From: a virus
IMG/VR virus record: IMGVR_UViG_3300046817_000837
Location: 1-64,000 of that record
Length of the DNA: 64,000 bases
Direction: 5' to 3' (one strand)
Under the pieces are notes generated by a model. The model was given only the letters and a program-made list of their open reading frames with translations. It searched no databases and was not told where the DNA came from. The position numbers and the translations under genes were made by a program. Below are positions 1-64,000 of this stretch, in pieces (positions within the stretch are counted from its first letter, which is position 1; each line of letters starts with the position of its first letter).

Positions 1-78
1 TGCCCCCGGTTGCCCGGGCCCCGCCGGGCGGGGGCACCGGCCACGGCCCCTCCCGGAGAAGAGGAAGAGCCAGCCGTG

Positions 79-492
79 ATGTGGATCGAGACGGTCATGC
101 ACATGTCCGGCACGCGGGCGAACGGGGACAAGTACCCGCCGGGGTTCACGCCGTTCGAGGTGGCGGACTGGGAGGGCGAGCACCTGATCCGCGGCGGCAT
201 GGCCCGTGCGGTCGCCACGCCGGAGTGGGCCGTGCCCAAGCCGCCCGCGCCGCTGCCGGAGAAGCCCGTGACCGTGCCGGGGCCCGTGATGCAGGAGCCT
301 GATCCTGCGCCGCCGGCGTACCAGCCGGATGATCCTGAGCCGGAGCTAGCCGCCCCCGCGGGACTGCCGCCGGCGCCCGGCGACCCGAAGCAGGCATGGG
401 TGGATTACGCCGTCACCCAGGGCATGCCAGCCGATGATGCCTCGCGCATGACCAAGGCTGACCTACAGTCCCGGTTCGGGCCGAGGCTGTAA
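79..492 (+). CDS. Hypothetical phage protein, Pro-rich linker and C-terminal helix motif
   Basis: About 137 residues if started at the ATG at 79 (an in-frame GTG sits just before it at 76), preceded by purine-rich ggagaagaggaag. The frame is open back to the window edge, so a longer protein is possible. The N-terminal 50 residues look globular. The middle is a Pro/Glu-rich linker, and the C-terminus (AWVDYAVTQGMPADDASRMT then KADL) resembles the short SAP/Rho-N-like helix tails seen in actinophage head-region proteins. Its place ahead of a run of small genes suggests a virion-assembly neighbourhood. No function can be assigned. Confidence 0.6.
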   Translation: MWIETVMHMSGTRANGDKYPPGFTPFEVADWEGEHLIRGGMARAVATPEWAVPKPPAPLPEKPVTVPGPVMQEPDPAPPAYQPDDPEPELAAPAGLPPAPGDPKQAWVDYAVTQGMPADDASRMTKADLQSRFGPRL

Positions 493-532
493 CCCCAGGC
501 GTATCCTGAGCAGGAGGAAGGGAGCCAGACTC

Positions 533-1069
533 ATGGCAAGCCCAGGAAAGACCCCGACGAGCGGCCGGCCGTACTCCGGTCCCGCCACCAATTCGGACCC
601 GACGACTGAGCCTGGCCAGTATCCTCCCGGCCCCGACTGGAGCAACGCCATCTTCGGCGGCCAGCTGCCCGCCGGCACTGGCGCCCCGGGCTCGCCGACG
701 AGCGCGGAGGCACTGGACCCGACGAACGAGAAGGGCCAGACGATCGACGGCCTGACCGGCGTCACGCACGAGGAGATCGTCAGCACGGGCGCCCCCGGCA
801 CCCAGGGCACCGTCCCGGACGTCGCCGGCAATGACGGCACCGCGATGACCTACACCAAGGCCAGTGACGGCATCGGCCCGTACGAGCAGGTCACCAGCTC
901 CGACGAGCTGTCCGGCCCGCAGGATTCCACCCAGGCCAACGACGACGGCTACGCTACCGGCGGGCCGCAGCTCCCGGGCCTGAAGGGCAACGAGCCGCAG
1001 GCAGGCAGCGGACGGTACCAGCCCGGCGGCGGCAGCGTCATGCGCGGTGGCCGGGCCATCCGGGGCTAG
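533..1069 (+). CDS. Hypothetical low-complexity protein (Gly/Pro/Thr-rich)
   Basis: 178 residues, ATG start with a good ribosome site (gcaggaggaagg) about 12 nt upstream. The sequence is disordered in character: rich in Gly, Pro, Ser, Thr and Asp, with no hydrophobic core pattern and an Arg/Gly-rich C-terminus (VMRGGRAIRG). Strong SD, typical codon use and a tight position between neighbours support a real gene. No recognisable family; possibly a minor virion or scaffold-associated protein, inferred only from context. Confidence 0.6.
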   Translation: MASPGKTPTSGRPYSGPATNSDPTTEPGQYPPGPDWSNAIFGGQLPAGTGAPGSPTSAEALDPTNEKGQTIDGLTGVTHEEIVSTGAPGTQGTVPDVAGNDGTAMTYTKASDGIGPYEQVTSSDELSGPQDSTQANDDGYATGGPQLPGLKGNEPQAGSGRYQPGGGSVMRGGRAIRG

Positions 1070-1129
1070 CGTGCACGAGAAGCCGAGCCAGGCGTATCGC
1101 TACGAGCATTATGATCCCCGGAGGCGGTA

Positions 1130-1456
1130 ATGCAGGACCTGAGCGGGCTGCTGCCTGACCCGATCAGCGCTTTGGTGCCAACCTCCCAGGAGGGCGGCAA
1201 CATGCAGGCGTCGAACGAGCAGGCGATGACCGCTCCCGGCTCGGAGCCCGTGGACGTCATGCACCAGGCCGGTGACTATTTCGGCAACGACCCCACGGTC
1301 ACGCCGTCCAACGCGGCTGTGATCGAGCCTGCGACGGACGGCAAGCCGCAGGCCAGCGGGCAGGCTCACGAGTACAGCCCGCCGTCGCCTGCCTGGAAGG
1401 CCACCGGCACGCCGAATGTCGTGCGCCAGCCGGTGACGGCCAGGAAGGGCCGGTAA
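1130..1456 (+). CDS. Hypothetical small protein
   Basis: 108 residues, ATG preceded by ccccggaggcggta (SD GGAGG). Polar and largely disordered with a basic C-terminal tail (VTARKGR). It contains the phrase PSPAWKATG, reminiscent of the W-K endings of the next two genes. Its stop overlaps the next start by one base (taATG), implying translational coupling. Function unknown. Confidence 0.6.
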   Translation: MQDLSGLLPDPISALVPTSQEGGNMQASNEQAMTAPGSEPVDVMHQAGDYFGNDPTVTPSNAAVIEPATDGKPQASGQAHEYSPPSPAWKATGTPNVVRQPVTARKGR

Positions 1457-1674
1457 TGCAGAACCCCGCAGTTAACGGCCCGGTTCCCGAGTCGCCGCAT
1501 GTCATCACGGCCTCCCCGGTGCAAGGCAACGTCCCGCAGCACGACTGGGACGCGACGAGCGACGCGACGATGAACGGCTGGAAGTCACTGGAGGCCAACG
1601 CCGGGACCGCGGACTTCAGCGGGACCGTGACGGAGGGCTTCCCGGACGGTCCCGGCCGCTGGAAGCAGACCTAG
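1456..1674 (+). CDS. Hypothetical small protein ending GRWKQT
   Basis: 72 residues, ATG overlapping the previous TAA by one base. The protein ends FPDGPGRWKQT, and the next gene ends DGSAWKQV, so the two share a short C-terminal signature and may be diverged duplicates. No domain recognised. The position in a run of five small co-directional genes suggests one operon. Confidence 0.55.
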   Translation: MQNPAVNGPVPESPHVITASPVQGNVPQHDWDATSDATMNGWKSLEANAGTADFSGTVTEGFPDGPGRWKQT

Positions 1675-1684
1675 GAGGACGAGA

Positions 1685-1936
1685 ATGCCACAGGCACCCG
1701 ACCCGATCACCAGCCCCCCGCCCCAGCCCTGGCAGCCCTACGACGCCACCGCTCCCGGCGCCGCCGAGGACCAGGTCACGGCGACTACCATCTACGATGC
1801 CGTGGCGGGAGACTCCGCGGGCGGCCCCTGGCGCAAGATCCAGGAAGCAGGCGCGGCCGGGGCCCAGGGGGAGGCAGTCGCTGACGCCTGGCCGGGTAAC
1901 GGCGCGTCTGACGGCAGCGCCTGGAAGCAGGTATAG
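1685..1936 (+). CDS. Hypothetical small protein ending SAWKQV
   Basis: 83 residues, ATG with SD ctaggaggac 6-8 nt upstream. Pro/Ala-rich N-terminus, then a short amphipathic stretch (VTATTIYDAVAGDSAGGPW), and a C-terminal W-K-Q motif shared with the preceding gene. Function unknown; likely co-transcribed with its neighbours. Confidence 0.55.
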   Translation: MPQAPDPITSPPPQPWQPYDATAPGAAEDQVTATTIYDAVAGDSAGGPWRKIQEAGAAGAQGEAVADAWPGNGASDGSAWKQV

Positions 1937-1939
1937 GTC

Positions 1940-2089
1940 ATGAGCGACATCGCACGCGTGTACCCGAACGGCCAGGAGCCGGCCAAGGGCGGCCAGACCG
2001 GCGGCCTGCCGTACCCGAACGGCTCGGAGAAGGCTCACGGCGGCAACGGCGGCCTTAGCCACGACTACAAGGATGACCGCACTAAGTAG
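1940..2089 (+). CDS. 49-residue hypothetical protein with duplicated YPNG motif
   Basis: Starts 3 nt after the previous stop (tagGTCATG) and ends TAG at 2087-2089. The 49-residue product is Gly/Lys-rich and carries a short internal duplication: VYPNGQEPAKGG followed by PYPNGSEKAHGG, ending DYKDDRTK. It has no strong SD of its own, so translation probably depends on coupling to the upstream gene. Confidence 0.45.
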   Translation: MSDIARVYPNGQEPAKGGQTGGLPYPNGSEKAHGGNGGLSHDYKDDRTK

Positions 2090-2150
2090 GGTCTCCCTTT
2101 TCCAGCGCAGACGGGCTGGTCATGCCCAGCAGGGCCAGCTCGCAGCGTGA

Positions 2151-2327
2151 CTACTTCAGGCGCGCGGCGAAATCGCGCCACGCCCGTGTGCTGAATGTCA
2201 GGACGGTGCCGTCGCCGTGCTGGGTGGTGTCGCGAACGCCGACCTTATCTGCGTCCGTTCCGACGCTGACGCAGTGCGGGCACTGCCCGTCACAGCGGCT
2301 AGCGATACGCCAGTTAGCCGTCATCAT
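2151..2327 (-). CDS. DUF397-family protein
   Basis: About 58 residues. The start at 2327 (ATGATG) has SD gggagaagga directly upstream on the minus strand. The product begins MMTANWRIASRCDG and ends VGVRDT...TVLTFSTRAWRDFAARLK, which is the DUF397 pattern: W-R-x-S, C-V, V-R-D, L-x-F-x-x-x-A-W-x-x-F. DUF397 proteins are small actinomycete proteins usually paired with XRE regulators. It is the only minus-strand gene among the first genes of the window. Two further DUF397 genes lie at the right end (61698 and 63853). Confidence 0.75.
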   Translation of the reverse strand: MMTANWRIASRCDGQCPHCVSVGTDADKVGVRDTTQHGDGTVLTFSTRAWRDFAARLK

Positions 2328-2437
2328 TTCCTTCTCCCGTTGTCCCTGAGTTCCCACGGTGGCACTTCAGGCTAATACTAAGCTCATGCCGCGAGCGAGT
2401 GCCGGCCTTCGCGGATCACCGGCTACGTCTGTTCTAG

Positions 2438-2443
2438 TATAAT
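2438..2443 (+). promoter_or_regulatory. Consensus -10 box for the glycan island
   Basis: A perfect TATAAT lies 24 nt before the epimerase ATG in an AT-richer gap, followed by SD-like aaggaag. No convincing -35 hexamer is visible, so an activator or a phage-modified polymerase may be needed. It probably drives the overlapping genes from 2468 onward. Confidence 0.55.
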
Positions 2444-2467
2444 AAGGAAGTCTGCTAGAGTCGTCGC

Positions 2468-3445
2468 ATGAGAATCCTCGTGACCGGTGGGGCCGGGTTC
2501 CTCGGGAGCAGCCTCGTCCGCCGCCTGGCCGGGGAAGGTCATGAGGTACGGGTCCTTGACGACCTGAGCCGCGGTGACCGGGAGCGGCTCCGCGGCGTGC
2601 CGTGCACGCTCATTGAAGGCGACGTGCGAAACTCGGCAGACGTCCTGACCGCGATGCACGGCTGCGACATGGTGGCGCACCTGGCTTACCTCCAGGGCAC
2701 CCAGACGTTCTACGCCGAGCCGCGCGCTGTCCTCGACGTTGCGCTGCGCGGCATCCTCAACGTGCTGCGCGGCTGCGAGGTCACCGGCTGCGGGGACCTG
2801 CTCCTGGTGTCCTCCTCCGAGGCGTACCAGGTGGCCCCGCAGGTGCCCACCCCGGAGGACATCCCCCTCGTCGTCCCGGACGTGCTCAATGCCCGGTACA
2901 GCTACGGCGGCGGCAAGATCGCCTGCGAGCTGGCCGTGCTGGCCTGGGAGCGGGCAGGGGTACTGGACCGGGTGGTGATCGCCAGGCCGCACAACGTCTA
3001 CGGTCCTGACATGGGCCGGGAGCACGTTATCCCGGAGTTCTGCAACCGGATGGACGAGCTGATCCCGCAGTACCCGAAGGGGGGCGTCATCCCGTTCCCC
3101 ATCCAGGGCACCGGCCAGGAGACCCGGTCGTTCTGCTACATCGATGACTGCACGGCCCAGCTGAGCCTGCTCGCCGGCCAGGGCACCCCCGGCGGCGTCT
3201 ACCACGTGGGCACCATGGACGAGCGCACGGTCGCGGACGTTGCCGTTGCCGTGGGCCGGCGCTATGGCCGTGAGGTCAAGGTCATGCCGGGCAAGCTGGC
3301 CAAGGGGTCGCCGCCGCGCAGGCTGCCGGACACGGCGAAGATCCGGGCGCTGGGAACCTGGCCGGAGACCTCGTTCGAGGACGGCCTGGCCGAGACGGCA
3401 GCCTGGTACCAGGCGCACAGCCTCCTGCCGCGGCAGGCTTGGTGA
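2468..3445 (+). CDS. NAD-dependent sugar epimerase/dehydratase (extended SDR)
   Basis: 325 residues, the usual length for NDP-sugar epimerases/dehydratases. The Rossmann loop GGAGFLG lies at residues 7-13. The strand LLLVSSSEAY carries the catalytic Ser, and YSYGGGK holds the Tyr-xxx-Lys pair. RPHNVYGP is the typical substrate-side motif, and YIDDC plus GGVYHVG follow near the C-terminus. It probably converts a nucleotide-activated hexose, feeding the methyltransferase, cupin and glycosyltransferases downstream. Its TGA overlaps the next GTG (GTGA). Exact substrate is not readable. Confidence 0.9.
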   Translation: MRILVTGGAGFLGSSLVRRLAGEGHEVRVLDDLSRGDRERLRGVPCTLIEGDVRNSADVLTAMHGCDMVAHLAYLQGTQTFYAEPRAVLDVALRGILNVLRGCEVTGCGDLLLVSSSEAYQVAPQVPTPEDIPLVVPDVLNARYSYGGGKIACELAVLAWERAGVLDRVVIARPHNVYGPDMGREHVIPEFCNRMDELIPQYPKGGVIPFPIQGTGQETRSFCYIDDCTAQLSLLAGQGTPGGVYHVGTMDERTVADVAVAVGRRYGREVKVMPGKLAKGSPPRRLPDTAKIRALGTWPETSFEDGLAETAAWYQAHSLLPRQAW

Positions 3446-4572
3446 CCGGTGACGTCACCGCCTGCGGCGGCTGCGGGGCGCACGGGCTGCTGAGGCCCTT
3501 CTTCGACATGGGGCGCCAGCCGCTTGCCGAGAGCTCCAGGGCAAGTGCCCGGTACCCGCTCGCCCTCGTGCAGTGCGCGAGCTGCCTGCTCGTCCAGCTC
3601 AGCTACATCGCGGACCAGCGGGAGGTCTTCCCGGAGGATCACCCGTACACGACGGGCAACTCCCGGGTGCTGCGCGAGCACTATGCGAACCTGACCCGGG
3701 ACCTTGCCGGAAACCTCGCCCTGGGCGACCTGGTCGTTGATATCGGGGCCAATGACGGGACGCTGCTGGGCAGTTACCCGGGACCACCGCGCCGGGTAGC
3801 GATAGAGCCGACGAACCAGGTCAGGAAGTGCGGTCCTGGCATCACGCAGTACCAGGAGTTCTTCACCGCTGGCCTGGCGGCGAAGATCCGCGGGGAGCAC
3901 GGGCCGGCCAGGGTCGTCACGGCGTGCAACGTCCTCGCGCACGTGCCGGATGTCCATGACTTCCTGGACGGCGTGGTGACCTTGCTGGCTGACGACGGGG
4001 AGTTCGTCACCGAGAACCACGACCTGGCGAGCATCACCGAGGGCCTTCAGATCGACACGATCTACCATGAGCACCTGCGGTACTACTCGGTGGCCACCCT
4101 CGCCGGCCTGCTGGAGCGGCACGGCCTGCGGGTCACCAGCTCGCAGGAGACCCCGATGCACGGCGGGTCGTTCCGCGTGCGGGCCCGCAAGCAGCGGGGC
4201 GGCCTCCAGCACCGGGCCGAGGGCGCCGCTGCGGCGCTGCGCGGGATGCTATGGAAGATCACCGTCCAGGAGAAGGAGAAGGTGTACGGCATCGGCGCGA
4301 CCACCCGCGCCACGCCGCTCCTCCACTACGCGGGCGTTCAGAAGTACGTCACGTGCGTCTGCGAGGTACCCGGCAGCGAGAAGATCGGCCAGCTGATGCC
4401 AGGCACGCAGATTCCCGTGGTGGACGAGAAGCGGCTCATCGAGGACCAGCCCGCGTACGCGCTGATGCTGTCCTGGCACATCGCCGGCGACATCATGCCG
4501 AAGCTGCGCGCGGCCGGCTACCAGGGCAAGTTCATCGTCCCGCTTCCCAGCCCAGGGATCGCCGGTGCCTAG
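3442..4572 (+). CDS. Sugar C-methyltransferase (TylC3/NovU-type)
   Basis: About 376 residues; GTG start overlapping the epimerase stop. Three parts are visible. The N-terminal zinc-type module is CGGCGAHG...CASC with FFDMGRQPLAES (Methyltransf_13 pattern). A central SAM-binding Rossmann domain has VVDIGANDGTLL and CNVLAHVPDVHDFL. The C-terminal module begins VYGIGATTRATPLL (Methyltransf_14 pattern). This architecture belongs to SAM-dependent C-methyltransferases that act on NDP-keto-deoxysugars, as in antibiotic sugar pathways. The partner is presumably the epimerase product, so the phage appears able to make a branched deoxysugar. The family and order are firm; the sugar is inference. Confidence 0.85.
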   Translation: MTGDVTACGGCGAHGLLRPFFDMGRQPLAESSRASARYPLALVQCASCLLVQLSYIADQREVFPEDHPYTTGNSRVLREHYANLTRDLAGNLALGDLVVDIGANDGTLLGSYPGPPRRVAIEPTNQVRKCGPGITQYQEFFTAGLAAKIRGEHGPARVVTACNVLAHVPDVHDFLDGVVTLLADDGEFVTENHDLASITEGLQIDTIYHEHLRYYSVATLAGLLERHGLRVTSSQETPMHGGSFRVRARKQRGGLQHRAEGAAAALRGMLWKITVQEKEKVYGIGATTRATPLLHYAGVQKYVTCVCEVPGSEKIGQLMPGTQIPVVDEKRLIEDQPAYALMLSWHIAGDIMPKLRAAGYQGKFIVPLPSPGIAGA

Positions 4573-4927
4573 CAGCTTCCGGGACGACCGGGGCTACATC
4601 GAGGACCTTGTCGTCTCCCCGATTGACTCCGTGACGCGCATCATCACCAGGGCGGGCGCTGTCCGCGGGAACCACGTGCACCGGGAGACCGTGCAGTGGA
4701 CGTACGTGGTCTCCGGGAGGCTCCTCATTGCTATCCGGCTCCAGGACGGGAGCATCCGCGAGCGTGAGCTTGGCCCGGGGGAGATGGCCCGGGAAGAGGC
4801 CGGGGCTCCTCACGCGTGGAAGGCCATCGCCGACTGTACCTGCCTTGTCTTCACCCGTGGCCCGCGATCAGGGGCCGGGTATGAGAGTGACACGACCAGG
4901 CTAGCCGAGGAGGACTGGCTGCTATGA
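4565..4927 (+). CDS. Cupin sugar epimerase/ketoisomerase-like protein
   Basis: 120 residues; the GTG start overlaps the end of the methyltransferase by 8 nt. Single cupin fold: IITRAGAVRGNHVHRETVQW carries the metal/base His pair, YVVSGRLLIAIRL the first barrel, GPGEMAREEAGAPHAW the second motif with His. This resembles WxcM/FdtA-like and dTDP-4-keto-sugar 3,5-epimerase-like cupins. In context it most likely shapes the keto-sugar between epimerase and methyltransferase steps. Its ATGA overlap with the next gene shows tight coupling. Confidence 0.75.
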   Translation: MPSSFRDDRGYIEDLVVSPIDSVTRIITRAGAVRGNHVHRETVQWTYVVSGRLLIAIRLQDGSIRERELGPGEMAREEAGAPHAWKAIADCTCLVFTRGPRSGAGYESDTTRLAEEDWLL

Positions 4928-5586
4928 GGGACCTGCTCGTCGTGGTGCCCAGCCGGGGCCGCCCGCAGAATATCCAGCGGCTGCGAGAGGCCATGGACGT
5001 TACCTGCCAGGGGTACACGACGCTCCTCGTTGGCCTGGACGAGGACGACGAGGAAAGCTACCCCCGGCTGGGGAACGTGCAGTATGCAGTCCGGGCCGGC
5101 CTGCGCGGCTTTACCGCCTGGGCGAATGAGCTGGCCGTGCCCGCCGTGGGGGAGTACCGGTACATCGGGGCGCTCGGTGATGACTGCGTGCCGGAGACGC
5201 CCGGCTGGGACGTGCGGATCATGGAGGCCCTGAACCGCCAGCCCTTCGCGTACGCCAACGACCTGTACCCGCTGCGCCCGCACGGCTCTCAGGTAACGCA
5301 CGTCTTCACCAGGAGTGAAGTCGTCCGGGCGCTCGGCTATATCGGCGTCCCGGCTCTTACTCACATGTACGTGGACGACGCCTGGGGGGCCTGGGGCGCG
5401 GCCTGCGGGATCGAGTACCTCCCCGGCGTGATCATTGAGCACTTGCACCACTCCTCCGGGAAAGCGCCGGCTGACGAGACGTACCGGCGGGCGGAGGAGA
5501 CCTCGGCGCAGTGCCAGGCAGCCTTCGCCGAGTACTGCCGCGGAGAGCTGGACGAGGATGTCCGCAAGATCAAGGCGGTGCTGTGA
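4924..5586 (+). CDS. Glycosyltransferase-like protein (GT-A fold), paralogue A
   Basis: 220 residues, ATGA overlap with the cupin gene. It starts with the phage-type motif MRDLLVVVPSRGRPQN. It then has LLVGLDEDDEESYP, IGALGDDCVPETPGWD (acidic metal/nucleotide-sugar motif) and HMYVDDAWGAWGAACGIEYL. The gene at 6687 is a close paralogue, sharing the start, GDD and HMYVD motifs in the same order. Likely transfers a sugar onto a virion or host glycan. No signal peptide or membrane segment, so it acts in the cytoplasm. Confidence 0.75.
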   Translation: MRDLLVVVPSRGRPQNIQRLREAMDVTCQGYTTLLVGLDEDDEESYPRLGNVQYAVRAGLRGFTAWANELAVPAVGEYRYIGALGDDCVPETPGWDVRIMEALNRQPFAYANDLYPLRPHGSQVTHVFTRSEVVRALGYIGVPALTHMYVDDAWGAWGAACGIEYLPGVIIEHLHHSSGKAPADETYRRAEETSAQCQAAFAEYCRGELDEDVRKIKAVL

Positions 5587-5593
5587 CGTGAGG

Positions 5594-6055
5594 ATGCACG
5601 GCAAGTGCGGGTGGCTGTACCTGGAGAATGCCGATCCAGTGCTCCTGCGGGAGTGGATGTATGACGCCAGCAGCTCCACCCTGGAGACCGTCCCTCCGGT
5701 GAACGTCGCCAGTGCCGTGCCTTTCCGGCTTTACCCGGCCGCGGCCATTTCCGAGATTCCCCCGCCTGCGGGCGACCAGCATTTCTGGGGCGTTATCAGG
5801 CCGGGGGGCCGGGTGCCGGGCATCCAACGCCATCCAGGAGGGTCAGAGCCCCGGGAGCTAGTTGGCAGGCTCGTCCGCCAGGTCTGGGTGCAGTGGGCGC
5901 GAGAGCAGCCGGACCCGAAGCCGTCCTGGCTACTGCCCTGGGAGGACTTGGACGACGGCCAGCGTGAGGCGGACATGCGCATCGGAGCGGCCTTGTTCGA
6001 TGCGGGCTACCGGGCAGGGACGAACGGGGATGACGCGCTGGGAACGGCGCCATGA
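5594..6055 (+). CDS. Hypothetical protein within glycan island
   Basis: About 153 residues from ATG 5594 (GTG at 5588 in the same frame is an alternative, just after the preceding TGA). Begins MHGKCGWLYLENADPVLL. The mid-part contains GDQHFWGVIRPGGRVPG, and the C-terminal half is helical (LVGRLVRQVWVQWAREQP, DGQREADMRIGAALF). No known catalytic motif. Its stop overlaps the next start (ATGA), so it is an integral member of the glycosyltransferase operon. Confidence 0.55.
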   Translation: MHGKCGWLYLENADPVLLREWMYDASSSTLETVPPVNVASAVPFRLYPAAAISEIPPPAGDQHFWGVIRPGGRVPGIQRHPGGSEPRELVGRLVRQVWVQWAREQPDPKPSWLLPWEDLDDGQREADMRIGAALFDAGYRAGTNGDDALGTAP

Positions 6056-6690
6056 CGGGCGTGACCTGGGACGTCCTGATCTGCTCGATCCCGCACCGGC
6101 ACGTGACGCTGCTGGAGCTGCTCGCTGACCTTAACCGGCAATGGCAGCCGGGATTCGGCGCGCTGATCTACCGGGACAACCTGGAGGACAGCTACGGGGC
6201 TAAGACGCAGACCCTGCTGAACAGGTCCCGGACACAGTACGTCTCCTGCATCGATGACGACGACCTGCTGGCCCCCGATGGCGTGGCGCGGATCATGGCG
6301 GCACTCCAGGCGCAGCCGGATTACGTGGGCTTCATGGTGCGCTGGACGACGGACGGCGTTCCGGAAGTCCCGGTTGAGCACTCGCTCGCGCACTCGAACT
6401 GGACTAACCGGCCGGACATCCTGCTCCGGGACATCACCCAGTTCAACCCGATCCGCCGGGAGCTGGCGCTGCTGGGCACCTGGGAGGGCGGGAATGAGGC
6501 TGAGCGCCGCTGGAGCAGCGGGGTGCGGGCCAGCGGCAAGTGCGTGAGCCAGGCATGGCTACCGGACCCCCCGGTGTACTACTACCGGTCATCAAGCAAG
6601 GACACCTTCAAGATGGAGCGCTTCCCGATGCCGCAGGACCAGATTCCGCTGCTGCCGTCGTATCCCTGGCTGACGGTGGTCGGATCATGA
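6052..6690 (+). CDS. Glycosyltransferase family 2-like protein
   Basis: 212 residues, ATGA overlap with the upstream gene and with the gene at 6687. The segment YVSCIDDDDLLAPDGVARIM is the GT2 aspartate motif that binds the divalent metal and nucleotide sugar. WDVLICSIPHRHVTLLELL is the N-terminal strand-helix. EGGNEAERRWSSGVRASGKC matches the acceptor-side helix region of small GT2 enzymes. Probably cytoplasmic and soluble; donor unknown. Confidence 0.75.
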   Translation: MTGVTWDVLICSIPHRHVTLLELLADLNRQWQPGFGALIYRDNLEDSYGAKTQTLLNRSRTQYVSCIDDDDLLAPDGVARIMAALQAQPDYVGFMVRWTTDGVPEVPVEHSLAHSNWTNRPDILLRDITQFNPIRRELALLGTWEGGNEAERRWSSGVRASGKCVSQAWLPDPPVYYYRSSSKDTFKMERFPMPQDQIPLLPSYPWLTVVGS

Positions 6691-7412
6691 GGGACCTGCT
6701 GGTCGCCGTGCCCAGCCGGGGACGCCCTGCGAGCATCGCCCGGCTTGCGCAGGCGATGAAGGACACCTGCACGGCGGACACCGTGCTGGCGGTCGGCCTG
6801 GACGACGACGACGAGGGCCAGTACCCGCGGCTGCCCGGCGTGGAGTACGAGGTGCGCTCCGGGCTGCGCCGGGTCACCGCGTGGACCAATGAGCTGGCCG
6901 TCCCCCGGGCCGGGCAGTACCGGGCGGTCGGCTCCCTCGGCGATGACAACGTGCCGCGCACGCCCGGCTGGGACACGGCCATCCTCAAGGCCCTGGAGAG
7001 CACGCCGTTCGCATTCGGCAACGACCTGTACCCGCGGGACCCCGGGTCGATGAGCTGCCACATCTTCATGCGCAGTGAGGTGGTGCAGGCCCTCGGCTAC
7101 GCGGGGGCGCCGACGATCTCGCACATGTACGTGGACGTGGGCTGGTTCGCCTGGGGCACTGCCTGCGGGATCACGTACCTGGACGACGTGGTCATCGAGC
7201 ACATGCACTACTCCGTGGGCAAGTCCGGCCCGGATGAGGTCTACGCCGCCTCCTACGCGCTGACGAGCACGGACCTCCAGAACTGGCATGCCTACAGCCG
7301 CGGCGGCCAGCTGAACGCCGACATCGCGAAGCTGGGCGGGACGCCGTTCACCCCCGAGTCGCTGTCCGAGTTCAACCGGAGCATCAACGTGCCGGACCAG
7401 TGGCCGGGATGA
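6687..7412 (+). CDS. Glycosyltransferase-like protein (GT-A fold), paralogue B
   Basis: 241 residues; starts MRDLLVAVPSRGRPAS at ATG 6687 (an ATGA overlap), not at the upstream in-frame start. Shares the order of motifs with the gene at 4924: VGLDDDDEGQYP, GSLGDDNVPRTPGWD, HMYVDVGWFAWGTACGITYL, EHMHYSVGK. It carries an extra ~25-residue C-terminal tail. Duplication of this enzyme type inside one operon suggests successive transfers onto one glycan. Confidence 0.75.
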   Translation: MRDLLVAVPSRGRPASIARLAQAMKDTCTADTVLAVGLDDDDEGQYPRLPGVEYEVRSGLRRVTAWTNELAVPRAGQYRAVGSLGDDNVPRTPGWDTAILKALESTPFAFGNDLYPRDPGSMSCHIFMRSEVVQALGYAGAPTISHMYVDVGWFAWGTACGITYLDDVVIEHMHYSVGKSGPDEVYAASYALTSTDLQNWHAYSRGGQLNADIAKLGGTPFTPESLSEFNRSINVPDQWPG

Positions 7413-8038
7413 CCCAGCCCCTGGTATCGGTGGTTACCCCCACGTGGCAGCGGCACGCGATGCTCATGGACCGCTGCGTCCCGGCCGTGCAGGCGCAGGA
7501 CTATGACAGCGTTGAGCACGTCATCGTCAGCGACGGCCCGGACAGCACGCTGGCCATCGTGCTCGGCATGCTGTGCGGCAAGAACGCCTGGGGCAACGTC
7601 GTCTACCGGGAACTGCCGGAGCATCCCGCCGGCGAGCACTGGGGCCATCATGCCCGGCTGGCCGGCCTGGAGGTGGCCCGCGGGCAGTACGTCACCTACT
7701 GCGATGACGATGACGCCCTCCGGCCCCGGCACTGCGCGCTGATGGCCGCGGCCCTGGACGCGGCCCCGGAGGCGGGCTTTGCCGTGAGCCGCATGACGTG
7801 CCACGGCGGCCCGCACGAGTCGGTGACCGGCTGGGGACCGCTGGCCTGCGGCAACGTGGGAACCCCGATGATCATGCACCGCCGGGAGATCCTGGCGCAC
7901 GGGACCTGGGGGCCGGCGTCCTTCACCGAGGACTGGGACCTCGTGGAGCGCTGGCTGGACGCGGGAGTCAGCTACGTGAGCGTGGACGCGGAGACCAGCG
8001 ATGCCTGGCCCTCCCTGTACAGGCAGGGGCAGCAATGA
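7409..8038 (+). CDS. Glycosyltransferase family 2 protein
   Basis: 209 residues from ATG 7409, overlapping the previous TGA. Clear GT2 pattern: PLVSVVTPTWQRHAMLMDRC, HVIVSDGPDS, HWGHHARLAGLEVARGQYVT then YCDDDDALRP (metal-binding DxD). GNVGTPMIMHRREIL and TEDWDLVERWLDAG are the acceptor-site helix and catalytic-base region (ED). This is the most typical GT2 in the island. Cytoplasmic; donor unknown. Confidence 0.85.
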   Translation: MTQPLVSVVTPTWQRHAMLMDRCVPAVQAQDYDSVEHVIVSDGPDSTLAIVLGMLCGKNAWGNVVYRELPEHPAGEHWGHHARLAGLEVARGQYVTYCDDDDALRPRHCALMAAALDAAPEAGFAVSRMTCHGGPHESVTGWGPLACGNVGTPMIMHRREILAHGTWGPASFTEDWDLVERWLDAGVSYVSVDAETSDAWPSLYRQGQQ

Positions 8039-8364
8039 CGGACGGCCATGACCGGGAACGTCATGCTCCTGCGCCGCAGCAGCGGGTGAGGGACCTGGAG
8101 CGCCAGTACGACGTTGCCCGGGAGCACGAGGAGAGGTACCGCAACGCCCTGCTGTGGGTGCGCACGGTTGCCGGCATGCACTACCTCGGCGGGGCCTTCG
8201 AGCCCGAGCACATGCGCGACCTGGCCAACCTCGCCGCTAACGCGCTGGACGGCACGGACCTGCCAGACTGCGAGGAAAGCTCGGCCAAGGCCCGGAAGAA
8301 GGCCAGCAAGTGGGCGGAGCGGTTCGGGCGGGAGCTGGCTGAACAGGAGCTGGCGGAAGACTGA
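8035..8364 (+). CDS. Hypothetical helical protein
   Basis: 109 residues from ATG 8035 (ATGA overlap). Highly charged and helical throughout: QQRVRDLERQYDVAREHEER and KARKKASKWAERFGRELAEQ suggest coiled coils or a helical bundle. No enzyme motif. Position between a glycosyltransferase and the next glycan gene suggests an accessory role, but this is only context. Confidence 0.5.
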   Translation: MTDGHDRERHAPAPQQRVRDLERQYDVAREHEERYRNALLWVRTVAGMHYLGGAFEPEHMRDLANLAANALDGTDLPDCEESSAKARKKASKWAERFGRELAEQELAED

Positions 8365-8365
8365 C

Positions 8366-9007
8366 ATGGGCATCATGAGCAAGAACGGCCTGGACGTGCG
8401 CAGTTACTACCATTGCTTCGCGGCCGGGGCCTGGGCCGACCCGGTACGGGATCACTTCGCCGCGATGGGCCGCAGCGGCCTGGACGAGACGGCGATCACG
8501 GTTGGCCTCGTTGGACCGCCGCGGGACCGGGACAATGCCCGGCAGCGGATCGGCCTGCTGTGCCGCAACTGGTGCATTCCCGAGCCGGCGCAGTGGCGCG
8601 AGGCAGAGGAAGGATGGGAGCAGGTAACGCTCCAGGCCATCTACGACGACGTCCAGAAGATCCCCGGTGAGTACGCGGTCCTTTACGCGCACGCCAAGGG
8701 CGCCTACGGCGACACGGACACGAACCACGCCTGGCGCCGGTCGATGACCCGTCACGTCGTGCGCGGCTGGGAGGACTGCGTGACGCTCCTCGGCAGCCAT
8801 GACATGGTCGGATGCCACTACGTCTCCAACGACCATTACCCGCAGGACCCGCCGTTCTTCGGAGGGAACTTCTGGTGGGCCCGGGCATCGTACCTGCGCC
8901 GGCTGCCCCCGCCGGAGAACGAGAACCGCTGGACCGCGGAGATCTGGGCGACGCAGGCGAACCCCCTGGTCCATGACTTGCGGCCAGGATGGCCTGACTA
9001 CCAGTGA
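8366..9007 (+). CDS. Glycosyltransferase-like protein with GGNFWWA motif
   Basis: 213 residues from ATG 8366, one base after the previous stop. Begins with YYHCFAAGAWADPVRDHF. Continues with YAVLYAHAKGAYGD, HAWRRSMTRHVVRGWEDC and PPFFGGNFWWARASYLRRLP. The last motif is characteristic of a family of glycosyltransferase-like proteins in polysaccharide and phage glycan clusters. No DxD motif is obvious apart from DTDTNHAW. Family recognition is by eye, so moderate confidence. Confidence 0.55.
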   Translation: MGIMSKNGLDVRSYYHCFAAGAWADPVRDHFAAMGRSGLDETAITVGLVGPPRDRDNARQRIGLLCRNWCIPEPAQWREAEEGWEQVTLQAIYDDVQKIPGEYAVLYAHAKGAYGDTDTNHAWRRSMTRHVVRGWEDCVTLLGSHDMVGCHYVSNDHYPQDPPFFGGNFWWARASYLRRLPPPENENRWTAEIWATQANPLVHDLRPGWPDYQ

Positions 9008-9008
9008 G

Positions 9009-9734
9009 GTGATCCCCGTCAAAGCTTTCATCATCTTCCGTGACCGGGTGACGTACGGTCGCCAGTGCCTTGCGGCGTTCCAGGCCGCGGGCCTTGAAAC
9101 GACGATCGTTGACCACGGCAGTACCTGGCCGGGGGCAGTGGACTGGCTCAGGGAGCTGAAGAAGTCGGGCGTCCCGGTGGTTGACGAAGGCGGCGGCAAC
9201 CCGCGGGACCTATGGCAGCGGGACTGGTTCCGCAGGGCGTGCGCCCGGGAGAAGTACGTCGTGAATGACCCGGACGTCATACCGTCGCAGGAATGCCCGC
9301 CCGACTGGCCGCAGTACCTGTCGGAAGTCCTCGACAGGCACCCGAACTACCACAAGATCGGCCTCGGGCTGCGCATCGACCGCATCCCGGAGCACTACAC
9401 GCAGCGCGATAACGTCATCGGCTGGGAAGCGCACTTCTGGGATCACGAGGTAGAGCACGGCGTGTATCACGCGGACGTCGACACTACGCTGGCCGTGCAC
9501 ATCCCGATGATGGACATGGGCTGCCATTCCTTCAGCGCGATGCGCACGGGCTTCCCGTACGTTGCCGACCACGTGGCCTGGTACGAGGACTACCGGAACC
9601 TGAGCGAGGAGCTGGCGTACTACCACAGCCACGCGGAGGAGGGGATCTCCTGCTGGACGCCGCGGAAGGAAGCTCCGTGGGATGCCGGGGGAGCGATCCT
9701 GCCGGGGCGCGGCATGGCTACCGGGACTGACTGA
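9009..9734 (+). CDS. Glycosyltransferase-like protein (GT-A fold)
   Basis: About 241 residues from GTG 9009, one base after the previous stop. VKAFIIFRDRVTYGRQCLAA and TTIVDHGSTWPGAVDWL form the first alpha/beta units. KYVVNDPDVIPSQECPPDW is a D-x-D-type donor motif. KIGLGLRIDRIPEHY, AHFWDHE and DTTLAVH follow, and the protein ends with a Trp-rich SCWTPRKEAPW. Soluble. It closes the first block of the glycan island. Reaction inferred only from fold-like motifs. Confidence 0.65.
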   Translation: MIPVKAFIIFRDRVTYGRQCLAAFQAAGLETTIVDHGSTWPGAVDWLRELKKSGVPVVDEGGGNPRDLWQRDWFRRACAREKYVVNDPDVIPSQECPPDWPQYLSEVLDRHPNYHKIGLGLRIDRIPEHYTQRDNVIGWEAHFWDHEVEHGVYHADVDTTLAVHIPMMDMGCHSFSAMRTGFPYVADHVAWYEDYRNLSEELAYYHSHAEEGISCWTPRKEAPWDAGGAILPGRGMATGTD

Positions 9735-9764
9735 GCTGCTGTCTCATGGAGTATCCTCACCGGC

Positions 9765-9875
9765 ATGAGTGACTGGGCTGGCAAGCCGAGCATGCGAAGC
9801 AAGGCCCGGCTGGTCATGGCCGCGGATGGCGCGAGCATCGAGGCGGCGATGGCCGCGCCCGGGGCGGGAAAGTGA
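9765..9875 (+). CDS. 36-residue hypothetical protein
   Basis: ATG 9765 to TGA 9873-9875. The product MSDWAGKPSMRSKARLVMAA... is short, basic then Ala-rich. It is preceded by gagtatcctcaccggc, where TATCCT fits an actinobacterial -10 (TANNNT). It overlaps the next start by GTGA, the operon habit of this phage, which supports translation. Function unknown. Confidence 0.4.
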   Translation: MSDWAGKPSMRSKARLVMAADGASIEAAMAAPGAGK

Positions 9876-10084
9876 AGTCCCGCGTCACGCTGGAGCCGTC
9901 TGAGCTCAGTGAGGACGGACGGGTCATCGAAGCCTGGATCAGCGTCGAGCGCCTCGGTGACTGCGACGATGACGCTACGGACCGGGACCTGTTCCTGTCC
10001 CCGGAGGAGATGCAGTTCCTGTACCAGGGGATGAGGCGCTACTACGAGGACGGCGTGTGGACGACCGGGACGGTGGAGTGGTGA
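9872..10084 (+). CDS. Hypothetical small acidic protein
   Basis: 70 residues, GTG start overlapping the preceding TGA. Reads KSRVTLEPSELSEDGRVIEA then ISVERLGDCDDDATDRDLFL and ends in a helix with MQFLYQGMRRYYEDGVW. Small, acidic, no known motif. Its stop overlaps the dCMP deaminase start, so the two are coupled. Confidence 0.55.
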   Translation: MKSRVTLEPSELSEDGRVIEAWISVERLGDCDDDATDRDLFLSPEEMQFLYQGMRRYYEDGVWTTGTVEW

Positions 10085-10542
10085 GCGCCAAGTGGGACGA
10101 GCGGTACCTGAACCTGGCCACGCTGGTGTCGTACTGGAGCAAGGACCGCAGTACGAAGGTCGGCTGCGTGATCGTGGGCGAGGCCGGCCAGGTGCTCTCC
10201 ACCGGGTACAACGGCTTCCCGCGCGGCATTGGCGACGATGTAGCGCAACGGCACGCTCGCCCGGCCAAGTACCTGTGGACCGAGCACGCTGAGCGGAATG
10301 CCGTCTATAACGCGGCCCGGACGGGCACGTCCCTGCTCGGGTCGTCGCTGTACCTGCCGTGGTTCCCCTGCGCGGACTGCGCCAGGGCCATCATCCAGTC
10401 GGGGATAGCCGTCCTCGTGGTTGTCGAGGTCAAGCGCGGCGACGCCCAGTGGGATGAGAGCATCGCGGTCAGCAAGGAGATGCTCGCGGAGGCCGGAGTC
10501 ATTGTCCGCTGGCACGAGCCGGGGGTGAGCGCGAGCGCGTGA
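10081..10542 (+). CDS. dCMP deaminase-family protein
   Basis: 153 residues from GTG 10081. Typical zinc-dependent deoxycytidylate deaminase: TKVGCVIVGEAGQVLSTGYN, then TEHAERNAVYNAA holding the zinc His and catalytic Glu (HAE), and PWFPCADCARAIIQSGI holding the two zinc Cys (PCxxC). The enzyme makes dUMP from dCMP and supports thymidylate supply for phage replication. Length is normal for the family. Placement inside a glycan operon is odd and may simply reflect operon mixing. Confidence 0.92.
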   Translation: MSAKWDERYLNLATLVSYWSKDRSTKVGCVIVGEAGQVLSTGYNGFPRGIGDDVAQRHARPAKYLWTEHAERNAVYNAARTGTSLLGSSLYLPWFPCADCARAIIQSGIAVLVVVEVKRGDAQWDESIAVSKEMLAEAGVIVRWHEPGVSASA

Positions 10543-10706
10543 GCGAGATCTTCTTCCTGCTCGTGTGCCGGGAGTGCGGTAACCCGGGAAAGCCCTTGAT
10601 CATGCCCTTCGGCTCGGCGGCCGACCGGGGGAAGTGGGCCTCGGAGCACACGAGGGCCACCGGGCATGACCGCTGGTGGGTGCAGGACGAGGTGCGGGAA
10701 TCATGA
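10539..10706 (+). CDS. 55-residue CxxC small protein
   Basis: GTG 10539 overlaps the deaminase stop (GTGA) and the TGA at 10704-10706 overlaps the next ATG. Product starts VSEIFFLLVCRECGNPGKPL and ends HTRATGHDRWWVQDEVRES. One CxxC plus two His suggests a small zinc-binding protein of a type common in actinophages. Function unknown. Confidence 0.55.
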   Translation: MSEIFFLLVCRECGNPGKPLIMPFGSAADRGKWASEHTRATGHDRWWVQDEVRES

Positions 10707-11095
10707 GCGGCTGCCAGCGGGAGGAGAGGCCAGTGCATGAGGTCAAGGTCACCGGCAACATCATGGCGGACGGCGTCGATATCTGGGTGACGATGAAGTT
10801 CGAGGGATCGCCGCGTCGTATCCTGCACTTCCGGGAGGGCCTTCCGGACTGGGACGAGGCGGACGGGACCGCGCAGCCCCCGACGATGACGCTGCCTGAT
10901 GACGCGGGCCGGGCGCTGCTGGAGCAGCTGCTACGGCATTACGCCGGGTCGCAGGACCTGCACACGGTCCGCGCTGACCTGGTGCACGAGCGCAAGCGCG
11001 TTGACAATCTCATCAGCGCGCTCACGCAGGCGCTGGCCGTGACCATTCAGCAGCGTATTACAGTGTCTTCTCGTGAGGATCTTCGCAGGCCATGA
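10703..11095 (+). CDS. Hypothetical protein
   Basis: 130 residues from ATG 10703 (ATGA overlap). The N-terminal half is beta-rich (VHEVKVTGNIMADGVDIWVT, RRILHFREGLPDW). The C-terminal half is helical (GRALLEQLLRHYAGSQDL, ERKRVDNLISALTQALAV). Its last 23 nt overlap the start of the glycosyltransferase at 11073. No family recognised. Confidence 0.55.
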   Translation: MSGCQREERPVHEVKVTGNIMADGVDIWVTMKFEGSPRRILHFREGLPDWDEADGTAQPPTMTLPDDAGRALLEQLLRHYAGSQDLHTVRADLVHERKRVDNLISALTQALAVTIQQRITVSSREDLRRP

Positions 11096-12146
11096 TGGTG
11101 GGTCAGGCTGCATGTACTACCGGATCAAGGTCCCCCTGGAGGAGCTGGCCCGGCACGGTCATGAGGTGACCTTCCGCTCCGGCGGGAATGAGGAGGGTAA
11201 CCGGCCCATCACCCTGGCGGAGATGGCCGAGCATGACGTGGTGATCGGGCAGCGGTTCAATCACTACGCGGGCATGGGCACCTGGCGCCGCGCCCGCGGG
11301 CCGTCCAGCCGGCTGGTCTACGAGATTGATGACGACGTCTTCTCCGTGACCCCGGTCAACTGGCAGGCGTACCACGTCTACAGCCAGCCGGAGGTCCGCG
11401 AGGCTGTCATGCACCAGGCCCAGGTATCGGACCTGGTGACCGTGACCACGGAGCACCTGGCCGCGGTGATGCGCGAGCACACCGGCAACGGCAACGTCCT
11501 GGCGCTGCCGAACTGCGTCCCCGGCTGGGTGCTGGACATGGAGCGCAGGCCCCGGCAGCGCCCGGCGATCGGCTGGGCGGGCGGCGCCAGCCACGGCAGC
11601 GACGTCGGGCTGCTCGTCAGCCCCGTGCGCCGGTTCCTGAAGCGGTTCCCCGGCTGGGACTTCCAGCTTGGCGGCACGGACTTCCGGGAGACCTTCGCCC
11701 GGGAGGGGTCGCCGCGCGGGAGGCTGCTGCACGCCCGGTGGGTGCCGGTCTGCGAGGACGCGCGGGGCTATTACGAGACCGCGGACTTCGACATCGGCCT
11801 GGCCCCGCTGGCGGGAACCCCGTTTGACCTGTCGAAGTCCTGCGTCAAGGTACTGGAGTACGCGGCCCGGGGCATTCCCTCGATCGCCAGTGACTGCGAG
11901 GTTTACCGGTCGTTCATCCGCCATGGCGAGAACGGCTTCCTGGTGAAGAGGGACCATGAGTGGCTGAAGTACGCATCCGAGCTGGCCAGCGACGGGGGCC
12001 TGCGGCTGGCGATGGGCCAGGCAGCGCGGGACACGGCGCGGGAGTGGACGATCGAGGCGAATTACCACCTATGGGAGCAGGCGTACCGGAGCCTGTTTAA
12101 GGTCAAGTCTCTTAGCGTATTATGGCCTTCGTGCGCGAGCCAGTAG
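11073..12146 (+). CDS. Glycosyltransferase, GT4-like (GT-B fold)
   Basis: 357 residues from GTG 11073. N-terminal part MRIFAGHDGGSGCMYYRIKV with PLEELARHGHEVTF and LVYEIDDDVFSV matches phage GT-B enzymes. The C-terminal donor half has PAIGWAGGASHGSDVGLL, DFDIGLAPLAGTPFDLSKSC and KVLEYAARGIPSIASD (the E-x7-E-like nucleotide-sugar segment), then GENGFLVKRD. The last ~12 residues are encoded in the AT-richer segment leading into the RuvC nuclease gene. The natural C-terminus may therefore have been replaced when the nuclease-CRISPR locus inserted; this is inference. Confidence 0.85.
   Translation: MRIFAGHDGGSGCMYYRIKVPLEELARHGHEVTFRSGGNEEGNRPITLAEMAEHDVVIGQRFNHYAGMGTWRRARGPSSRLVYEIDDDVFSVTPVNWQAYHVYSQPEVREAVMHQAQVSDLVTVTTEHLAAVMREHTGNGNVLALPNCVPGWVLDMERRPRQRPAIGWAGGASHGSDVGLLVSPVRRFLKRFPGWDFQLGGTDFRETFAREGSPRGRLLHARWVPVCEDARGYYETADFDIGLAPLAGTPFDLSKSCVKVLEYAARGIPSIASDCEVYRSFIRHGENGFLVKRDHEWLKYASELASDGGLRLAMGQAARDTAREWTIEANYHLWEQAYRSLFKVKSLSVLWPSCASQ
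12111..12123 (+). promoter_or_regulatory. Leaderless-type promoter of the RuvC nuclease gene
   Basis: The motif cttagcgtattat contains TATTAT at 12118-12123, exactly 7 nt before an in-frame GTG at 12131. That is the spacing of a leaderless transcript whose first base is the start codon. The 10-mer cttagcgtat recurs at 49625-49634, and gtctcttagagtat (one mismatch over 14) occurs at 60181-60194. No SD precedes either possible start. Confidence 0.5.
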
Positions 12147-13906
12147 CCAGGCAGTACCGTTACCGGGCCTATCCCGATGAGGAGCAGGCTGACCTCCTGG
12201 ACTTCTACGCAGCGGGCGCCCGCGCGTTCTGGAATAAGAACGTCGCGTGGCTGCGCGCCATGGAGGGAAGTGAGGGGCATGACGACCTTGGCGCTGGCCG
12301 CCAGCTGAGCGAGGCTTACGCTTACCTCGCCAGCGTGCCCGGCATCGCTGAGGCCCTGAAGAGCAGGAAGCATCCGGAGCATGAGCGCTGGACGGCCTTC
12401 CTGCGAAAGGCAGAAAGGCCGCGCCAGCCCGGCTGGCATGCGTGGACGCGGCATTACGGGGGTGCCAGGCTCCGCGGGCAGCTGAGCGGGAACTTCTCTG
12501 CCGCCGTGCACGCTGCGCGGGAGAGCGGGATGACGTTCTGGCACGGGGGCGAGCAGCACCCGGTCTCGGCGGTCCCGTCGAAGGTCCTGCACGGGGCGTG
12601 CGGGAGCAAGGGCCAGCTCAAGGCCGCCGTGGACGCTGTCATGAAGAAGCGCGCCGCTGGCAAGCGCGCAGAGCTGCCCCGCTGGCGTGCCCGGCATGAG
12701 AGCCAGAACCTGCGCTGGCAAGTCCAGGATGGTCCCCGGAACGCGACCCGGGAGTCCCTGGTGACGGTAACGGGCACGCGGCACGCCACCGTGCCGCTGG
12801 TAACGACGCGCGGGCACGAGGGTAATAAGAGCCTGCGCATCCGCTATCATCGCGAGCTCCCCGCGGACGCCTCAGTGTCCTTCATGCAGGTGACCTGGAA
12901 TCCGGGGACCGGCTGCTACTTCGTGACGCTCACGCTGACGACCGCGCAGTACGAGGTTCCGGCCACGACGGGCATGGCCGGCATCGACCGGGGCATCGTA
13001 AAGGCTGCTGTCACTTCGGACGGGGAGTACTACGATTCTCCGGGACTGAACCAGGGGCGCCGTCGCCGCGAGCTCCTGCTCCAGCAGTCCCTTGACTGGA
13101 AGCGCCGCGTGCTGCCGTGCAAGGGCCGGTGCGCGCACGAGCCAGGGCAGTGCTGGCGCACGTCACTACGGTATGCACGGGTCGTGACGGCCCGGCAGCG
13201 GCTCCTGGACGCCCAGGAGGACCTCATCGATGACGGGGCGCACAAATTCTCCCGGGCTATCGCCCGCCGGTACGCGGTCGTCGTGCTTGAGGACCTGGCG
13301 AACCTGATGACGGCGTCCACGGCGAAGGGCACGGTAGCCGCCCCCGGCGTGAGCGTGCGCGCCGCCGCCGGACGCAACCGGGAGGTACGCGCGGCTAACT
13401 GGGGGCGCATTGAGCAGTACCTGGGGTATAAGGCAGGGCAGCTCCTCGGCGTCCCGGCGCCGTATACGTCGCGGACATGCCCGCGATGCGGGTATGTTAG
13501 CGTCATGAACCGGCCCTCCCAGGCGGAGTTCCGGTGCGGGTCCTGCGGACTCAGCGGCAACGCTGACGTGATCGCGGCCGGCAATATCGTTAATGCAGGG
13601 AAAACCGCCCGCGCGCTGCGGGATAACGGGCAGGGATCGTCCTCCGGGATTAACCGGGGGCCTGGCGCTAGCCGGGAGCCTGCCAACACTCACAACTTTA
13701 CAGTGGCCCCGGGCGAGCGCTGCGGTAGTGCGCCCGATCCCGGTCAGCGCTCGCAGGCAGGTGAGCAGCCAGGAATCGTTACCGAGCTCGACGGAACGGT
13801 GATCCCGGAGACGTGGGGCATCCCCGGTGCTCGCATCCGCGGGGGAAACCGCAGGTCACGACGGGCGAAAAAGCCGAGCGGTGGCAACACTGCCGGAGCC
13901 GGGTGA
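12122..13906 (+). CDS. Compact TnpB/Cas12-type RuvC nuclease next to CRISPR array
   Basis: 594 residues from ATG 12122; GTG 12131 fits the promoter spacing better and gives a TnpB-like start (REPVARQYRYRAYPDEEQ). The N-terminal half (1-280) is the helical/beta nucleic-acid-recognition region. RuvC-I is GIDRG with D289. RuvC-II is VVVLEDLANL with E390. The zinc ribbon is C453xxC456 and C472xxC475. RuvC-III is NADVIAAGNI with D482. All catalytic acids are present, unlike nuclease-dead relatives. Odd points are a Cys/His cluster (C333, C337, H339, C344) between RuvC-I and II, and a ~100-residue low-complexity tail whose last residues are encoded by CRISPR repeat 1. Length and host suit type V-U effectors (Cas12n or Cas12m-like), but a CRISPR-captured TnpB is equally possible. 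Role: probably RNA-guided DNA cleavage, perhaps against rival phages or plasmids. Confidence 0.9.
   Translation: MAFVREPVARQYRYRAYPDEEQADLLDFYAAGARAFWNKNVAWLRAMEGSEGHDDLGAGRQLSEAYAYLASVPGIAEALKSRKHPEHERWTAFLRKAERPRQPGWHAWTRHYGGARLRGQLSGNFSAAVHAARESGMTFWHGGEQHPVSAVPSKVLHGACGSKGQLKAAVDAVMKKRAAGKRAELPRWRARHESQNLRWQVQDGPRNATRESLVTVTGTRHATVPLVTTRGHEGNKSLRIRYHRELPADASVSFMQVTWNPGTGCYFVTLTLTTAQYEVPATTGMAGIDRGIVKAAVTSDGEYYDSPGLNQGRRRRELLLQQSLDWKRRVLPCKGRCAHEPGQCWRTSLRYARVVTARQRLLDAQEDLIDDGAHKFSRAIARRYAVVVLEDLANLMTASTAKGTVAAPGVSVRAAAGRNREVRAANWGRIEQYLGYKAGQLLGVPAPYTSRTCPRCGYVSVMNRPSQAEFRCGSCGLSGNADVIAAGNIVNAGKTARALRDNGQGSSSGINRGPGASREPANTHNFTVAPGERCGSAPDPGQRSQAGEQPGIVTELDGTVIPETWGIPGARIRGGNRRSRRAKKPSGGNTAGAG
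13713..13754 (+). ncRNA. Candidate scaffold RNA hairpin inside 3' end of nuclease gene
   Basis: gcgagcgctg (13713-13722) is perfectly complementary to cagcgctcgc (13745-13754), and the 22-nt loop can pair further (cgg with ccg). The hairpin lies in the low-complexity 3' end of the nuclease frame, about 130 nt before CRISPR repeat 1. In TnpB loci the omega RNA overlaps the 3' end of the gene, so this is a natural place for a scaffold or tracr-like RNA. RNA production is inference; chance pairing in GC-rich coding DNA is possible. Confidence 0.35.
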
Positions 13907-14704
13907 GTGAGGCGACACGCTCTTGCCGTGCAGCTGGTCAATCTGGCCCTGGTGGCAACACTGCCGGAGCCGGGTGAGTGAGGCGACTGGGCACCGGGCG
14001 AGGCGTTCTGCCCGGCGTTGCCGGTGGCAACACTGCCGGAGCCGGGTGAGTGAGGCGACTGGGCACCGGGCGAGGCGTTCTGCCCGGCGTTGCCGGTGGC
14101 AACACTGCCGGAGCCGGGTGAGTGAGGCGACAGGTGGTGGGACGGGCTGCCCGGGTTGGTCAGCATGGTGGCAACACTGCCGGAGCCGGGTGAGTGAGGC
14201 GACCAGCCCGCGCCGTCGCTCCGGAGAACCTTGTATTCGGTGGCAACACTGCCGGAGCCGGGTGAGTGAGGCGACAAGCAGCAGACGCCGCCGGTGAGCG
14301 TGTCCTCGGGCCGTGGCAACACTGCCGGAGCCGGGTGAGTGAGGCGACTCGGTGCGCCTGCGGCTACGGGTGGCCGGCTTGATCGGTGGCAACACTGCCG
14401 GAGCCGGGTGAGTGAGGCGACGGCTTCCAGGCGTCGGCGAGCCGGACCACCTCGCGCGTGGCAACACTGCCGGAGCCGGGTGAGTGAGGCGACCGCGACT
14501 GCTGCAATGCGCTAGACAAGGCAGGTGGCAACACTGCCGGAGCCGGGTGAGTGAGGCGACAGTGCAGCGCTGATGTCAGCCTGCGCCCGCGACTTGGTGG
14601 CAACACTGCCGGAGCCGGGTGAGTGAGGCGACATCAGGACCGGCCTTACCGGTCGACGCCTCCCGGCGGTGGCAACACTGCCGGAGCCGGGTGAGTGAGG
14701 CGAC
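13881..14704 (+). CRISPR. CRISPR array: 12 identical 36-nt repeats, 11 spacers
   Basis: The repeat begins gtggcaacactgccgg and ends gggtgagtgaggcgac. All 12 copies are identical, at 13881, 13952, 14024, 14096, 14168, 14240, 14313, 14386, 14458, 14525, 14597 and 14669. Spacers are 35, 36, 36, 36, 36, 37, 37, 36, 31, 36 and 36 nt. Spacers 2 and 3 are identical, the rest unique. Repeat 1 contains the stop codon of the nuclease gene, so there is no leader between them and the array probably continues the same transcript. No cas1, cas2 or other adaptation gene is in the window. No spacer was seen to match the window by eye. Confidence 0.97.
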
Positions 14705-14705
14705 T

Positions 14706-14730
14706 GCTGCGGTATCCTGGCCACCGCAGC
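14706..14730 (+). terminator. Hairpin directly after the CRISPR array
   Basis: gctgcggt (14706-14713) pairs perfectly with accgcagc (14723-14730) around a 9-nt loop, one base after the last repeat. It could end the array transcript or protect its 3' end; no T-tract follows. The loop contains tatcct, which also fits a -10 box for the gene at 14746, so a promoter role is an alternative. Confidence 0.45.
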
Positions 14731-14745
14731 CGGGAGGAGCACGTG

Positions 14746-14955
14746 ATGACGCAGGTACCGCAGACGGAGTCCCGCGGCGGCGACAAGCCGGACTGGGGCA
14801 AGGCCGTCGCCGGCGAGCCGCTGCCGCAGCTGGGCGAGGAGTACCCGGAGCCGGACAGCGGGCAGGCCCCGTTGCAGGACGGCCAGCCCTTGCGGCCAGA
14901 GGACAACCGGGGCGTTACGGAGCCTCCCGGCGGCAATGACCCGGAGTCGCAGTAG
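14746..14955 (+). CDS. Hypothetical disordered acidic protein
   Basis: 69 residues from ATG 14746 with SD cgggaggagc. Starts MTQVPQTESRGGDKPDWGKA and is Pro/Glu/Gly-rich throughout, like an unstructured linker protein. It is the first gene after the CRISPR array and overlaps the next start by one base. Function unknown; the position does not by itself link it to the CRISPR locus. Confidence 0.6.
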   Translation: MTQVPQTESRGGDKPDWGKAVAGEPLPQLGEEYPEPDSGQAPLQDGQPLRPEDNRGVTEPPGGNDPESQ

Positions 14956-15161
14956 TGGCGCACGGCGGCTTTCACGGCCAGGTGGGCCAGGGCGGCACCG
15001 GTCCGGACGAGGCGGTACCCGAGTGCCCGGTCTGCCACGCCTGCGGCGGCGGGGGCCACGGCGGCTTCTGCCCGAACCGGGACCAGCCTGACCCGGCGCG
15101 CTGGACGACCTTGCCGCCGGCCGGGTTCACCGCGGCGCCACCGCATGAAGGGAAGCCATGA
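14955..15161 (+). CDS. Small Cys/His-rich protein
   Basis: 68 residues, GTG overlapping the previous TAG by one base. It contains ECPVCHACGGGGHGGFCPN, a C-x2-C-x2-C...C cluster that may bind zinc. The rest is Gly/Pro-rich. Such short zinc-ribbon proteins are frequent in actinophages; function unknown. Confidence 0.55.
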   Translation: MAHGGFHGQVGQGGTGPDEAVPECPVCHACGGGGHGGFCPNRDQPDPARWTTLPPAGFTAAPPHEGKP

Positions 15162-15217
15162 GCGACGAGACGGCAGCGACCGCACGCGAGCACCAGGAGG
15201 GGGCACCCAGTGAGTGA
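15158..15217 (+). CDS. Possible 19-residue leader peptide
   Basis: ATG 15158 (ATGA overlap with the previous stop) to TGA 15215-15217, product MSDETAATAREHQEGAPSE. It contains the SD of the methyltransferase (ccaggaggggg) and overlaps its GTG, so its main role may be translational coupling. Very short, so low confidence as a functional peptide. Confidence 0.3.
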   Translation: MSDETAATAREHQEGAPSE

Positions 15218-15773
15218 CGCAGGCGAGCTGAGGTCCCTGATCGCGGACGTGATGAGGCTGGACCGCGAGTGGATGCGCAAGGCGACCGGGCGCGATGACC
15301 CGCGCAGCACCCCGTGGATGCCGTTCCCGCTGTTCGACTTCATCGCGCTGGTGGCCGAGGCGCTGCCGGAGTCGGCGGGAGACGCCCTCCTGGAGGTCGG
15401 CTGCGGCATCGGCACCCGGATGCGGGTCGCGCACGATCTCTACGGCCTGGACTGCCACGGCATCGACCGTGTCCCCGAGTACGTCGCCCAGGCGACGGAG
15501 CTGCTCCCGGAGGGCATGCCCGGGGTCACCGCCGAGGTAGCGGACGCACTCGGCTGGGACGGGTACGGCAAGTACGACCTCCTCTGGTTCAACCGGCCCT
15601 TCGCCGACCGCGTCCTCCAGCGCCAGCTTGAGGCGCAGGTCTGGAGCGACATGAAGCCCGGGGCCGTGGTGATCTGGGCCAACCTGGAGACGCCGCCGCC
15701 GCCTGCCTGGTGGCCGGTCCTGACGGAGACGAGCGTGCCCCGGGGCATCGTGCAGAAGCCGGTGGCGCCATGA
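15210..15773 (+). CDS. SAM-dependent methyltransferase
   Basis: 187 residues from GTG 15210. Motif I is ALLEVGCGIGTRM, motif post-I is CHGIDRVPEYVAQA, and YDLLWFNRPFAD sits where motif IV is expected. The C-terminus (GAVVIWANLETPPPPAWWPV) resembles class I small-molecule or sugar methyltransferases. No DNA-methyltransferase D/N-PPY motif is present, so DNA modification is unlikely. Substrate unknown; possibly a glycan given the upstream island. Confidence 0.75.
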   Translation: MSDAGELRSLIADVMRLDREWMRKATGRDDPRSTPWMPFPLFDFIALVAEALPESAGDALLEVGCGIGTRMRVAHDLYGLDCHGIDRVPEYVAQATELLPEGMPGVTAEVADALGWDGYGKYDLLWFNRPFADRVLQRQLEAQVWSDMKPGAVVIWANLETPPPPAWWPVLTETSVPRGIVQKPVAP

Positions 15774-16069
15774 CCATGCCGCATCCCGGCGCCCGGCAGC
15801 TCGTTGACACCGGGAACCAGCTGCTCAGCAAGGCCCCCGTCACGCTGGACACCGGGTCGGTCGAGACCCCCGAGGCGATACTCGGCGTGGTCACCTTCCG
15901 GACGGCCTCGGTCACGTTGACCGCCTTCCTGACGGCCGCGGAGCTGAAGGAGTGGTCCGGGCTGCTGGACGGCCTGGCGGACCAGCTGAGCGGCACCGGC
16001 CTGGTCAAGGCGTCCCCGCAGGACCTGAGCCTGCTCACTGCGCTGGCGCGCAAGAGGAAGCAGCCGTAA
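15770..16069 (+). CDS. Hypothetical protein
   Basis: 99 residues, ATGA overlap with the methyltransferase. The pattern LDTGSVETPEAILGVVTFRT, TAFLTAAELKEWSGLLDGLA is a beta sheet followed by helices, like small actinophage proteins that begin with a T-G-x-V-x-T-P motif. Ends ALARKRKQP. Function unknown. Confidence 0.55.
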   Translation: MTMPHPGARQLVDTGNQLLSKAPVTLDTGSVETPEAILGVVTFRTASVTLTAFLTAAELKEWSGLLDGLADQLSGTGLVKASPQDLSLLTALARKRKQP

Positions 16070-16247
16070 GGCCCGGGTCCTCCCGCTGGACTGGGAGCTG
16101 CGGGCTGCGGCGGGCTCGTGCGGAAAGCGGGGCTGTGACCTGCCCAGGACCAGCGGTAGCAGGCTAGACTAGCCCCAGCCGAGGTCTGAGGCTGCCCTGA
16201 AGCAGAGCCGGAAGCCGGGATGATCATCCTGGCTGGAGGCTCTCCGG
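16070..16247 (+). promoter_or_regulatory. Intergenic region with palindromic -10-like site
   Basis: 178 nt without a convincing gene. It contains ggctagactagcc, a perfect inverted repeat (6-bp arms, 1-nt centre) with an internal TAGACT that fits TANNNT. This could be an operator overlapping a promoter for the gene at 16248, whose SD (ctggaggc) lies at the end of the gap. Otherwise unremarkable. Confidence 0.4.
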
Positions 16248-16568
16248 GTGAATGTCCCCCTCCTGAAGGTCCCGTACGAGGACTGGCACTGCCCGAACTG
16301 CGGCATTGCCGAGCGCACGGCCGCACTGCCTCCGGGAGCGTCCCGGTTCCATGCCTGCCCCCGCCTGCACAATCTCACCGCGCCCCTGGTCCGCGCCGGG
16401 ACGCGGTGCTCGGTCGTGGCCGAGGAGCGACAGGATTACGTCGGCCGTGAGGTCGTCCGCTACGGCGATGACGGCAAGGCGTACATGGCCGTGCGCACGG
16501 TTCGCGAGGACGGTGACGACCTGGTGGTTAACGCCCCGGTCGCGCAGGGCCGCATGGGGGACTGGTGA
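16248..16568 (+). CDS. Hypothetical zinc-ribbon-like protein
   Basis: 106 residues from GTG 16248. Starts MNVPLLKVPYEDWHCPNCG, with a CPNC knuckle and later FHACPRLH, giving a possible C-C-C-H zinc site. The C-terminal half is beta-rich (YVGREVVRYGDDGKAYMAVR). Similar small proteins are common near actinophage structural genes. GTGA overlap with the next gene. Confidence 0.6.
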   Translation: MNVPLLKVPYEDWHCPNCGIAERTAALPPGASRFHACPRLHNLTAPLVRAGTRCSVVAEERQDYVGREVVRYGDDGKAYMAVRTVREDGDDLVVNAPVAQGRMGDW

Positions 16569-16735
16569 GCCGCGAGGACGCTCCCCTGGACGGGGAGCAG
16601 CAGCCGGGAGAGGTTCCGGACGGCACGGTGCAGTTCCCCGTTCCGCAGGACATCCCCGCGTACACCGTGCAGGCGGGCCTGGCCACCGCGCACGGTGCCT
16701 CCCCTGATTTCCAGGGCAACGGGGAAGAGGAATAA
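16565..16735 (+). CDS. 56-residue acidic hypothetical protein
   Basis: GTG 16565 overlaps the previous TGA; TAA at 16733-16735. Product starts VSREDAPLDGEQQPGEVPDG and ends FQGNGEEE. Acidic and Pro-rich, with TVQFPVPQDIPAYTVQAGLA as the only hydrophobic stretch. Three bases separate it from the next structural-looking gene. Function unknown. Confidence 0.5.
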   Translation: MSREDAPLDGEQQPGEVPDGTVQFPVPQDIPAYTVQAGLATAHGASPDFQGNGEEE

Positions 16736-16738
16736 GGC

Positions 16739-17254
16739 ATGGCCTGGACCGCATCCGCCATCTTCCAGCAGGCGATGCTCAACCCCATCGCCGGGCGCAG
16801 CTGGACTACTGCCGCGCCGACGACGTACTCCTCGCTGTCGGCCGACACGATCAACGTCTCCCTGTTCGGCACGCTGACCCCGGACAAGACTGCCGCCGTG
16901 GGCAGCACCGGGTACAACACGGGCGTCTGGGTCACCGGCTCCGAGATCACTGACGCGACCAACTGGGTGGCGGGCGGCCGGGCGCTGGGCTCCAAGGCGT
17001 TCGCGATCGACACCGGGTCGTCCTCGATCTGCTTCACCGCGGCGAACCTGGCCGGCGGCGGCACGGTCACGCTGACGGCATTCTTCGGCTGCTTCGTCTA
17101 CGATTTCACGATCACGGCAGGCACGGTCGCCAAGCAGGGCCTCTGCTACAACTACTTCGGCGGCTCCCAGACGGTGACGGGCGGCACGTTCACCATCCTC
17201 TGGGCGACCCCGGTCGGCGCGGCCGTCACCGCCGTCTTCAACATCTCGGTGTAG
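16739..17254 (+). CDS. Structural-type protein (beta-rich)
   Basis: 171 residues from ATG 16739. Ser/Thr/Gly-rich beta protein: AWTASAIFQQAMLNPIAGRS, INVSLFGTLTPDKTAAVG, GGGTVTLTAFFGCFVYDFTI, ending AAVTAVFNISV. The composition and position resemble virion decoration or tail-surface proteins. The HNH gene on the opposite strand ends inside its last 100 nt, and its stop marks the edge of that insertion. Role inferred. Confidence 0.55.
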   Translation: MAWTASAIFQQAMLNPIAGRSWTTAAPTTYSSLSADTINVSLFGTLTPDKTAAVGSTGYNTGVWVTGSEITDATNWVAGGRALGSKAFAIDTGSSSICFTAANLAGGGTVTLTAFFGCFVYDFTITAGTVAKQGLCYNYFGGSQTVTGGTFTILWATPVGAAVTAVFNISV

Positions 17255-17826
17255 CCGGCGTGAGCACGGTCCAGGTAGCTGAGCAGGCGGCGGGCACTCG
17301 CCACGTCGTCCTTCAGCAACCCGACCGCCCGGTTGCAGTTCACGCACAGCAGGCCGCGTACGCACTTCCCGCAGGAGTCGGCACCTGGACAGCAAGCGTG
17401 ATCGTGGTCGACGGCGAGCTTGTCTCTCCGGGGGCCGGGATTAAGGCAGATTGCGCATACCCCGTCCTGGGAGGCGAGCATTGCGTCGTAGGCGTCACGG
17501 GTCAGGCGATAGTGCGCCATGAGCCACCAGCTACGCTGCCGCGCCTGGCCGTCCGGCGTCTGGTTGTACTCCTGGCTGTAGCAGCGCACGCACTGGCCTG
17601 TCTTGTACGAGGCGCGTTTTCCGCATGCGCACCTGACCCACTCGTACTCAGGCCGTGGACTGCTGCGCGGGCGCATTTCTATCTCCGAGCGCAGCAGCGA
17701 ATTACGGATAACTGCCCGGTTCACTCCCAGTTGCTCTGCGAGCTGCTTGAGCGTGAGCCGGTCATCAACGTAAAGCTTGGCGATATCCGCGTCTTGCTCC
17801 GTAGAGAACTTTCGTTTGCGTCCCAT
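17152..17826 (-). CDS. HNH homing endonuclease, recombination endonuclease VII type
   Basis: 224 residues on the minus strand. The N-terminal HTH is YVDDRLTLKQLAEQLGVNRA. A first zinc knuckle is VRCACGKRAS...CVRCYSQEY. The endonuclease VII core is GVCAICLNP, KLAVDHDHACCPG, VRGLLCVNCNRAVGLLKDD. Real homology ends near LLSYLDRAHAGY; the last ~30 residues read antisense through the 3' end of the gene at 16739. A TATCAT box (17833-17838) lies 6 nt before the ATG, implying leaderless expression. It is a selfish insertion between two structural genes. Confidence 0.9.
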   Translation of the reverse strand: MGRKRKFSTEQDADIAKLYVDDRLTLKQLAEQLGVNRAVIRNSLLRSEIEMRPRSSPRPEYEWVRCACGKRASYKTGQCVRCYSQEYNQTPDGQARQRSWWLMAHYRLTRDAYDAMLASQDGVCAICLNPGPRRDKLAVDHDHACCPGADSCGKCVRGLLCVNCNRAVGLLKDDVASARRLLSYLDRAHAGYTEMLKTAVTAAPTGVAQRMVNVPPVTVWEPPK

Positions 17827-17869
17827 GACGCAATGATATCAGGAGTTGAGTAAAGTTTCCGGATATACC

Positions 17870-18436
17870 ATGACTCAGCTGGAATTGCTTTACAATCTTC
17901 CGGCTGCGGTCACCAAGAACACCTACACCACGCAGGCGCCGATCTCGGCCATCGCGTCCACCTCGGTTCCCCGCGCCCTGATCCCGGCCGGCTACTTCAA
18001 CGTGGTCGGCAAGTCCCTGCGGGTCAAGGCAGGCGGCACGATCACGTCGGTGGCGGGCACGGCCACGTTCGTCTGGGCCTCGGGCCTGGACGCCACGGCA
18101 GGCACGATCGCCGGCACGGGCGGCGCGACCCTGTTCACGTCGCCGACGTACACTCCGGCGATCACCACGATCTTCCCGTGGGACCTGGACATGGACCTCA
18201 CCTGCCAGGCAGTCGGCAGCCTGGGTACCACGATCCAGTGCAACGGCTACCTGCGCGTGGCTGTCGTCGCCACGTCGGTGTTCTCCGCGGCCGGGCAGAC
18301 GATGGCTTTCACCAACAACCTGACCGGCGTCAATAACGAGATCAGCCTGTTCCTGGAGCTGTTCGGCACCTGGAGCGTCTCCAACGCCGCCAATAGCACG
18401 ACCCTCCAGGTCCTGAAGGTCTACGGCGAGAACTGA
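17870..18436 (+). CDS. Structural-type protein (beta-rich)
   Basis: 188 residues from ATG 17870; an in-frame TTG at 17846 is an alternative. The SD is poor, perhaps because the HNH insertion replaced the natural leader. Reads MTQLELLYNLPAAVTKNTYT, then GKSLRVKAGGTITSVAG, TATFVWASGLDATAGTIAG, ISLFLELFGTWSVSNAANST. This is a beta-sandwich-like virion surface protein type often seen in phages. Specific role unknown. Confidence 0.6.
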   Translation: MTQLELLYNLPAAVTKNTYTTQAPISAIASTSVPRALIPAGYFNVVGKSLRVKAGGTITSVAGTATFVWASGLDATAGTIAGTGGATLFTSPTYTPAITTIFPWDLDMDLTCQAVGSLGTTIQCNGYLRVAVVATSVFSAAGQTMAFTNNLTGVNNEISLFLELFGTWSVSNAANSTTLQVLKVYGEN

Positions 18437-18492
18437 TCGGAGTGTAATTACGCGGACACATAGCGTGACCTGACCAGGAGGGAGGGCCGCGG

Positions 18493-21400
18493 GTGACCGC
18501 CACCTTTGACTCGGTCGGCCCGAGCTCCAGCGGCTTTACCTCCGCGGCGACGCCGTACTCGTGGTCCCATACGCTGGGCGCCGGCGCGACGCTGCTCATC
18601 GTGGGGCTGTCGTGCGGCACTGACGGCAACACGCTGACCGTCACCGCGGGCGGCGTGCCGATGACCACTACCGCCGGGTCGACCGCCTGGAAGCGGCACA
18701 CGAACGACGGCACCGCCGGGTTCGGGCAGATTTACGTGCTGCCCGCGCCGCCGACCGGCACGATCACGATCGCGGTCTCGGGGGCGACGACCGGCGACCG
18801 GGTCAGCGGCGGATCGCTGGCGTTCGCGAGCACCCCCCTGGACTCCACGGCTTACGGCATCCCGGTTTCTGCCGCAGGGCAGTCCGCCTCCGCCACGGTG
18901 AACGTCACGACGACGGCGTCCTCCAGCCTGGTCGCCGCGTTCATGGCCTCCGGGCAGGGCGCCGGGGCCGTGAGCGGCACGTCTGCCAGCCGGTTCGTGG
19001 CCAACGGGGACACTAACTCCGGGGCCGGCAACGATGCCGGGCAGACCGCGCCGGGCACGGGCGGCAGCGTCGCCATGACGCGGGCGCTCACCTCTGACTT
19101 CTGGGCGATATTCGGCATCGAGGTGATGGCCGGGGCCGCTCCGCCAGGCGCCCCGCCAGCGCAGCCCGGCAGCCGGACGTGGCGCCGCAGCTTCCGCCGC
19201 AGTCAGTCCAGCGTCATCCAGGTCAGCCAGGATGTCGTGGCCACCGCCGGGCTGGCCACTGCCACCGGGGCCGCGCCGGACGTGGCGTTTGCGACGACGA
19301 CGCAGCCGGCGCCGGCGCAGCAGCTGGGCGGCGGGACGTGGAAGCGGCACTGGCGCAACCCGATGGTGCCGTGGTACCGCTTCCAGGAGCTGCCGTACAT
19401 CACTGGCCTGGCGGGCGGGGGGCGCGGCTACTTCACCGACCAGTTCGGAAATCCCCGGCTGGTGTGGGGCGACGCCGTCTGGGCGCTGTGCGGCAACGCG
19501 GGCCGGTGGAACAGCGGCAACTGGCGGGCTGACTACGACACCTTCACCAGCAACCGCGCCGCGCAGGGCTTCACTGCCTTGTACGGCAAGCCGATGGGGA
19601 CGCTCCAGTCCTCTAACATCGACAATAACGGCGGGACGTTCGACTCGCTGTTCCCCTTCCAGGGCGCGGCGCCGACTACGGGAACCGCCGGGGCCAACCC
19701 CAGCACCGGCCTGACCGAGGCGTACTGGCAGCGAATCGATTACTTCCTGGCCGTGTGCAAGGCCAAGGGCATCACGTTCTTCATGAACGCGGTGGGCTAC
19801 GCCTCGGACTTCGTAGCAGGCGGTTCCGGGCCGCTGGCCAGCAAGAGCGCCGCGGAGTTCCAGGCGTACGGCGTCGCGCTCGGCAACCGGTACAAGAACC
19901 AGCCGAACATCGTCTGGATGGTCGCGGACGACTATTTCGGCGGATCTGACGACGCGCTGCTGGACGGGTTCCTCACCGGGCTGCGCTCATCCGGGGACGC
20001 GCACGTCATCTCGATCGAGAACATGCCGGAGTCCACGAGCCGTAACACGCTGGACGCGTCTCCCTCGGTGGCGGCATGGGGCACCGCGAACGCCCAGTTC
20101 GACTTCACTTACTCCTATAACCAGGAGTACTACGGGGTCGAGCAGGCGTACAAGGAAGGCAGCCCTGTCCCGGTCATCCAGGGGGACGGGTACTTCTACC
20201 AGGGCAGCAACGCCTACGCGGGCGGCTCGGGGGCGTTCGCGTACGACCAGGCGTTCCGGCAGGCTGCCTGGTGGTCCCTGGCCGCCGGCGCCCGCGGCAA
20301 GGTCCACGGGTCGGAGTCCATCTGGCAGTACCAGTCCACTGCGCTGGCCAACTCGGCGACGGACTGGTTCTACGCGAACAACGCCCTGGTCATTCGCACG
20401 GTGGTCGAGGGCCTGACGGGGTGGCAGAACCTCTTCCCGGACCTCAGCAGCCAGCTGGTCACCGCAGGCCGGGGCACCAGGGCCAGCGCGTTCGCCTCCG
20501 GCGGCGGCGGCGGGCAGTACGAGGTGGCGTTCACCAGCAGCTACGTGGCCGCGTCGGCCACCCCGGATTACTCGCTGGCTTTGCTGTACCTGCCGCGGGC
20601 CACGACCATCACCGTCAATACCGCGCTGCTGGGACCGGGCTTCACCGCTAACTGGGTGGACCCGGTCAGCGGGGCGATGTCATCAGCAGGCACCGGGCCG
20701 GCGTTCAATTCCACGGCCAAGGGCAGCAACAGCCAGGGCGACCCGGACTGGGCGCTGGTGCTCCAGGGGCCGCCGGTCACGCCGTCCAGCGTGGTGCCCC
20801 CGCAGCCCGGCTCTGTCAGCTGGCGCAGGCAGTTCCGCAGGGTGCAGCAGCTCATGGCCAGCCCGGCGACCGGGGCCAGTCCTGACCTCCAGGTAACTGC
20901 CCAGCTGGCAACGGGCACGGGGTCCGCCCTTGCCCCCGGCGCCGGCCTTACCCCCCCGGTATCGTCCGGTGCCGGATCGGCAGGCGCCCCCGGCATCGGC
21001 CTGGCCGGCGGCTCCGCGGCCGGCAGCGGCGTGGCCCAGCCGCCGGGCGTGCAGCTGGCAACGGGCCTGGCCACGGGCGCCGGGTCAGCCGGGGCACCGG
21101 GCATCGGGCTGGCGGGGGGATCGGCTGCCAGTTCCGGCGTGGCCCAGTCGCCGGGCGTGCAGCTGGCAACAGGGCTGGCGACGGGCACAGGCTCCGCCCC
21201 GGGACCTGGCGCCGGCCTGGCCGCGGCGCTCGCGCCCGGCAGCGGCGCCGCGGGAGCGCCGGGCGTGCAGCTGACCCCCGGTGCGGCCTCCGGCACGGGC
21301 AGCAGCCAGCCCCCGCAGCCGCAGTTCGTGATGAGCGCCGGCCTCAGCCAGGGCACCGGGACGGCGCTCGCGCCCGGCATCGGCCTGACGGGCGGGCCGG

Positions 21401-22071
21401 CTGCCGGCAGCGGCGTGGCCCAGTCGCCGGGTGACGAGCTTACCCCGGGCCTTGCCGGGAGCTCTGCCGCAGCGGGCGCGGCCGGGACGGGCCTGACCCC
21501 GGGCCTGGCCAGCGGCACGGGCACGGCCTTCGGCCCCGGGACCTCAGTCGGCGGGAACCTTCAGGTCAGCGCGGGCCTGGCAGCGGGCACGGGCACGGCC
21601 CTGGCGCCGGGCACTGGCCTGGCAGGCGGCTCCGCGGGCGGCAGCGGCGCTGCGGCATCCCCTGGCGTGCAGCTGACGCCGGCCCTGGCCGGCGGTACGG
21701 GCAGCGGGCAGGGAGCCTCTTCTGCCTCGGCCGCCGGCGCCGCGACCGCCACCGGGACGGGCGCTGCCCAGCCTCCGGCAGGCGGCAATGCAACGGGCGC
21801 CGGCCTCGCGACCGGGGCCGGGGCGGCGCAGGCCGGCGCCAGGGCGCTAACCCCGGCCCCGGCCGTTGCCCTGGCGGCAGCGCAGCCGCCGTCCCTGTCA
21901 GTTACCGCTACCGCCCAGGCGGCCCTGGCGCCGGGCCAGGCGCTGAACGCCACTGCGCAGGGACAGGCCGCGGTCATCAAGGGCTACAGCACGGGCACGG
22001 CAGTCACGCAGCCATCGCAGGGATCAGCGGGCGTGAGCGCGACCGCGACGTCTCAGGGCGGGGTTACGTAA
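18493..22071 (+). CDS. Giant tailspike-like protein with apiosidase-like hydrolase domain
   Basis: 1192 residues, GTG with SD ccaggagggaggg. Residues 1-215 form a beta-sandwich module starting MTATFDSVGPSSSGFTSAAT. Residues about 280-640 match the DUF4038/apiosidase-like (alpha/beta)8 hydrolase pattern: RLVWGDAVWALCGNAGRW, FTSNRAAQGF, FLAVCKAKGITFFMN, GNRYKNQPNIVWMVADDYF. The DYSLALLYLP...TANWVDPVSG segment (680-740) matches the collagen-binding-like partner domain. Residues 790-1185 are Ala/Gly/Pro repeats of about 15-20 residues (ATGxGSAxxPGxxL). Probably degrades a host surface polysaccharide from the tail or capsid surface. The virion location is inference. Confidence 0.8.
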   Translation: MTATFDSVGPSSSGFTSAATPYSWSHTLGAGATLLIVGLSCGTDGNTLTVTAGGVPMTTTAGSTAWKRHTNDGTAGFGQIYVLPAPPTGTITIAVSGATTGDRVSGGSLAFASTPLDSTAYGIPVSAAGQSASATVNVTTTASSSLVAAFMASGQGAGAVSGTSASRFVANGDTNSGAGNDAGQTAPGTGGSVAMTRALTSDFWAIFGIEVMAGAAPPGAPPAQPGSRTWRRSFRRSQSSVIQVSQDVVATAGLATATGAAPDVAFATTTQPAPAQQLGGGTWKRHWRNPMVPWYRFQELPYITGLAGGGRGYFTDQFGNPRLVWGDAVWALCGNAGRWNSGNWRADYDTFTSNRAAQGFTALYGKPMGTLQSSNIDNNGGTFDSLFPFQGAAPTTGTAGANPSTGLTEAYWQRIDYFLAVCKAKGITFFMNAVGYASDFVAGGSGPLASKSAAEFQAYGVALGNRYKNQPNIVWMVADDYFGGSDDALLDGFLTGLRSSGDAHVISIENMPESTSRNTLDASPSVAAWGTANAQFDFTYSYNQEYYGVEQAYKEGSPVPVIQGDGYFYQGSNAYAGGSGAFAYDQAFRQAAWWSLAAGARGKVHGSESIWQYQSTALANSATDWFYANNALVIRTVVEGLTGWQNLFPDLSSQLVTAGRGTRASAFASGGGGGQYEVAFTSSYVAASATPDYSLALLYLPRATTITVNTALLGPGFTANWVDPVSGAMSSAGTGPAFNSTAKGSNSQGDPDWALVLQGPPVTPSSVVPPQPGSVSWRRQFRRVQQLMASPATGASPDLQVTAQLATGTGSALAPGAGLTPPVSSGAGSAGAPGIGLAGGSAAGSGVAQPPGVQLATGLATGAGSAGAPGIGLAGGSAASSGVAQSPGVQLATGLATGTGSAPGPGAGLAAALAPGSGAAGAPGVQLTPGAASGTGSSQPPQPQFVMSAGLSQGTGTALAPGIGLTGGPAAGSGVAQSPGDELTPGLAGSSAAAGAAGTGLTPGLASGTGTAFGPGTSVGGNLQVSAGLAAGTGTALAPGTGLAGGSAGGSGAAASPGVQLTPALAGGTGSGQGASSASAAGAATATGTGAAQPPAGGNATGAGLATGAGAAQAGARALTPAPAVALAAAQPPSLSVTATAQAALAPGQALNATAQGQAAVIKGYSTGTAVTQPSQGSAGVSATATSQGGVT

Positions 22072-22263
22072 ATGAGTGCCATCTGCAAGAAGACATCCTC
22101 GGGCGTGGACGGCCGGAGTTTTCATGTTGACCACGATCACGTCACAGGCGCAGTGCGCGGGCTGCTATGTCAGACTTGCAATGTCGGACTTGGAGCACTG
22201 CATGATGACGTGAACTTGCTGCGCGCTGCTCTCGCTTACCTGGAAGGGAGCGTGATGTCATGA
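22072..22263 (+). pseudogene. Truncated endonuclease VII-type HNH remnant
   Basis: 63 residues starting right after the tailspike stop. [20 protein letters not shown] and [20 protein letters not shown] are the endonuclease VII core, but the N-terminal part is missing. Only one Cys of the first zinc knuckle remains (AIC where CAIC is expected). It lacks the ~100 N-terminal residues of the homologue at 17152, so it is probably dead, a scar of homing. It overlaps the next start (ATGA). Confidence 0.75.
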
Positions 22264-23199
22264 CCGCCACGGTCTTCTTTTGACTCCGTTAACGAGATCG
22301 CGCTGCTCAGCAACACGTTCCTGAACAGCTCGCAGGCCGCGGCCGACCCCACGGCCGTCAGCTGCACCGTCTCGGACCCGTCCGGGACCTCGGTCACGCA
22401 CACGTTCGGCGGCGCGTCCCCCGCGGATATCGTCAAGGTAGCCACGGGCAAGTACACGCTGTCGGTGGCGTGCGCGCCGGCCATCGCGGGCGTGGACGGG
22501 CTGTGGCAGTTCGAGTGGGCCGGCACCGGGGCGGTCAGCGACGTCCAGCCGGGAACCTGGCGGGTGCTGCCGGCCAGCGTCGCCACCTGGTACATCGGGC
22601 TGGAGGAGTTCAAGGACCGGCTGGGCATCGCCGACGATAGCGATGACTCCCAGGCGCAGATCGCCATCCAGACTGTCTGCGGGTGGGTCAACCAGTGGAC
22701 CGGCCAGCACTTCAACCGGATCACCGAGGCACGCACGTTCGTGCCGCACGACATCTGCAAGGTCAACATCGACCCGCTGGTGTCGGTCACCACGTTCCTG
22801 GTCGACCGCGACGGCAACGGCGTCTTCGGCGAGACCTGGACGCTGAACACCGACTACCAGCTGCGCATCGGGCCGGATTCCTACAACCTGAACGCGACCG
22901 GCATCCTGCGGCCGTACCGGCAGGCCGTCACCGTGCAGTCCGGTAAGCTCTTCCCGTTCATCTACCCGTTCTCCCACCAGGACCGGGTGCAGGTCACCGG
23001 TACCTGGGGCTGGTTCGCGGTCCCCGCGGAGGTTGCCCAGGCGACGTTCATCCTCGCCGCGGACCTGTTCAAGATGAAGGATGCCCCGTTCGGCGTGGCG
23101 GGCGTCAGCGACTACGGCATTACCCGCATTCAGGCCAATCCCTGGCTCATCGAGCTGCTGCGGCCGTACAAGAACACAAAGCGGGCGGTCGGCGTATGA
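22260..23199 (+). CDS. Head-tail connector-like protein, one-base frameshift near start
   Basis: ATG 22260 has SD tggaagggag and reads MTATVFF then TGA, because of a T4 run at 22278-22281. Skipping one T restores [20 protein letters not shown] and an open frame to 23199 (about 312 residues). The N-terminal ~100 residues form a beta module whose start resembles the tailspike N-terminus. The C-terminal part ([60 protein letters not shown]) matches gp6-like head-tail connector proteins. The context TTT-TGA-C recalls the +1 site of release factor 2. Mutation, sequencing error or programmed shift are all possible. Confidence 0.75.
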
Positions 23200-23342
23200 T
23201 TCCCTCCTTCAAGGACGCGACTGCCGTACTCCGTCAGACCCTAACGGGGAAGGAAGAGCACGGTCATGCTCATGAGGCGCCAACGTGGCTGCGCGTGCAG
23301 TTGCCGCGCTTGCGCGAATGGAGGCTGCTCGATGTGCCTTAA
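23196..23342 (+). CDS. 48-residue hypothetical protein, possibly a decayed neck gene
   Basis: ATGA overlap with the connector gene; product starts [20 protein letters not shown] and ends at TAA 23340-23342. A neck/stopper gene would be expected here, and the start resembles one, but the product is too short. It overlaps the Cys-rich frame at 23266, so at most one of the two may be functional beyond base 23266. Another tiny frame (23360-23455, 31 residues) follows. Confidence 0.35.
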   Translation: MIPSFKDATAVLRQTLTGKEEHGHAHEAPTWLRVQLPRLREWRLLDVP

Positions 23343-23358
23343 CGGGCCCGCGCACTGA
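23266..23358 (+). CDS. Cysteine-rich 30-residue protein
   Basis: ATG 23266 with strong SD ggaaggaag 9 nt upstream. The product contains GCACSCRACANGGCSMC: six Cys in 17 residues, in a GNC-like spacing known from tiny Cys-rich proteins of actinophage head-tail regions. The strong SD and Cys density argue that this frame, not the overlapping one, is translated. Possibly a metal-binding or disulfide-linked virion component. Confidence 0.5.
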   Translation: MLMRRQRGCACSCRACANGGCSMCLNGPAH

Positions 23359-23458
23359 CATGAGGCCGCCCGCAAGCTCGCGCCCTGTCCTGACGACGGC
23401 GAACTGCCCCGCGCTCGTGCCCGTGACGAACGTCAGGGCGGGCGGGAGGAGGTAAGCC

Positions 23459-24124
23459 GTGGCCAGGGCGCCGAAGGTCAAGAAGAAGTCCGCTGCCCAG
23501 GCTGCCGCGGGGAAGAAATTCGCGGCCGGCGGCCGGGCGGCCATGGCGTCCAAGCGCGCCGCTTACGCCAAGAGCCACCATGGCGCGAAGCTGCCCCCGT
23601 CCAAGGCGCAGACGCAGGCGTCGATGAAGTGGGCGTCGGCCGGCCGCGCGGCCCAGGCGGCTAAGAAGCAGGGCAAGAAGCCGCCTGCCAAGGCAGCGGC
23701 CACCGCGCCGCCCGGCACCCGGCCTTCGCTGCCCGGCTGGTCGATGGGCTGCAACGACGCCGGGCCGACGTGCGCCTCGGCGGCCGTGGCCAACCACCTG
23801 CTCGCGAGCACGGGCCTGGAGATGACCGAGCAGGAGATAGCGCTGCTGCACATGCTGGCAGGCGGCGACGACGGCGCGGACATCCCGTCCGTGCTGGAGG
23901 TCCTGCTCGCGCGGCCCGCGCTGGTAGCCGGGGCCCGCGGCGGCCTCGCGCGGTTCTTCCAGGCTGACGAGCAGGTCATCGTCCCGGGCCTGGTCGTCGT
24001 GACCGACCTCGGGCACGCCCGGCACGCGGTGCTGTCCCACCCCGGCGGCATGGTGAGCTGGGGTGGCATCCGGCCCTGGGAGGGCAGCCCCCTGGAGGCG
24101 TGGGCGATCGAGTGGGCCGCCTGA
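23459..24124 (+). CDS. Papain/C39-like cysteine peptidase-like protein with basic N-terminus
   Basis: 221 residues, GTG with SD gcgggaggaggtaa. The first ~85 residues are Lys/Ala-rich (ARAPKVKKKSAAQAAAGKKF), like a nucleic-acid or wall-binding tail. The rest resembles a papain-fold peptidase: GPTCASAAVANHLLASTG with the candidate nucleophilic Cys, and VTDLGHARHAVLSHPGGMVS with the candidate His. A second papain-like protein lies at 28273. Could process virion proteins or act on host peptides; activity is inferred from motifs only. Confidence 0.6.
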   Translation: MARAPKVKKKSAAQAAAGKKFAAGGRAAMASKRAAYAKSHHGAKLPPSKAQTQASMKWASAGRAAQAAKKQGKKPPAKAAATAPPGTRPSLPGWSMGCNDAGPTCASAAVANHLLASTGLEMTEQEIALLHMLAGGDDGADIPSVLEVLLARPALVAGARGGLARFFQADEQVIVPGLVVVTDLGHARHAVLSHPGGMVSWGGIRPWEGSPLEAWAIEWAA

Positions 24125-24141
24125 ATGCATAATGAAGCGCG

Positions 24142-24157
24142 TTTATCGCCCGATAAA
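24142..24157 (+). promoter_or_regulatory. Palindromic operator-like site
   Basis: tttatcgcccgataaa is a perfect inverted repeat with 7-bp arms and a 2-nt centre, AT-rich against the local GC-rich background. It lies between the peptidase stop and the leaderless promoter TACGCT (24186-24191) that sits 7 nt before ATG 24199. A repressor site is the simplest reading; one of the two XRE proteins (56416, 58029) could be its ligand. Confidence 0.45.
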
Positions 24158-24198
24158 GACAGCAGGCTTTGCATCCGGGGCGGTATACGCTGTGCGCC

Positions 24199-24357
24199 AT
24201 GGCTGATGAGCCTCCCCGGGAAGACCCGATAACCGCCCTCCAGGTGAGCGCGGTGCAGCAGCATGAGATGTTCCTCGCCTGGCAGGTGGCGGGCTTCGAT
24301 GCCGCCCAGGCCCTGGAGCTGCTGAAGGCCGTGATCATGGCCATGATCCTGAAGTAG
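24199..24357 (+). CDS. 52-residue helical protein
   Basis: ATG 24199, no SD, but TACGCT lies exactly 7 nt upstream, the leaderless layout. Product MADEPPREDPITALQVSAVQ... then QQHEMFLAWQVAGFDAAQAL and ELLKAVIMAMILK: an amphipathic helix pair with a hydrophobic C-terminus. Small proteins of this shape are common in actinophages. Function unknown. Confidence 0.6.
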   Translation: MADEPPREDPITALQVSAVQQHEMFLAWQVAGFDAAQALELLKAVIMAMILK

Positions 24358-24376
24358 GCCATGGCATACTTTGCCC

Positions 24377-24820
24377 ATGGCAGACCTCCCTCCCGACGCG
24401 GCGGCCGAGCTGCGCCTCCTGCGCGCGGAGGTGAGCGCGCTGCGCCCGCACGTGGCAGCGGCAGCGGCCGAGGTAGCGGCGCTGCGCGTGCACGTGGCAG
24501 CAGCGGCCGTGCCCCCGGCCGTCATGCGGCACGGCTGGCTGAGGCACGTGGTCAAGGACCTGGAGACGGACCCGCACGTCCAGTACAAGGTCCACCTGTA
24601 CGGTGCGATTTACTGGCTGGTGAACATCCCGGCCGTCGTCCTGCTTTACCTTTTCGCCCCGGGGCTGTGGCTGAAGCTGGGCATCTTCATCACGCTGCTC
24701 TACTCGATATACGCCAATTTTGCCACCGACTACGGAGGAATGTCCGCGGCGATGGCGTCCTTCGGGCAGTCCCCGCTGCCGGAGTTGCCTGTTCAAGAGC
24801 ATGTCGACGCGCCTGACTAG
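24377..24820 (+). CDS. Two-TM membrane protein with coiled coil
   Basis: About 147 residues from ATG 24377, with TACTTT 4 nt upstream. The N-terminal ~45 residues are a heptad-like coiled coil (LRLLRAEVSALRPHVAAAAA). Two hydrophobic helices follow (AIYWLVNIPAVVLLYLFAP and LKLGIFITLLYSIYANFAT), then YGGMSAAMASFG. It would sit in the inner membrane with the coiled coil in the cytoplasm. Possibly a superinfection or host-membrane factor; function unknown. Confidence 0.6.
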   Translation: MADLPPDAAAELRLLRAEVSALRPHVAAAAAEVAALRVHVAAAAVPPAVMRHGWLRHVVKDLETDPHVQYKVHLYGAIYWLVNIPAVVLLYLFAPGLWLKLGIFITLLYSIYANFATDYGGMSAAMASFGQSPLPELPVQEHVDAPD

Positions 24821-24842
24821 TAGCTAGCGTACTCTAGATCCT

Positions 24843-25409
24843 ATGCAAAATTTGCTACTGACGTGGCCGGAAGCGGCGCGGTTTCCGCTCGCGATGCCCG
24901 TGGGAAAGCGTGTAGTAGCGGTGGCCGAGTCTGATGTCCGGCGGTTCATGGGCATGACGGAGGCTGACGGGAGGTGCCTGCGGTTTACCCGCTGGAAGGA
25001 CCCGAGGACGGCTTACGGGATGTTCGGGCTGAAGTGCCAGGCGACGGTCCTCGCGCACCGGTTCGCCTACACGGTCTGGCGCGGGCCGATTCCGGCCAGG
25101 CTCACGATCGATCACCTGTGCCATAACGAGGCGGCACAGGCGGGCATGTGTGACGGCGGTCCCTGTGCTCACCGCGCTTGCGTCTGGCCGTGGAGCCTCC
25201 ACCCGACTACGCTCTCCCTGAATAAGGCGGCCAGCCCGACGCGCAGCAGGGGCGGAGGCGAGAATCACCGCAACGCCCGCAAGACGCACTGCGACAACGG
25301 CCATGAGTTCACGCCGGAGAATACGTACGAATGGCGGGGACAGCGGCATTGCCGGGCCTGCCGGGCAACGGACGCCAGGAACTTCCGGGAGAAAGGCAGT
25401 CACGCATGA
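24843..25409 (+). CDS. HNH homing endonuclease
   Basis: 188 residues. Core: CQATVLAHRFAYTVWRGPIP, LTIDHLCHNEAAQAG...CVWPWSLHPTTLSLNKA, the H-N-H arrangement of phage homing enzymes (DHLC...HP.T...N). A C-terminal zinc ribbon follows: KTHCDNGHEFTPENTYEW and RHCRACRATDARNFRE. TACTCT (24830-24835) lies 7 nt before the ATG: leaderless. Inserted between a membrane-protein gene and a small gene, whose start its stop overlaps. Confidence 0.9.
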   Translation: MQNLLLTWPEAARFPLAMPVGKRVVAVAESDVRRFMGMTEADGRCLRFTRWKDPRTAYGMFGLKCQATVLAHRFAYTVWRGPIPARLTIDHLCHNEAAQAGMCDGGPCAHRACVWPWSLHPTTLSLNKAASPTRSRGGGENHRNARKTHCDNGHEFTPENTYEWRGQRHCRACRATDARNFREKGSHA

Positions 25410-25591
25410 GCACGTTCGTGCTGTCCGAGCTGAGTCACGGCGGCGCCTACCGGACGAACTGGCACTGCCAGCCGCCGGACCCCGGGGTGCTGTTCCGGGT
25501 GACCCGCGAGGAATGGTCCGTCAGCAGGAATGGCCTGGACGTCCGGGACGTCTACGAGATCGAGGTCCTGGACGGGGAGGTCCGGGCCTGA
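25406..25591 (+). CDS. 61-residue hypothetical protein
   Basis: ATGA overlap with the HNH gene. Product reads MSTFVLSELSHGGAYRTNWH, then PDPGVLFRVTREEWSVSRNG and DVYEIEVLDGEVRA: short beta protein. Probably depends on translation of the HNH gene for expression. Function unknown. Confidence 0.5.
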   Translation: MSTFVLSELSHGGAYRTNWHCQPPDPGVLFRVTREEWSVSRNGLDVRDVYEIEVLDGEVRA

Positions 25592-25673
25592 CTTCGCGGT
25601 GATACGGGATTAGACTGACCCCTGATGCTGCGGCCTCCGGGAGCCAGCCGGGAACTGATCCCTGGAGCCAGCC

Positions 25674-26099
25674 ATCGCCGACCTCGCCGCCATCCGCACC
25701 GCGCTGGCGAACCGGATCACCGCCGGGACCGGCCTGCGGACGCTGCCCGAGGCGCGAGACCAGGTCAGCCCCCCGGTTGCCGTCATCCTGCCCGCCCCGG
25801 GGGTGATCCAGTACGGGAACACCGTGGACGGGGCGTTCACCGTCAACCTCGTCGTGCTGCTGCTCATCAGCGACGCCGCGCCGACTGAGAAGGTCCAGCG
25901 GGCCCTGGACGCCTACCTCGGGATCGGCGCGCACGACGCCGTCCCGTCCAGCATCGCCGGGGCCATCCAGGACGACCCGACGCTCGGCGGCACCGTGCAC
26001 TTCGCGCTGGCCGTCTCCGCGAGCGGGTACGGCCGCGTCGACTACGCCGCGGTCACCTACTTCGGCGCCCGGGTAGCCGTGCAGGCGGGAGCTATCTGA
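25674..26099 (+). CDS. Tail terminator/minor tail-like protein with non-canonical start
   Basis: The frame is open from 25659. The protein reads IADLAAIRTALANRITAGTG, SPPVAVILPAPGVIQYGNTV, TVNLVVLLLISDAAPTEKVQ, VHFALAVSASGYGRVDYAAV, the pattern of actinophage tail-completion proteins (about 141 residues). No ATG/GTG/TTG is available before GTG 25803, which would delete the conserved N-terminus. SD ctggagcc sits 6 nt before an ATC at 25674, so an AUC start (or a CTG at 25662) is likely. It follows the connector gene in the normal neck order. Confidence 0.65.
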   Translation: MADLAAIRTALANRITAGTGLRTLPEARDQVSPPVAVILPAPGVIQYGNTVDGAFTVNLVVLLLISDAAPTEKVQRALDAYLGIGAHDAVPSSIAGAIQDDPTLGGTVHFALAVSASGYGRVDYAAVTYFGARVAVQAGAI

Positions 26100-26428
26100 T
26101 GAGCCAGTCCTGGCAATTCCAGCCGGGGACTGACACCTTCGGCAACCGGTACCTTCCGCTGACGACCGGCCAGGTCTTCACGGGCCAGGCACGCCCGGCG
26201 GCCGACGCCTTCCCTGCGCAGCTGACCCCCGGCGAGTACGTCATTCCCGCCGGCGCTCTCCAGCACGCTTACAGCCGGCTGGGGTGGACGGCGACCACGA
26301 CCACGGCGCAGGCGGCCTGGGCGATCCGGTACATCGCGGATGCCTACGGGAACCGGGACGAGGTCATGTCCGCGCGGGGCGTCACCTGGCGCGTGAGGCC
26401 GCTGACCCTGGAGGAGATGCTCGCGTAA
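26099..26428 (+). CDS. Hypothetical tail/neck-associated protein
   Basis: 109 residues, ATG overlapping the previous TGA. Reads SWQFQPGTDTFGNRYLPLTT then PAQLTPGEYVIPAGALQHAY and GVTWRVRPLTLEEMLA. The position after the tail terminator suggests a virion assembly role. No catalytic motif. Confidence 0.5.
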   Translation: MSQSWQFQPGTDTFGNRYLPLTTGQVFTGQARPAADAFPAQLTPGEYVIPAGALQHAYSRLGWTATTTTAQAAWAIRYIADAYGNRDEVMSARGVTWRVRPLTLEEMLA

Positions 26429-26522
26429 GACAATACTCGGAACGTTCACGACTTTCGCAAAGAGTAAAAATGTACCTGCAACGGAAAGCGCGGGATGCCC
26501 GCGTGAAGGAGGTGCTTTTAAA
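26429..26522 (+). promoter_or_regulatory. Leader with tiny ORF and hairpin before glycosyltransferase
   Basis: An AT-richer 94-nt gap. ATG 26470 could encode an 18-residue peptide (MYLQRKARDARVKEVLLK) whose stop overlaps the glycosyltransferase ATG. A 6-bp hairpin cgcgggatgcccgcg (26489-26503) lies directly before a perfect SD, aaggaggtg. Such a layout could gate translation of the downstream gene. No direct evidence of regulation. Confidence 0.35.
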
Positions 26523-27599
26523 ATGAGAGTTCTTATTGTGCATCCGGGGCCCGATTTTCTCCGTCGCTGACGTCTACCGCGGTTGGGCTGATGGCCTTCG
26601 AGAGATGGGCTGTGACGTCGCCATGTTCAATACGAACGATCGATTATCCGGCTCTATTTTTATTCCCGTGCGCTGATCGACACGGAGCAGAAGGACGAGA
26701 CCGGCCACCCGATCGTCCGGCAGGCGATGACGCAGCTGGAGGCGGTGCGCGCCAGCATGCAGGGCCTCTCCCATGCGTGCCTGTCTTACTGGCCCGACGT
26801 GATCTTGTTCGTCAGCGGGTTCTTCGTCACCGCGGACATCTTTCACCTGCTGCGACTGCGCCGGTTTAAGATCGTGCTGCTCATGACGGAATCGCCGTAC
26901 CAGGACAACGAGCAGCTAGAGCGGGCGCCATTCGCGGACATCAACCTGCTGAACGACCCCACGAACATCAGCGCGTACTCCGAGCTCGGCCCGGCTCACT
27001 ACGTCCCGCACGCCTACCGGCCGGAGCTGCACCACCCGCGGAAGGGCCCGCTGAACCCGGACCTGGCGGCGGACCTGACGTTCATCGGCACCGCGTTCAA
27101 GTCCCGGGTGGAGTTCTTCGAGGCCATGGCCGCCCACCCGTCGTTTGCCGGGACCGACTTCCTGCTCGGCGGCTCGTACTGGACCGAGGAGACGGACGAG
27201 GGCTCGGTGCTGCGCAAGTACCTGTCCCAGGCATGCCAGTGCGTGGACAACACCGAGACGGCCGAGCTGTACCGGCACGCGAGCTGCGGCATCAACCTGT
27301 ATCGCCGGGAGTCCGAGGACGACCACCAGGGCGAGGGCTGGGCAATGGGCCCGCGCGAGGTGGAGCTGGCGGCATCCGGGCTGTTCTTCCTGCGCGACCC
27401 GCGGCCGGAGACCGACGAGGTGCTGCCCATGCTGCCGTCCTTTTCCTCCCCGGGGGACGCCGCTGAGAAGCTGCGCTGGTGGCTGTCCAGGCCAGAATTG
27501 AGGAGCAAGGCCGCGCGGGAGGCCCGGCTGGCGGTCGCAGACCGGACTTTCGCAAGCAACGCCAAAAAGCTGCTCGGCTGGATTGGGGAGCTGCCGTGA
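26523..27599 (+). pseudogene. GT4-like glycosyltransferase with two compensating frameshifts
   Basis: ATG 26523 reads MRVLIVHPGPD, breaks at a T4 run (26555-26558), and continues one frame over as FSVADVYRGWADGLREMG to a second break at a T5 run near 26660. It then returns to the first frame as YSRALIDTEQ... to 27599. The body is a phage GT-B enzyme: WPDVILFVSGFFVTADIFHL, ESPYQDNEQL, DLTFIGTAFKSRVEFFEAMA, SCGINLYRRESED, GPREVELAASGLFFLRDPRP. An intact protein would be about 358 residues. Either sequencing slips at T runs or a decaying gene. Confidence 0.75.
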
Positions 27600-27871
27600 G
27601 CGACCCTGGCGATGAGTGGACGATGATCTGCCCGCCCGGCTGGATGGACGAGGCGCTGGAGCTGGCCGCCACCCTCCCGGAGAACGTGCGCGAGGTCGCG
27701 GAGTCTGTGCTGGCCCTGGGCAAGTTCCTGCTGATCAACGACACGCAGGTCGCGCGGGTACTATCAGAGCCGATCCGGTTCGAGTTCAGCTATGAGCCGT
27801 TGCCGCGCTGGGGCATGCAGCCGCTCGTCACGCCGCCGCCGCTGAGCCCGGTCCTGCTCAGCGGCACCTGA
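27596..27871 (+). CDS. Hypothetical protein
   Basis: 91 residues, GTGA overlap with the glycosyltransferase. Reads SDPGDEWTMICPPGWMDEAL, then ENVREVAESVLALGKFLLIN and a Pro-rich C-terminus. Small alpha protein with unknown role; co-expression with the upstream gene is implied by the overlap. Confidence 0.5.
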   Translation: MSDPGDEWTMICPPGWMDEALELAATLPENVREVAESVLALGKFLLINDTQVARVLSEPIRFEFSYEPLPRWGMQPLVTPPPLSPVLLSGT

Positions 27872-27885
27872 GGAAGAGGCTTGCC

Positions 27886-28170
27886 ATGGGATATGACGGG
27901 AAGTACGGCAAGATCGCCACGGAGCACGGCAGCATCCCCGGCGATGAGCCGGTCATCGTCTTCCGCGCCCGTGACGCGCTGGCGTGCCCGCTGCTCAGCG
28001 CGTACTACGACCTGTGCGAGAAGAAGGGCAGTCCTGAGTTCCACCTCGCCCTGATCGAGCAGGCGTACAAGACTTTCGCCGACTGGCAGGAAGCGCACCC
28101 GGATCAGGTCCGCACGCCGGATAGCGCCGCGCACCGTGAGCGGCTGGAGGCAGGAAGAAGCGGCTCGTGA
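27886..28170 (+). CDS. Hypothetical protein
   Basis: 94 residues, ATG with SD ctgaggaagagg. Starts MGYDGKYGKIATEHGSIPGD, continues EPVIVFRARDALACPLLSAY with a helical part and basic C-terminus. The opening pattern is common in actinophage proteins found near tail or lysis genes. GTGA overlap with the micro-protein gene that follows. Confidence 0.6.
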   Translation: MGYDGKYGKIATEHGSIPGDEPVIVFRARDALACPLLSAYYDLCEKKGSPEFHLALIEQAYKTFADWQEAHPDQVRTPDSAAHRERLEAGRSGS

Positions 28171-28250
28171 AGCTGGACGCCGGGCTGTGCCTGATCACCG
28201 CCTGCCTGAGCGCCGGAGTGCTCATCCTGGTCCTTGCGCTGTACGGCTGA
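28167..28250 (+). CDS. 27-residue single-TM micro-protein
   Basis: GTG 28167 overlaps the previous TGA; TGA at 28248-28250. The product VKLDAGLCLITACLSAGVLI plus LVLALYG is almost entirely one transmembrane helix. Too short for automated calling, but the coupled start, clean hydrophobic composition and immediate downstream SD of the next gene support it. Could be a membrane anchor or antiholin-like peptide; unknown. Confidence 0.5.
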   Translation: MKLDAGLCLITACLSAGVLILVLALYG

Positions 28251-28272
28251 CGTCAAAGGAAAGGAACCTCCC

Positions 28273-29226
28273 ATGGACCTCAAGCTCGGCCGCCGCCCCG
28301 CTGACCCGTCCCGCCCGCGCATCCGGCTGGCCCGGTCGCTGACCGGCGTCGTCCCGGCGCATCCCGCTGCCGCGGACTACCTGGCCCGGCTGAGCGGCTG
28401 GCAGATGCTCGGCAACGACACGTACGGGGATTGCGTGAGCGTGACCGCGGCTAACCTGCGGCGCCTCACCACAGCCGTCCTGTCCACTGAGTACTACTGG
28501 ACGCTGCCTCAGGTGGAGGCTTTTTATACGACGCAGAACCCGGGCTTCCCGCGGCAAGACGACGGGATGGATATCCAGACTGCCCTCGGCGACCTGGTCA
28601 GGTCGGGCGGCCCGGATGGGGTGAAGGCGCTCGGCTTCGCCTCGGTGGACCACACCAGCCCGGATGAGGTCAAGGCGGCCATCGCGATCTTCGGCGCGGT
28701 CTGGACGGGCATCGTCGTGCAGGACGCGCAGATGAGCCAGTTCGACGCCCGCCAGCCCTGGGACTACGTCTCCGGCTCCCCCGACGCGGGGGGCCACTCC
28801 GTGCTCGTCGGCGGCTACGGCGCCGGCGGTACCGGTCAGCTCGGCGGGGATGAGAAGCTCATCACCTGGGCGCAGGAGACGTCGTTCACCGACCGGTACT
28901 GGAGCCGTGAGGTGGAAGAGTGCTGGGTGGTCATCTGGCCTGAGCACCTGGGCAGCAAGGCGTTCCAGGAAGGCGTGGACCTGGCCCAGTTCGCCGCGGA
29001 CTACACGGCGCTGACCGGCAAGCCGTTCCCGGTCCCCGTTCCCCCGCCGCCAGCCCCGGTGCCTGCTCCCCCGCCAGTTCCCGTGCCCGTGCCGCCCGCG
29101 CCTTCCGACGCAGCGGACCAGCAGCTGTGGGGGGCCACGTGGGCCTGGGCAGGCGAGCGCCACGCGGGCGGGAACAAGAAGGCCGCGCAGGCCGTGACTG
29201 CGTGGGCGCGGGCGAAAGGGCTGTGA
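28273..29226 (+). CDS. Papain-like cysteine peptidase-fold protein with Pro-rich linker
   Basis: 317 residues, SD gaaaggaac before ATG 28273. MLGNDTYGDCVSVTAANLRR carries the oxyanion Asp/Asn and candidate nucleophilic Cys. DAGGHSVLVGGY carries the candidate His. ITWAQETSFTDRYWSREVEE is the usual following segment of C1/C39-like folds. A Pro/Val linker (PVPVPPPPAPVPAPPP, residues about 255-280) leads to a small C-terminal domain ending TAWARAKGL. Phage-encoded proteins of this type occur near tail genes of actinophages. Substrate unknown. Confidence 0.7.
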   Translation: MDLKLGRRPADPSRPRIRLARSLTGVVPAHPAAADYLARLSGWQMLGNDTYGDCVSVTAANLRRLTTAVLSTEYYWTLPQVEAFYTTQNPGFPRQDDGMDIQTALGDLVRSGGPDGVKALGFASVDHTSPDEVKAAIAIFGAVWTGIVVQDAQMSQFDARQPWDYVSGSPDAGGHSVLVGGYGAGGTGQLGGDEKLITWAQETSFTDRYWSREVEECWVVIWPEHLGSKAFQEGVDLAQFAADYTALTGKPFPVPVPPPPAPVPAPPPVPVPVPPAPSDAADQQLWGATWAWAGERHAGGNKKAAQAVTAWARAKGL

Positions 29227-29237
29227 GCAGGTAAAAC

Positions 29238-30698
29238 TCAGAATTTTACCGGGTAGAGCGCGGCTATGAGAGAAGCCATGTCCTGCCGGTAGGACTGGAA
29301 TGGCGTGATCGTCGCCTGGCCGGTGTCCTCGTCGTACTCATAAGCGCCGGACATGAAGATCACCGGGCTGGGCATGACCTCGCCGCCGTAGGACGGGTCG
29401 GTGACGACCACCTGGTAGACCAGCCCGGCCTGGTCGCTGCCGAGGTCAGCCGGGGTCCCCGCAGTGTTCATCACCTGGCCCGGCCCCACGGTGAACGGCT
29501 GGGCGAAGCTGGCCCGGACGTAGCGGGTGAGGATGTTCTGGCCGATCGCCGCTGCTGCTGACGCCTTCAGCACCCCGGCCGAGCTGATGTCCAGGTAGTA
29601 CTCCATGGGCCCGTGCCTGGCCACGGAGTTGCCGTTCACCACGTGAGAGATCGCGAACGTGGCGGGAACGGCCTTCTTGGTCGCGGTGGCCGCGATGTCC
29701 GCGGTGGCCTGGTAGCGCAGGAACAGCACGTTGATGTCGGCGGCAATGGTGCGCGCAATGGGCGTGCTGGAGACCAGGAGGCGGTCCGGCGCCTGCGTCG
29801 GGTTCCCGTTGAGGTCCTGCTTGAACGGGAACACCCTCAGCTTCCACGGCCCGGCCGGCGGCGCGGAGGCGGTTCCCGGCGAGACCATCCACAGCAGGCC
29901 GCCCCCGGTGATGAGCAGGTTCAGGTGCGCGGTGACCGTTTCCGACGCGCTGTCCTGCTGCTGGCCCAGGAAGATGCCGGCCGGCTTGCCGATGCCCGGG
30001 TTCGCCCAGCGCATTCCGCGGAAGATGGCCTGGTTCACCGCGTCGTCAGCGTTCCAGGTCGTGTAGAGCGCGGCGAAGTCGCTGCCGTACGTCCCGGCCC
30101 CGTGCGCGGTGACCGTCCAGCCGTCCCCGGTCGCCGCGGGCTCGTTCAGCTTGCCCTCCCAGACGCAGGACGCGCCGCGCCAGACCTGGATGACGCGCCC
30201 GGGGTTCAGCGCGTCCGTGCGCAGTTCCGGGGGCGTGCGCAGCAGCAGGCTCAGGTTCTCCGGGCCGCCGGGGCAGGTGTAGCTGCGGGTCATGTTCGTC
30301 ACGTGCCCGATGGCGCCGAGCCAGCGCGGGCTCTTCGGCGCCGGGACTGACTGCGCATTGTCGGTGCTCACCGGGGCGGCCAGCGGGGACGGGGTGAAGA
30401 AGACGTACCAGTTCTGCGTCCCGGTGACCGGCAGCGTGCCGACCACCGTGAAGACCGTGGGCTCCTTGAGGCTCCCGCTGGCGTACAGCCGGAACTTATC
30501 CCCGGTGAACGCCGGCGCCACGGGGGTGAGCGTGCTGTTCGTGGGCGCGATGAAGAAGTCATACCCGCCGAATGCGCCGTACTGCGCCTGCGCCTGGCCG
30601 CCCGGGGCCTTGCCCCCGCCGGACAAGATGACGGACCAGAACTGCCCCGGCGGCTCAAAAGTGACAGCCTGGCTGTAGTTAACCTGCTCAAGTGCCAC
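29238..30698 (-). CDS. Minor tail protein
   Basis: 486 residues, last gene of the minus-strand tail module. Beta-rich with GKAPGGQAQAQYGAFGGYDF, RSYTCPGGPENLSLLLRTPP, RVIQVWRGASCVWEGKLNEP and YVRASFAQPFTVGPG. The segment before residue 220 resembles baseplate-hub/siphovirus minor tail proteins that bind the distal tail ring. It sits downstream of the fibre and two small genes. Structural role is firm by context, exact position in the tip is inferred. Confidence 0.7.
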   Translation of the reverse strand: MALEQVNYSQAVTFEPPGQFWSVILSGGGKAPGGQAQAQYGAFGGYDFFIAPTNSTLTPVAPAFTGDKFRLYASGSLKEPTVFTVVGTLPVTGTQNWYVFFTPSPLAAPVSTDNAQSVPAPKSPRWLGAIGHVTNMTRSYTCPGGPENLSLLLRTPPELRTDALNPGRVIQVWRGASCVWEGKLNEPAATGDGWTVTAHGAGTYGSDFAALYTTWNADDAVNQAIFRGMRWANPGIGKPAGIFLGQQQDSASETVTAHLNLLITGGGLLWMVSPGTASAPPAGPWKLRVFPFKQDLNGNPTQAPDRLLVSSTPIARTIAADINVLFLRYQATADIAATATKKAVPATFAISHVVNGNSVARHGPMEYYLDISSAGVLKASAAAAIGQNILTRYVRASFAQPFTVGPGQVMNTAGTPADLGSDQAGLVYQVVVTDPSYGGEVMPSPVIFMSGAYEYDEDTGQATITPFQSYRQDMASLIAALYPVKF

Positions 30699-30733
30699 TC
30701 ATCATCACCTCTCCGGCGTTGCCCATCGCGTGC

Positions 30734-30988
30734 TCACGGGATATCGCTGGCGGCTACCGCAGCCCGCACGAGGCAGTCCTTCGCCTCCACGAGCTTGTGC
30801 AGCCCGCGCGTCAGCTCCGGGTCGTCGGCGCTGATCATGCCGAGCAGGGCCTGCGCCAGGGTCGCGACGGCCAGGGACACGTCGCGCGGCGGCCCGGCCG
30901 GCAGCTGCCCGTAGTCGAACCACCGGGTGACGTCCTGCACCGCGCGGTGGCGGCCCGTGGCGTCAACGGCGTGCGGGATGCCCATCAC
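30734..30988 (-). CDS. Small helical protein, possible Acb2/Tad1-like hairpin
   Basis: 84 residues, ATGA overlap with the upstream gene. N-terminus MMGIPHAVDATGRHRAVQDV then RWFDYGQLPAGPPRDVSLAV and a C-terminal hairpin ISADDPELTRGLHKLVEAKD CLVRAAV. The pattern of a charged helix ending in a small-residue helix resembles, weakly, the Acb2/Tad1-type helical hairpins that sequester cyclic nucleotides. It equally resembles small tail-region proteins of actinophages. Function not established. Confidence 0.5.
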   Translation of the reverse strand: MMGIPHAVDATGRHRAVQDVTRWFDYGQLPAGPPRDVSLAVATLAQALLGMISADDPELTRGLHKLVEAKDCLVRAAVAASDIP

Positions 30989-31278
30989 TGCGCGCCTATA
31001 ACCTGGGTGGAGCTATTCACGAATGAGTACGGCAGAACGTAAGCGCCGCCGGGGGCCAGGCCGTGGTAGATGTTGCCGAGGGCATTCAGGTCCGCGGCCA
31101 TCGACCGCATCAGCGCCAGGTCCCCGGTGGTAACGCCGATGCCGGTCATGTCGCCGTCAGACTGGGCGGACAGCCAGGCGTAGAAGTTCTGCGCGCTGAT
31201 GACGGAATCCCGTACGGCTACCGCCCGCTGGGTGGCGGCGCTGGCGATCAGCCCGGGATTGGCGATGGCGGTGAACAT
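30985..31278 (-). CDS. Hypothetical tail-region protein
   Basis: 97 residues. Reads MFTAIANPGLIASAATQRAV then VRDSVISAQNFYAWLSAQSD and GGAYVLPYSFVNSSTQVIGA. The Ala-rich helical N-terminus and position between the tail fibre and the minor tail protein suggest a small virion component. Overlaps the next gene by ATGA. No known motif. Confidence 0.55.
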   Translation of the reverse strand: MFTAIANPGLIASAATQRAVAVRDSVISAQNFYAWLSAQSDGDMTGIGVTTGDLALMRSMAADLNALGNIYHGLAPGGAYVLPYSFVNSSTQVIGAQ

Positions 31279-31291
31279 GAGGCTCCCCTGG

Positions 31292-33091
31292 TCAGTTGTC
31301 GAGTGCGAGGAAGAAGTCGAGGACCAGGACGCCGGAGGTCGTGGCGCCGTTGATCACCTGGACGGTGCCGGCTGAGGCGATCCGGAAGAAGATGCCCGAG
31401 CTGGCGCCCGTGGCCGTGTGGAAGCCAGCCGCATGGTCCTGGGTGGAGGCGGGCCGGTACCCGGCGGGCAGGGTGAACGCGGTGGACGGGAACCCGCCGG
31501 TAACCCCGGACGGGTCGAGTACCCCCAGGACCCAGACGGCACTGAACGGCATGCGCTTGTACTGAATGGTGGTGCTGGCCCAGTTGTTGGACAGTCCCGG
31601 CGTGTGCCAGGTCTCCACGTTGGCCGGGCTGGACCCCGGCTGGAAGGCGGTGACGTCCCCGGTGAACCCGGCGGCGAAGTCATTGCCGGCGTCGTCAGTG
31701 GCCGCCGCGGGCATCATCCCGGCCAGGGCCACGCCGGGCGTGACGTAGGTGATGGTGACGGTGCCGTCGCCGCCGTCGCCGCCGTGCACCTGCGCTGCCC
31801 CGGTGTGCCCGATGACGGTCAGCACGGGCGCGCCCGCCTGCCCGGCGCCGGCGAAGGACCCGTAATAGTCGGTGTCGAAGGCCGGGACGGTGCCCAGGAC
31901 CAGCGCCTTGGCCGTCCCGGCCTTCAGCGGGCCGGCCAGCGTGTCGCTGACGTCCTGGACGTGGGCGGCGCTCATCGGGACGGGGTACGTCTGCCCGGCG
32001 CTCACCCCGGTCACGCCGTCGAAGCTGGCGGGCATCGCGGTGGCGGCGCTGTAGCCCAGCTGCACGGTCAGCCCGGTGCTGTTCCAGGACGTCAGGTTGG
32101 TCATCGTCAGCCGGACGGTGTCGACGGTCACTGCCGCCAGGTCCGCGGCCACCGATGACGGCAGGATCATCAGTGACGTCATGGTGCCCAGGAAGTCCCC
32201 GCCGCCGGATTGCTGGCCGCCCTGGAACATCGTGTTGCCGATGGCGGCGTACCGGTTATCCGCGTTCCCGCCGAGGGCGTCGCTGCCGTAGTAGGTGCCG
32301 GAGAACGTAGGGCTGTAGGTGAAGACGACCTGCCCCGCCGCGGTAGCCGCGCCCACCCCGCCGCCGCCCGCGCCGGGGGTGCCGCCGTCTGTGCCGGTAG
32401 CGGCGGAGTTGCCGCCCGCGCCGCCGGCCACGCCGCCGCCAGGGCCTGCGCCGCCGCCGGCCGCGCCGGTCCCGCTGACGGACTTCGCGCCTGAGCCGCC
32501 GGCGTTGCCGGAGCCGCCGGAGCCGCCGCCGCCGCAGCCGCCCGTTGACTGGGTGCCGTCCCCGCCGCCGCTGCCGCCGGAGTGCGCGATCGTCTGCGCG
32601 GCGTTCAGGGCAGCGTGCGCGCCGCCGTTCAGCCCGTCCGATCCGCCGCCGGCGCCCGCGTAGACGCCCGGCCCCCCGGTGATCCCGTTGACGTCGAAGT
32701 AGCTGGGATTGCCGTCGTCCCCGAAGCCCTGGTTATTGATGGAGCCGTCACCGCCGTCACCGACGACGTAGGCGTAAACGGTGCCCGGGACCACCGGGTA
32801 AGACGGTTCCTGGGAGTAGGCCCCGCCGCCGCCCCCGCCGCCGCCGTGCGTGGAGTTGCCGCCGCCCGCGCCGCCGCCCGCCCCCCAGGCTTCGATCTTC
32901 GCCGACGTGACCCCGGCCGGGCAGGTCCAGGAGTACTTGCCCGCCGTGGACTGGGTGACGACGGTCGCCGTGGGCGTGTACGCGGTGACCGGCTCGCCCT
33001 GGCTGGCTACCAGCGCAGCCAGCCGGGCCTCGGTGAGCTGCGCCTTGGCTGTCGTCTTCGGCAGCAGTTGCGGGTCGTTCGGGCCGGCCAT
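31292..33091 (-). CDS. Glycine-rich tail fibre protein
   Basis: 599 residues. The N-terminal helix (MAGPNDPQLLPKTTAKAQLT) is followed by YSWTCPAGVTSAKIEAWGAG, the opening of the glycine-rich phage fibre domain, then about 190 residues dominated by Gly/Ala/Ser. A beta-jelly-roll-like segment follows (TDYYGSFAGAGQAGAPVLTV). The C-terminal domain is KRMPFSAVWVLGVLDPSGVT...GVLVLDFFLALDN. Likely a receptor-contact fibre. Shares its glycine-rich module type with the next protein, suggesting module duplication. Confidence 0.75.
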   Translation of the reverse strand: MAGPNDPQLLPKTTAKAQLTEARLAALVASQGEPVTAYTPTATVVTQSTAGKYSWTCPAGVTSAKIEAWGAGGGAGGGNSTHGGGGGGGGAYSQEPSYPVVPGTVYAYVVGDGGDGSINNQGFGDDGNPSYFDVNGITGGPGVYAGAGGGSDGLNGGAHAALNAAQTIAHSGGSGGGDGTQSTGGCGGGGSGGSGNAGGSGAKSVSGTGAAGGGAGPGGGVAGGAGGNSAATGTDGGTPGAGGGGVGAATAAGQVVFTYSPTFSGTYYGSDALGGNADNRYAAIGNTMFQGGQQSGGGDFLGTMTSLMILPSSVAADLAAVTVDTVRLTMTNLTSWNSTGLTVQLGYSAATAMPASFDGVTGVSAGQTYPVPMSAAHVQDVSDTLAGPLKAGTAKALVLGTVPAFDTDYYGSFAGAGQAGAPVLTVIGHTGAAQVHGGDGGDGTVTITYVTPGVALAGMMPAAATDDAGNDFAAGFTGDVTAFQPGSSPANVETWHTPGLSNNWASTTIQYKRMPFSAVWVLGVLDPSGVTGGFPSTAFTLPAGYRPASTQDHAAGFHTATGASSGIFFRIASAGTVQVINGATTSGVLVLDFFLALDN

Positions 33092-33167
33092 CAGGCGTCA
33101 CCGCGCTCGATGACGCAGTGCCTGCCATGACCCCAGAGGACTGGTAGGCTCCGTGAGATAGACATTT

Positions 33168-36100
33168 TCACACAAGCCTCTCCAAGAACCACCTGTTGAG
33201 GAAGGAGACGGCGAGGTCCGGGGCGCCGTCAACCGTGTAGGCCAGGAACAGGTTGTCGCCCGGCTGGATGTAGAAAGGCGACCCGGAGACCAGTACGTTG
33301 TCCAGCACGCTGACCGCCTGGGAGCGGTCCAGGTCCGAGCCGAGGACGAGGCCCAGGTCCCGCTCGATGGTCGGCTCGTCAATGTAGAAGTTGGCGTAGT
33401 CAGTGCCGGGCGGGACGTTGATGATCACCGTGCTGCCCTGGGCGTCCAGGAACAGCACGTCCAGGAACTGGTCATTGTTGTCGGTGTCAGTGATCGAGAC
33501 GGTGAAGAAGCCCGAGGTGTTGGACGGGTCCAGTCCCTTGACCGGCAGCGTCAGCTCGCCCATGACCACGATGCCGTTGACGATGTCGGTGGACGGGGTG
33601 AAGGTCCGCGACACCGACAGCGGGAAGTTATGGCCGCCCAGGTACTCGAACTGGTTGACGGTCACCGTGACCGTCCGCGCCGAGGACGGGCTGTCCCAGG
33701 CATAAGCCACTAGCACGACGGTGTACGTGCCGTTGAACAGCGCGTTAACGCCGGAGACCAGCGATGGCACGGTGTACTGGGTGCCGGAGGGCGGGTCTGC
33801 GGTGTTGCTGACCGGCACGCACGGGTTCAGCTCCGGCGGGGAATCGGCGCCGGGCCGGTGCGCGACCAGCGTCCGGAACTGGGCCAGCGGCGGGGACCAG
33901 GTCAAGACGATGTTGCCGTTGCCGCCCTGGCCGCCTGCCTGGGCGGTGCCCGTCGTGACCGCTCCGCCGCCGCCGCCTCCAGGCGGGGAGGCGCCGTCGC
34001 CGACGTCCACGGCTGCCGTGCCGCCATTGGCTCCCTTGCCTCCCCCGGCCACTGCTGCCGCGCCCGTGCCGCCGGAGGCGCCCGCAGTGCCGGCATTGCC
34101 GACTGAGGCGCTGCCGCCGGAGCCGCCGCCGCCGCCGCCGTTCGTGCCGCCGAGGCCGCCGGCGCCGCCGTTGCTGTGCGTCGTGTTGGCGCTGCCGGTA
34201 CCGCCCGTGCCGCCGGTCGCGGTGTTCAGCGCCACCGACTGGCCGCCGTGCGCGGTGACCACCGTGACGGTGGTCGCCGCGGAGCCGAAGGTCGTGCTGG
34301 CACCGCTGACCGGCGTGCCGGCGTTGACGGTGTAGGTGAGCCTGACCTGGCCGGCGCCTCCGGCGGCCCCGGGGTTATTGCCCAGGTTGGTGTACCCGCC
34401 GCCCCCTCCGCCGCCCGGGGCTGCCCCTGCGGCCGGGAAGCCGGGGTTGCTGGCGCCCGCGCCGCCCGCGCCGCCGCCCGTGACGGCCACGGCCCCGGCG
34501 CCGCCCGTGTTGCCGGCCCCGTTGCTGCCCGTGTTGCCGGCCGCTGCCGTGCCGCCGCCGCCGCCTCCGCCGCCGCCGCCGTACGAGGGTGACGTGCCGC
34601 CCGTGCCGCCGTTGTGGTGCGTGGTGTTCGCGCTGCCGGAGCCGCCCGCGCCGCCGGAGGAGGTTCCGGCCGGGCTGGCGGGCTTGCCCGGGTGCGCGAG
34701 CACCGTCACGGAGTCACCGGGGAAGGTGGTGGACGTGCCGCCGGCGCCGGGCGTCACGCCTGCCTGCCCGCCGAGGCCGACCTTGAAGCTGTAGGTCTTG
34801 CCCGGGGTGACGGCCAGCGCAGGCTCGGCCGCGTACTCGCCGCCGCCGGCCCCGCCGCCGCCGGTCGTGCCCGCGCCGCCGCCCGCCCAGCACTCGGCCA
34901 GGATCGCGGTGACGTTGGCGGGGCACGTCCAGCTGCCACTCCCCGGGGAGGTGAAGGTGAGGACCTGCTGGCTGGCGCCGGTCGTGCCTGCCGTGCCGCA
35001 GGAGTACGGGACGGGCGTCCCCTCAGTCACCGTCAGGGCCGGCTCGGCCGCGTACTCGCCGCCGCCGCCGCCGCCGCCCTGCCCGGACGTCGAGCGCGAC
35101 CCGCCCGCGCCGCCCGCGCCGATGCACTCCGCCTTGACGGACGTCACGCCGGGCGGCGGCCACCACACGCCGGAGCCGGACAGCTCAAGGGACAGCGGGT
35201 CGGCCTGCGGAAGCTGGAACTGGCAGGAGACGGGGGTCCGCGCGGTGCCCGGCACGCCCATCACGTTGTAGACGACGCCGCGCTGGGAGGCGGGGGCGGC
35301 CAGGGACGGCGGGTTGGCGACCACGTCGTCAAGCCAGGCGTTCATCCGGACGAAGGCCGTCTTGCCCTGGCCTGCCCAGTTGGACAGCGTCAGTGAGTAC
35401 GAGGCGACGGATGCGTAGTTGAAGCTGGCGTTGCCTTGCGGGACCGGCGCGGTGACGCGGGTCCATTTCGGCACGAGCGCCTTGCTGTTGTACGGCAGGC
35501 CATTGAATGTCCGGTGGAAGGTCAGCTTGTGGCCGCCGTTATCGGTCAGCGTCCAGCGGAAGGTCACGTTGGACTTGAATCCCGAGTGGGGCTTGCCGAA
35601 CAGCGGGACGTAGTATGCCTGGCCGAACCATACCGACAGCACCGGCAGGCCGGTGATATTCAGGGACAGGCCGCTCTTGGAGTAGGTCACCGGGACGTAA
35701 TTCGCGTTCGGCGGGGTGTACCGGGCGGAGTGCGGGCCGACCACGAACTGGGTGGTCTGCGTCCAGCCGGTGCCGGACACGGTGCCGAACGCGTCCAGCG
35801 TCACCGGGGCCGGCGGCGCGGCGATGCCGTTGAGGATCGGGCTGGAGAAGGCCACGTCCGTCAGCTGGTCCGGTGCGCTGCGGCCGTAGGGCAGCGCCTG
35901 GAAGGTCAGCGTGATGACGGCCATCGGCAACGGCTGGTTCGGCAGGAAGCCGTAGGAGAACACGGTGGGCAGCGCGCGGAAGCAGTCGAAGACCTGGGTC
36001 AGGCCCGTGGAGGAGGGCGTCCAGGTCAGCGTCCAGGAAGGCTGGTCCACCGCCTGGATCAGGTACTCCTTGGCAGCCGACAGCGTTGCCTGGTCCGGTG

Positions 36101-36386
36101 CGGTGATCCTGACCGGCAGCGTGATCGTGCGGTTGGACGCCCGGGTGCCGAACGGCCGCTCGCCGTCCAGCAGCAGGGTCTGCACCTGGCTGACGGTCGG
36201 CTGCGGGGCGCCCAGGTCCCAGGTCATCCCCGGGCTCGCGGCGGAGCCCGGGGACGACGGGGCGAACAGCCGGAAAACGGCCCCGGTGCCGGCCGCGTTC
36301 ACCAGGGCGGGAATGTCCGACTGCACGCCGGATGCCCCGCCGAGGACCTCGATCAGGTCCGCGATGATGAGCGAGTCGCTAGCCAC
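33168..36386 (-). CDS. Distal tail-like protein with three glycine-rich modules
   Basis: 1072 residues. The N-terminal ~200 residues (TWDLGAPQPTVSQVQTLLLD, RTITLPVRITAPDQATLSAA, GFLPNQPLPMAVITLTFQAL) match siphovirus distal-tail/Dit-like proteins. A galactose-binding-like beta module follows. Three successive W-x-C-P/PPPGVTS-type glycine-rich modules lie at about residues 410-470, 475-650 and 650-790. The C-terminus (PLSVSRTFTPSTDIVNGIVV...NLFLAYTVDGAPDLAVSFLN) is another beta sandwich. It overlaps the tape measure stop by 8 nt. Its length is unusual and due to the Gly-rich insertions. Confidence 0.75.
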   Translation of the reverse strand: MASDSLIIADLIEVLGGASGVQSDIPALVNAAGTGAVFRLFAPSSPGSAASPGMTWDLGAPQPTVSQVQTLLLDGERPFGTRASNRTITLPVRITAPDQATLSAAKEYLIQAVDQPSWTLTWTPSSTGLTQVFDCFRALPTVFSYGFLPNQPLPMAVITLTFQALPYGRSAPDQLTDVAFSSPILNGIAAPPAPVTLDAFGTVSGTGWTQTTQFVVGPHSARYTPPNANYVPVTYSKSGLSLNITGLPVLSVWFGQAYYVPLFGKPHSGFKSNVTFRWTLTDNGGHKLTFHRTFNGLPYNSKALVPKWTRVTAPVPQGNASFNYASVASYSLTLSNWAGQGKTAFVRMNAWLDDVVANPPSLAAPASQRGVVYNVMGVPGTARTPVSCQFQLPQADPLSLELSGSGVWWPPPGVTSVKAECIGAGGAGGSRSTSGQGGGGGGGEYAAEPALTVTEGTPVPYSCGTAGTTGASQQVLTFTSPGSGSWTCPANVTAILAECWAGGGAGTTGGGGAGGGEYAAEPALAVTPGKTYSFKVGLGGQAGVTPGAGGTSTTFPGDSVTVLAHPGKPASPAGTSSGGAGGSGSANTTHHNGGTGGTSPSYGGGGGGGGGGTAAAGNTGSNGAGNTGGAGAVAVTGGGAGGAGASNPGFPAAGAAPGGGGGGGYTNLGNNPGAAGGAGQVRLTYTVNAGTPVSGASTTFGSAATTVTVVTAHGGQSVALNTATGGTGGTGSANTTHSNGGAGGLGGTNGGGGGGSGGSASVGNAGTAGASGGTGAAAVAGGGKGANGGTAAVDVGDGASPPGGGGGGAVTTGTAQAGGQGGNGNIVLTWSPPLAQFRTLVAHRPGADSPPELNPCVPVSNTADPPSGTQYTVPSLVSGVNALFNGTYTVVLVAYAWDSPSSARTVTVTVNQFEYLGGHNFPLSVSRTFTPSTDIVNGIVVMGELTLPVKGLDPSNTSGFFTVSITDTDNNDQFLDVLFLDAQGSTVIINVPPGTDYANFYIDEPTIERDLGLVLGSDLDRSQAVSVLDNVLVSGSPFYIQPGDNLFLAYTVDGAPDLAVSFLNRWFLERLV

Positions 36387-39300
36387 CGTAGTACCCCCTG
36401 CCGGCGCCGCGGGCTGCGGCCACGCCGATCCCGTGCGCGAACTGCTGGCCCTGCGCCCCGGTGACCCGGGTGTTCTCCTGGACCGCGTGGATCATCTGCC
36501 GCAGCAGCATGTTGGTCTCGTGCAGGGAGCCGGGGCCCTGCGCCGGGCTGACCATCTCCGCCTTGCCCGAGGTGTTGACGCCCACGCCCCACGGGGGCAG
36601 GATGCCGCCCTTGTCATAGGTTGAGCCGACCAGGCCGCCGGAACGGTAGCCGTGCCCGTGCCCGATCACGCCCGCCATCGCCGCCCCGCCGTAGCGCGCG
36701 GAAGCGTAGTGGATAGCTGCGTATATTTGTGCCATCGGATTTTCTGATACCGTGCCTCCGCCAAAATTCACCAGCGGCGGGGTGTTAACATAGGGCCCTG
36801 CGTAAGCATGGAAGGTCCCAGGTATGAGTTGGAGGAGCCCAACGGACGGATGACCCGCCTGAGCGTTACTGTCCGTGAGGTTCACGGCGTTCAAATTTCC
36901 GCCAGATTCTGTTTGAATCTGAGAAAGCCAGTTGGAAACCAGGGACAGCGGCAGGCCCATCGAGCTCAGGACGGCGGAGATGTCGGCGGCGTAGTTGCCG
37001 GAGCCGGGCCCGAGGAACACCCCGCCGCCGGCCGCTGCCGCTGCTGCCGCTGCGGCCTGGGTGGCCTTGATGGCCGCGTTCGCGAAGGCCACGGCCGAGT
37101 TCTGGCCGAACAGCGCCTCGGAGTTGCTGAACCCGGTGATGCCCTTGGTCACCTGGGTGTCCACGAAGCCGGCCAGGCCGCCGGCCGCGTACCTGCGCGC
37201 GGTGACGCCGCCGAGCCACGGCGACTGGGTGGGCGTGGCGGTGAACCCGGGGATACGGCCGCGCAGGTGGTCGACCAGGCCGGCGCTCACCATGTTCGCC
37301 GGCACGACGAGCTCGCCCTTGCTCAGGAACGCCGCCACGTCATCCGCGGTGGGCGTTGACCCCCGGTTGATGAACAGCCCCTTGGCCGGGGTGAGCACGT
37401 GCCCGCCGCCAGGCCCCGAGGCGCCGCTGATCCGGCCGGTCGTGGTGTTCAGCGTCCGGGTGGCGACGCCGGTCCCGCTGATGGTGATGTTGCCCTTGCC
37501 CTGCATCTGGAGCACGATGTCGATCGCCTTGCTCAGCGGGATGTGCAGGATCTTGGAAATCATCGCGGCGATTTCCCCGGTCGTGTCGTGGGCGGCGCGG
37601 CCGGCGTTGATGATGGACTGGACCAGCGCGTCCTGCTGCGGCTTGGCCTTGGCGGCGTCGCCGCCGGACTGGGCGAGGGCGGTGCCGTAATCGGTGGCTG
37701 CCTTCTGCACGCCGTCATAGGCCAGGATCGCGTTATTAATGTCGCCGATCAGCTCGTTGGCGAGGAACTGGCCCTGGGACTGCATCGCCCCGGTCAGCAG
37801 CGCCTCCTGCGTGGTCGCCTCGTCGGTGATCTTCTTCAGGTCCTTGGTGGCCGAGCCGGTGTTCTGGAGCCACTTGTTCAGTTCCTTGAACGCCGCCGGG
37901 CCGGTGTACCCGGCCGTCCGGGCGATCTTGGTCAGCTTGTCCAGCAGGGCCTGGTCGCCCTTGGCGTGCGCGAGCAGCGGGGTAATCGACTTCTTGACGC
38001 TCACGGTGAGCGCGTCGTTCTGGTTAGCGGCTGCGCCCAGCCACTTGGTCAGCTCCTTGAGGGAGACCGGGCCGGTGTAGTTGGCTTCCTGCGCCAGCGC
38101 GACCAGCTGGGCGGTGGCCTCGGTGGACCCGCTGGCGTACCGCAGCAGCGGCGCGATGGCGTCCTTGACGGCCTGGCTGAACGCGGCGGTGCCGCCGATC
38201 GCGGTGCGCAGGGAGCCGAGCATCCGGTCGGTGTTGGTGACCTGCTGGGTGAACGCCTGGTTGAGGTCCAGGCTGGCCTGGGACAGCCCGTCCATCGAGG
38301 CGCCGGTCAGCGTGCCGGTTAGCGTCAGCTGGCCCAGCTTGTTCTTCAGCGTCTCGCCGCTGCCGCCGGCCTTGGCGAAATTCGCGTTCAGGTTGACGAT
38401 GCCCAGCGCCACCGTGTCGAACGTCCCCTGGGTGCTGGTGACGTCGCCGATGAAGGTGTTCCATGCCTGGTTCAGCTTCTGGGTGGCCTGGTACTGGTCG
38501 GTCTCGGTGCGGCCCAGGACCTCCAGGTTGTTCTCCAGCGATCCGGTGACCCCCGTCATGGCCCGGATCGCGTTGATCGTCCCGTCGATCTCCGCGGTGT
38601 CGATGGCCCACGCCTGGCCCTGGTCCTTGGTGACCTGCGCGGTGGTGATGCCGGCGGCGTTCAGGATGCCCAGGGCGGCGGCGGAGCTGCCGTAGGCCCG
38701 GATCAGCGGCTGAAGCCGGGACTGCTCGGTATCGCGCTGGCCCTGGAGGGTCGTCAGCGCCGCCTGGAGGTCCTTCACCTTGGCCGTCTGCTCGGCTATG
38801 GCGTCCCGGGCGCCCAGCACGGTCGGGACGTAGTTCTTCCCGGAGGCGACGTACTGGGTGGTCTGGCTGTTCACGGCGGCCTGGTCGATGGCGAGCTGCT
38901 TCTGGGCCGCGGACAGGTCCACGGCTGCGGCGGCTGCCGCGCGGGCGTTCGCCGCCAGGGACTGGGTGATGGGGGCGGCGTCCGCCAGGGCGACGATGTC
39001 AGAGGCGAGGTTCCTCGTGGCGCTGGAGCTGTGGTTCAGCCAGAGGACCAGGGCGGTCAGCCCGGCTATCGCCAGCCCGACCCAGGCCACGGGCGAGACC
39101 CGGGACAGCAGGGCGCCGGCCGCCGCGGCAATTCCCTCGGCGGCGGCCATCCGCTGGAACATCACGGCCGCGAAGGCTGCCCGCGCCCCCGCGTTGACCA
39201 GGGCGCCGGTCAGCGGGACGAGGACCCTGGCGTACAGGGCCGTTCCCAGCGTGACCGCCAGGCCGATGTAGATGAACGCCCCGTGGATGGCCAGGCCCCA

Positions 39301-40845
39301 GCGCAGCACCGGCTCGATCATCGCGGTGAAGTTCTCCAGCAGCCGGGTGACGACCACGCCGAAGGCCAGCAGCTTCTGGGCGTAGTCCGGCACCACGTTC
39401 AGGATGTTGCCGATGGCGCCGAACACGTTGCCGAAGGAGTTGCCGAGGCCGAGCAGGCTGTCGGAGGCGTTCTTGGTGAAGACGTCAAAGGCTTTGCCGT
39501 TTGACAGCGCCACGGTGATCCGGGCGGCCAGGTAGTCAACGACCGGCCCCGTCTTCGCCACGATCTTCTGGAAGTCATTGGTGCGGCTGCTCATGACCGT
39601 CAGGGCGTCGCCGAAGATCTGGTACACCTGGGGCCGGACGGCGTTGTGCAGCTTCTCCATGGTGCCGGTCAGCGGGAACATGGACTGGTTGGTGGCGTCT
39701 GCCGCGGTGTGCAGCGCCTGCATGCGGATGAAGATCTCCTTCGCCGCATCGGAGCCGGCGATGCCGAACGCGGTGGCTGCGATGGCAGCGCCGCCCCAGA
39801 CGGCGATCAGCTCGACCAGGATGTCGGCGGCCAGGTGCATGACGGTGACGTGCGTGGCCCAGGCGGGCAGGATTCCCTGGAGCAGGCCGCCGAACAGGGT
39901 GACCTTCGCGCCCAGCACGGCGAAGATGCCGCCGAGCCAGCCTCCGGTGACGCCGAAGGCCCGCATGCCGTTGTTTCCCTGGACGATCAGCGGCGGCACC
40001 TTGCCCAGGGCGATGCCGAGCAGGTTCTGGGCCACGGTGACCTGCGTCGTGGCCGCCGCTGCGCTGGCCGCCGCCGCCGCGGCCTTCTGGAAGGCGCCCT
40101 CCAGGCCGAGCAGCGCCGAGTTTGCGGCGGCCAGGCCCGCCACGTCCACGTTCATCCGGATGTCATGCGCCTGCGCGGTCAGGGCATCGATCTCTGCCCT
40201 GACCTGCGTGATGGCCGCGGTGACGGCGGAGGTGTCCGCCAGGACCCGGGCCGTCACCGGATGAGACTTCAGTACCCGCAGCTTTGCCTCGACGGCGTCG
40301 AGCTTGGTCAGCGTGGCCGCCAGCTGCACGTCATCGATCACGCCGCCGAGGTTGATGATCTTGTCGAAGCCATTCAGGGTCTTCTCCAGGTTCTTCGCCT
40401 GAAGCTCCAGGGCCGCGATCTGGGCGATGGCCTGCTTGGTGTCCGCGTCGATCTGCAAGTGCGAGGACTTCTGCACCAGGGCGGCCAGCTTCGCCCGGAG
40501 GGCGGCGACCTGCGCGTCAATCCTGGTGGTGTCCGCGCTCAGCGTGAGGCCGGTGACCGTCTTGGCCAGGGCGAGCAGCCTGGCCTGCAACCCGCTGATG
40601 ACGGCCTGGGCCTGCTTGTCGTCAGCCCCGATGGGGATCGTGACGAGCTGCCTGGACAGCGCGTCCATCCGGGTTTTCATGTTCGCGACCGAGGCCGCCA
40701 GCCCGCCGGAGTCCGCGGTGAACTTGACGCTGACCTCAGGCTTGATCCCGGCCAGCGCCGCCTTGATCTGAGCGTCCAGCTTCACGCGGAAGCCGGTGGC
40801 ATCGGGGCCCACCGTTACGAAGGCATCCCCTAGCTGGCGGGCCAT
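36379..40845 (-). CDS. Tape measure protein with transglycosylase domain
   Basis: 1488 residues. Long Ala/Leu-rich helical N-terminal half (MARQLGDAFVTVGPDATGFR, repeated tandem helices). Hydrophobic segments follow at about residues 330-400 and 530-620 (WLGGIFAVLGAKVTLFGGLL, PVAWVGLAIAGLTALVLWL). An SLT lysozyme-like domain lies at about 1280-1400: LSQIQTESGGNLNAV with the catalytic Glu, then VGLLQLIPGTFHAYAG. By the 0.15 nm per residue rule the tail would be roughly 220 nm. Bases 36720-36930, which encode the SLT core, are visibly richer in A/T than the rest of the gene. Confidence 0.95.
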   Translation of the reverse strand: MARQLGDAFVTVGPDATGFRVKLDAQIKAALAGIKPEVSVKFTADSGGLAASVANMKTRMDALSRQLVTIPIGADDKQAQAVISGLQARLLALAKTVTGLTLSADTTRIDAQVAALRAKLAALVQKSSHLQIDADTKQAIAQIAALELQAKNLEKTLNGFDKIINLGGVIDDVQLAATLTKLDAVEAKLRVLKSHPVTARVLADTSAVTAAITQVRAEIDALTAQAHDIRMNVDVAGLAAANSALLGLEGAFQKAAAAAASAAAATTQVTVAQNLLGIALGKVPPLIVQGNNGMRAFGVTGGWLGGIFAVLGAKVTLFGGLLQGILPAWATHVTVMHLAADILVELIAVWGGAAIAATAFGIAGSDAAKEIFIRMQALHTAADATNQSMFPLTGTMEKLHNAVRPQVYQIFGDALTVMSSRTNDFQKIVAKTGPVVDYLAARITVALSNGKAFDVFTKNASDSLLGLGNSFGNVFGAIGNILNVVPDYAQKLLAFGVVVTRLLENFTAMIEPVLRWGLAIHGAFIYIGLAVTLGTALYARVLVPLTGALVNAGARAAFAAVMFQRMAAAEGIAAAAGALLSRVSPVAWVGLAIAGLTALVLWLNHSSSATRNLASDIVALADAAPITQSLAANARAAAAAAVDLSAAQKQLAIDQAAVNSQTTQYVASGKNYVPTVLGARDAIAEQTAKVKDLQAALTTLQGQRDTEQSRLQPLIRAYGSSAAALGILNAAGITTAQVTKDQGQAWAIDTAEIDGTINAIRAMTGVTGSLENNLEVLGRTETDQYQATQKLNQAWNTFIGDVTSTQGTFDTVALGIVNLNANFAKAGGSGETLKNKLGQLTLTGTLTGASMDGLSQASLDLNQAFTQQVTNTDRMLGSLRTAIGGTAAFSQAVKDAIAPLLRYASGSTEATAQLVALAQEANYTGPVSLKELTKWLGAAANQNDALTVSVKKSITPLLAHAKGDQALLDKLTKIARTAGYTGPAAFKELNKWLQNTGSATKDLKKITDEATTQEALLTGAMQSQGQFLANELIGDINNAILAYDGVQKAATDYGTALAQSGGDAAKAKPQQDALVQSIINAGRAAHDTTGEIAAMISKILHIPLSKAIDIVLQMQGKGNITISGTGVATRTLNTTTGRISGASGPGGGHVLTPAKGLFINRGSTPTADDVAAFLSKGELVVPANMVSAGLVDHLRGRIPGFTATPTQSPWLGGVTARRYAAGGLAGFVDTQVTKGITGFSNSEALFGQNSAVAFANAAIKATQAAAAAAAAAGGGVFLGPGSGNYAADISAVLSSMGLPLSLVSNWLSQIQTESGGNLNAVNLTDSNAQAGHPSVGLLQLIPGTFHAYAGPYVNTPPLVNFGGGTVSENPMAQIYAAIHYASARYGGAAMAGVIGHGHGYRSGGLVGSTYDKGGILPPWGVGVNTSGKAEMVSPAQGPGSLHETNMLLRQMIHAVQENTRVTGAQGQQFAHGIGVAAARGAGRGYYGG

Positions 40846-40846
40846 G

Positions 40847-41206
40847 TCAGAAAGTCCCCTCCAGCGACCACAGGCCGGTGGTCAGGAAAGGCTCCTTCAC
40901 CCGGTCAACCCGGGGGTCCTCCAGGAAGAAGGCGGGGTCGCCGGGGGCGTTGGCGCTGGCCCAGAAGAAGCCGGCGGACGTGTGCCCGCGGGCCGTGTGG
41001 ATGGCCGCCTTGGTGAACCCGGGCGGGCGGGCGTTGCTGCGCGAGCTCCAGGCCGGCGTGGCGCGCACGGGCACGACGGCGCGGGCGACGATCGCGGCCT
41101 GGCCGGCCAGGTCCTGGATGAACAGGCCGACCGGGCCGTCTTCGTCGTTCACGTACGCGTGGATGGCGGCATCATCAAGACGGACGTCGCTCACTGCTTC
41201 ATCCAC
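40847..41206 (-). CDS. Small tail-assembly-region protein
   Basis: 119 residues, GTG start overlapping the chaperone extension by 16 nt and ending one base before the tape measure start. Reads MDEAVSDVRLDDAAIHAYVN, QDLAGQAAIVARAVVPVRAT, TRGHTSAGFFWASANAPGDP-like C-terminus. Position between tail chaperones and tape measure, and the beta/alpha pattern, suggest a tail-completion or neck component. Not assigned to a named family. Confidence 0.55.
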   Translation of the reverse strand: MDEAVSDVRLDDAAIHAYVNDEDGPVGLFIQDLAGQAAIVARAVVPVRATPAWSSRSNARPPGFTKAAIHTARGHTSAGFFWASANAPGDPAFFLEDPRVDRVKEPFLTTGLWSLEGTF

Positions 41207-42131
41207 TCCCCCGGGATCTCCTCGTCCCGGCTCCCCAGCGGGGCCGCAACGGGGGCGTCGGGATCATCGAAGGCCATGCCCTGGGCTTCCTGCCAGGCGC
41301 GCAGCGCGGCCAGCGCGCTAGCCTCCGGGCTGACTCGCATGCCGATGTCCTCCTCGAACTTCTCCAGCGCCGCCGCGTCCATCCCCGCCGCGAGAGTGAC
41401 GAAGGCGACGTTGAGCAGCTGGCGCGGGGTCAGCGCCTCGATCCCCTTCCCCGTGCCGTTCTTGAGGAGCTCCCCGTCGAGGCGCGCCGCGTTCGCCGCT
41501 GACCAGGCGAGGAGCCAGCGGGCGGCGGCGTAGGGCGGCCGGATACCAGCTCCAGGACCTTGGCCACGACGTCGAGCAGGGCCTCCGCGTCGGCCTTGGT
41601 GATCATGGCGTGCTCTTCGAAGGCGTTCCAGTCACCGCGGACGTAGGACGCGCAGGACCGGTCGTTGCCGGCCTCGCAGTCCGCGCACTCCCCGCAGCCA
41701 GGCTCGCCCGCGTAGATGCAGTCCCGCAGCAGCGAGTACATGGCCGACATTGCCCGCGGGTCGCTGGTGTCCACGTCGGCGGCCGAGGAGAACTTCAGCA
41801 GCGGCATGAGCCCGATCCGGTCCGCGATCCGGAACGACTTGCCGAGCAGCTCGACCTGGTCACCCGCGTCGGCGACGACGCCGGCCTTGACCTCGTCCTG
41901 GCTGGCGTCCCGGTTCGCCTGCCGGGCCGCCGTGCCCTGGATGACGGCCAGGTCGCGGTCCGTCTTCGCCGGGATGTCCGGGCCGGTGCCGTCCTCGTCA
42001 CGGTCGTCCGGCTCATACCGGGGGATGACCTCCCGGGTCGCCCTGGCCCTGGCCGCGGCGCGCGGCGGCGGGAGGGGGGCAGCCGGGGCGTCGTCCCAGT
42101 CGATCGTGTAGTCAGCCTCTGCGTCCGGCAT
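41191..42131 (-). CDS. Tail assembly chaperone, -1 frameshifted long form
   Basis: A -1 shift near 41532-41542 moves reading from VLELVSGRP into PYAAARWLLAWSAANAARLD, LTPRQLLNVAFVTLAAGMDA, EDIGMRVSPEASALAALRAW and ends GEWMKQ at 41191, giving about 312 residues. The extension is clean, globular coding sequence with no start codon of its own before 41382. This is the G/GT arrangement conserved upstream of siphovirus tape measure genes. The slip region (minus strand ccggccgccctac) is not a classical X-XXY-YYZ heptamer. Confidence 0.75.
41430..42131 (-). CDS. Tail assembly chaperone (short form)
   Basis: 233 residues in the zero frame. Acidic N-terminus (MPDAEADYTIDWDDAPAAPL), then DQVELLGKSFRIADRIGLMP, MYSLLRDCIYAGEPGCGECA and ITKADAEALLDVVAKVLELV: the G-type chaperone that coats the tape measure during tail assembly. 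An internal Cys group (C-x2-C-x2-C) is unusual. The residues after SGRP are low-complexity and look like out-of-frame translation, supporting the frameshift described in the next entry. Confidence 0.8.
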   Translation of the reverse strand: MPDAEADYTIDWDDAPAAPLPPPRAAARARATREVIPRYEPDDRDEDGTGPDIPAKTDRDLAVIQGTAARQANRDASQDEVKAGVVADAGDQVELLGKSFRIADRIGLMPLLKFSSAADVDTSDPRAMSAMYSLLRDCIYAGEPGCGECADCEAGNDRSCASYVRGDWNAFEEHAMITKADAEALLDVVAKVLELVSGRPTPPPAGSSPGQRRTRRASTGSSSRTARGRGSRR

Positions 42132-42134
42132 CGC

Positions 42135-42470
42135 TCACGCCTCCCCGAGCTGCGCGGTCAGGCGGGCGATCTGCTCGCGGGCCCAGGTCTCGCCGTCACG
42201 CGTCTCGTTCTCGGTCGCCGCCAGGACCCGGTCCTCCAGGTCCGGCGCGTCGTTGCCCTGGTGGTGGCGCATTGCGTTCACGATCGTGCCGACCAGGTTG
42301 TAGCGCTTGGTCCGGTGCGTGAACAGGGTCATGTAGAGCAGGCGGCGCGTCTCGTCCAGGTCCTCGGCATTCGAGGGCCGGGCGGAGCGGGTGCCGTCCT
42401 GGGCGACGTCCTGGTCGCGTGCCGTGAGGTTGTCCTGCATTTCCCGGACTGCCTCGTCTTCCGTAGCCAT
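42135..42470 (-). CDS. Hypothetical tail-module protein
   Basis: 111 residues between the tail tube and chaperone genes. Charged helical protein: EDEAVREMQDNLTARDQDVA, DLDETRRLLYMTLFTHRTKR, YNLVGTIVNAMRHHQGNDAP. A gene here is common in actinophage tail modules. No domain recognised; four bases separate it from the chaperone start. Confidence 0.6.
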   Translation of the reverse strand: MATEDEAVREMQDNLTARDQDVAQDGTRSARPSNAEDLDETRRLLYMTLFTHRTKRYNLVGTIVNAMRHHQGNDAPDLEDRVLAATENETRDGETWAREQIARLTAQLGEA

Positions 42471-42540
42471 TCGTTCCGTCCCGTATCAGGTAGAAGGGCG
42501 CATACTCTTGAAGACCGGGTTGTGGTGACCCTGGGCGGAA

Positions 42541-42576
42541 GGCGCGCGTGCGGCAGGGTGACCTCGCACGCGCGCC
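42541..42576 (-). terminator. Strong hairpin downstream of tail tube gene
   Basis: ggcgcgcgtgcg (42541-42552) pairs perfectly with cgcacgcgcgcc (42565-42576), a 12-bp stem with a 12-nt loop. It lies between the tail tube gene and the rest of the minus-strand tail operon. A partial terminator here would keep the tube protein abundant while lowering expression of the downstream genes, as in many siphophages. No long T-tract. Confidence 0.65.
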
Positions 42577-42593
42577 TTTCCCGTGCCCGGGGA

Positions 42594-43028
42594 TTAGGTG
42601 CCGGCGATGCCCGTGGTCGGGTACCGGGAGATCCTGGTCGCGGCATTCCAGGTGGACTTCAGCGACACGGCCGCGGTCACGCCGCCGGCGAGAGAGTAGT
42701 CCGGGAGGATCTGGCCGAAGAAATACTGGCCAGGGGCCGCGCCCTGCACGCCCAGCGTGCTCGGGTACAGGTAGAAGTTGCGCGGCAGGCCGTCCGTGGC
42801 GGCAACGTACGTCTGCGCCGTGGCCGTGTCATAGAAACCGCTGAAGTCGCCGGAGGCGTCAGGCAGGCCAGCCACCCAGATCAGGTTCTGGTCGCCCATG
42901 GTGGTGACGTCGACCTTGTTGACGACGAAGTTGATCGACCAGTCCGACAGGAAGGCCATCGGGGCGGCCAGGTCGGCCGGGTTCACGCCGATGTAGGCGA
43001 TCCCGTTGCGACCATGGATACGACTCAC
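42594..43028 (-). CDS. Major tail tube protein
   Basis: 144 residues, GTG start with SD gtgaggag. Reads MSRIHGRNGIAYIGVNPADL, then LSDWSINFVVNKVDVTTMGD, DASGDFSGFYDTATAQTYVA and YFFGQILPDYSLAGGVTAAV: the beta pattern of siphovirus tail tube subunits (type-VI Hcp-like fold). First gene of the minus-strand tail operon, followed by a strong hairpin, consistent with high expression. Confidence 0.8.
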   Translation of the reverse strand: MSRIHGRNGIAYIGVNPADLAAPMAFLSDWSINFVVNKVDVTTMGDQNLIWVAGLPDASGDFSGFYDTATAQTYVAATDGLPRNFYLYPSTLGVQGAAPGQYFFGQILPDYSLAGGVTAAVSLKSTWNAATRISRYPTTGIAGT

Positions 43029-43121
43029 AGTAGCTGACTCCTCACGAACTGTGTGGGGAGCCGGCTCCGGGCATGGCCGCGGCTTTATGCTGGCAGCAGC
43101 GTATACCAGCTAGTTTGGTAA

Positions 43122-43418
43122 GTGTCGCATGAGGAGCGATGGCTCCCTGTTCCGGGATACCAGGGCTGGTACGAGGTCAGCGACCTGGGGAACGTCTACG
43201 CGATGGCGCGGCCTTTCACGCGCGGTGGCTTGCTGAGGGCGCAGCTGAATTCCGCGGGATACCGCACCGTGCGGCTGAGCAAGTACGGCCGCGTCCGGAC
43301 GGTTACCGTAGGGCGGCTGGTGCTGGCGGCATTCCGCGGGCCAGGAGGGGAAATGCGCGCCCGGCACGGCCCGGGGGGCAGGCAGGATGACTCGCTGGGG
43401 AACCTGGAATGGGGATAA
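43122..43418 (+). CDS. NUMOD4/HNH homing endonuclease, degraded active site
   Basis: 98 residues from GTG 43122, with TAGTTT 5 nt upstream (leaderless). RWLPVPGYQGWYEVSDLGNV is a NUMOD4 motif, and RTVTVGRLVLAAFRGP plus DSLGNLEWG are the HNH-flanking segments. The His-Asn core expected as HxDGDxxNN is degenerate (RHGPGGRQDDSLGNL), so nuclease activity is doubtful. Inserted just upstream of the tail tube gene on the opposite strand. Confidence 0.75.
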   Translation: MSHEERWLPVPGYQGWYEVSDLGNVYAMARPFTRGGLLRAQLNSAGYRTVRLSKYGRVRTVTVGRLVLAAFRGPGGEMRARHGPGGRQDDSLGNLEWG

Positions 43419-43441
43419 GACCGGGTGATACGCTAATCCGC

Positions 43442-43621
43442 ATGAGAGAGCAGCCTGCAAGCGGTTACCGGCGAGCGCTGTCCTGGCACTGCGACCCGCC
43501 GCCACGGGGCACGCCCTTCGTGGTGGTCGCCGAGGGCTGGACGATCGCCGGCGGCATGGAGATCCGGGACATTCATGCGATTGAGGCCCTGTACCCAGAG
43601 GAACCGGACGAAGGACAATAA
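43442..43621 (+). CDS. 59-residue hypothetical protein
   Basis: ATG 43442 with TACGCT exactly 7 nt upstream (leaderless; the same hexamer and spacing as at 24186). Product MREQPASGYRRALSWHCDPP then FVVVAEGWTIAGGMEIRDIH and an acidic end. It is followed at once by a strong bidirectional terminator. Function unknown. Confidence 0.6.
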   Translation: MREQPASGYRRALSWHCDPPPRGTPFVVVAEGWTIAGGMEIRDIHAIEALYPEEPDEGQ

Positions 43622-43625
43622 AAAA

Positions 43626-43652
43626 GGCCCCGCCTCGTGAAGAGGCGGGGCC
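43626..43652. terminator. Bidirectional rho-independent terminator
   Basis: ggccccgcctc (43626-43636) and gaggcggggcc (43642-43652) form a perfect 11-bp stem with a 5-nt loop. It is flanked by an A-run before and a T-run (43653-43657) after, so it works on both strands. It separates the convergent gene at 43442 and the minus-strand operon ending at 43670. Confidence 0.92.
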
Positions 43653-43669
43653 TTTTTACTTTCCTTTCC

Positions 43670-43882
43670 TCAGGAGGCTGCCTTGCCCGCCGCTTCCTGC
43701 GCTTCCGGCGGGATCGCCAGGCTGTAGCAACTGGCGAAGTAGAACGTCACGGGACCGCTGAGCGGCCGGTGCAGCTCGATCGTCGGCGGCGGGACAAGCC
43801 CGTCAGGGTGCTGGACGTTCAGCCACGCCTTGCCGTCCTGCGTAACGTACGTCGTTACCGGCTGGCTCACGGGGCTCACCAT
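43670..43882 (-). CDS. Hypothetical small protein
   Basis: 70 residues, last gene of the minus-strand operon, overlapping the previous gene by 7 nt. Reads MVSPVSQPVTTYVTQDGKAW then NVQHPDGLVPPPTIELHRPL and GPVTFYFASCYSLAIPPEAQ. Small beta protein with no family recognised; it ends at the bidirectional terminator. Confidence 0.6.
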   Translation of the reverse strand: MVSPVSQPVTTYVTQDGKAWLNVQHPDGLVPPPTIELHRPLSGPVTFYFASCYSLAIPPEAQEAAGKAAS

Positions 43883-44178
43883 GAATTAACCTGAGTGTTG
43901 CCGTTGCCGAACTGGACACCGCGCGCCCCGGTACCGGCGTCCGCCTCCGGCGCCTTAGCGCACCTCGTAACGGAGATGGCCCCGTCCGCGCTGACAGTGA
44001 TCGTTTGATCACTGCCCAGGTGCGCGCCGCCCGCGTTCACGGTAATTTTCTTGCCGCCGGCCATGGTGACCGTGACCGACTGCGGGACTTCCGCTTCCGG
44101 GCCGACCGTGAAAACCCTGGCGTCTCCTCCCGTGGTGATAGTGACGCTCTCGATCCGGGCGTCCTGCTGGCCAGTCAT
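43876..44178 (-). CDS. Beta-rich protein ending in a RHIM/BASS-like amyloid motif
   Basis: 100 residues from ATG 44178 (ATGA overlap with the SPFH-like gene). Short beta repeats: IESVTITTGGDARVFTVG, SVTVTMAGGKKITVNAGG, QTITVSADGAISVTR. The C-terminus GARGVQFGNGNTQVNSW closely resembles the G-V-Q-x-G-x-x-N-T-Q-x-N signalling-amyloid motif (RHIM-like, BASS type) found on actinomycete NLR-like immune proteins and their effectors. A phage copy could act as a decoy, or the protein may just be structural. Motif recognition is by eye. Confidence 0.55.
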   Translation of the reverse strand: MTGQQDARIESVTITTGGDARVFTVGPEAEVPQSVTVTMAGGKKITVNAGGAHLGSDQTITVSADGAISVTRCAKAPEADAGTGARGVQFGNGNTQVNSW

Positions 44179-45110
44179 CACTTGCCCGCCGGGATCGTGT
44201 TCGGCGCGCCAACGTAGATCGTGCACGTCTTGCACTGGTCCGCCAGGTCTTGCAGGCCCAGGAAGTACTGCGCGTACGGCCCGTACAGCTTCTGGGCTGC
44301 GGCCAGCCGGGCGGCGTTGACGCTCAGCGCCTGCTCCGCCGCGATCTGCTGGTTGTACAGCTGCTGGACGGCCGGGTCGGTCGGCGTCACGTTGTCGACG
44401 GTCACTAGCATCGGGACGCAGTTCGTCACCGTGCTGGCATCGCCGCAGAAGTAGGGAGCCTTTGTCCCTGCTGCCACGTCTAGCTCAGCATTCAGGTCTT
44501 GCGCGATCTTCGCGCCCAGTGCCGGCCAGGAAACCGGGTCGGTCCACAGTGACGGCCCGAACTGGCCGATGACGTCATTGGTGGCCCGGTCAACGGCCGG
44601 CCCCATGTTCTCGGCCAGCATGGCGTTCCAGCCGGGAGTGGAGGAGTGCGGGTTCAGCGCCACGCTGGCGTCCGTCTGGTCCGAGCTCTCCGCGCAGCCG
44701 TACTTGAGGCAGAACGCGAGGAAGGCCGGCATCACCTTGTCTACCTGGGTAGGCGTAAAGTACACCGAGGTCCAGACGTGCACGGGCATGCCAGGAGTGC
44801 CGTCCTTTCCGGCGCCTGTCCGTACCGACATCGGGTTGTTACGGTCGCCGCCGGACGGTGAGGTCCGGTAGTTCCGGGCGTCGCACGGGTAGTACCAGGC
44901 CGTGTTGTCGTTGCCGATATTCACGTACTGCCCCGGGTGCGCGATGGCCACCACGTTCTGCGTCCCGCTGGCGTAGCCGTGACCGGTGACGATCGCGCAC
45001 TGGGAGATGGCGGGCTGGGCGTGCGTGCACGATGCCAGCGCCGCCAGGCCGGCCGCTACGGCCGTTGCGCTCACCAGGATCGTCCCGGCAAGCCTCCTGC
45101 TGATCCTCAA
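44178..45110 (-). CDS. SPFH/prohibitin-like lipoprotein
   Basis: 310 residues. The signal sequence RLAGTILVSATAVAAGLAAL with lipobox LASC predicts a membrane-anchored lipoprotein on the cell surface. The middle (VRTGAGKDGTPGMPVHVWTS VYFTP, then LGAKIAQDLNAELDVAAGTK) follows the band-7/SPFH order: beta core, then helical region. The C-terminus has a coiled coil (YNQQIAAEQALSVNAARLAA) and CKTC. Actinophages often carry band-7-like membrane proteins, function unknown. Coupled to both neighbours by ATGA overlaps. Confidence 0.7.
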   Translation of the reverse strand: MRISRRLAGTILVSATAVAAGLAALASCTHAQPAISQCAIVTGHGYASGTQNVVAIAHPGQYVNIGNDNTAWYYPCDARNYRTSPSGGDRNNPMSVRTGAGKDGTPGMPVHVWTSVYFTPTQVDKVMPAFLAFCLKYGCAESSDQTDASVALNPHSSTPGWNAMLAENMGPAVDRATNDVIGQFGPSLWTDPVSWPALGAKIAQDLNAELDVAAGTKAPYFCGDASTVTNCVPMLVTVDNVTPTDPAVQQLYNQQIAAEQALSVNAARLAAAQKLYGPYAQYFLGLQDLADQCKTCTIYVGAPNTIPAGK

Positions 45111-45376
45111 CTGATTTCCCTTTCTTGCAGTAGCCTGCCGAGCGCCTCATACGCGGGCAGGGCCAGCTCCCTGGTGCTTCCTGATGCCAGGGAGTCACTG
45201 ATTGCCGTGGCGAGCGCGTCCTGCGCCAGCTTCAGGGAACGGCGCTGCGCATGGACGGCGCACCGTTCCCGCTGGTAGCCGCGGATCTTCCGGGTCGCCC
45301 AGAAGCCGAGGGCCCCCATCCACACGGTCGCGACCAGCAGCGACGGCAGCGTCACGCTGACAAAGAACCGGATCAT
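45107..45376 (-). CDS. Small membrane protein
   Basis: 89 residues from ATG 45376 (ATGA overlap). One or two hydrophobic helices at the N-terminus (MIRFFVSVTLPSLLVATVWM GALGFWATRK), then a basic cytoplasmic helix region (YQRERCAVHAQRRSLKLAQD). Coupled to the SPFH-like lipoprotein gene, so the two may work together at the membrane. Confidence 0.6.
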   Translation of the reverse strand: MIRFFVSVTLPSLLVATVWMGALGFWATRKIRGYQRERCAVHAQRRSLKLAQDALATAISDSLASGSTRELALPAYEALGRLLQEREIS

Positions 45377-45654
45377 TGCGTTCCCAGGTAGCCCTCGATC
45401 ACGGCCAGCTCCCGGCGGAGATCCAGGGCCAGCACGCGGGCACGGGCCTGGTCGGCGGCCAGTTCCCCTTCCGTCTTGCGACCGTAGCCGCTCAGCTTCA
45501 CGTCCGCCCACCGCCATCTCCCGGGCGGGCAGGGCACGCTGAGGTCATCTGCCGCCCTGATCCGGTTCCGCAGCGACCAGCAGTGATCGCGCAGGACCTT
45601 CCGCGCCTCCTCCGGCAGGGTCGTCAGCCCCATGCGGCGCACCCGCCATCGCAT
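45373..45654 (-). CDS. Hypothetical helical protein
   Basis: 93 residues (or 86 if started at the internal ATG at 45633). Reads MGLTTLPEEARKVLRDHCWS, LRNRIRAADDLSVPCPPG, LAADQARARVLALDLRRELA. Mostly helical and charged. Overlaps its upstream neighbour by about 30 nt, or 10 nt with the shorter start. No known function. Confidence 0.5.
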   Translation of the reverse strand: MRWRVRRMGLTTLPEEARKVLRDHCWSLRNRIRAADDLSVPCPPGRWRWADVKLSGYGRKTEGELAADQARARVLALDLRRELAVIEGYLGTQ

Positions 45655-46496
45655 TCATTGCACCCGGCCACGGCCACGGCCACCGGGTGGGCTGCCGCGT
45701 TCACGAGCGGGAACTCGAATATGCGCCGGGAATCGATGTCGGCGGAGCAGCTGACCTCGCCGTCCTGGGCGCAGCCGGCGTTCACGAGCACCCGTCCGCC
45801 GTTCTCCCAGCAGTCCTGGTCGTTGACGCCGTCCTCGCAGCCGGCCGCGCGCACGCGCTGCTCCGTGCACTCGCTGAGGGCCGCGTCGTCGGCTTCCTCG
45901 CAGCCAGCCGCGCGGACGGCCCGGCCATTGCCGCTCTCCCAGCAGTCGCCGCGATCGTCGGCGTTGTCACAGCCCGCGCTCACGACCCGGGCACGGGCCG
46001 CCCGCTTGTTATCGTCTTCGGCCCAGCAGACGTAGTCGTCGCAGCCGGCCCCGGTCAGCCACGGCTCGCTCTCGCTGACGCTCACCCGGGTCACGGCGGG
46101 CTGCGAGAGTGCCTGCATGCGGTCCCACGCCTGCTCGCCCTCCGGGACGTGCGCGTGGAAGGGGGCGGTCCAGCGCTCTGCATCCGGGTCCCACGTCCGC
46201 AGGAACTCCCGGTCCTCGTGCCCGGTGAGCTCGTGCCGGATGAATCCCAGCAGCCGGAACAGCAGCGCTTCCGTGCTCTCGTAGTCGCTGGCGCTCACCC
46301 GGATGAGGGCGCGCTCGGTGAGCGGGACGCGGTACTCCCCGCCCCGGGTGATGAAGCTGGAGTCGACGGTCTCGATCTCGATGCCCACGTGCACCCGGTC
46401 GCCGTCACCCGGCGCCGGCGCGGCGCTGATCCTCCATCCCGGGCGGAAGATCGTCCTGCGCAGGACGCCGACCGCCTCGTGCTGGCTAATGCTCAT
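45624..46496 (-). CDS. Phage protein with six-fold cysteine repeat tail
   Basis: 290 residues. Residues 1-130 form a beta/alpha domain (MSISQHEAVGVLRRTIFRPG, VHVGIEIETVDSSFITRGGE, FRLLGFIRHELTGHEDREFL) found in actinophages. Residues 145-290 contain six units opened by AGC and closed by another Cys 4-9 residues later: AGCDDYVC, AGCDNADDRGDC, AGCEEADDAALSEC, AGCEDGVNDQDC, AGCAQDGEVSC, AGCNECDGGC, each separated by a polar spacer. Such acidic Cys loops could bind metal or form disulfides. No known family recognised for the repeat. Confidence 0.7.
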   Translation of the reverse strand: MSISQHEAVGVLRRTIFRPGWRISAAPAPGDGDRVHVGIEIETVDSSFITRGGEYRVPLTERALIRVSASDYESTEALLFRLLGFIRHELTGHEDREFLRTWDPDAERWTAPFHAHVPEGEQAWDRMQALSQPAVTRVSVSESEPWLTGAGCDDYVCWAEDDNKRAARARVVSAGCDNADDRGDCWESGNGRAVRAAGCEEADDAALSECTEQRVRAAGCEDGVNDQDCWENGGRVLVNAGCAQDGEVSCSADIDSRRIFEFPLVNAAAHPVAVAVAGCNECDGGCAAWG

Positions 46497-46546
46497 TCCT
46501 TGTCATCCTTCCTTGACGATGACCTGCTTGGCCGCGCGCTCGCTCA

Positions 46547-46798
46547 TTACCAGGTCACCGTGCAGTCGGGCTGGTAGCAGACGTGCGACCCGGGATGGCT
46601 CGCGCCCTTCTTGCCGCGCTCGCCCATGACGATGAGATCGCAGCGGTGCGTGAGGTGCGGCTGGCCGCCGGTTTCCTCGTGCGTTGAGCCGCACTTCTTG
46701 TTCCCGGCGTCGCGGCCCTGGTAGGCGCCCAGCCCGGCAAGGCACCCGATCGCGTGCTTCTTGATCGTGCCCCCGCACTGGTCACAGGGTGCTGCCAT
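46547..46798 (-). CDS. Zinc-binding-type small protein
   Basis: 83 residues, ATG with SD ggaaaggcaggaaa. MAAPCDQCGGTIKKHAIGC, then KKCGSTHEETGG, THRCDLIVMGERGKK and HVCYQPDCTVTW: eight Cys and several His in knuckle spacing. Likely folds around zinc. A 14-residue frame (46503-46547, MSERAAKQVIVKEG) may link it to the next gene. Role unknown. Confidence 0.6.
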   Translation of the reverse strand: MAAPCDQCGGTIKKHAIGCLAGLGAYQGRDAGNKKCGSTHEETGGQPHLTHRCDLIVMGERGKKGASHPGSHVCYQPDCTVTW

Positions 46799-47021
46799 TT
46801 TCCTGCCTTTCCAGGCTCATGTTCGACATGCTGAGGACATGGAACCCGGCCCTCTCCCGGCCCTTTCCGTGGCCCTGCTCCCGCATGGCTGCATAGAACC
46901 TCGTGAGCGCGTTGGGAACTGACGTGGCCTGGATGGTCATGTGGCTTAGCACGGTGGGATCATCTCCGGCCAGGTGCAGCCAGGTAACACGGAACTCATG
47001 CTGGGGCATCTTCGGGTTCAC
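46782..47021 (-). CDS. Hypothetical protein
   Basis: 79 residues from GTG 47021 with SD aaggggagac (ATG 47009 is a second choice). Reads HEFRVTWLHLAGDDPTVLSH then TIQATSVPNALTRFYAAMRE, an alpha/beta pattern. Overlaps the downstream zinc-type gene by 17 nt. Function unknown. Confidence 0.55.
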   Translation of the reverse strand: MNPKMPQHEFRVTWLHLAGDDPTVLSHMTIQATSVPNALTRFYAAMREQGHGKGRERAGFHVLSMSNMSLERQENGSTL

Positions 47022-47040
47022 TGTCTCCCCTTACCTGCCA

Positions 47041-47072
47041 CGGGCCGCCTTCCGTCTCCGGAGGGCGGCCCG
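47041..47072 (-). terminator. Hairpin between two minus-strand genes
   Basis: cgggccgcc (47041-47049) pairs with ggcggcccg (47064-47072), with further pairing possible in the loop. It lies between the genes at 47079 and 47021 and could be a terminator or attenuator for the minus strand. No T-tract follows. Confidence 0.5.
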
Positions 47073-47078
47073 GCTGGA

Positions 47079-47225
47079 TCAGCTGTCGGCGGCGTCGTCC
47101 CAGTCGCCGGGCCCGGTGCCCTCAGCGTCCTCCAGGCTGGCGATCATCCGGCGGAAGGCCAGGATCGCCGACAGCGCGGCAGCCCCGGCAGAGGCCAGGA
47201 TGAGCCCGAGTTCGATCTTCCTCAT
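47079..47225 (-). CDS. 48-residue membrane protein
   Basis: ATG 47225 with SD-like agggaaagaaa. Product MRKIELGLILASAGAAALSA, ILAFRRMIASLEDAEGTG, ending DWDDAADS. One transmembrane helix with a positive N-terminus and an acidic C-terminal tail. Too short for usual gene calling but the SD and codon use are good. Function unknown. Confidence 0.55.
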   Translation of the reverse strand: MRKIELGLILASAGAAALSAILAFRRMIASLEDAEGTGPGDWDDAADS

Positions 47226-47268
47226 TTTCTTTCCCTTTTCTCTTTCTTTTGCGGTGGATGGCAGTGAG

Positions 47269-47334
47269 CGGAAAGGAGCGGACTCGAACCGCTTGCCCGG
47301 GGATATTCATCCCGGTATGCGCCTGCGCCTTTCC
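47269..47334 (-). tRNA. tRNA-like element with degenerate D arm
   Basis: On the minus strand the acceptor strand ggaaagg (5' end at 47334) pairs perfectly with cctttcc (7 bp). The T arm agcgg-ttcgagt-ccgct is perfect with the canonical GGTTCGAGTCC loop, and discriminator G is at 47269. The middle 34 nt give only an imperfect anticodon arm (ccggg...cccgg) and no normal D arm, so the whole is 66 nt instead of about 75. The anticodon cannot be assigned. Either a divergent phage tRNA, a decayed one, or a tRNA mimic. Confidence 0.45.
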
Positions 47335-47431
47335 TGGGCGTCCCCGCCGTATCACCCTTCCGTGCGCCCGTCGATGAAATGCCTCCTGTGCGCACCCGAG
47401 GCAGGGATGCTGTTGTAACCGGGGAGAAAGG

Positions 47432-47683
47432 TTAAGCCCCAGCCGGCGGGGAGCCTGCCTCCAGTTCTACCCTGCCGGAGTCCGGTGGGCCGCCTCGCTC
47501 AGCAGGGGGAGCCTCCCAGGCTTCGACCGCGCGCACGGCGATCTCCAGTCCCTCGGCTATGCCCAGCTCCCGGTTCCTGGCCTTGATCGTCCGGGCGCCC
47601 AGGGCCGTCTCGCGGTGCCCGGCGGCCAGGTTGCCCAGGTGCGTGCAGAAGCCGGCCTTGTCCGCGATGATTACCTGCTTCAC
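47432..47683 (-). CDS. Hypothetical protein
   Basis: 83 residues from GTG 47683, SD agaggaaggg. Reads KQVIIADKAGFCTHLGNLAA, GHRETALGARTIKARNRELG and ends Pro/Gly-rich. Small helical N-terminal part with disordered tail. First gene after the tRNA-like element on this strand. No family recognised. Confidence 0.5.
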   Translation of the reverse strand: MKQVIIADKAGFCTHLGNLAAGHRETALGARTIKARNRELGIAEGLEIAVRAVEAWEAPPAERGGPPDSGRVELEAGSPPAGA

Positions 47684-47755
47684 GTGCCCTTCCTCTCCCG
47701 CCCCGCCGGCCGGGTCACTCCGGTCAGCGGGGCGGAGCCTTTGGTTACGGCGTGC

Positions 47756-48202
47756 TCACCCGTAATCCTTGTAGTCCACCGGGCCCTCGGGGGTCCAGAA
47801 CCGGAACGTCCCGTGGTGCGGGCCGGCCAGCACGATCGTCGCGAGCTTGCCCGTCACCTGCGTGATGGTGTGCGCCTGGCTGCGGCGCAGCAGGTACGGC
47901 CGCCACGGACGGTGGTGGCGGGTGACCGGCGGCCGGGACATGTCGCGAGTGTCCCAGACCTTCTCCGTGTACCCGCCGCTGACCGCGACGGAAATAAAGG
48001 ACCGCGCGTGGTCGTGCGGGTCACGCCCGCTGTCCGGTCCGAAGATCCGCGTTACCAGCAGGGTGAGCGCCGGGACGGTGAGCAGCCGCCAGCGGTCGAT
48101 GAACACGTCATCGCCGACGCTCACCTGGTAGTGCCGGACGCCTGCCCAGCGCGGGGTGCGCGGGGCGGTCGCGGTCGTGCGGTCTGGCGCTTCAGTGCTC
48201 AA
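47756..48202 (-). CDS. Cupin-like small protein
   Basis: 148 residues; the only start with an SD (aaggaaggag, 10 nt) is TTG 48202. Core: DSGRDPHDHARSFISVAVSG (His-rich first cupin motif), GYTEKVWDTR, then HTITQVTGKLATIVLAGPHH and FRFWTPEGPVDYKDYG. Resembles small phage cupins of unknown substrate. Metal binding by the H-D-H group is likely. Overlaps the next upstream gene by about 11 nt. Confidence 0.6.
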   Translation of the reverse strand: MSTEAPDRTTATAPRTPRWAGVRHYQVSVGDDVFIDRWRLLTVPALTLLVTRIFGPDSGRDPHDHARSFISVAVSGGYTEKVWDTRDMSRPPVTRHHRPWRPYLLRRSQAHTITQVTGKLATIVLAGPHHGTFRFWTPEGPVDYKDYG

Positions 48203-48401
48203 GGCTCTCAGGCTCCTTCCTTTCCTCCAGGTCTTCTGCCTCAGCGGCGAGTCCTCCGTCAGTCGCGCCGGCCAGCGCGAGCGTCGCGTGGACTTGCGCC
48301 CTGGTCAGCACACGCGGCGTGATCACATGGCCGCCATGGCTGGCAGTTGCGTACTCAGCGAGCAGCCGCTCGGCTTCGCGGTAATGCCAGGCCGCGTTCA
48401 T
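48192..48401 (-). CDS. Hypothetical small protein
   Basis: 69 residues from ATG 48401, which overlaps the DUF932 stop (ATGA). Reads MNAAWHYREAERLLAEYATA, then GGHVITPRVLTRAQVHATLA and an acidic tail. The A-x-H-Y-x-E-A-E-R-L-L pattern is common in actinophage small proteins following DUF932 genes. Function unknown. Confidence 0.6.
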   Translation of the reverse strand: MNAAWHYREAERLLAEYATASHGGHVITPRVLTRAQVHATLALAGATDGGLAAEAEDLEERKEPESLEH

Positions 48402-49564
48402 GCCAGCGCCGCCTCGCGGGCCAGCTTCGCGGCCTTTGCCTTCAGCGGCTCGGACTTGAGCAGGTTGCGGTTCAGCTTGCTCTCCCAGGTCCGGGAGGTC
48501 CGGGCGTGGTCCAGGTACTCGCCGGCTGCCTGCACCAGGCCGTACGCGGTGCCGCCGATCCCGGCGCCCTCCACGGTCGGCCCGTTCAGGAAGCCGAGCA
48601 CCGCGGCGCGGGCCTCCTCGATGTTGGCCATGACCCGGTCGGAGATGATGCCGTCCGGGGGCGCGGGAATGAATTCCTTCAGCCACATCTGCTGCTGAGC
48701 CGGGGTGACCTTGATCCCGAGCAGGTCGCTCATGGCCGTGACGTACTCCGCGTTCTCCTGCCGGGCGAACTGGAGTGCCCCGCGGGCTTCCTCCAGCCGG
48801 TCCCGCCAGTTGCCGCGGTGGCTGAACGAGAACACCGCGCCGGTCCGCTTGCCCTCCGCCTCGGCCGCGCCGAAGGTGTTCCCGCAGACGATGCGGACCT
48901 CGGTCAGCCGGGCGCAGCAGCTCGCGTTACCGGTGTGGTCACTGGTCACTCCCAGGTACGGGAAGCTGTAGGACGCGTCGATGCGCCCGCCAGCCTGCAC
49001 CTGGTGCGGCTCGTCCAGCCGGGCGAGCATCCAGACCTTCTTGCCGCCGGACAGGCTGCCGCCGGTCTCCAGCTTCACCGTGCCCGGCTCAGTCCCGAGG
49101 ATCGCGTCGATGATCTCACCGAACGCGCTGTTGGGCACGATGTGGTAGCTGTCGCGCTGGTAGGAGAGCGTGGCCCCGGTGTCGCTGCGGGCGATCCGGC
49201 TCCACTTCTCCTGGGCGGCGTCGCTGACGATCGTGCCGGTGAAGGAGCCGAACTGCACGGCGCCGATGACCCCGGCGGCCTTGTCCGGGTTCCGGAAGGA
49301 AGCCTCCCACAGCCGGGTGAGCTGCGCCGCCGTCTCGGCCGTGGGCTGGCCGTTCTCACGGAGCAGGATCTCCATGGCGTGCTGGCGGAACTGGTCGGGG
49401 GACAGGAGGATATCGGCCGGCACCGGGTGCGCGACCGGGTCCCAGTCCAGGCCCGCGAGGACGCGGGCCTCCTGGAAGCTCTGCGGGTAGTCATCGAGCA
49501 CTTCGCCCTGGCGATGCCATGGCATCTCTCGTACACTAAACATCTTTTCGACGTCTGCTGGCAC
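48398..49564 (-). CDS. DUF932 phage/plasmid-like protein (TIGR03299 type)
   Basis: 388 residues, GTG start at 49564 (an internal ATG at 49543 gives MFSVREMPWHRQG). The opening MPWHRQGEVLDDYPQSFQEA, the middle WMLARLDEPHQVQAGGRIDA and YSFPYLGVTSDHTGNASCCA, and RLTEVRIVCGNTFGAAEAEG are the DUF932 pattern. Widespread in phages and plasmids, of unknown biochemical role, often near replication or defence genes. Full length for the family. Divergent from the lysis operon across a promoter region. Confidence 0.85.
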   Translation of the reverse strand: MPADVEKMFSVREMPWHRQGEVLDDYPQSFQEARVLAGLDWDPVAHPVPADILLSPDQFRQHAMEILLRENGQPTAETAAQLTRLWEASFRNPDKAAGVIGAVQFGSFTGTIVSDAAQEKWSRIARSDTGATLSYQRDSYHIVPNSAFGEIIDAILGTEPGTVKLETGGSLSGGKKVWMLARLDEPHQVQAGGRIDASYSFPYLGVTSDHTGNASCCARLTEVRIVCGNTFGAAEAEGKRTGAVFSFSHRGNWRDRLEEARGALQFARQENAEYVTAMSDLLGIKVTPAQQQMWLKEFIPAPPDGIISDRVMANIEEARAAVLGFLNGPTVEGAGIGGTAYGLVQAAGEYLDHARTSRTWESKLNRNLLKSEPLKAKAAKLAREAALA

Positions 49565-49800
49565 TACTGCCCTTTCTTCCGTGCCGTCTCATGCCGGGCT
49601 GGCGTGAGCGGCCTCTAAGCTACGCTTAGCGTATCATAGAGTATAACAAGAGGCGCTGGATGTTTATTCCTAAAGGTCAAAGGTATCTTTTCGAACAAAC
49701 GTTCTATAATGGCAATTCGCGTCCGCAGCGAGAATCTTGCCCTGACGCACGCGCTGGCTCCTGTTACGATACCCGCAGATACTCCCCAGGAGGAGAAGCC
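49565..49800. promoter_or_regulatory. Divergent promoter/operator region
   Basis: 236 nt without a gene, AT-richer than its surroundings. It holds ctaagctacgcttag (49615-49629, 6-bp inverted repeat), which runs into cttagcgtatcat (TATCAT at 49632-49637). It also holds a TATAAT at 49705-49710, a GAAC-GTTC inverted repeat beside it, and an SD (aggaggag) for ATG 49801. It can serve the DUF932 operon to the left and the lysis operon to the right. The palindrome overlapping the promoter is a likely repressor site. Confidence 0.6.
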
Positions 49801-50130
49801 ATGGAAATCCCGAGGCTCGCCAGCCCGGCCACGAACCCCAACGGCTACCTGGCCGCGGTCGGCGCGGTGCTCGCCGCCGTGGTCATGATCTACAACGCCG
49901 TCAATCACCGCGGCCCGGTTGACGCCACCGTGATCGTCTCCGGCGCCGGCGCGCTCCTCGCGCTGCTCAGCCGTCAGTACGTCACCCCGGTCAGCGACCC
50001 GCGCGACGGCAACGGGAACTCCCTCGCGGCGGTGCCCGCTCCCCTGGCACCGGTTCTCAGGACGGCAGCCGGCTTGAAGAGCACCAGTGACCTGCATGCT
50101 GCTGAGGACACGCCGCCGGGCCAGCCATGA
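49801..50130 (+). CDS. Holin-like membrane protein
   Basis: 109 residues from ATG 49801 with SD caggaggag. Two hydrophobic helices: NGYLAAVGAVLAAVVMIYNA and ATVIVSGAGALLALLSRQYV, then VTPVSDPRDGNG and a polar tail. This layout and the VTPVSDPRDGNG ending are seen in actinophage membrane proteins next to lysis genes. It heads an operon with peptidoglycan-hydrolase-like proteins, so holin is the leading guess. Confidence 0.6.
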   Translation: MEIPRLASPATNPNGYLAAVGAVLAAVVMIYNAVNHRGPVDATVIVSGAGALLALLSRQYVTPVSDPRDGNGNSLAAVPAPLAPVLRTAAGLKSTSDLHAAEDTPPGQP

Positions 50131-51020
50131 GCGATCTCGCCGGGGACGCCCCGGGCACGATCATCGTCGCCGGGGACTGGCACGGCAATACGCCCTGGGC
50201 GCTGCACGTCATCGGCGTGGCAGCGCGGCTGCTGGAGGGCGAGGAGCAGCCGGTAATCCTTCATTTGGGCGACTTCGGTATCTGGCCTGGCCCCGCGGGA
50301 CAGCGGTACGTGCACGAGGTCAGGCGAGCCTGCCGGGAGAAGGGCGTGACGCTGTGGTTCATTGACGGCAACCACGAGGATTTCACCCGGCTGCACCGGT
50401 TTGACATCCGCGAGGGGACCGCTGAGCCGGCGCCCGGCATGTGGTGGCTACCGCGCAACACCCGCTGGACCTGGCACGGCCGTACGTGGCACGCACTGGG
50501 CGGCGCGGTGAGCGTGGACCGGGCGATCCGGCACGAGGGCATCAGCTGGTGGCCGCAGGAGGAGATCACGAGGTCGCAGGCGCGCGAGGCCATCGCGGCC
50601 GGCCCGGCGGACGTCCTTGTCACCCATGACTGTCCCGCAGGCGTGCGGCACTCATTCGGGCCGCCGCCGTCCTTCTGGGATGACCGCGACCTGGCGCGCA
50701 GTGACGCGCACCGCGAGCGGCTCCAGGACGTGGTCAGTGCCGTGCAGCCGCGGTGGATCATGCACGGGCACCTGCACCGGGCCTACCAGCGCAACTGCGA
50801 CTTCGGCTACGGCCCGGTAGAAGTCACCGGCCTGGACTGCGATGGCAGTGACGGAAACTACGCCGTGCTAGATGTGCGCACCATGGCATGGGAGCGGTTA
50901 CGGCCCTGCTGCCCCGGCCCTTACGGCAGTCCCGCTTCCCCGGCTGCGCTCTTTTCAGTTACGTTCAGTGACAGAAAATCACCGAAGGTGGATTCCGTTA
51001 CCGTTGCGCCAGGCGCATGA
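50127..51020 (+). CDS. Calcineurin-like metallophosphoesterase
   Basis: 297 residues, ATGA overlap with the holin-like gene. All motifs are present: VAGDWHGN, HLGDFGIWPG, IDGNHEDF, DVLVTHDCPAGV and IMHGHLHRAY. These bind two metals and hydrolyse phosphodiesters or phosphomonoesters. The last ~60 residues (after MAWERLRP) look non-globular. Substrate unknown: cyclic nucleotides, nucleic acid or nucleotides are possible. Its place in the lysis operon is common in actinophages. Confidence 0.88.
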   Translation: MSDLAGDAPGTIIVAGDWHGNTPWALHVIGVAARLLEGEEQPVILHLGDFGIWPGPAGQRYVHEVRRACREKGVTLWFIDGNHEDFTRLHRFDIREGTAEPAPGMWWLPRNTRWTWHGRTWHALGGAVSVDRAIRHEGISWWPQEEITRSQAREAIAAGPADVLVTHDCPAGVRHSFGPPPSFWDDRDLARSDAHRERLQDVVSAVQPRWIMHGHLHRAYQRNCDFGYGPVEVTGLDCDGSDGNYAVLDVRTMAWERLRPCCPGPYGSPASPAALFSVTFSDRKSPKVDSVTVAPGA

Positions 51021-51048
51021 TCAGGGAAGCACCGTCAAGGAGGGGCAG

Positions 51049-51576
51049 ATGACAATCAACGGACTCCTGCCAGGGGACGTCCTGGCTACCCGCACCCCTG
51101 GCGCGTGGCCGGACACGATGATCCGCCTGGGGTCAGCGCTGCTGGACAAGCCGAACCTGAGTAACCACGTCGCCGTCGTGCACCACTGGGATGCCAGCGG
51201 GACGCTGTGGGTCATCGAGGGACGGCCCGGCGGGGTCGGCTGGCGGAACGCGAGCGACTACCTGTCCTCGCGGTGGACGCTGTCCAACGTCGCCCAGCCG
51301 AAGACGGACGCGCAGCGCAAGGTCATCACGGACGGCGCGGTGGCGATCCTCGGCATGCCGTACGACTGGGCGGCCATCATCGGCGACGGCCTGGACGACC
51401 TGCACCTGTGGAGCCCCGTGCACGGCCAGGTCCAGGGGCACGCGGTGTGCTCCGCGGTGGCGGCGCTGCTGTACGACAAGGCGGCCCTGGCACGTCCCGC
51501 GGGAGATGAAAGGCGCATCCAGCCCGCGGACTGGGCAGAATTCGTGGTCACACAGGGCTGGGCGGTGGCGCGGTGA
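51049..51576 (+). CDS. Permuted papain-fold (YiiX/NlpC-like) protein
   Basis: 175 residues from ATG 51049, SD aaggagggg. LLPGDVLATRTPGAWPDTMI, NLSNHVAVVHHWDASGTLWV with the candidate His, and GHAVCSAVAALLYDKAA with the candidate Cys: His comes before Cys, the permuted order of YiiX/NlpC-P60-like proteins. In an operon with a holin-like gene and lysozyme-like proteins, a peptidoglycan or wall-linked amide is a plausible substrate. Confidence 0.65.
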   Translation: MTINGLLPGDVLATRTPGAWPDTMIRLGSALLDKPNLSNHVAVVHHWDASGTLWVIEGRPGGVGWRNASDYLSSRWTLSNVAQPKTDAQRKVITDGAVAILGMPYDWAAIIGDGLDDLHLWSPVHGQVQGHAVCSAVAALLYDKAALARPAGDERRIQPADWAEFVVTQGWAVAR

Positions 51577-51761
51577 GGGTGCTCATCGACTGGGACGATC
51601 AGTACCCGGCGCTGTACCTGCGGTTCGGGGGCTACGGGACTGAAGGAGAGACGGAAGTGCCCGATGACGTCGCTGAGCGATGGCGCGCAACGTGGGACGC
51701 GTGGTGGGAGCTGGCTGACGAGGTCCGCGCCTTCGAGGCGGAGCGGGGCGTGACTCAGTGA
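51573..51761 (+). CDS. 62-residue acidic hypothetical protein
   Basis: GTGA overlap with the previous gene. Reads RVLIDWDDQYPALYLRFGGY then PDDVAERWRATWDAWWELAD and EVRAFEAERGVTQ. Acidic alpha/beta protein with several Trp; its stop overlaps the next start. Function unknown. Confidence 0.55.
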   Translation: MRVLIDWDDQYPALYLRFGGYGTEGETEVPDDVAERWRATWDAWWELADEVRAFEAERGVTQ

Positions 51762-52039
51762 GTCTGACCGATTCAGAGCTGGAGGAACAGGTCCGCAGGA
51801 TGCGGTCGATCGGGATGTCCACCCGCAAGATCGCCGAGACGATCGGGGACGTCAGCCAGTCCACCGTCGTGCGGATGCTCCAGAAGATCAACTCCGGCCC
51901 GCAGCCGATCCTGCGCGATAAGCCCCCGCCTGGGCGGATGGTCACGACCGCATGGGTCACGATCGCGGTCGTCGCGGTGGTGATGGCGGTGGCGTTCATC
52001 GTGCTGACCGCTGCCGTGGCCACCATCGCCTGGAAGTAA
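51758..52039 (+). CDS. HTH protein with C-terminal transmembrane helix
   Basis: 93 residues, GTGA overlap. SIGMSTRKIAETIGDVSQST VVRMLQ is a helix-turn-helix of resolvase/Hin type. The C-terminus has a long hydrophobic helix (VTIAVVAVVMAVAFIVLTAA). A membrane-tethered DNA-binding protein inside a lysis operon is unusual. It might regulate lysis timing or act as an antiholin-like factor; both are guesses. Confidence 0.6.
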   Translation: MSLTDSELEEQVRRMRSIGMSTRKIAETIGDVSQSTVVRMLQKINSGPQPILRDKPPPGRMVTTAWVTIAVVAVVMAVAFIVLTAAVATIAWK

Positions 52040-52076
52040 CGAATCGATCACGGGTCAGGGCTGTGCGGCCCGGGCT

Positions 52077-52096
52077 CGTGATTCATTCGTGATTCA
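52077..52096 (+). promoter_or_regulatory. Direct repeat gtgattca in intergenic region
   Basis: gtgattca occurs at 52078-52085 and again at 52089-52096, 11 bp apart, about one helical turn. That is typical of two monomers of a regulator binding side by side. It lies in the 150-nt gap (52040-52190) before the lysozyme-like gene, which has an SD (caggagcg) but no clear -10. The rest of the gap is featureless. Confidence 0.4.
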
Positions 52097-52190
52097 CTCG
52101 CCGTTCTGCTTGTGCGCTTGCAGATGCACGTGCTTGGCTTCTGGATGTTTCGGAGTCTTTCCCCGTCTCAATCCAGGAGCGTGATGCGCC

Positions 52191-53030
52191 ATGAGGTGGC
52201 GCCGTTACCGGCCACAGCCCTCGGCAGAGGCAGGCACGATGCCGCTGCCGCGGGCAGCAGGTCCTGCTGACTGCACTACCCCGATGCCCGCGGTTCGCAC
52301 ATCGCGGTTCCTCACCCCGGCCCGCACGGGAATTGCGGCCCTGGCCGTCGCGGCCGTTACCGCCGGCACCGCGCTGGCGCTGGTAGCCCCGGCCAGCCCC
52401 GCGCTCGGCGCCGCCGACGCGCTTGCTGTCCCTGCCGCGGCTGCCATCCCGGTCACGTACGCGGATACGGGCAGTCCTGCCCTAGACAAGGCGCAGCGGG
52501 CCGCGGCTACGGGCCTGGCCACCGCGAAGGCCGACGCCCTGGCCGTGCACCAGGCTCACCTGTCTCACACGACGCACCTGGCAGTACTCACGCGCCTGGC
52601 CGCGCAGAAGAAGGCCGCGGCAGCCGCCGCACGGCAGCTCCTCATCGAGCAGGCTGCCGCGAAGAAGGCGCACAGCGTCGCGCCTGTCGCGCACCACCAG
52701 CCCGCAGGCTCCTCCGGAGGGTCCTCCTCATCCGGGTCATCCGGCTGCTCTGACCCGTCCGGTCACCTGACCGCCTCCCAGATGAGCATGCTCTGGCTGT
52801 GCGCCGGCGGCCCGTCCTGGGCGGTCAGCCACGCGCTGCGGATCGCCATGTGCGAGAGCGGCTGGAACACCTTCGCGCACAACCCCAGCGGCGCGACCGG
52901 CTTGTGGCAGATCCTCGGCCAGGTCACCGCCTTCGGGGGCAGCTTGCGCGACGCGCACGTCAACGCGCTCAACGCCGTGGCCAAGTTCCGGGCCAGCGGC
53001 GACACCTTCGCCCAGTGGGTGTGCCAGTGA
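52191..53030 (+). CDS. Secreted lysozyme/transglycosylase-like protein
   Basis: 279 residues. A membrane or signal segment lies at about residues 44-75 (TGIAALAVAAVTAGTALALV). A Lys/Ala helical stretch follows (LAAQKKAAAAAARQLLIEQA), then a Ser/Gly linker. The C-terminal catalytic domain of ~85 residues is SHALRIAMCESGWNTFAHNP with the catalytic Glu, then SGATGLWQILGQ and ALNAVAKFRASGDTFAQWVC, the SLT/Rpf-like pattern. It probably cleaves peptidoglycan glycan strands during lysis or wall remodelling. Confidence 0.8.
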   Translation: MRWRRYRPQPSAEAGTMPLPRAAGPADCTTPMPAVRTSRFLTPARTGIAALAVAAVTAGTALALVAPASPALGAADALAVPAAAAIPVTYADTGSPALDKAQRAAATGLATAKADALAVHQAHLSHTTHLAVLTRLAAQKKAAAAAARQLLIEQAAAKKAHSVAPVAHHQPAGSSGGSSSSGSSGCSDPSGHLTASQMSMLWLCAGGPSWAVSHALRIAMCESGWNTFAHNPSGATGLWQILGQVTAFGGSLRDAHVNALNAVAKFRASGDTFAQWVCQ

Positions 53031-53452
53031 CCGCCATGACCGCCGTCATCTCCTCCCCGGTGACGGTCGCGTCCCTCGCGCTGATCGCCGGGATCATCGG
53101 GTGCTGCGGCGCCTGGCTGCTGGGCGGGGTCCTCGGTTACAAGCGGGGGTACTCACGCGGCGCGTTCGAGGCCAGCCTTGACGCGACCGTGAGCGCCATG
53201 CCAGCCGCCCGGCGCTCTGCGGAGTGGCGTCCCCCCGTCACGCCGGACGGCTGGGTGAGCCTCCCGCCCGTCAGGCAGCGGATCACCCCGGTCCAGGCCA
53301 CCGCGCTGCTGCCCCGCGTCGCCGAGCCCTACCGGCAAGGCCCGGTGAACGTCACCGCGCCTCAGCCTGCTATCGGGCTGTCCGACGCCGAATGGCTCGA
53401 TCAGATGGCCCGGCAGGCTGAGGAGTTCCGGGAGAAGATGTCATGCCCGTAA
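53027..53452 (+). CDS. Single-TM protein
   Basis: 141 residues from GTG 53027 (GTGA overlap; ATG at 53036 also possible). TVASLALIAGIIGCCGAWLL GGVLGYKRG is one transmembrane helix followed by basic residues, so the soluble part is cytoplasmic. That part is polar with LSDAEWLDQMARQAEEFREK at the end. Between two secreted wall-active proteins; possibly a spanin-like or holin-partner role, not shown. Confidence 0.6.
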   Translation: MTAMTAVISSPVTVASLALIAGIIGCCGAWLLGGVLGYKRGYSRGAFEASLDATVSAMPAARRSAEWRPPVTPDGWVSLPPVRQRITPVQATALLPRVAEPYRQGPVNVTAPQPAIGLSDAEWLDQMARQAEEFREKMSCP

Positions 53453-54240
53453 TGGAGAGGAAGACCTTGATCAAGCGCATCCTGGCTGTCCTGGCGATGT
53501 CCGCCGGGCTGGCCGTCCTCCCTGCCGCGCAGGCCCTGGCAGCGCCTTCAGCGCCAGCGGCCACCGCCGCGGCTGCCTCGCAGGCCACCGCGCTCCCCGA
53601 GCTGGCGGCCCCGGCGGGACTGCGCGCGGCGGTCGCCCCGCACCGGGCAGTCCTGCGCTGGAACGCCGTCCGCGGCGCCAGTGACTACGAGCTGCGCATC
53701 ACCGGGCCATCCCGCTTCGACCGGGTGGTGCCCGATGGCCTGCGGCATGCCGGGGTCACTGTCGTGCTGGCACCGGGACGGTACTCTGCCGCGGTGCGCG
53801 CCGGGCGGTCAGTCCATGACGTGCACGGGCACTGGTCGGCGGCCCTGGGCTTCACCGTGCCCGGCTCGCACCCGGTGACGACCGGGTCATCCCTGGCGGC
53901 CCGCGCGCTGGCCTGGGCATTCGCTCAGGCGGGCAAGCCGTACGTATGGGGCGGCTCCGGCCCTGGCGGATTCGACTGCTCGGGCCTGGTGATGGCCGCT
54001 TACCTGCACGCGGACGGCATCTCCCTGCCGCACAACACGGTGGCGATGCTCGGCTCGGGCAAGCTCGCGCGCACGTACAGCCCGCAGCCGGGAGACGCGG
54101 CCTTCTACGGCACCGGCCACGTGGAGCTGTACGTCCGGTCAGGGGTGACGTGGGGCGCGCACCACTCCGGCACGGTGATCGGCTTCACGTACTACGCCGG
54201 GAGCTCCTGGAGGCCCACCGCTTTTTACCGGGTCGTGTAG
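53443..54240 (+). CDS. Secreted NlpC/P60 endopeptidase
   Basis: 265 residues. The signal peptide is LIKRILAVLAMSAGLAVLPA with AQALA-A cleavage. A fibronectin-like beta domain spans about 50-140 (APAGLRAAVAPHRAVLRWNA). The NlpC/P60 domain spans about 150-265: AFAQAGKPYVWGGSGPGGFD, CSGLVMAAY (catalytic Cys), YGTGHVELYV (His). It cuts peptide cross-links of peptidoglycan. A secreted route is unusual for a classic endolysin and recalls host cell-wall enzymes. A strong terminator follows. Confidence 0.9.
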   Translation: MPVMERKTLIKRILAVLAMSAGLAVLPAAQALAAPSAPAATAAAASQATALPELAAPAGLRAAVAPHRAVLRWNAVRGASDYELRITGPSRFDRVVPDGLRHAGVTVVLAPGRYSAAVRAGRSVHDVHGHWSAALGFTVPGSHPVTTGSSLAARALAWAFAQAGKPYVWGGSGPGGFDCSGLVMAAYLHADGISLPHNTVAMLGSGKLARTYSPQPGDAAFYGTGHVELYVRSGVTWGAHHSGTVIGFTYYAGSSWRPTAFYRVV

Positions 54241-54257
54241 CCCCCTCCCGGTAGACA

Positions 54258-54296
54258 GGAAGGCCCTCTGCCCTCCCCCCCAGCAGAGGGCCTTCC
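54258..54296 (+). terminator. Hairpin terminator after lysis operon
   Basis: ggaaggccctctgc (54258-54271) pairs perfectly over 14 bp with gcagagggccttcc (54283-54296), with an 11-nt C-rich loop. It closes the plus-strand operon that starts at 49801. There is no T-run, as is common in actinobacterial terminators. Confidence 0.8.
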
Positions 54297-54372
54297 GCCT
54301 GCCCGGACGACCGCAACAGACTTTTATAAGGTACGCTGCCTCTCGCAGGCAATCACCTCTGAAAGGCAGCAA

Positions 54373-55089
54373 ATGACCTTGTCCGGAAAGCGCCTCGCGG
54401 CGGCAGCCGTTGCGGCCATCGCCCTCACGGGAACAGCCGCCGGAGCCGCGTACGCGGCAGGCGCCGCCACCGTCATCCAGCCGAAGGCCGTGTACGCCTG
54501 CGAGGGCAGCGGGCACGTCGCGGTGACGTTCCTGTCCACGCCGTCCGCAACCTGCCCGGCCGGAACCACGTCCATCATCGTCGGCGCGCAGGGACCGAAG
54601 GGCAGCACGGGCGCGGCCGGCCCGCAAGGTGACGCCGGAGCGCAGGGACCGTCCGGGGTAGTAAGCGCGGGCGTCCACGATCTCGGCGCCGTCGCCAGCG
54701 TGCCGACAGGAGGCGGGTTCGTCGCCAACTCCACGGAAGTCGGCACGGTCAGCCTGCCCGCGGGCACTTACCAGCTGAGCCTGGCCGCCAAGGCCACCCC
54801 GCCCTCCGGCGGCACCGGGGCAGTCGAGGAGTTTCCCCAGTTCTTCGTCTACGACCAGGTAAAGAACAGCGGTTTCACCGGGGACCTGCTGAATGCCGGC
54901 GCCGGCGCGCTGGAGTCCGGGACGCACGCCACGATTGACAGCTACTTCAGCGGGTCCGGGCTATTCACGCTGAGCACGGCTACCACGCTGCACGTCTACG
55001 CATTCGGCTACGACTCCGATACTGGCGCGGGCAGTTATGTCCTGGACGACCTGGCAATTACGGCGATCCAGGTCGTTCCCGCAGCCTGA
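54373..55089 (+). CDS. Secreted collagen-like/C1q-like protein
   Basis: 238 residues, SD gaaaggcagc. The signal peptide is GKRLAAAAVAAIALTGTAAG with cleavage near AYA-A. Then YACEGSGHVAVTFL with TCPAG, a short collagen-type Gly-x-y stretch (GPKGSTGAAGPQGDAGAQGP), and a beta-rich C-terminal domain with LPAGTYQLSLAAKATPPSGG and YAFGYDSDTGAGSYVLDDLA, like a C1q/TNF jelly roll. A monocistronic unit between two terminators, so it may be expressed in lysogeny and alter the host surface. Function inferred. Confidence 0.75.
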   Translation: MTLSGKRLAAAAVAAIALTGTAAGAAYAAGAATVIQPKAVYACEGSGHVAVTFLSTPSATCPAGTTSIIVGAQGPKGSTGAAGPQGDAGAQGPSGVVSAGVHDLGAVASVPTGGGFVANSTEVGTVSLPAGTYQLSLAAKATPPSGGTGAVEEFPQFFVYDQVKNSGFTGDLLNAGAGALESGTHATIDSYFSGSGLFTLSTATTLHVYAFGYDSDTGAGSYVLDDLAITAIQVVPAA

Positions 55090-55112
55090 GCGCGTACGCC
55101 GCCCCTGTGCCC

Positions 55113-55155
55113 GAAGGCCCCTCGCATGGCGACGTGCGAGGGGCCTTCGCCTTTT
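55113..55155 (+). terminator. Rho-independent terminator
   Basis: gaaggcccctcgca (55113-55126) pairs perfectly over 14 bp with tgcgaggggccttc (55135-55148), 8-nt loop, followed by gcctttt. It ends the collagen-like gene and faces the convergent minus-strand gene at 55155. Confidence 0.9.
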
Positions 55156-55565
55156 CAGTGACCGTTCTCGTCGCGGGATAGCTGCTGCTGATCGGTCAGC
55201 CCGGGGGTGAGGCGCCCGTCATGACGGGGATTAGGGTAATCGGAGTGCTTGCGGGCTCCCCTGCGCTGCTCGAACCAGATCATGACCGCCCGCCAGGCGA
55301 CGATGCCGACGATTGCCGAGAGGAAGAAGGCCGCGACCCACTGGAGTACGTCGGAGGAGATCCCGAAGTCAAGGAACAGCCACGAGCCGAAGAGCGTGCC
55401 GGCGATGCACAGTTCCAGGATGACGATGTTGCGGCCCCACCAGGACTGCCACCAGGGCCAGTAGACGGACGTGACCGGGACGAACAGCAGTGACGTGATG
55501 AACGCCGCGTTGATGAGCACGTGGTCGATGACCGTGAGAACGTGATCCTGTGGCAAACCCCTCAC
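55155..55565 (-). CDS. Three-TM membrane protein
   Basis: 136 residues from GTG 55565 (GTGA overlap). Hydrophobic helices VLINAAFITSLLFVPVTSVY, VILELCIAGTLFGSWLFLDF and VAAFFLSAIVGIVAWRAVMI, then a charged cytoplasmic tail. Last gene of a minus-strand cluster of three small membrane/coiled-coil proteins. May be a second holin-like or superinfection-exclusion protein; unknown. Confidence 0.65.
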   Translation of the reverse strand: MRGLPQDHVLTVIDHVLINAAFITSLLFVPVTSVYWPWWQSWWGRNIVILELCIAGTLFGSWLFLDFGISSDVLQWVAAFFLSAIVGIVAWRAVMIWFEQRRGARKHSDYPNPRHDGRLTPGLTDQQQLSRDENGH

Positions 55566-55759
55566 CCTCCCCGGTGCCGGGCCGCCCGCGTGATGAGGAC
55601 ATCAAGCCGGGCTGACACGTGGTTGTCCTGCCGCATCTCGCTGAGCGGGACTACCACATTATGCCGTGCCGCACGCAGCCGGGCCTCTGCCGCCTCGCGG
55701 GCCTCTCGGGCCTCGCGGGCGTCATTGCTCTCGGTCCGCACCCAGAATCTCCACCTCAT
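55562..55759 (-). CDS. Small charged coiled-coil protein
   Basis: 65 residues. MRWRFWVRTESNDAREAREA then REAAEARLRAARHNVVVPLS, a strongly charged helix rich in Glu/Arg. Overlaps the membrane protein start by GTGA and its own start overlaps the previous stop. No function known. Confidence 0.55.
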   Translation of the reverse strand: MRWRFWVRTESNDAREAREAREAAEARLRAARHNVVVPLSEMRQDNHVSARLDVLITRAARHRGG

Positions 55760-56013
55760 GGGCCTGGCTGCTTCCCTGCCTCAACTGCGATGCGCTTCAT
55801 CGCGGCAAAAAGCTCCTTGGCGGCGCCACCCTGGTCAAGTACCTGCTCGGCGACCTTCTGGTTGAGCTCGGCGGCGGCCTTCCAGTCATCACGCTGCTTG
55901 CGCATGTCGTCCAGCTCGCCCTTGCGGACAACCTGGCCTGAGATGAGAAGGCCAATGAAGACGACGATCGCCCCGCCGTTCTCCAGCAGGGTGATGATGT
56001 CATGCGCTCCCAA
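55756..56013 (-). CDS. Single-TM coiled-coil protein
   Basis: 85 residues; the frame has only a TTG start (56013) preceded by SD gaggtag. GGAIVVFIGLLISGQVVRKG is a transmembrane helix near the N-terminus; the rest is coiled coil (RKQRDDWKAAAELNQKVAEQ). This N-terminal anchor plus coiled coil is common in actinophage holin-neighbour proteins. The 118 nt upstream (56014-56131) hold nothing recognisable. Confidence 0.6.
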   Translation of the reverse strand: MGAHDIITLLENGGAIVVFIGLLISGQVVRKGELDDMRKQRDDWKAAAELNQKVAEQVLDQGGAAKELFAAMKRIAVEAGKQPGP

Positions 56014-56131
56014 CCCACTACCTCATCTGCCCTGACGCGGAATTCGTAGTCCAGGGAGATGCCGGCCGGAAGGCGCTCAGCTCCTTGCACGGGAGTTTAC
56101 GCCGGGAGCCGTGCTTAAACGAGGACCAGCG

Positions 56132-56419
56132 TTACAGGAGGGCAGTCTCCAGGCGCGACGGCCCGCAGGAGGAAGGGCAGTAATGACCCGCCCGGTCGAA
56201 GGTGACGGCGCACCCGGCCGCGATGACGGCCTCCTCGCGGGTGGCGCTCAGGCCGCCGTTGAGCCGCTGGCCGTCCAGGTACAGGTGCCAGTACCAGCCG
56301 GCCTCGCCCATGTCGGTGATCCGGCGCTCATACTCCCCGCGGTGCCGCGCCTCCGTTCCCCGCCGCAGGGCGACAGCCAGCTCTGCGGGCAGGGAAGCGG
56401 CCGTCGCGTCCTCGCTCAC
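56132..56419 (-). CDS. Hypothetical protein
   Basis: 95 residues from GTG 56419 overlapping the XRE stop (GTGA). Reads LPAELAVALRRGTEARHRGE then MGEAGWYWHLYLDGQRLNGG LSATREEAV, ending CPSSCGPS. The mid-part resembles small actinophage beta-hairpin proteins with a W-Y-W motif. Co-transcribed with the XRE regulator. Confidence 0.55.
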   Translation of the reverse strand: MSEDATAASLPAELAVALRRGTEARHRGEYERRITDMGEAGWYWHLYLDGQRLNGGLSATREEAVIAAGCAVTFDRAGHYCPSSCGPSRLETALL

Positions 56420-56838
56420 GCCGGGCCGGCGCACCCGGGCTCGTGGCCGGAGAGCGCCTCGCACCGCGGGCAGGGAACGCGGAACACGGGCTCGCGGAAC
56501 ACGGGGATCACGCTCCCGGGGGGCAGGAGGTCCGCCGGCTCGCAGCCCAGCGCGTCGCACATCTGAGCGAGGGTGGCGGTCTTCGGCCTGCGGTGGCCGT
56601 TCTCGATCTTGGCGATGGCGTCCGGCGTGATGGTGTACTTGCCCTCACTCGGGCACAGTGCCTCGTGGCTGTACGGCCGGCCGCAATGCGAGCACGGGCC
56701 GTTGCTCATCGCCTCAGCCAGCTGCGCCCGGTTCATCAGCCTGCTCTGGCGCATGCGGACAAGGCGGGCGCGGTCAATGTCGATTCCCGCGCCCGGTCGC
56801 TTGATGGCAGTGGTCCCTGCCCTTCCGCTGCTGGTCAT
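56416..56838 (-). CDS. XRE-family regulator with zinc-knuckle insert
   Basis: 140 residues from ATG 56838, with TATCAT (56845-56850) 6 nt upstream, so leaderless. The HTH is split by an insert: RARLVRMRQSRLMNRAQLAE AMSNG, then CSHCGRPYSHEALC, then ITPDAIAKIENGHRRPKTATLAQMCDALGC. It ends with a second Cys group (PCPRCEALSGHEPGCAG). The extra Cys pairs within an XRE domain suggest a metal-dependent or redox-sensitive repressor. Likely autoregulated because its promoter is so compact. Confidence 0.8.
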   Translation of the reverse strand: MTSSGRAGTTAIKRPGAGIDIDRARLVRMRQSRLMNRAQLAEAMSNGPCSHCGRPYSHEALCPSEGKYTITPDAIAKIENGHRRPKTATLAQMCDALGCEPADLLPPGSVIPVFREPVFRVPCPRCEALSGHEPGCAGPA

Positions 56839-56855
56839 CCCGTCATGATACCCCT

Positions 56856-57110
56856 TCAGACTATTTTGAAGATCAGCAGCATCCCGGGTAACAGCGGCGG
56901 CCACCCTGCGGGGCGCAGCAGGTTGTACAGCTCCGTCAGCAGGCGCGGGTCAGTGCGCCAGTTGTGGTTCCCGTTAGAGAAGGCTTCCGGTGACGTGCAC
57001 CGGCAGCAGCTCCCCATGGCGCCCAGGACCTCGCCGAGCGTCTGGGCGATCATGTCCGCCTCAAGCCGGGGGACCTTGATGGTGACCTCGGTCTGCTGGG
57101 TGACGTTCAC
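56856..57110 (-). CDS. Hypothetical protein
   Basis: 84 residues from GTG 57110, overlapping the macro-domain stop (GTGA). Reads VTQQTEVTIKVPRLEADMIA QTLGEVLGAMG, then CCRCTSPEAFSNGNHNWRTD and a hydrophobic end. No known family. Its 3' end lies just upstream of the XRE promoter. Confidence 0.55.
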   Translation of the reverse strand: MNVTQQTEVTIKVPRLEADMIAQTLGEVLGAMGSCCRCTSPEAFSNGNHNWRTDPRLLTELYNLLRPAGWPPLLPGMLLIFKIV

Positions 57111-57622
57111 GGTCGAGGTGCTTCTCCGGCTGGCAGGTCGTAGATGGTGACCGGGACGCCGCGCCGGCACAGGGACCACTCGATGACTGGCCGTACCTGG
57201 TCCCAGCGGCCCCCGCCCAGCCCGCAGCCGATCCGCGGCATGTGCACGGAGGCACCGGTCTTGCGGGCCTCCTCACCGACCGCCCGCAGCGCGCCGCCGA
57301 GCTCGGCGTACCGGACCGGCGGCAGCCCGTCGCCGGCGGGCGAGCTGGCAGTGCCCCGCTGCGCGATCATGTTGGCCACCACCGTCTGGTCATCGACGCG
57401 GACCAGCTGCGTGTACCCGAGCTCGAAGTGCGGCCCCTCCCGCGCCCACAGCCGGTATTCCTCCTCCGGCTCCGGCCACCGCGCGGAGATGGCCATGACG
57501 AACCCGGAGCCCCAGGCGCCGATGTCGTTGCAGACGTGCGCGATGATGCGCTGCCCGTCCGCCTGCGGCATCGTGGCGTCCCCGGTGACGTACAGCAGCG
57601 GTGCCCGCTGGATGGTGATCAT
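57107..57622 (-). CDS. Macro-domain protein (ADP-ribose binding/hydrolysing)
   Basis: 171 residues, the size of a single macro domain. LLYVTGDATMPQADGQRIIA, HVCNDIGAWGSGFVMAISAR (the ND-GxWGxGF loop of ALC1/TARG1-like members), WPEPEEEYRLW, and HMPRIGCGLGGGRWDQVRPV (phosphate loop). Such proteins remove ADP-ribose from proteins or nucleic acid, or act on Appr-1-phosphate. In a phage it could reverse host ADP-ribosylation-based defence or toxins; that role is inference. Overlaps its neighbours, so part of the regulatory operon. Confidence 0.88.
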   Translation of the reverse strand: MITIQRAPLLYVTGDATMPQADGQRIIAHVCNDIGAWGSGFVMAISARWPEPEEEYRLWAREGPHFELGYTQLVRVDDQTVVANMIAQRGTASSPAGDGLPPVRYAELGGALRAVGEEARKTGASVHMPRIGCGLGGGRWDQVRPVIEWSLCRRGVPVTIYDLPAGEAPRP

Positions 57623-57831
57623 TAGCAGCTCCCGAACTTAAAGGACATGAACCCGGCCTCGTCTCCGGATGAGGGGGTGAGGAAACCCAGGGCCTTCAGC
57701 CGCTGCACGTCCTCAGGCGTCACCAGCGCCGGGTCAATGTTCACCCACAGCACGTCGTGCTCGCAGACGGTCGGGCTCTCCGGATTGCCGTACTTGCGGA
57801 AGATGACCAGTGCCGCGATCAGGTCATCCAT
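57622..57831 (-). CDS. Hypothetical small protein
   Basis: 69 residues from ATG 57831 with SD aggaggagag lying inside the upstream gene. Reads MDDLIAALVIFRKYGNPESP TVCEHDVLWVNIDP then VTPEDVQRLKALGFLTP. The H-D-x-L-x-V pattern is a small-protein family common in actinophages and actinomycetes. Its stop touches the macro-domain start. Confidence 0.65.
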   Translation of the reverse strand: MDDLIAALVIFRKYGNPESPTVCEHDVLWVNIDPALVTPEDVQRLKALGFLTPSSGDEAGFMSFKFGSC

Positions 57832-58057
57832 GACTCTCCTCCTGCTCTCGCCTGCGTGCCTGCCTGGCCTCCCGGCCCGAGGGGCAGCCCTGCCATGGCG
57901 CTGCCTCAACCTCGCAGACGGTGCGCCCGGCATCCAGGAGGGACTGCACGGCCATCTCATTCGTTATCCCGTGACCTTTGACCTCACCGGGCAGCGGACT
58001 GACGACGAACCAGGACGGCTCCTCGGGATCACTCCCGTGACTGATCTGCACTTTCAC
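57824..58057 (-). CDS. Hypothetical small protein
   Basis: 77 residues from GTG 58057 with SD agaggaag (GTG 58051 alternative). Reads VKVQISHGSDPEEPSWFVVS PLPGEVKGHG then NEMAVQSLLDAGRTVCEVEA, ending in a highly charged Arg/Glu tail. Overlaps the XRE gene upstream by 29 nt. No family recognised. Confidence 0.5.
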   Translation of the reverse strand: MKVQISHGSDPEEPSWFVVSPLPGEVKGHGITNEMAVQSLLDAGRTVCEVEAAPWQGCPSGREARQARRREQEESHG

Positions 58058-58424
58058 TTGCTTCCTCTCTCGTGTGCGCGGCCACGAAGGTGGCGTAGCG
58101 CAGGACGAGCCCGCGGTCCCTCTCCCCCAGCCTCGCGAAGATCCGGAGGAGCTCTTCCCGGGCATGCTCGGCCACGGCGGCCTCCTCACCGAGCAGGTAG
58201 CCGGCGCTGACCTGGTAGATGCTCGCCAGCCGGCGCAGCTCCAGCCCGGTAACCTTGCGCTTGCCGTTCTCGATGGCGGAGACGACGGACCTGACGTACC
58301 CGAGCCGGGCCGCCACCTCGTCCTGGGACAGCCTCGCGGCGGCCCGGCTACCGCGCAGCCTGGCGGCCAGTGCCCGCTCGTCCTGCCGCTGGCCGGCCGC
58401 GGCGCGCAGCTCGGGCAGGCTCAC
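58029..58424 (-). CDS. XRE-family transcriptional regulator
   Basis: 131 residues from GTG 58424 (GTGA overlap). The HTH is AARLRGSRAAARLSQDEVAA RLGYVRSVVSAIENGKRKVT GLELRRLASIYQV, the standard XRE domain followed by YLLGEE. The C-terminal helix (RIFARLGERDRGLVLRYATF) may mediate dimerisation. The second XRE gene in this operon; together with 56416 it could form the phage switch. Palindromes at 24142 and 49615 are candidate sites. Confidence 0.88.
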   Translation of the reverse strand: MSLPELRAAAGQRQDERALAARLRGSRAAARLSQDEVAARLGYVRSVVSAIENGKRKVTGLELRRLASIYQVSAGYLLGEEAAVAEHAREELLRIFARLGERDRGLVLRYATFVAAHTREEASESADQSRE

Positions 58425-58603
58425 TGGGGGACCTCCGTCCCCAGGCCCTCAGCGCTGAAGCGCAGTACCCGGCCGTCATTCACGACGACGACCATGGACC
58501 CGTCATCCAGCTGGCACATGATCCCGCTGGCCTCCTCCAGGTACATGCCCTTGGTCGTCCACGCGTCACCGGTTGTCTTGTGCAGGCCGAGGTACACCCT
58601 CAC
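58421..58603 (-). CDS. 60-residue hypothetical protein
   Basis: GTG 58603 overlaps the previous stop (GTGA). Reads VRVYLGLHKTTGDAWTTKGM then EEASGIMCQLDDGSMVVVVN and RVLRFSAEGLGTEVPQ: short beta barrel-like pattern. No function recognised. Coupled to both neighbours. Confidence 0.55.
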   Translation of the reverse strand: MRVYLGLHKTTGDAWTTKGMYLEEASGIMCQLDDGSMVVVVNDGRVLRFSAEGLGTEVPQ

Positions 58604-59646
58604 TGGGTGACCTCCCCGGGCGGGACGCACGCGAGCATGCCCTTGAGGGTCGCGAAGACCCGGGCCTCGGGGTACATGAGGCCGAGCAGCTCCATGATGA
58701 CGCCCAGCCAGGCGTCTGCGCGCTGGCGGGATTCCGCTATCTCCCGCTCGCGGTCCCCGGCCCCCTCGGCGGACAGCTCCGGGACCGCGGGCTCATACGG
58801 CGAGAGCTGCTGCCACGAGCCGTAGTACGGTCCCGGGACCGGGTCCGGGGTGGCGGCGACGTCGATGGTGAACGCCGGCACCAGGGCGATGATCCGGCCC
58901 TTCTGCGCGCGGAATCCCTTGGAGCCGATCACCACCCGGCCGGTGCCCTCCATGATGCCGAACACCGGGAGCTTGTCGTGCCAGGTCTGGTCGGCCATCT
59001 TCCAGTAGCCCCAGAAGCCGCAGCCGCACGAGCCCTTGCGCACGGGGTCGTACTCGACCGGCGGCTCGTGATCCTGGAAGTTCTTGCACCGGGCCTCCAC
59101 GATGCCAGGCGGCCAGGCGAACCCGGTGACGCCGGTCAGCAGCGGGGGCTCGCTGCCCGGATGCCACAGGGCCTCGGTGCAGGGCCGCTGGTCGGTGGCC
59201 ATGATGGTGTGCAGCAGGGAGTCGAACGGCAGCTTCCACTGCCTCAGCCCGTGCACGCTGCCGATGGCGAGCTCGTAATCGTCGCTGCCCTTGGCCCTGG
59301 CCCCGTCGAACCCCGTGACGCCGCCGTTCCCCAGCCGGGAGCCCTGCGCGGGGAAGCCGAAGAGGCTCGCGAGCGACGCTGAGGACGCGGTCGTCCCGGA
59401 GAAGGTCCCGCTGGCCTTCCTGATCGTGATGCTCACGCACTCCGTGCACAGGCAGTGCCCCGGCCCCGGGGTCGTGCCGCATGAGCCTGTGCACGTGCAG
59501 GCCGGGTTCTTCCGGCCGGGACAGGCAGCCTGGGTCATGCCCGTCTTTCCCTTTCTCGGCGTGCGCGTCACCCAGTGCAGGGCCGTCCCCCAGACGAGGA
59601 TGAAGACCGCGAACTGGATGATGCGCATGATGGTCGTCACTGTCAC
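58600..59646 (-). CDS. Hypothetical protein with N-terminal TM segment
   Basis: 348 residues from GTG 59646. MRIIQFAVFILVWGTALHWV is a transmembrane helix; the ATG at residue 37 (MTQAACPGRKNPACTC) could be a separate soluble start. A Cys-rich knot follows (CTCTGSCGTT, CLCTEC). Then comes a domain with VHGLRQWKLPF, HEPPVEYDPVRKGSCGCGFW and GRVVIGSKGFRAQKGRIIAL, typical of an uncharacterised actinophage family with an H...C-x-CG-x-W signature. C-terminal helices end the protein. Function unknown. Confidence 0.65.
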   Translation of the reverse strand: MTVTTIMRIIQFAVFILVWGTALHWVTRTPRKGKTGMTQAACPGRKNPACTCTGSCGTTPGPGHCLCTECVSITIRKASGTFSGTTASSASLASLFGFPAQGSRLGNGGVTGFDGARAKGSDDYELAIGSVHGLRQWKLPFDSLLHTIMATDQRPCTEALWHPGSEPPLLTGVTGFAWPPGIVEARCKNFQDHEPPVEYDPVRKGSCGCGFWGYWKMADQTWHDKLPVFGIMEGTGRVVIGSKGFRAQKGRIIALVPAFTIDVAATPDPVPGPYYGSWQQLSPYEPAVPELSAEGAGDREREIAESRQRADAWLGVIMELLGLMYPEARVFATLKGMLACVPPGEVTQ

Positions 59647-59777
59647 GCCGGAACTTCCTCCGGCACCCGCACTGGCTCAATGACAGGCTCTGGCGTGATC
59701 TCAGGTACCGGCTCGGTGGCCGGCATCGGCTCCAGGATGCGCCGCTTCAGTGGCTCGTCAGTCCCGATGTCTCCCAT
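59643..59777 (-). CDS. 44-residue Pro/Glu-rich protein
   Basis: ATG 59777 with a perfect SD aaaggaggaagag. Product starts MGDIGTDEPLKRRILEPMPA, continues with E-P-V repeats and ends VPEEVPA. This small disordered protein type is common in actinophages. Stop overlaps the next GTG. Not called by length-filtered gene finders. Confidence 0.6.
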   Translation of the reverse strand: MGDIGTDEPLKRRILEPMPATEPVPEITPEPVIEPVRVPEEVPA

Positions 59778-59840
59778 GCTCTCTTCCTCCTTTCCTGTCA
59801 TCATGCCGCCCGGGGCGGCTGGCGGAGCAGCAGGACGACG

Positions 59841-60005
59841 TCAGCCATCATTGTGAAAGAGGTACAGCACTGACGTGCACCCCATGCAGATATGGCTGAA
59901 CTCGCCCGGCTTCAGGCTCGCGGCAGGCTCGGACCCGATCGCGCCGTGGCGGCGGTGCCACCACAGCCACAGGCGCTCGCTCAGCCGCCGCCAGCGCTCA
60001 GCCAT
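59841..60005 (-). CDS. 54-residue Trp/Arg-rich CxxC protein
   Basis: ATG 60005 overlaps the previous stop region. MAERWRRLSERLWLWWHRRH, then FSHICMGCTSVLYLFHNDG. SHICMGC resembles SHICSDC in the upstream gene, so the two may be paralogous. The spacing C-x2-C with His nearby suggests zinc. A 15-residue frame (59801-59848) overlaps its end. Confidence 0.5.
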   Translation of the reverse strand: MAERWRRLSERLWLWWHRRHGAIGSEPAASLKPGEFSHICMGCTSVLYLFHNDG

Positions 60006-60153
60006 CGGCTGCCGGGTCCTCCTCGTCCGTCACTGACGTGCGCGAGTGCGGGTCCGGGACGATGCGACCGTGCTTGAGGATGTGCCTGGCCCAGCGGTCG
60101 TGCCGCACCAGCTGGCCGCAGTCGGAGCAGATATGGCTGCGCACCCCTGTCAC
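59998..60153 (-). CDS. 51-residue C2H2-like zinc-finger protein
   Basis: GTG 60153 with SD ggaagggcag. The product has SHICSDCGQLVRHDRWARHI LKHG: two Cys and two His in the spacing of a classical C2H2 finger. Ends acidic (TDEEDPAADG). First gene of the long minus-strand operon running to 55155, so it could be an early regulator. Family assignment is by pattern only. Confidence 0.6.
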   Translation of the reverse strand: MTGVRSHICSDCGQLVRHDRWARHILKHGRIVPDPHSRTSVTDEEDPAADG

Positions 60154-60271
60154 CTGCCCTTCCGTGCCTCGGATGTACTAGTCTCTTAGAGTATCACATT
60201 CGCCGGGAAAGCCGCCTGGCCTGCTAGTAGCATAGACTCCTGGAGACTCTTACACAGTCCGGGAGATGCTG
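60154..60271. promoter_or_regulatory. Divergent promoter region
   Basis: 118 nt between two divergent operons, AT-richer than its surroundings. gtctcttagagtatcac (60181-60197) matches the motif upstream of the RuvC nuclease gene at 13 of 14 bases. TAGACT near 60234 can serve the rightward operon, with SD ccgggag before ATG 60272. ctcttagag is itself an inverted repeat. Probably the control region of the minus-strand regulatory operon and the plus-strand operon. Confidence 0.55.
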
Positions 60272-60457
60272 ATGATCTGTCCCGCGTGCCGGGAGCGCAA
60301 GCACGGTGACTGCCCCGAGCTGGCTCGCCAGAAGGCCCTGAACGGCATTGCCGTCCTGGGGTCACAGTGGTGCGAGTGCCAGCACAAGGGCGCTGACCTC
60401 CAGTCGCCATCCATGCTCCAGCCGGTGTCCTCCAGCGATGATGAGGGCGGGGCGTGA
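60272..60457 (+). CDS. Zinc-ribbon-type small protein
   Basis: 61 residues from ATG 60272 (ATG 60266 is also in frame, but the SD gggag then lies too close). MICPACRERKHGDCPELARQ then SQWCECQHKG: C-x2-C...C and C-x-C-x-H. Common actinophage zinc-binding pattern. GTGA overlap with the next gene. Confidence 0.6.
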   Translation: MICPACRERKHGDCPELARQKALNGIAVLGSQWCECQHKGADLQSPSMLQPVSSSDDEGGA

Positions 60458-60786
60458 GCGGCGAGCCCAGGCCGCGCCTGTCGGTGACGGTCACGCCCGG
60501 CAGCCGCCTGGAGGACCTGATGGCGCGCTACGACATGCTGAAGGCCGAGTACGAGGAGGCCAAGGCGAGGTGGGAGGAGCTGACGGGCGCGATCAAGGCC
60601 GAGGGGACCGCCGCGAGCCCTGGCGTCACGGCGATGACGCTGGCGGGCCCCCCGGGAATGCCGGCGCTCAGCCTCACGTACGTCGAGTCCTGGCGGCTGG
60701 ACAGCAAGCGGCTCAAGGAAGAGGACCCGCGCAAGTACGTGCAGTACGCGAAGAAGAGCGCGCACTGGGAGCTGCGCGCACTATGA
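60454..60786 (+). CDS. Hypothetical coiled-coil protein
   Basis: 110 residues from GTG 60454. The N-terminal coiled coil is LEDLMARYDMLKAEYEEAKA RWEELTGAIK. A beta part follows (VTAMTLAGPPGMPALSLTYV), then LDSKRLKEEDPRKYVQYAKK SAHWELRAL. This order is typical of a widespread phage family near early genes, of unknown function. A 12-residue frame (60783-60821) overlaps its end and carries the next start. Confidence 0.65.
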   Translation: MSGEPRPRLSVTVTPGSRLEDLMARYDMLKAEYEEAKARWEELTGAIKAEGTAASPGVTAMTLAGPPGMPALSLTYVESWRLDSKRLKEEDPRKYVQYAKKSAHWELRAL

Positions 60787-60813
60787 AGGACCTCACCGGT
60801 CAGGGACCCAGTC

Positions 60814-61113
60814 GTGGGTAACCGGGCGAAGGACGACCTGGAGCCGTGCGGGACCCCGGCCGCGTACAAGCGCCATCAGCGGCACGGTGAGGACGTGACC
60901 CTGTGCCCGCCCTGCCGCCAGGCCGAGAGCGTGCGCTGCAAGGGGAACGGCTCCGCGCAGCGACGGCAGGAGCGCATGGGCCCCGTCTGGCGGGAGCGCT
61001 ACGCGGCCGGCCGCGCCGCCGGGCTGTCCAGCCGGGACGCGCACTCGTACTCGCGCAATAGCGCCTGGAGCGACCCTCAGGAGTGGAAGGACAGCCGCGA
61101 TGACGCCCGGTGA
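60814..61113 (+). CDS. Actinobacterial zinc-type small protein
   Basis: 99 residues from GTG 60814. EPCGTPAAYKRHQRHGEDVT LCPPCRQAESVR is a C...H...H...C-x2-C pattern frequent in actinophage and actinomycete small proteins. The remainder is basic and helical (RAAGLSSRDAHSYSRNSAWS). Overlaps the MazG-like gene by 14 nt. Possibly nucleic-acid binding. Confidence 0.65.
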   Translation: MGNRAKDDLEPCGTPAAYKRHQRHGEDVTLCPPCRQAESVRCKGNGSAQRRQERMGPVWRERYAAGRAAGLSSRDAHSYSRNSAWSDPQEWKDSRDDAR

Positions 61114-61435
61114 GCTGGCTGCCGTGAAGGCAGTTGACGAGTGGATCGACGCCGGCGCCTCCGCGGAGTACCAGGCGCAGCCGCTGGCCCTGCAATGGCT
61201 GCGGGTCGGCAAGCTGGCGGAAGAGGAAGGCGAGTCCATCGCGGAGCTGATCTCCGCCACCGGGGGGAATCCCCGCAAGCCGCATGACCCCGCGGCGCTG
61301 GACCGGCTGCTGAAGGAGCTGGCCGACCGGGCGTGGACTGCCATCCTGGCCATTCAGCACTGCACGAAGGACACCGCGCGCACGGACGAGGTGCTGGGCG
61401 AGGTCCTGGCCAAGATCCGGTCCCGGGTGCCGTGA
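61100..61435 (+). CDS. MazG-like nucleotide pyrophosphohydrolase-like protein
   Basis: 111 residues from ATG 61100. WLRVGKLAEEEGESIAELIS ATGGNPRK matches the MazG EExxE region, and LLKELADRAWTAILAIQHCT matches the second helix pair with its E-x2-D. MazG-type enzymes hydrolyse NTPs to NMPs; phage versions alter nucleotide pools or signalling. The first acidic motif is intact (EEEGE). GTGA overlap with the next gene. Confidence 0.75.
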   Translation: MTPGELAAVKAVDEWIDAGASAEYQAQPLALQWLRVGKLAEEEGESIAELISATGGNPRKPHDPAALDRLLKELADRAWTAILAIQHCTKDTARTDEVLGEVLAKIRSRVP

Positions 61436-61677
61436 CGTCGCCGCCGCCGATGCCCCCGAAGTCCAGCGACGCCTACCTGTGGTGGTCGCTGGGGTCCCTT
61501 GACGAGGCCCGGTCCCGGGATGAGTCCCTGTCCCCGCAGGCGAGGGAGCTTCGCGAGGTCCTGGAGGCACTGGCCCGCGGCCGGCACGGAAGGCAGCCCG
61601 TCCTGGCCCGGGACCTCGTTATCACGCTGGCCAACATGTACGCCCCCGATGCCCTGCGGCGCAGGCACCGGTCATGA
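61432..61677 (+). CDS. Hypothetical small protein
   Basis: 81 residues from GTG 61432. Reads SSDAYLWWSLGSLDEARSRD ESLSPQARELREVLEALARG then LARDLVITLANMYAPDALRR. Helical protein with WW pair near the start. No known function; coupled to the MazG-like gene. Confidence 0.55.
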   Translation: MTSPPPMPPKSSDAYLWWSLGSLDEARSRDESLSPQARELREVLEALARGRHGRQPVLARDLVITLANMYAPDALRRRHRS

Positions 61678-61697
61678 CCCTCCTGAAAGGAACGACC

Positions 61698-61988
61698 ATG
61701 CAGGTGATGATGCCTGTCGGCTGGCGCAAGTCCAGTCACAGCAACCCGAACGGAGCGTGCGTGGAAGCCGCCAGCTGGCGTAAGTCCGCCAGGTCCAACA
61801 GCCAGGGAGCGTGCGTGGAGGCGGCAGCCTACCGCAAGAGCACGCACAGCAATTCGAGTGGCCGCGGAGAGGCCGGGGGCTGCCCTGGCATCGTCGGCGT
61901 CCGGGACAGCAAGCCTGGTGCGGCCAGCCTGGTGCTGGAATTCAGCCCCGGTGCCTGGGCCGCGTTCACGACCAGGCTGAAGGGATAA
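61698..61988 (+). CDS. DUF397-family protein with triplicated N-terminal motif
   Basis: 96 residues from ATG 61698 with SD gaaaggaacg (ATG 61674 overlaps the previous stop and is less likely). Three tandem copies of the W/Y-R-K-S motif: WRKSSHSNPNGACVEAA, WRKSARSNSQGACVEAA, YRKSTHSNSSG. The normal C-terminal half follows: VGVRDSKPG, LVLEFSPGAWAAFTTRLKG. DUF397 usually has one copy, so this is an internal duplication. DUF397 proteins partner XRE regulators; the phage carries two of those. Confidence 0.88.
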   Translation: MQVMMPVGWRKSSHSNPNGACVEAASWRKSARSNSQGACVEAAAYRKSTHSNSSGRGEAGGCPGIVGVRDSKPGAASLVLEFSPGAWAAFTTRLKG

Positions 61989-61992
61989 TGCC

Positions 61993-62211
61993 ATGCTGAG
62001 CGTTGCCTGCGATGAGTGCGGCCACCTGATTACCGGCGTAGTTCACGCGCGGGGCACCATGCGCGTCCGGGACGGCGAGCTGCGCCTTGCCTCGGCTACG
62101 ATGCACTACCACTGGCCGTGCCTGCTGGCCTGGGGCACCCGGACAGCGGTCCAGGAGAAGATCACGGTTCCCATGTCCGCTGCCCGCTTACCTGGCAGGA
62201 GCTGCTCATGA
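61993..62211 (+). CDS. Zinc-type small protein
   Basis: 72 residues from ATG 61993, 4 nt after the DUF397 stop. MLSVACDECGHLITGVVHAR then MHYHWPCLLAWGTRTAVQEK: C-x2-C...H-x-H-x2-C gives a plausible zinc site. Common actinophage small-protein shape. Overlaps the exonuclease start by ATGA. Confidence 0.6.
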   Translation: MLSVACDECGHLITGVVHARGTMRVRDGELRLASATMHYHWPCLLAWGTRTAVQEKITVPMSAARLPGRSCS

Positions 62212-63023
62212 CGATCACCCCCGCCGAGTTCATGTCCGCCGCCCCCCGGGGGATGGAGGGAAACTCGGAATGGAGCAGCCGTTACGCCCGGGAGCTGCGG
62301 GGGGTCATCACCCGGCAGGCAACGCTGGCGCCCCGGTCCCAGCAGGTGCACCTCGGTCCCTCCGAGATCGGGGTCGAGTGCGATAAGCAGGTAGTCGGCA
62401 AGCTGGCGGGCATCACGCCGACCAACCACGTCAATGACCCGTGGCCATCGATCGTCGGCACGGCAGTGCACGCCTGGCTAGCTGCCGCCTTCCACGATGA
62501 GAACGTTCGTGAGCACGTCATCCGCTGGGCGGCGGAAGTCAAGGTCACTCCCCATCCGGACCACCCCGGGACTGCCGACTTGTACGACGCCTGGGAGCAG
62601 GCCGTCGTTGACCACAAGGTGCTCGGCGCAACGTCGCTGGCCAAGGTCAAGTCGCCGGCCGGGCCGTCGAGGAAGTACCGGGTCCAGCTGATCTTGTACG
62701 GTGCCGGGTTCCGTGCGCTCGGACTGCCCGTGCGGCGCGTGGTCCTGGCAGCGTATCCCCGGACGGCATCGACCCTGGACGGGATGTACGTCTGGGATCA
62801 CGTGCTCACGCCCGAGGACGACGCGCTGGTAGTCAGCGTGCTGGAGCGCACGGCGACGCGAAAGCTAGTCGCGGCCGAGGTGATGGCCGGGCGGATGAGC
62901 CTGAATCAGGTTCCCATGACGCCTGACGACACAGAATGCTATTTCTGCTTCCTGTACCGGCCGCAGAGCTCCTACGATGGCGGCCCCGGCTGCCCGGGAA
63001 CGATCACGAGAGGGCGAGGCTGA
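62208..63023 (+). CDS. Cas4/RecB-like PD-(D/E)XK exonuclease
   Basis: 271 residues from ATG 62208. LGPSEIGVECDKQVVGKLAG holds the first Cys of a cluster; GTADLYD and AVVDHKV are the D and D-x-K of the PD-(D/E)XK core; YRVQLILYGAG is the QxxxY motif. The C-terminal CYFCFLYRP...GCPG supplies the other Cys for a 4Fe-4S cluster. This is the Cas4 family layout frequent in actinophages, where it processes DNA ends in recombination. It lies about 48 kb from the CRISPR array, so a role in spacer acquisition is only a possibility. Confidence 0.88.
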   Translation: MTITPAEFMSAAPRGMEGNSEWSSRYARELRGVITRQATLAPRSQQVHLGPSEIGVECDKQVVGKLAGITPTNHVNDPWPSIVGTAVHAWLAAAFHDENVREHVIRWAAEVKVTPHPDHPGTADLYDAWEQAVVDHKVLGATSLAKVKSPAGPSRKYRVQLILYGAGFRALGLPVRRVVLAAYPRTASTLDGMYVWDHVLTPEDDALVVSVLERTATRKLVAAEVMAGRMSLNQVPMTPDDTECYFCFLYRPQSSYDGGPGCPGTITRGRG

Positions 63024-63205
63024 CCGGGACCTGCGCGAAGATCCGCTACCGCACGCTGCTGGACGCCCGGATAGCCCTGGCCCTCATGCCGGACGTGCGC
63101 GGGAACGGTACCGGGAAGCCCGGCTTGCAGCAGCGCGCTTACCGCTGCCCCGCATGCCGCGGGTACCACCTGACCTCGCTGCCGAAGCGCGGGAAGCGCC
63201 GGTAA
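63020..63205 (+). CDS. Small zinc-knuckle protein with CTG start
   Basis: About 61 residues. No ATG/GTG/TTG lies near the previous stop. CTG 63020 overlaps it as CTGA, in the same way as the ATGA/GTGA junctions elsewhere, with gagagggcgagg upstream as a possible SD. Product TGTCAKIRYRTLLDARIALA, then YRCPACRGYHLTSLPKRGKR: the C-x2-C...H ending is common in actinophage small proteins. Upstream ATG 62936 would overlap the exonuclease by 88 nt. Confidence 0.6.
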   Translation: MTGTCAKIRYRTLLDARIALALMPDVRGNGTGKPGLQQRAYRCPACRGYHLTSLPKRGKRR

Positions 63206-63451
63206 CTTCCCGCTCCCATGCTCTCTCCCTGGTTACTGACCGTGAATGGCCTTGCGTGGCGCTGTCCGGCCCGCTGTGGCCATGAAGTCCTTGAGGTATG
63301 TAACCGTATCACCCGGTCTGAGTTCGGCCGCTCCGCGCTGCCCCGCGGATTTTCGCAGGTCAGGCATGCCCCGGAAAACTGGCGTGCTGGCCAGCTGAAT
63401 TCCCCGGCACGCGGCGGGCAGCCTCACTGCTGAGCGCCTCATCATGGGAGC
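63206..63451 (+). other. Intergenic stretch with doubtful ORF
   Basis: 246 nt. One frame (63218-63433, MLSPWLLTVNGLAWRCPARC) encodes a 71-residue peptide with CPARCGHEVLEVC. It has no SD, and TAACTT lies 9 nt before its ATG. It may be a zinc-type small gene or chance. Otherwise nothing recognisable. Confidence 0.35.
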
Positions 63452-63772
63452 ATGAACGACGAGACGCTCCGGCGGCTGCTCCACGAGATGGAGTACCGCC
63501 TTACCGGGAAAATAGGAGAGATCATGGCATCGCAGGATGACATCAACGCAGCGGTAGCGCAGATCCAGGCCACCATGGCCGACGTCAGCGCTCAGGTGAC
63601 CCAGCTCGGCGCGGACGCGCAGGCGATCAAGGACGCCATCGCCGCTCTGCCCGCCGGCGTCGACACCACGGCGCTGAACGATGCCGTGACGCGGCTCGCG
63701 GGCACGCAGGCCGCCCTCGACACGGCAGTCAGCACCGTGACCGCGGCCGTGCCGCCCGCGCCTGCGGCCTGA
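63452..63772 (+). CDS. Coiled-coil protein
   Basis: 106 residues from ATG 63452 (SD tgggag). An internal ATG at 63524 has the stronger SD (taggagag) and would give MASQDDINAAVAQIQATMAD onward. Heptads of Ala/Val/Leu run through VSAQVTQLGADAQAIKDAIA and VTRLAGTQAALDTAVSTVTA, like a trimeric fibre stalk or a scaffold helix. Pro-rich end. Could be a virion stalk or a regulatory helix protein. Confidence 0.6.
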   Translation: MNDETLRRLLHEMEYRLTGKIGEIMASQDDINAAVAQIQATMADVSAQVTQLGADAQAIKDAIAALPAGVDTTALNDAVTRLAGTQAALDTAVSTVTAAVPPAPAA

Positions 63773-63852
63773 TCCGGCCATTCCGGGCCTTCGCGTGCAC
63801 GTGCACGAGCTATCATGACAGCTCGGGGAACGTCAGCGAAGGAAGTATCTTC

Positions 63853-64000
63853 ATGGATACATGGCGCAAGAGCACGTACAGCGCGACAGGCAACTGCGTA
63901 GAAGCAGGCACCTGGCGCAAGGCCAGCTACAGCGTGCACAACGGCGGCTGCGTCGGCGCCGGGACCGGGCCCGGCGTAGTCGGCGTCCGCGACACCCAGC
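63853..64000 (+). CDS. DUF397-family protein, cut by window end
   Basis: ATG 63853 with SD gcgaaggaag; no stop before the window ends. Reads MDTWRKSTYSATGNCVEAG, TWRKASYSVHNGGCVGAG, then VVGVRDTQ: the DUF397 start with a duplicated W-R-K-x-x-Y-S motif. A TATCAT (63811-63816) inside the palindrome gagctatcatgacagctc lies upstream as a promoter with a likely operator. Third DUF397 gene of the window. Confidence 0.8.
   Translation, partial: MDTWRKSTYSATGNCVEAGTWRKASYSVHNGGCVGAGTGPGVVGVRDTQ

What the first reader, a model, noticed from the sequence alone, without database searches (positions are those of the whole stretch)
12122..14704. Actinophage-borne compact RuvC effector with its own CRISPR array
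A single 594-residue TnpB/Cas12-type nuclease with intact D289, E390, D482 and zinc ribbon is followed directly by 12 perfect 36-nt repeats with 31-37-nt spacers, inside a tailed-phage genome. No other cas gene is near. Type V-U effectors are known mainly from bacterial chromosomes and plasmids; phage-borne single-effector systems such as Cas12j are rare. This could be a minimal phage weapon against rival phages or plasmids. Subtype (Cas12n, Cas12m, or a new branch) is open.
Basis: partly seen in the sequence, partly recalled or inferred. Interest (0 to 1): 0.95.

Follow-up and report, generated by a model that had tools for sequence, protein, structure and literature searches.

The report
Phage CRISPR nuclease descended from TnpB
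A large tailed phage of actinobacteria carries its own small DNA-cutting CRISPR enzyme and a list of guide sequences, one of which matches perfectly the DNA-packaging gene of another phage, so it looks like a weapon against rival phages; the enzyme sits on a branch of its own rather than in a named CRISPR subtype.

Summary
ORF 12122-13906 (594 aa) encodes a TnpB/Cas12-type nuclease with intact D289/E390/D482 and zinc ribbon. Twelve perfect 36-nt repeats with 31-37-nt spacers follow (13881-14704); the stop codon lies inside repeat 1. The contig belongs to a tailed actinophage (a matching 158.7-kb contig has terL, portal, major head protein and 33 tRNAs); no Cas1, Cas2 or Y1 TnpA matched.

Spacer 4 matches 36/36 the terminase gene of another virus contig, with TTC on its 5' side. 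The ten distinct spacers share one codon phase (p=3e-5), as expected if cut from GC-rich genes beside a 5' A/T-A/T-N motif. This points to RNA-guided attack on rival phages.

The protein is a long lone branch among TnpBs. It scores below six of seven CRISPR-less TnpBs on the V-U4 profile, and an AU test rejects grouping with three CRISPR-bearing plasmid Cas12n. Best reading: a separate TnpB-to-CRISPR recruitment carried by a phage, the guide-RNA scaffold perhaps still inside the gene's 3' end (suggestive only). Nothing is shown by experiment. Phage-borne miniature type V effectors are already reported, so: new variant of a known kind.

The parts
12122..13906 (+). Effector gene: 594-aa TnpB/Cas12-type RuvC nuclease; stop codon inside repeat 1
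   Evidence: ORF; Pfam TNB domain 52.5 bits, cut-off 26.3; NCBIfam guided_TnpB 109.5 bits, cut-off 100; PADLOC best Cas12u4 4e-36; AlphaFold2 model closest to ISDra2 TnpB, Z 20.9
12986..12988 (+). Codon of catalytic D289 (RuvC-I, GIDRG)
   Evidence: invariant in 31-row alignment
13289..13291 (+). Codon of catalytic E390 (RuvC-II, LEDL)
   Evidence: invariant in 31-row alignment
13478..13546 (+). Zinc ribbon C453-x2-C456 ... C472-x2-C475
   Evidence: all four cysteines invariant
13565..13567 (+). Codon of catalytic D482 (RuvC-III, NAD)
   Evidence: invariant in 31-row alignment
13592..13880 (+). 3' tail of the gene that has lost the coding signature; candidate embedded guide-RNA scaffold (tracrRNA/omega-RNA-like)
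   Evidence: GC3-GC2 0.03-0.04 against 0.31 in the body, 2.3% of 649 phage coding windows as low; AlphaFold2 disordered 510-584; same loss in the tails of 3 plasmid Cas12n and 4 TnpB
13629..13684 (+). Candidate RNA three-way junction in the tail (inference)
   Evidence: 76-nt window 13625-13700 z -3.16, 0 of 200 shuffles; z -3.43, best of 196 windows in the ORF but tied with one in the coding body (13463, -3.42); 5 of 900 background windows as low
13687..13693 (+). Candidate anti-repeat CACTCAC, complementary to GTGAGTG of the repeat (weak; 7 nt)
   Evidence: unpaired 3' of the junction, pairs with repeat 1 in the fold of 13640-13916; about the top 1% of background windows, so not convincing on its own
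13881..14704 (+). CRISPR array: 12 identical 36-nt repeats, 11 spacers (10 distinct)
   Evidence: exact search; repeat families
13988..14095 (+). Spacers 2 and 3, identical (duplicated repeat-spacer unit)
14132..14167 (+). Spacer 4: 36/36 match to terL of virus contig IMGVR_UViG_3300035086_000030, 5' flank TTC
14706..14730 (+). Perfect 8-bp inverted repeat right after the last repeat (GCTGCGGT/ACCGCAGC), no T run; possible transcript end, uncertain
   Evidence: sequence; folding not beyond shuffles, z -0.53

Best explanation
A tailed actinophage carries a minimal class 2 CRISPR system made of one TnpB-derived nuclease and one array. Shown from sequence: an intact RuvC/zinc-ribbon nuclease with a predicted TnpB fold; a perfect 12-repeat array that begins inside the gene's last codons; one spacer identical to a terminase gene of another phage; and spacers that share one codon phase. 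Inferred: the array is transcribed with the gene, the repeat-spacer RNAs are loaded (probably with a scaffold RNA encoded in the gene's 3' tail), and the complex recognises targets with a 5' A/T-A/T-N PAM, most likely TTN. It would then cut rival phage DNA in a co-infected or newly infected cell. New spacers, if any are acquired, would have to come through host machinery, as no Cas1/Cas2 was found. The effector is best seen as a separate recruitment of a TnpB to a CRISPR array, not as a Cas12n, Cas12m or Cas12f.
For: Array and gene overlap. Intact catalytic residues. TnpB-like fold. Phage hallmark genes terL, portal, protease and major head protein in the 158.7-kb contig, and tape measure in the window; actinophage terL DNA matches. 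Spacer 4 = 36/36 to terL of another virus contig, TTC at -3..-1 (terL by PHROGs). Spacer GC by position mod 3 is 0.57/0.66/0.88; 9 of 10 distinct spacers peak at the same phase, the tenth ties; phase-rotation p 3.4e-5. Simulated protospacers from 70 gene entries of this phage: 0.61/0.64/0.84 with a TTN PAM, 0.71/0.71/0.71 without a PAM, 0.84/0.60/0.64 with NTT, no phase with TTTN. The phase is cleaner from the 5' than from the 3' spacer end. No match of any spacer to this virus's own held DNA with fewer than 11 mismatches. V-U4 profile score below 6 of 7 CRISPR-less TnpBs scored, and AU rejection of a clade with three plasmid Cas12n, p 0.0002.
Against: Only one lineage is known: three contigs with identical arrays, so no spacer turnover is seen. 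Of five distinct spacers scanned in IMG/VR, only spacer 4 hit anything but its own contigs; five distinct spacers were not scanned. One exact protospacer cannot fix the PAM, and the phase test does not separate TTN from AAN or other WWN motifs. No expression data. No clear tracrRNA: the anti-repeat is not above background and the 150-nt fold scan shows no signal in the tail. The best PADLOC family and the best PDB sequence match are Cas12n-type (9j09 is named RdCas12n), and part of the N-terminal expansion is shared with the plasmid Cas12n L019. The branch is very long, so its place in the tree is unsure.
Confidence: 0.72

Rival explanations
1. A divergent member of Cas12n (type V-U4/V-N): same kind of system, tracrRNA in the gene's 3' end, 5'-AAN PAM, on a fast-evolving phage branch.
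For: Best PADLOC family is Cas12u4, 122.9 bits over residues 5-516. Best PDB sequence match is RdCas12n, 37.4 bits (name). Part of the N-terminal expansion is shared with the plasmid Cas12n L019. The loss of coding signature in the gene tail is shared with plasmid Cas12n, but also with TnpBs. The spacer phase fits AAN as well as TTN. One structured 76-nt window lies in the tail.
Against: A plasmid protein with an array scores 690.7 bits and six of seven CRISPR-less TnpBs score 166-310 bits on the same profile. AU test p 0.0002 against a joint clade with three plasmid Cas12n. The exact protospacer has TTC, not AAN. The structured tail RNA of L019 (z -4.6 in the 150-nt scan; -3.95) is not matched at the same scale.
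Confidence: 0.15
2. The array serves a host Cas effector (as phage mini-arrays do), and the TnpB-like gene beside it is an unrelated phage passenger.
For: No Cas1/Cas2 in the phage records. TnpB-like genes occur in 55 of 50,697 phage records at E<=1e-5 to this query. Published viral mini-arrays use host repeats (PMC11656645, section 5).
Against: Repeat 1 overlaps the gene's end on the same strand. Twelve repeats is not a mini-array of one or two spacers. The repeat was not found with up to 3 mismatches in 396 Actinomycetota genomes, and the array found only weak short matches in phage and plasmid records. The spacer phase implies a PAM on the 5' side with W at -3 and -2, which fits a type V effector but does not exclude type I.
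Confidence: 0.1
3. An ordinary transposon TnpB next to a decaying or captured array; no working system.
For: NCBIfam names it guided_TnpB, and the predicted fold is nearest to ISDra2 TnpB.
Against: No Y1 transposase match in the three records. All 12 repeats are identical and the ORF is intact with full RuvC residues. The tree places it outside the ordinary TnpB groups sampled.
Confidence: 0.08
4. A working system of the same build, but aimed mainly at host defence or other mobile elements and not at phages (overlaps with the best explanation on mechanism).
For: Nine of ten distinct spacers have no identified target. ICP1's phage-borne CRISPR targets a host anti-phage island (PMC11656645, section 5).
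Against: The only identified target is a phage packaging gene.
Confidence: 0.15

Closest known systems
TnpB (IS200/IS605, IS607 family RNA-guided nuclease)
   Same: Predicted fold (ISDra2 TnpB Z 20.9, 328 residues aligned), RuvC and zinc-ribbon residues, NCBIfam guided_TnpB above its cut-off, gene tail without coding signature
   Different: CRISPR array in place of a transposon end; no Y1 TnpA in the records; longer N-terminal part, and about 17 extra residues in a Cys-rich stretch (C333, C337, C344) absent from the relatives aligned
Cas12n (type V-U4, C2c9)
   Same: Compact single effector beside an array, intact RuvC; best PADLOC family; part of the N-terminal expansion
   Different: Profile score 122.9 against 690.7 bits for the plasmid protein L019; separate in the tree, AU p 0.0002; exact protospacer with TTC where the review gives AAN (PMC11641405, passages)
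Viral V-U-type effectors in landfill phages
   Same: Miniature type V nucleases near arrays in virus genomes, including three V-U4 nucleases in one element (PMC12607003, passages)
Cas12j/CasPhi and CasLambda (phage-borne type V)
   Same: Phage-borne single effector with an array (recalled; CasPhi and CasLambda are named as virus-encoded in PMC12607003)
   Different: Larger and more distant in fold: Z 11.1 for CasPhi-2 (7lyt) and 11.7 for CasLambda2 (9izr), against 20.9 for TnpB
LaTranC (PDB 9jfq)
   Same: Idea of a TnpB tied to CRISPR guides (recalled); fold Z 14.9
   Different: Relation by sequence not tested; its paper was not found in the library
Cas12m (type V-U1/V-M)
   Same: Small effector; 5'-TTN PAM in the review; weak PDB sequence match, 22.2 bits
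   Different: No Cas12u1 match at E<=1; Cas12m has an inactivated RuvC (PMC11656645, passages), this one is intact; Z 14.2

Membership tests
Type V CRISPR-Cas (general) | RuvC nuclease effector with D/E/D residues | tested here: met
   D289, E390, D482 invariant with 30 relatives
Type V CRISPR-Cas (general) | Adjacent CRISPR array with regular repeats and unique spacers | tested here: met
   12 identical repeats, 10 distinct spacers of 11
Type V CRISPR-Cas (general) | Spacers derived from mobile elements, PAM on the 5' side | tested here: met
   Spacer 4 = terL of another virus; 5'-anchored codon phase. One identified target only; the PAM is inferred
Type V CRISPR-Cas (general) | Processed crRNA and RNA-guided DNA cleavage | not testable with these tools
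   needs RNA sequencing and assays
Cas12n / V-U4 | Protein nearer to the V-U4 profile than ordinary TnpB are | tested here: not met
   122.9 bits against 690.7 for plasmid protein L019 and 166-310 for six of seven CRISPR-less TnpBs; the seventh, L109, 72.7. L019's top PADLOC label is PDLC01700 'Cas12f' at 725.2 with Cas12u4 second, so calling it Cas12n is my reading
Cas12n / V-U4 | Common clade with CRISPR-bearing Cas12n | tested here: not met
   AU p 0.000192 in a 60-row tree with three plasmid Cas12n; long branch, no Rothia or Actinomadura Cas12n included
Cas12n / V-U4 | 5'-AAN PAM | tested here: inconclusive
   one exact protospacer with TTC; phase test cannot separate AAN from TTN
Cas12n / V-U4 | tracrRNA inside the cas gene's 3' end | tested here: inconclusive
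   tail lost coding signature and one window z -3.4, but no anti-repeat above background and no signal in 150-nt windows
TnpB | Profile match above curated cut-off | tested here: met
   NF040570 109.5 bits, cut-off 100
TnpB | Resides in a transposon (TnpA, element ends) and takes its guide from the flank | tested here: not met
   no Y1 transposase in three records; putative guides lie in a CRISPR array. Serine TnpA of IS607 and element ends were not tested
Cas12m | Inactivated RuvC and V-U1 profile match | tested here: not met
   intact D/E/D; no Cas12u1 match at E<=1
Cas12f | NCBIfam Cas12f-type profile above cut-off | tested here: not met
   Cas12f2 47.6 bits, cut-off 450. Several PADLOC profiles labelled Cas12f match, best 113.4 bits, and they match TnpBs more strongly
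Cas12j / CasLambda | Sequence or fold closer to these than to TnpB | tested here: inconclusive
   CasPhi-2 26.6 bits by phmmer; Z 11.1-11.7 against 20.9 for TnpB, from a model of mean pLDDT 71.9 built on TnpB rows

The most novel reading that the evidence does not exclude
This is the first seen member of a separate type V lineage that arose when an actinobacterial TnpB was tied to a CRISPR array inside a phage: the guide scaffold still sits in the nuclease gene's own tail, the gene's stop codon lies in the first repeat, and the guides are aimed at packaging genes of rival phages. It would be a caught-in-the-act TnpB-to-CRISPR transition with an inter-phage warfare role, recognising a TTN-type PAM.
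Probability: 0.4. Interest if true: 0.82.

Novelty: new variant of a known kind. Interest (0 to 1): 0.62.

Why it matters
It gives a compact, testable phage-borne effector with an intact nuclease site, an array, one identified target (terL of another phage) and a predicted PAM class, so RNA-guided phage-versus-phage attack in actinobacteria can be assayed directly. Its place outside the Cas12n sampled bears on how often TnpB has been turned into a CRISPR effector. The codon-phase trick, reading a PAM class from spacers without protospacers, may be useful for other GC-rich arrays.

Tried and rejected
Cas12n membership: the first profile hit suggested it, but controls (plasmid proteins with arrays; CRISPR-less TnpBs) reversed that.

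tracrRNA by anti-repeat scan: nothing above background on the + strand; a -32 kcal site on the - strand near 12300 lies in a repeat-like stretch of the ORF and is near the background extremes (background minimum -33.0, 0.1% quantile -30.0), so not taken as a tracrRNA. The same scan found no clear anti-repeat in the L019 control either, so it is not sensitive. Rfam gave no hit over gathering score in the window; in 13300-14900 only 4 sub-threshold hits. The repeat's own hairpin is not stronger than shuffles (z -1.24).

Self-targeting: best own match 11 mismatches. Target contig G003 holds no other spacer within 11 mismatches. The listed phage and plasmid matches of the array have E of 0.3 or more (62 plasmid records were not listed); I read them as chance, or for spacer 4 as homologous terL genes of Streptomyces phages: 31/36 on an aligned stretch that includes 2 nt of the repeat, 5' flank AAC.

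Close relatives: exact-peptide scans found only the same virus in IMG/VR and no confirmed relative in GTDB contigs. Alignment-based scans found, apart from the same virus, only relatives of 23-51% best-segment identity. Arrays beside relatives: 3 of 87 loci, all Streptomyces plasmids; L036 holds a four-copy 86-nt-period repeat about 3.6 kb from its TnpB that I did not examine. Loci from the genome search mostly have only 1.5-kb flanks, so an array further off would be missed. The Cas12u1 search in 198 genomes found nothing, nor did its controls, so it says nothing.

The control for the phase test (22 plasmid Cas12n spacers) first gave phase 1 with the spacer start set after GACGAC; after moving the start by the near-constant CG it gave phase 2, p 0.011. 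That boundary was chosen after seeing the data, so the control is weak. In the simulation some genes count twice because the two contigs overlap.

Tree rows dropped: 24 of 84 (long branches, odd composition, near copies). With all 84 rows a short search joined the protein to viral L108-L110 at SH-aLRT 82, flagged as long branches meeting. The 31-row alignment given to AlphaFold2 held only TnpB-like relatives, which may pull the model towards TnpB.

Full report
WHAT IS THERE. The window is part of an IMG/VR virus record of 88,635 bases. At 12122-13906 on the + strand lies one ORF of 594 codons. From 13881 to 14704 stand 12 exact copies of a 36-nt repeat with 11 spacers of 31-37 nt; spacers 2 and 3 are identical. 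The ORF does not stop before the array: its last seven codons, part of an eighth, and the stop lie in repeat 1. It starts 25 nt inside the upstream ORF, a phage glycosyltransferase (phrog_7162, 151 bits).

THE CARRIER IS A TAILED ACTINOPHAGE. Two other IMG/VR contigs hold the locus at 100% over 17,782 bases. One is 158,651 bases long and, where compared, is colinear with the window's record and runs on past both its ends (100% over the last 24,970 bases, 98.9% over the first 661). Its left part encodes a terminase large subunit, portal, head protease and major head protein, and the window a tape-measure protein. The terL region matches Mycobacterium, Gordonia, Rhodococcus and Arthrobacter phages at DNA level (32 records; the ten listed lie in terminase genes). 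The same contig carries 33 tRNA genes and a Ku-like protein. No Cas1, Cas2 or Y1 transposase matched in the three records; these may be incomplete, so absence is not proven.

THE PROTEIN. Pfam finds the Cas12f1-like TNB domain over its cut-off, the HTH_OrfB domain just over, and OrfB below it. NCBIfam gives guided_TnpB at 109.5 bits (cut-off 100) and Cas12f2, C2c8 and others far below their cut-offs. PADLOC's best is Cas12u4, that is V-U4, at 122.9 bits. The residues D289, E390, D482 and the four zinc cysteines are invariant in 31 sequences. An AlphaFold2 model (mean pLDDT 71.9; residues 510-584 disordered) is nearest to ISDra2 TnpB (Z 20.9, 3.8 A over 328), then Cas12f 15.9, Cas12p 15.6, LaTranC 14.9, Cas12m 14.2 and RdCas12n 12.1 on a partial chain. 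Against TnpB relatives the protein has an N-terminal expansion between about residues 47 and 160, part of which the plasmid Cas12n L019 shares, and about 17 extra residues around C333, C337 and C344.

IS IT CAS12N? No, by the tests I could run. A tblastn against plasmids led to three Streptomyces plasmid proteins, annotated only as TnpB, that have arrays behind them (L019, L124, L125). The one scored, L019, reaches 690.7 bits on the V-U4 profile, and 725.2 on a PADLOC profile labelled Cas12f; I call them Cas12n on the V-U4 score. Of seven CRISPR-less TnpB relatives scored, six reach 166-310 bits and one 72.7, so the window's protein is no nearer to V-U4 than ordinary TnpBs are. In a careful tree of 60 rows an AU test rejects a clade of the window's protein with the three plasmid Cas12n (p 0.00019). 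In that tree the plasmid Cas12n group with TnpBs that have no array within the DNA held. The branch is very long (2.0 changes per site), so I claim only separation from these Cas12n, not an exact sister group. Evidence the other way: the best PDB sequence match is RdCas12n at 37.4 bits, and the shared N-terminal piece. Arrays stood beside 3 of the 87 relatives' loci, all three being these plasmids.

WHAT THE SPACERS SAY. A degenerate pattern for spacer 4 hit, besides its own contigs, one virus contig, IMGVR_UViG_3300035086_000030. The match is 36 of 36 and the 5' flank is TTC. It lies in a 445-aa ORF that PHROGs calls terminase large subunit, next to a portal gene; the three phage records similar to this stretch are Streptomyces phages. 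Spacers 2/3 and 8, and the first 29 nt of spacers 6 and 1, gave no other hit; 5, 7, 9, 10 and 11 were not scanned in IMG/VR. All spacers were compared with the virus's own held DNA (no match under 11 mismatches), and the whole array with phage and plasmid records (listed matches weak, E 0.3 or more).

A PAM READ FROM CODON PHASE. In the ten distinct spacers GC content by position (mod 3 from the 5' end) is 0.57, 0.66, 0.88; nine of ten peak at the third position and the tenth ties. Rotating phases at random reaches this with p 3.4e-5. So the spacers come from GC-rich protein-coding DNA and were cut out in a fixed register. Protospacers drawn from 70 gene entries of this phage behind TTN, AAN, ATN or TAN give 0.61-0.65/0.60-0.64/0.82-0.84; without a PAM 0.71 throughout; with NTT the peak moves to the first position; TTTN gives no clear phase. 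The register is cleaner from the 5' than from the 3' end. This is what a 5' PAM with A/T at -3 and -2 would give; with the TTC of spacer 4 the simplest reading is 5'-TTN. A control on 22 spacers of the plasmid Cas12n (AAN in the review PMC11641405, passages) gave the same phase at p 0.011, but only after the spacer boundary was moved, so it is weak support.

THE GUIDE RNA. After the zinc ribbon the gene loses its coding signature: GC3 minus GC2 is 0.04 in the last 99 codons against 0.31 in the body; 2.3% of 649 windows of other phage genes are as low. The same loss is seen after the zinc ribbon in three plasmid Cas12n and in four of five TnpBs tried (in the fifth the ribbon's end was not located); in TnpB and Cas12n the tail is thought to encode guide RNA (Cas12n: PMC11641405, passages; TnpB: recalled). 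A 76-nt window, 13625-13700, folds into a three-way junction with z -3.2 to -3.4. It is the best of 196 windows in the ORF, but a window in the coding body (13463) ties, and 5 of 900 background windows are as low. Just 3' of it lies CACTCAC, complementary to GTGAGTG in the repeat; that pairing is only at about the top 1% of background. The Cas12n control is more strongly structured (z -4.6 in the 150-nt scan), and at that window size the phage tail shows nothing (best -1.3). So an embedded scaffold is plausible and unproven; a crRNA-only system is the alternative.

HOW IT MOST LIKELY WORKS. Shown: gene, array, target identity of one spacer, spacer register. Inferred: co-transcription, loading of crRNA (with or without the tail scaffold), PAM-dependent cutting of rival phage DNA. 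Without Cas1/Cas2 the phage probably inherits its guides or borrows host adaptation; identical arrays in three contigs show no turnover.

WHAT IS KNOWN. [quoted passage not shown] its figure legend lists TerS and TerL among the phage proteins shown (PMC11656645, section 5 read). PMC12607003 (passages) reports 161 putative viral type V nuclease ORFs and one element with three V-U4 nucleases. Searches for Cas12n, V-U4, TranC and actinobacteriophage with Cas12 (listings) showed no paper on this phage or array; that covers only the open-licence library. Hence 'new variant of a known kind'.

Noticed in passing
L019 2608-4412, L124 1608-4210, L125 1608-3575: Three Streptomyces plasmids carry a protein annotated only as TnpB followed by arrays (4, about 16 and 7 repeats, GTCTGGCCCGGGCGCGTGAGGGACGAC); L019's scores 690.7 bits as V-U4 (Cas12n) and 725.2 on a profile labelled Cas12f.
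   Followed up: partly
L004 3648-7985 (158.7-kb contig of the same virus): A cluster of 33 tRNA genes on one strand; none in the window itself.
   Followed up: no
L008 11897-12697 (minus): Ku-like DNA end-binding protein (phrog_4873, 238 bits) in the same virus.
   Followed up: no
window 2468-3445, 7400-8038, 11073-12146: Nucleotide-sugar epimerase and two glycosyltransferase-like genes in the run of genes leading up to the effector: perhaps a sugar-modification cassette.
   Followed up: no
window 10057-10542 and 17152-17826 (minus): dCMP deaminase and an endonuclease VII/HNH protein near the effector; the latter is on the opposite strand to its neighbours.
   Followed up: no
window 12303-12325: A stretch inside the effector ORF resembles the 3' half of the CRISPR repeat, seen through the anti-repeat scan; perhaps chance.
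   Followed up: partly
L036 about 664-940: Four copies of a repeat with period 86 about 3.6 kb from a TnpB in Saccharopolyspora spinosa; not examined.
   Followed up: no
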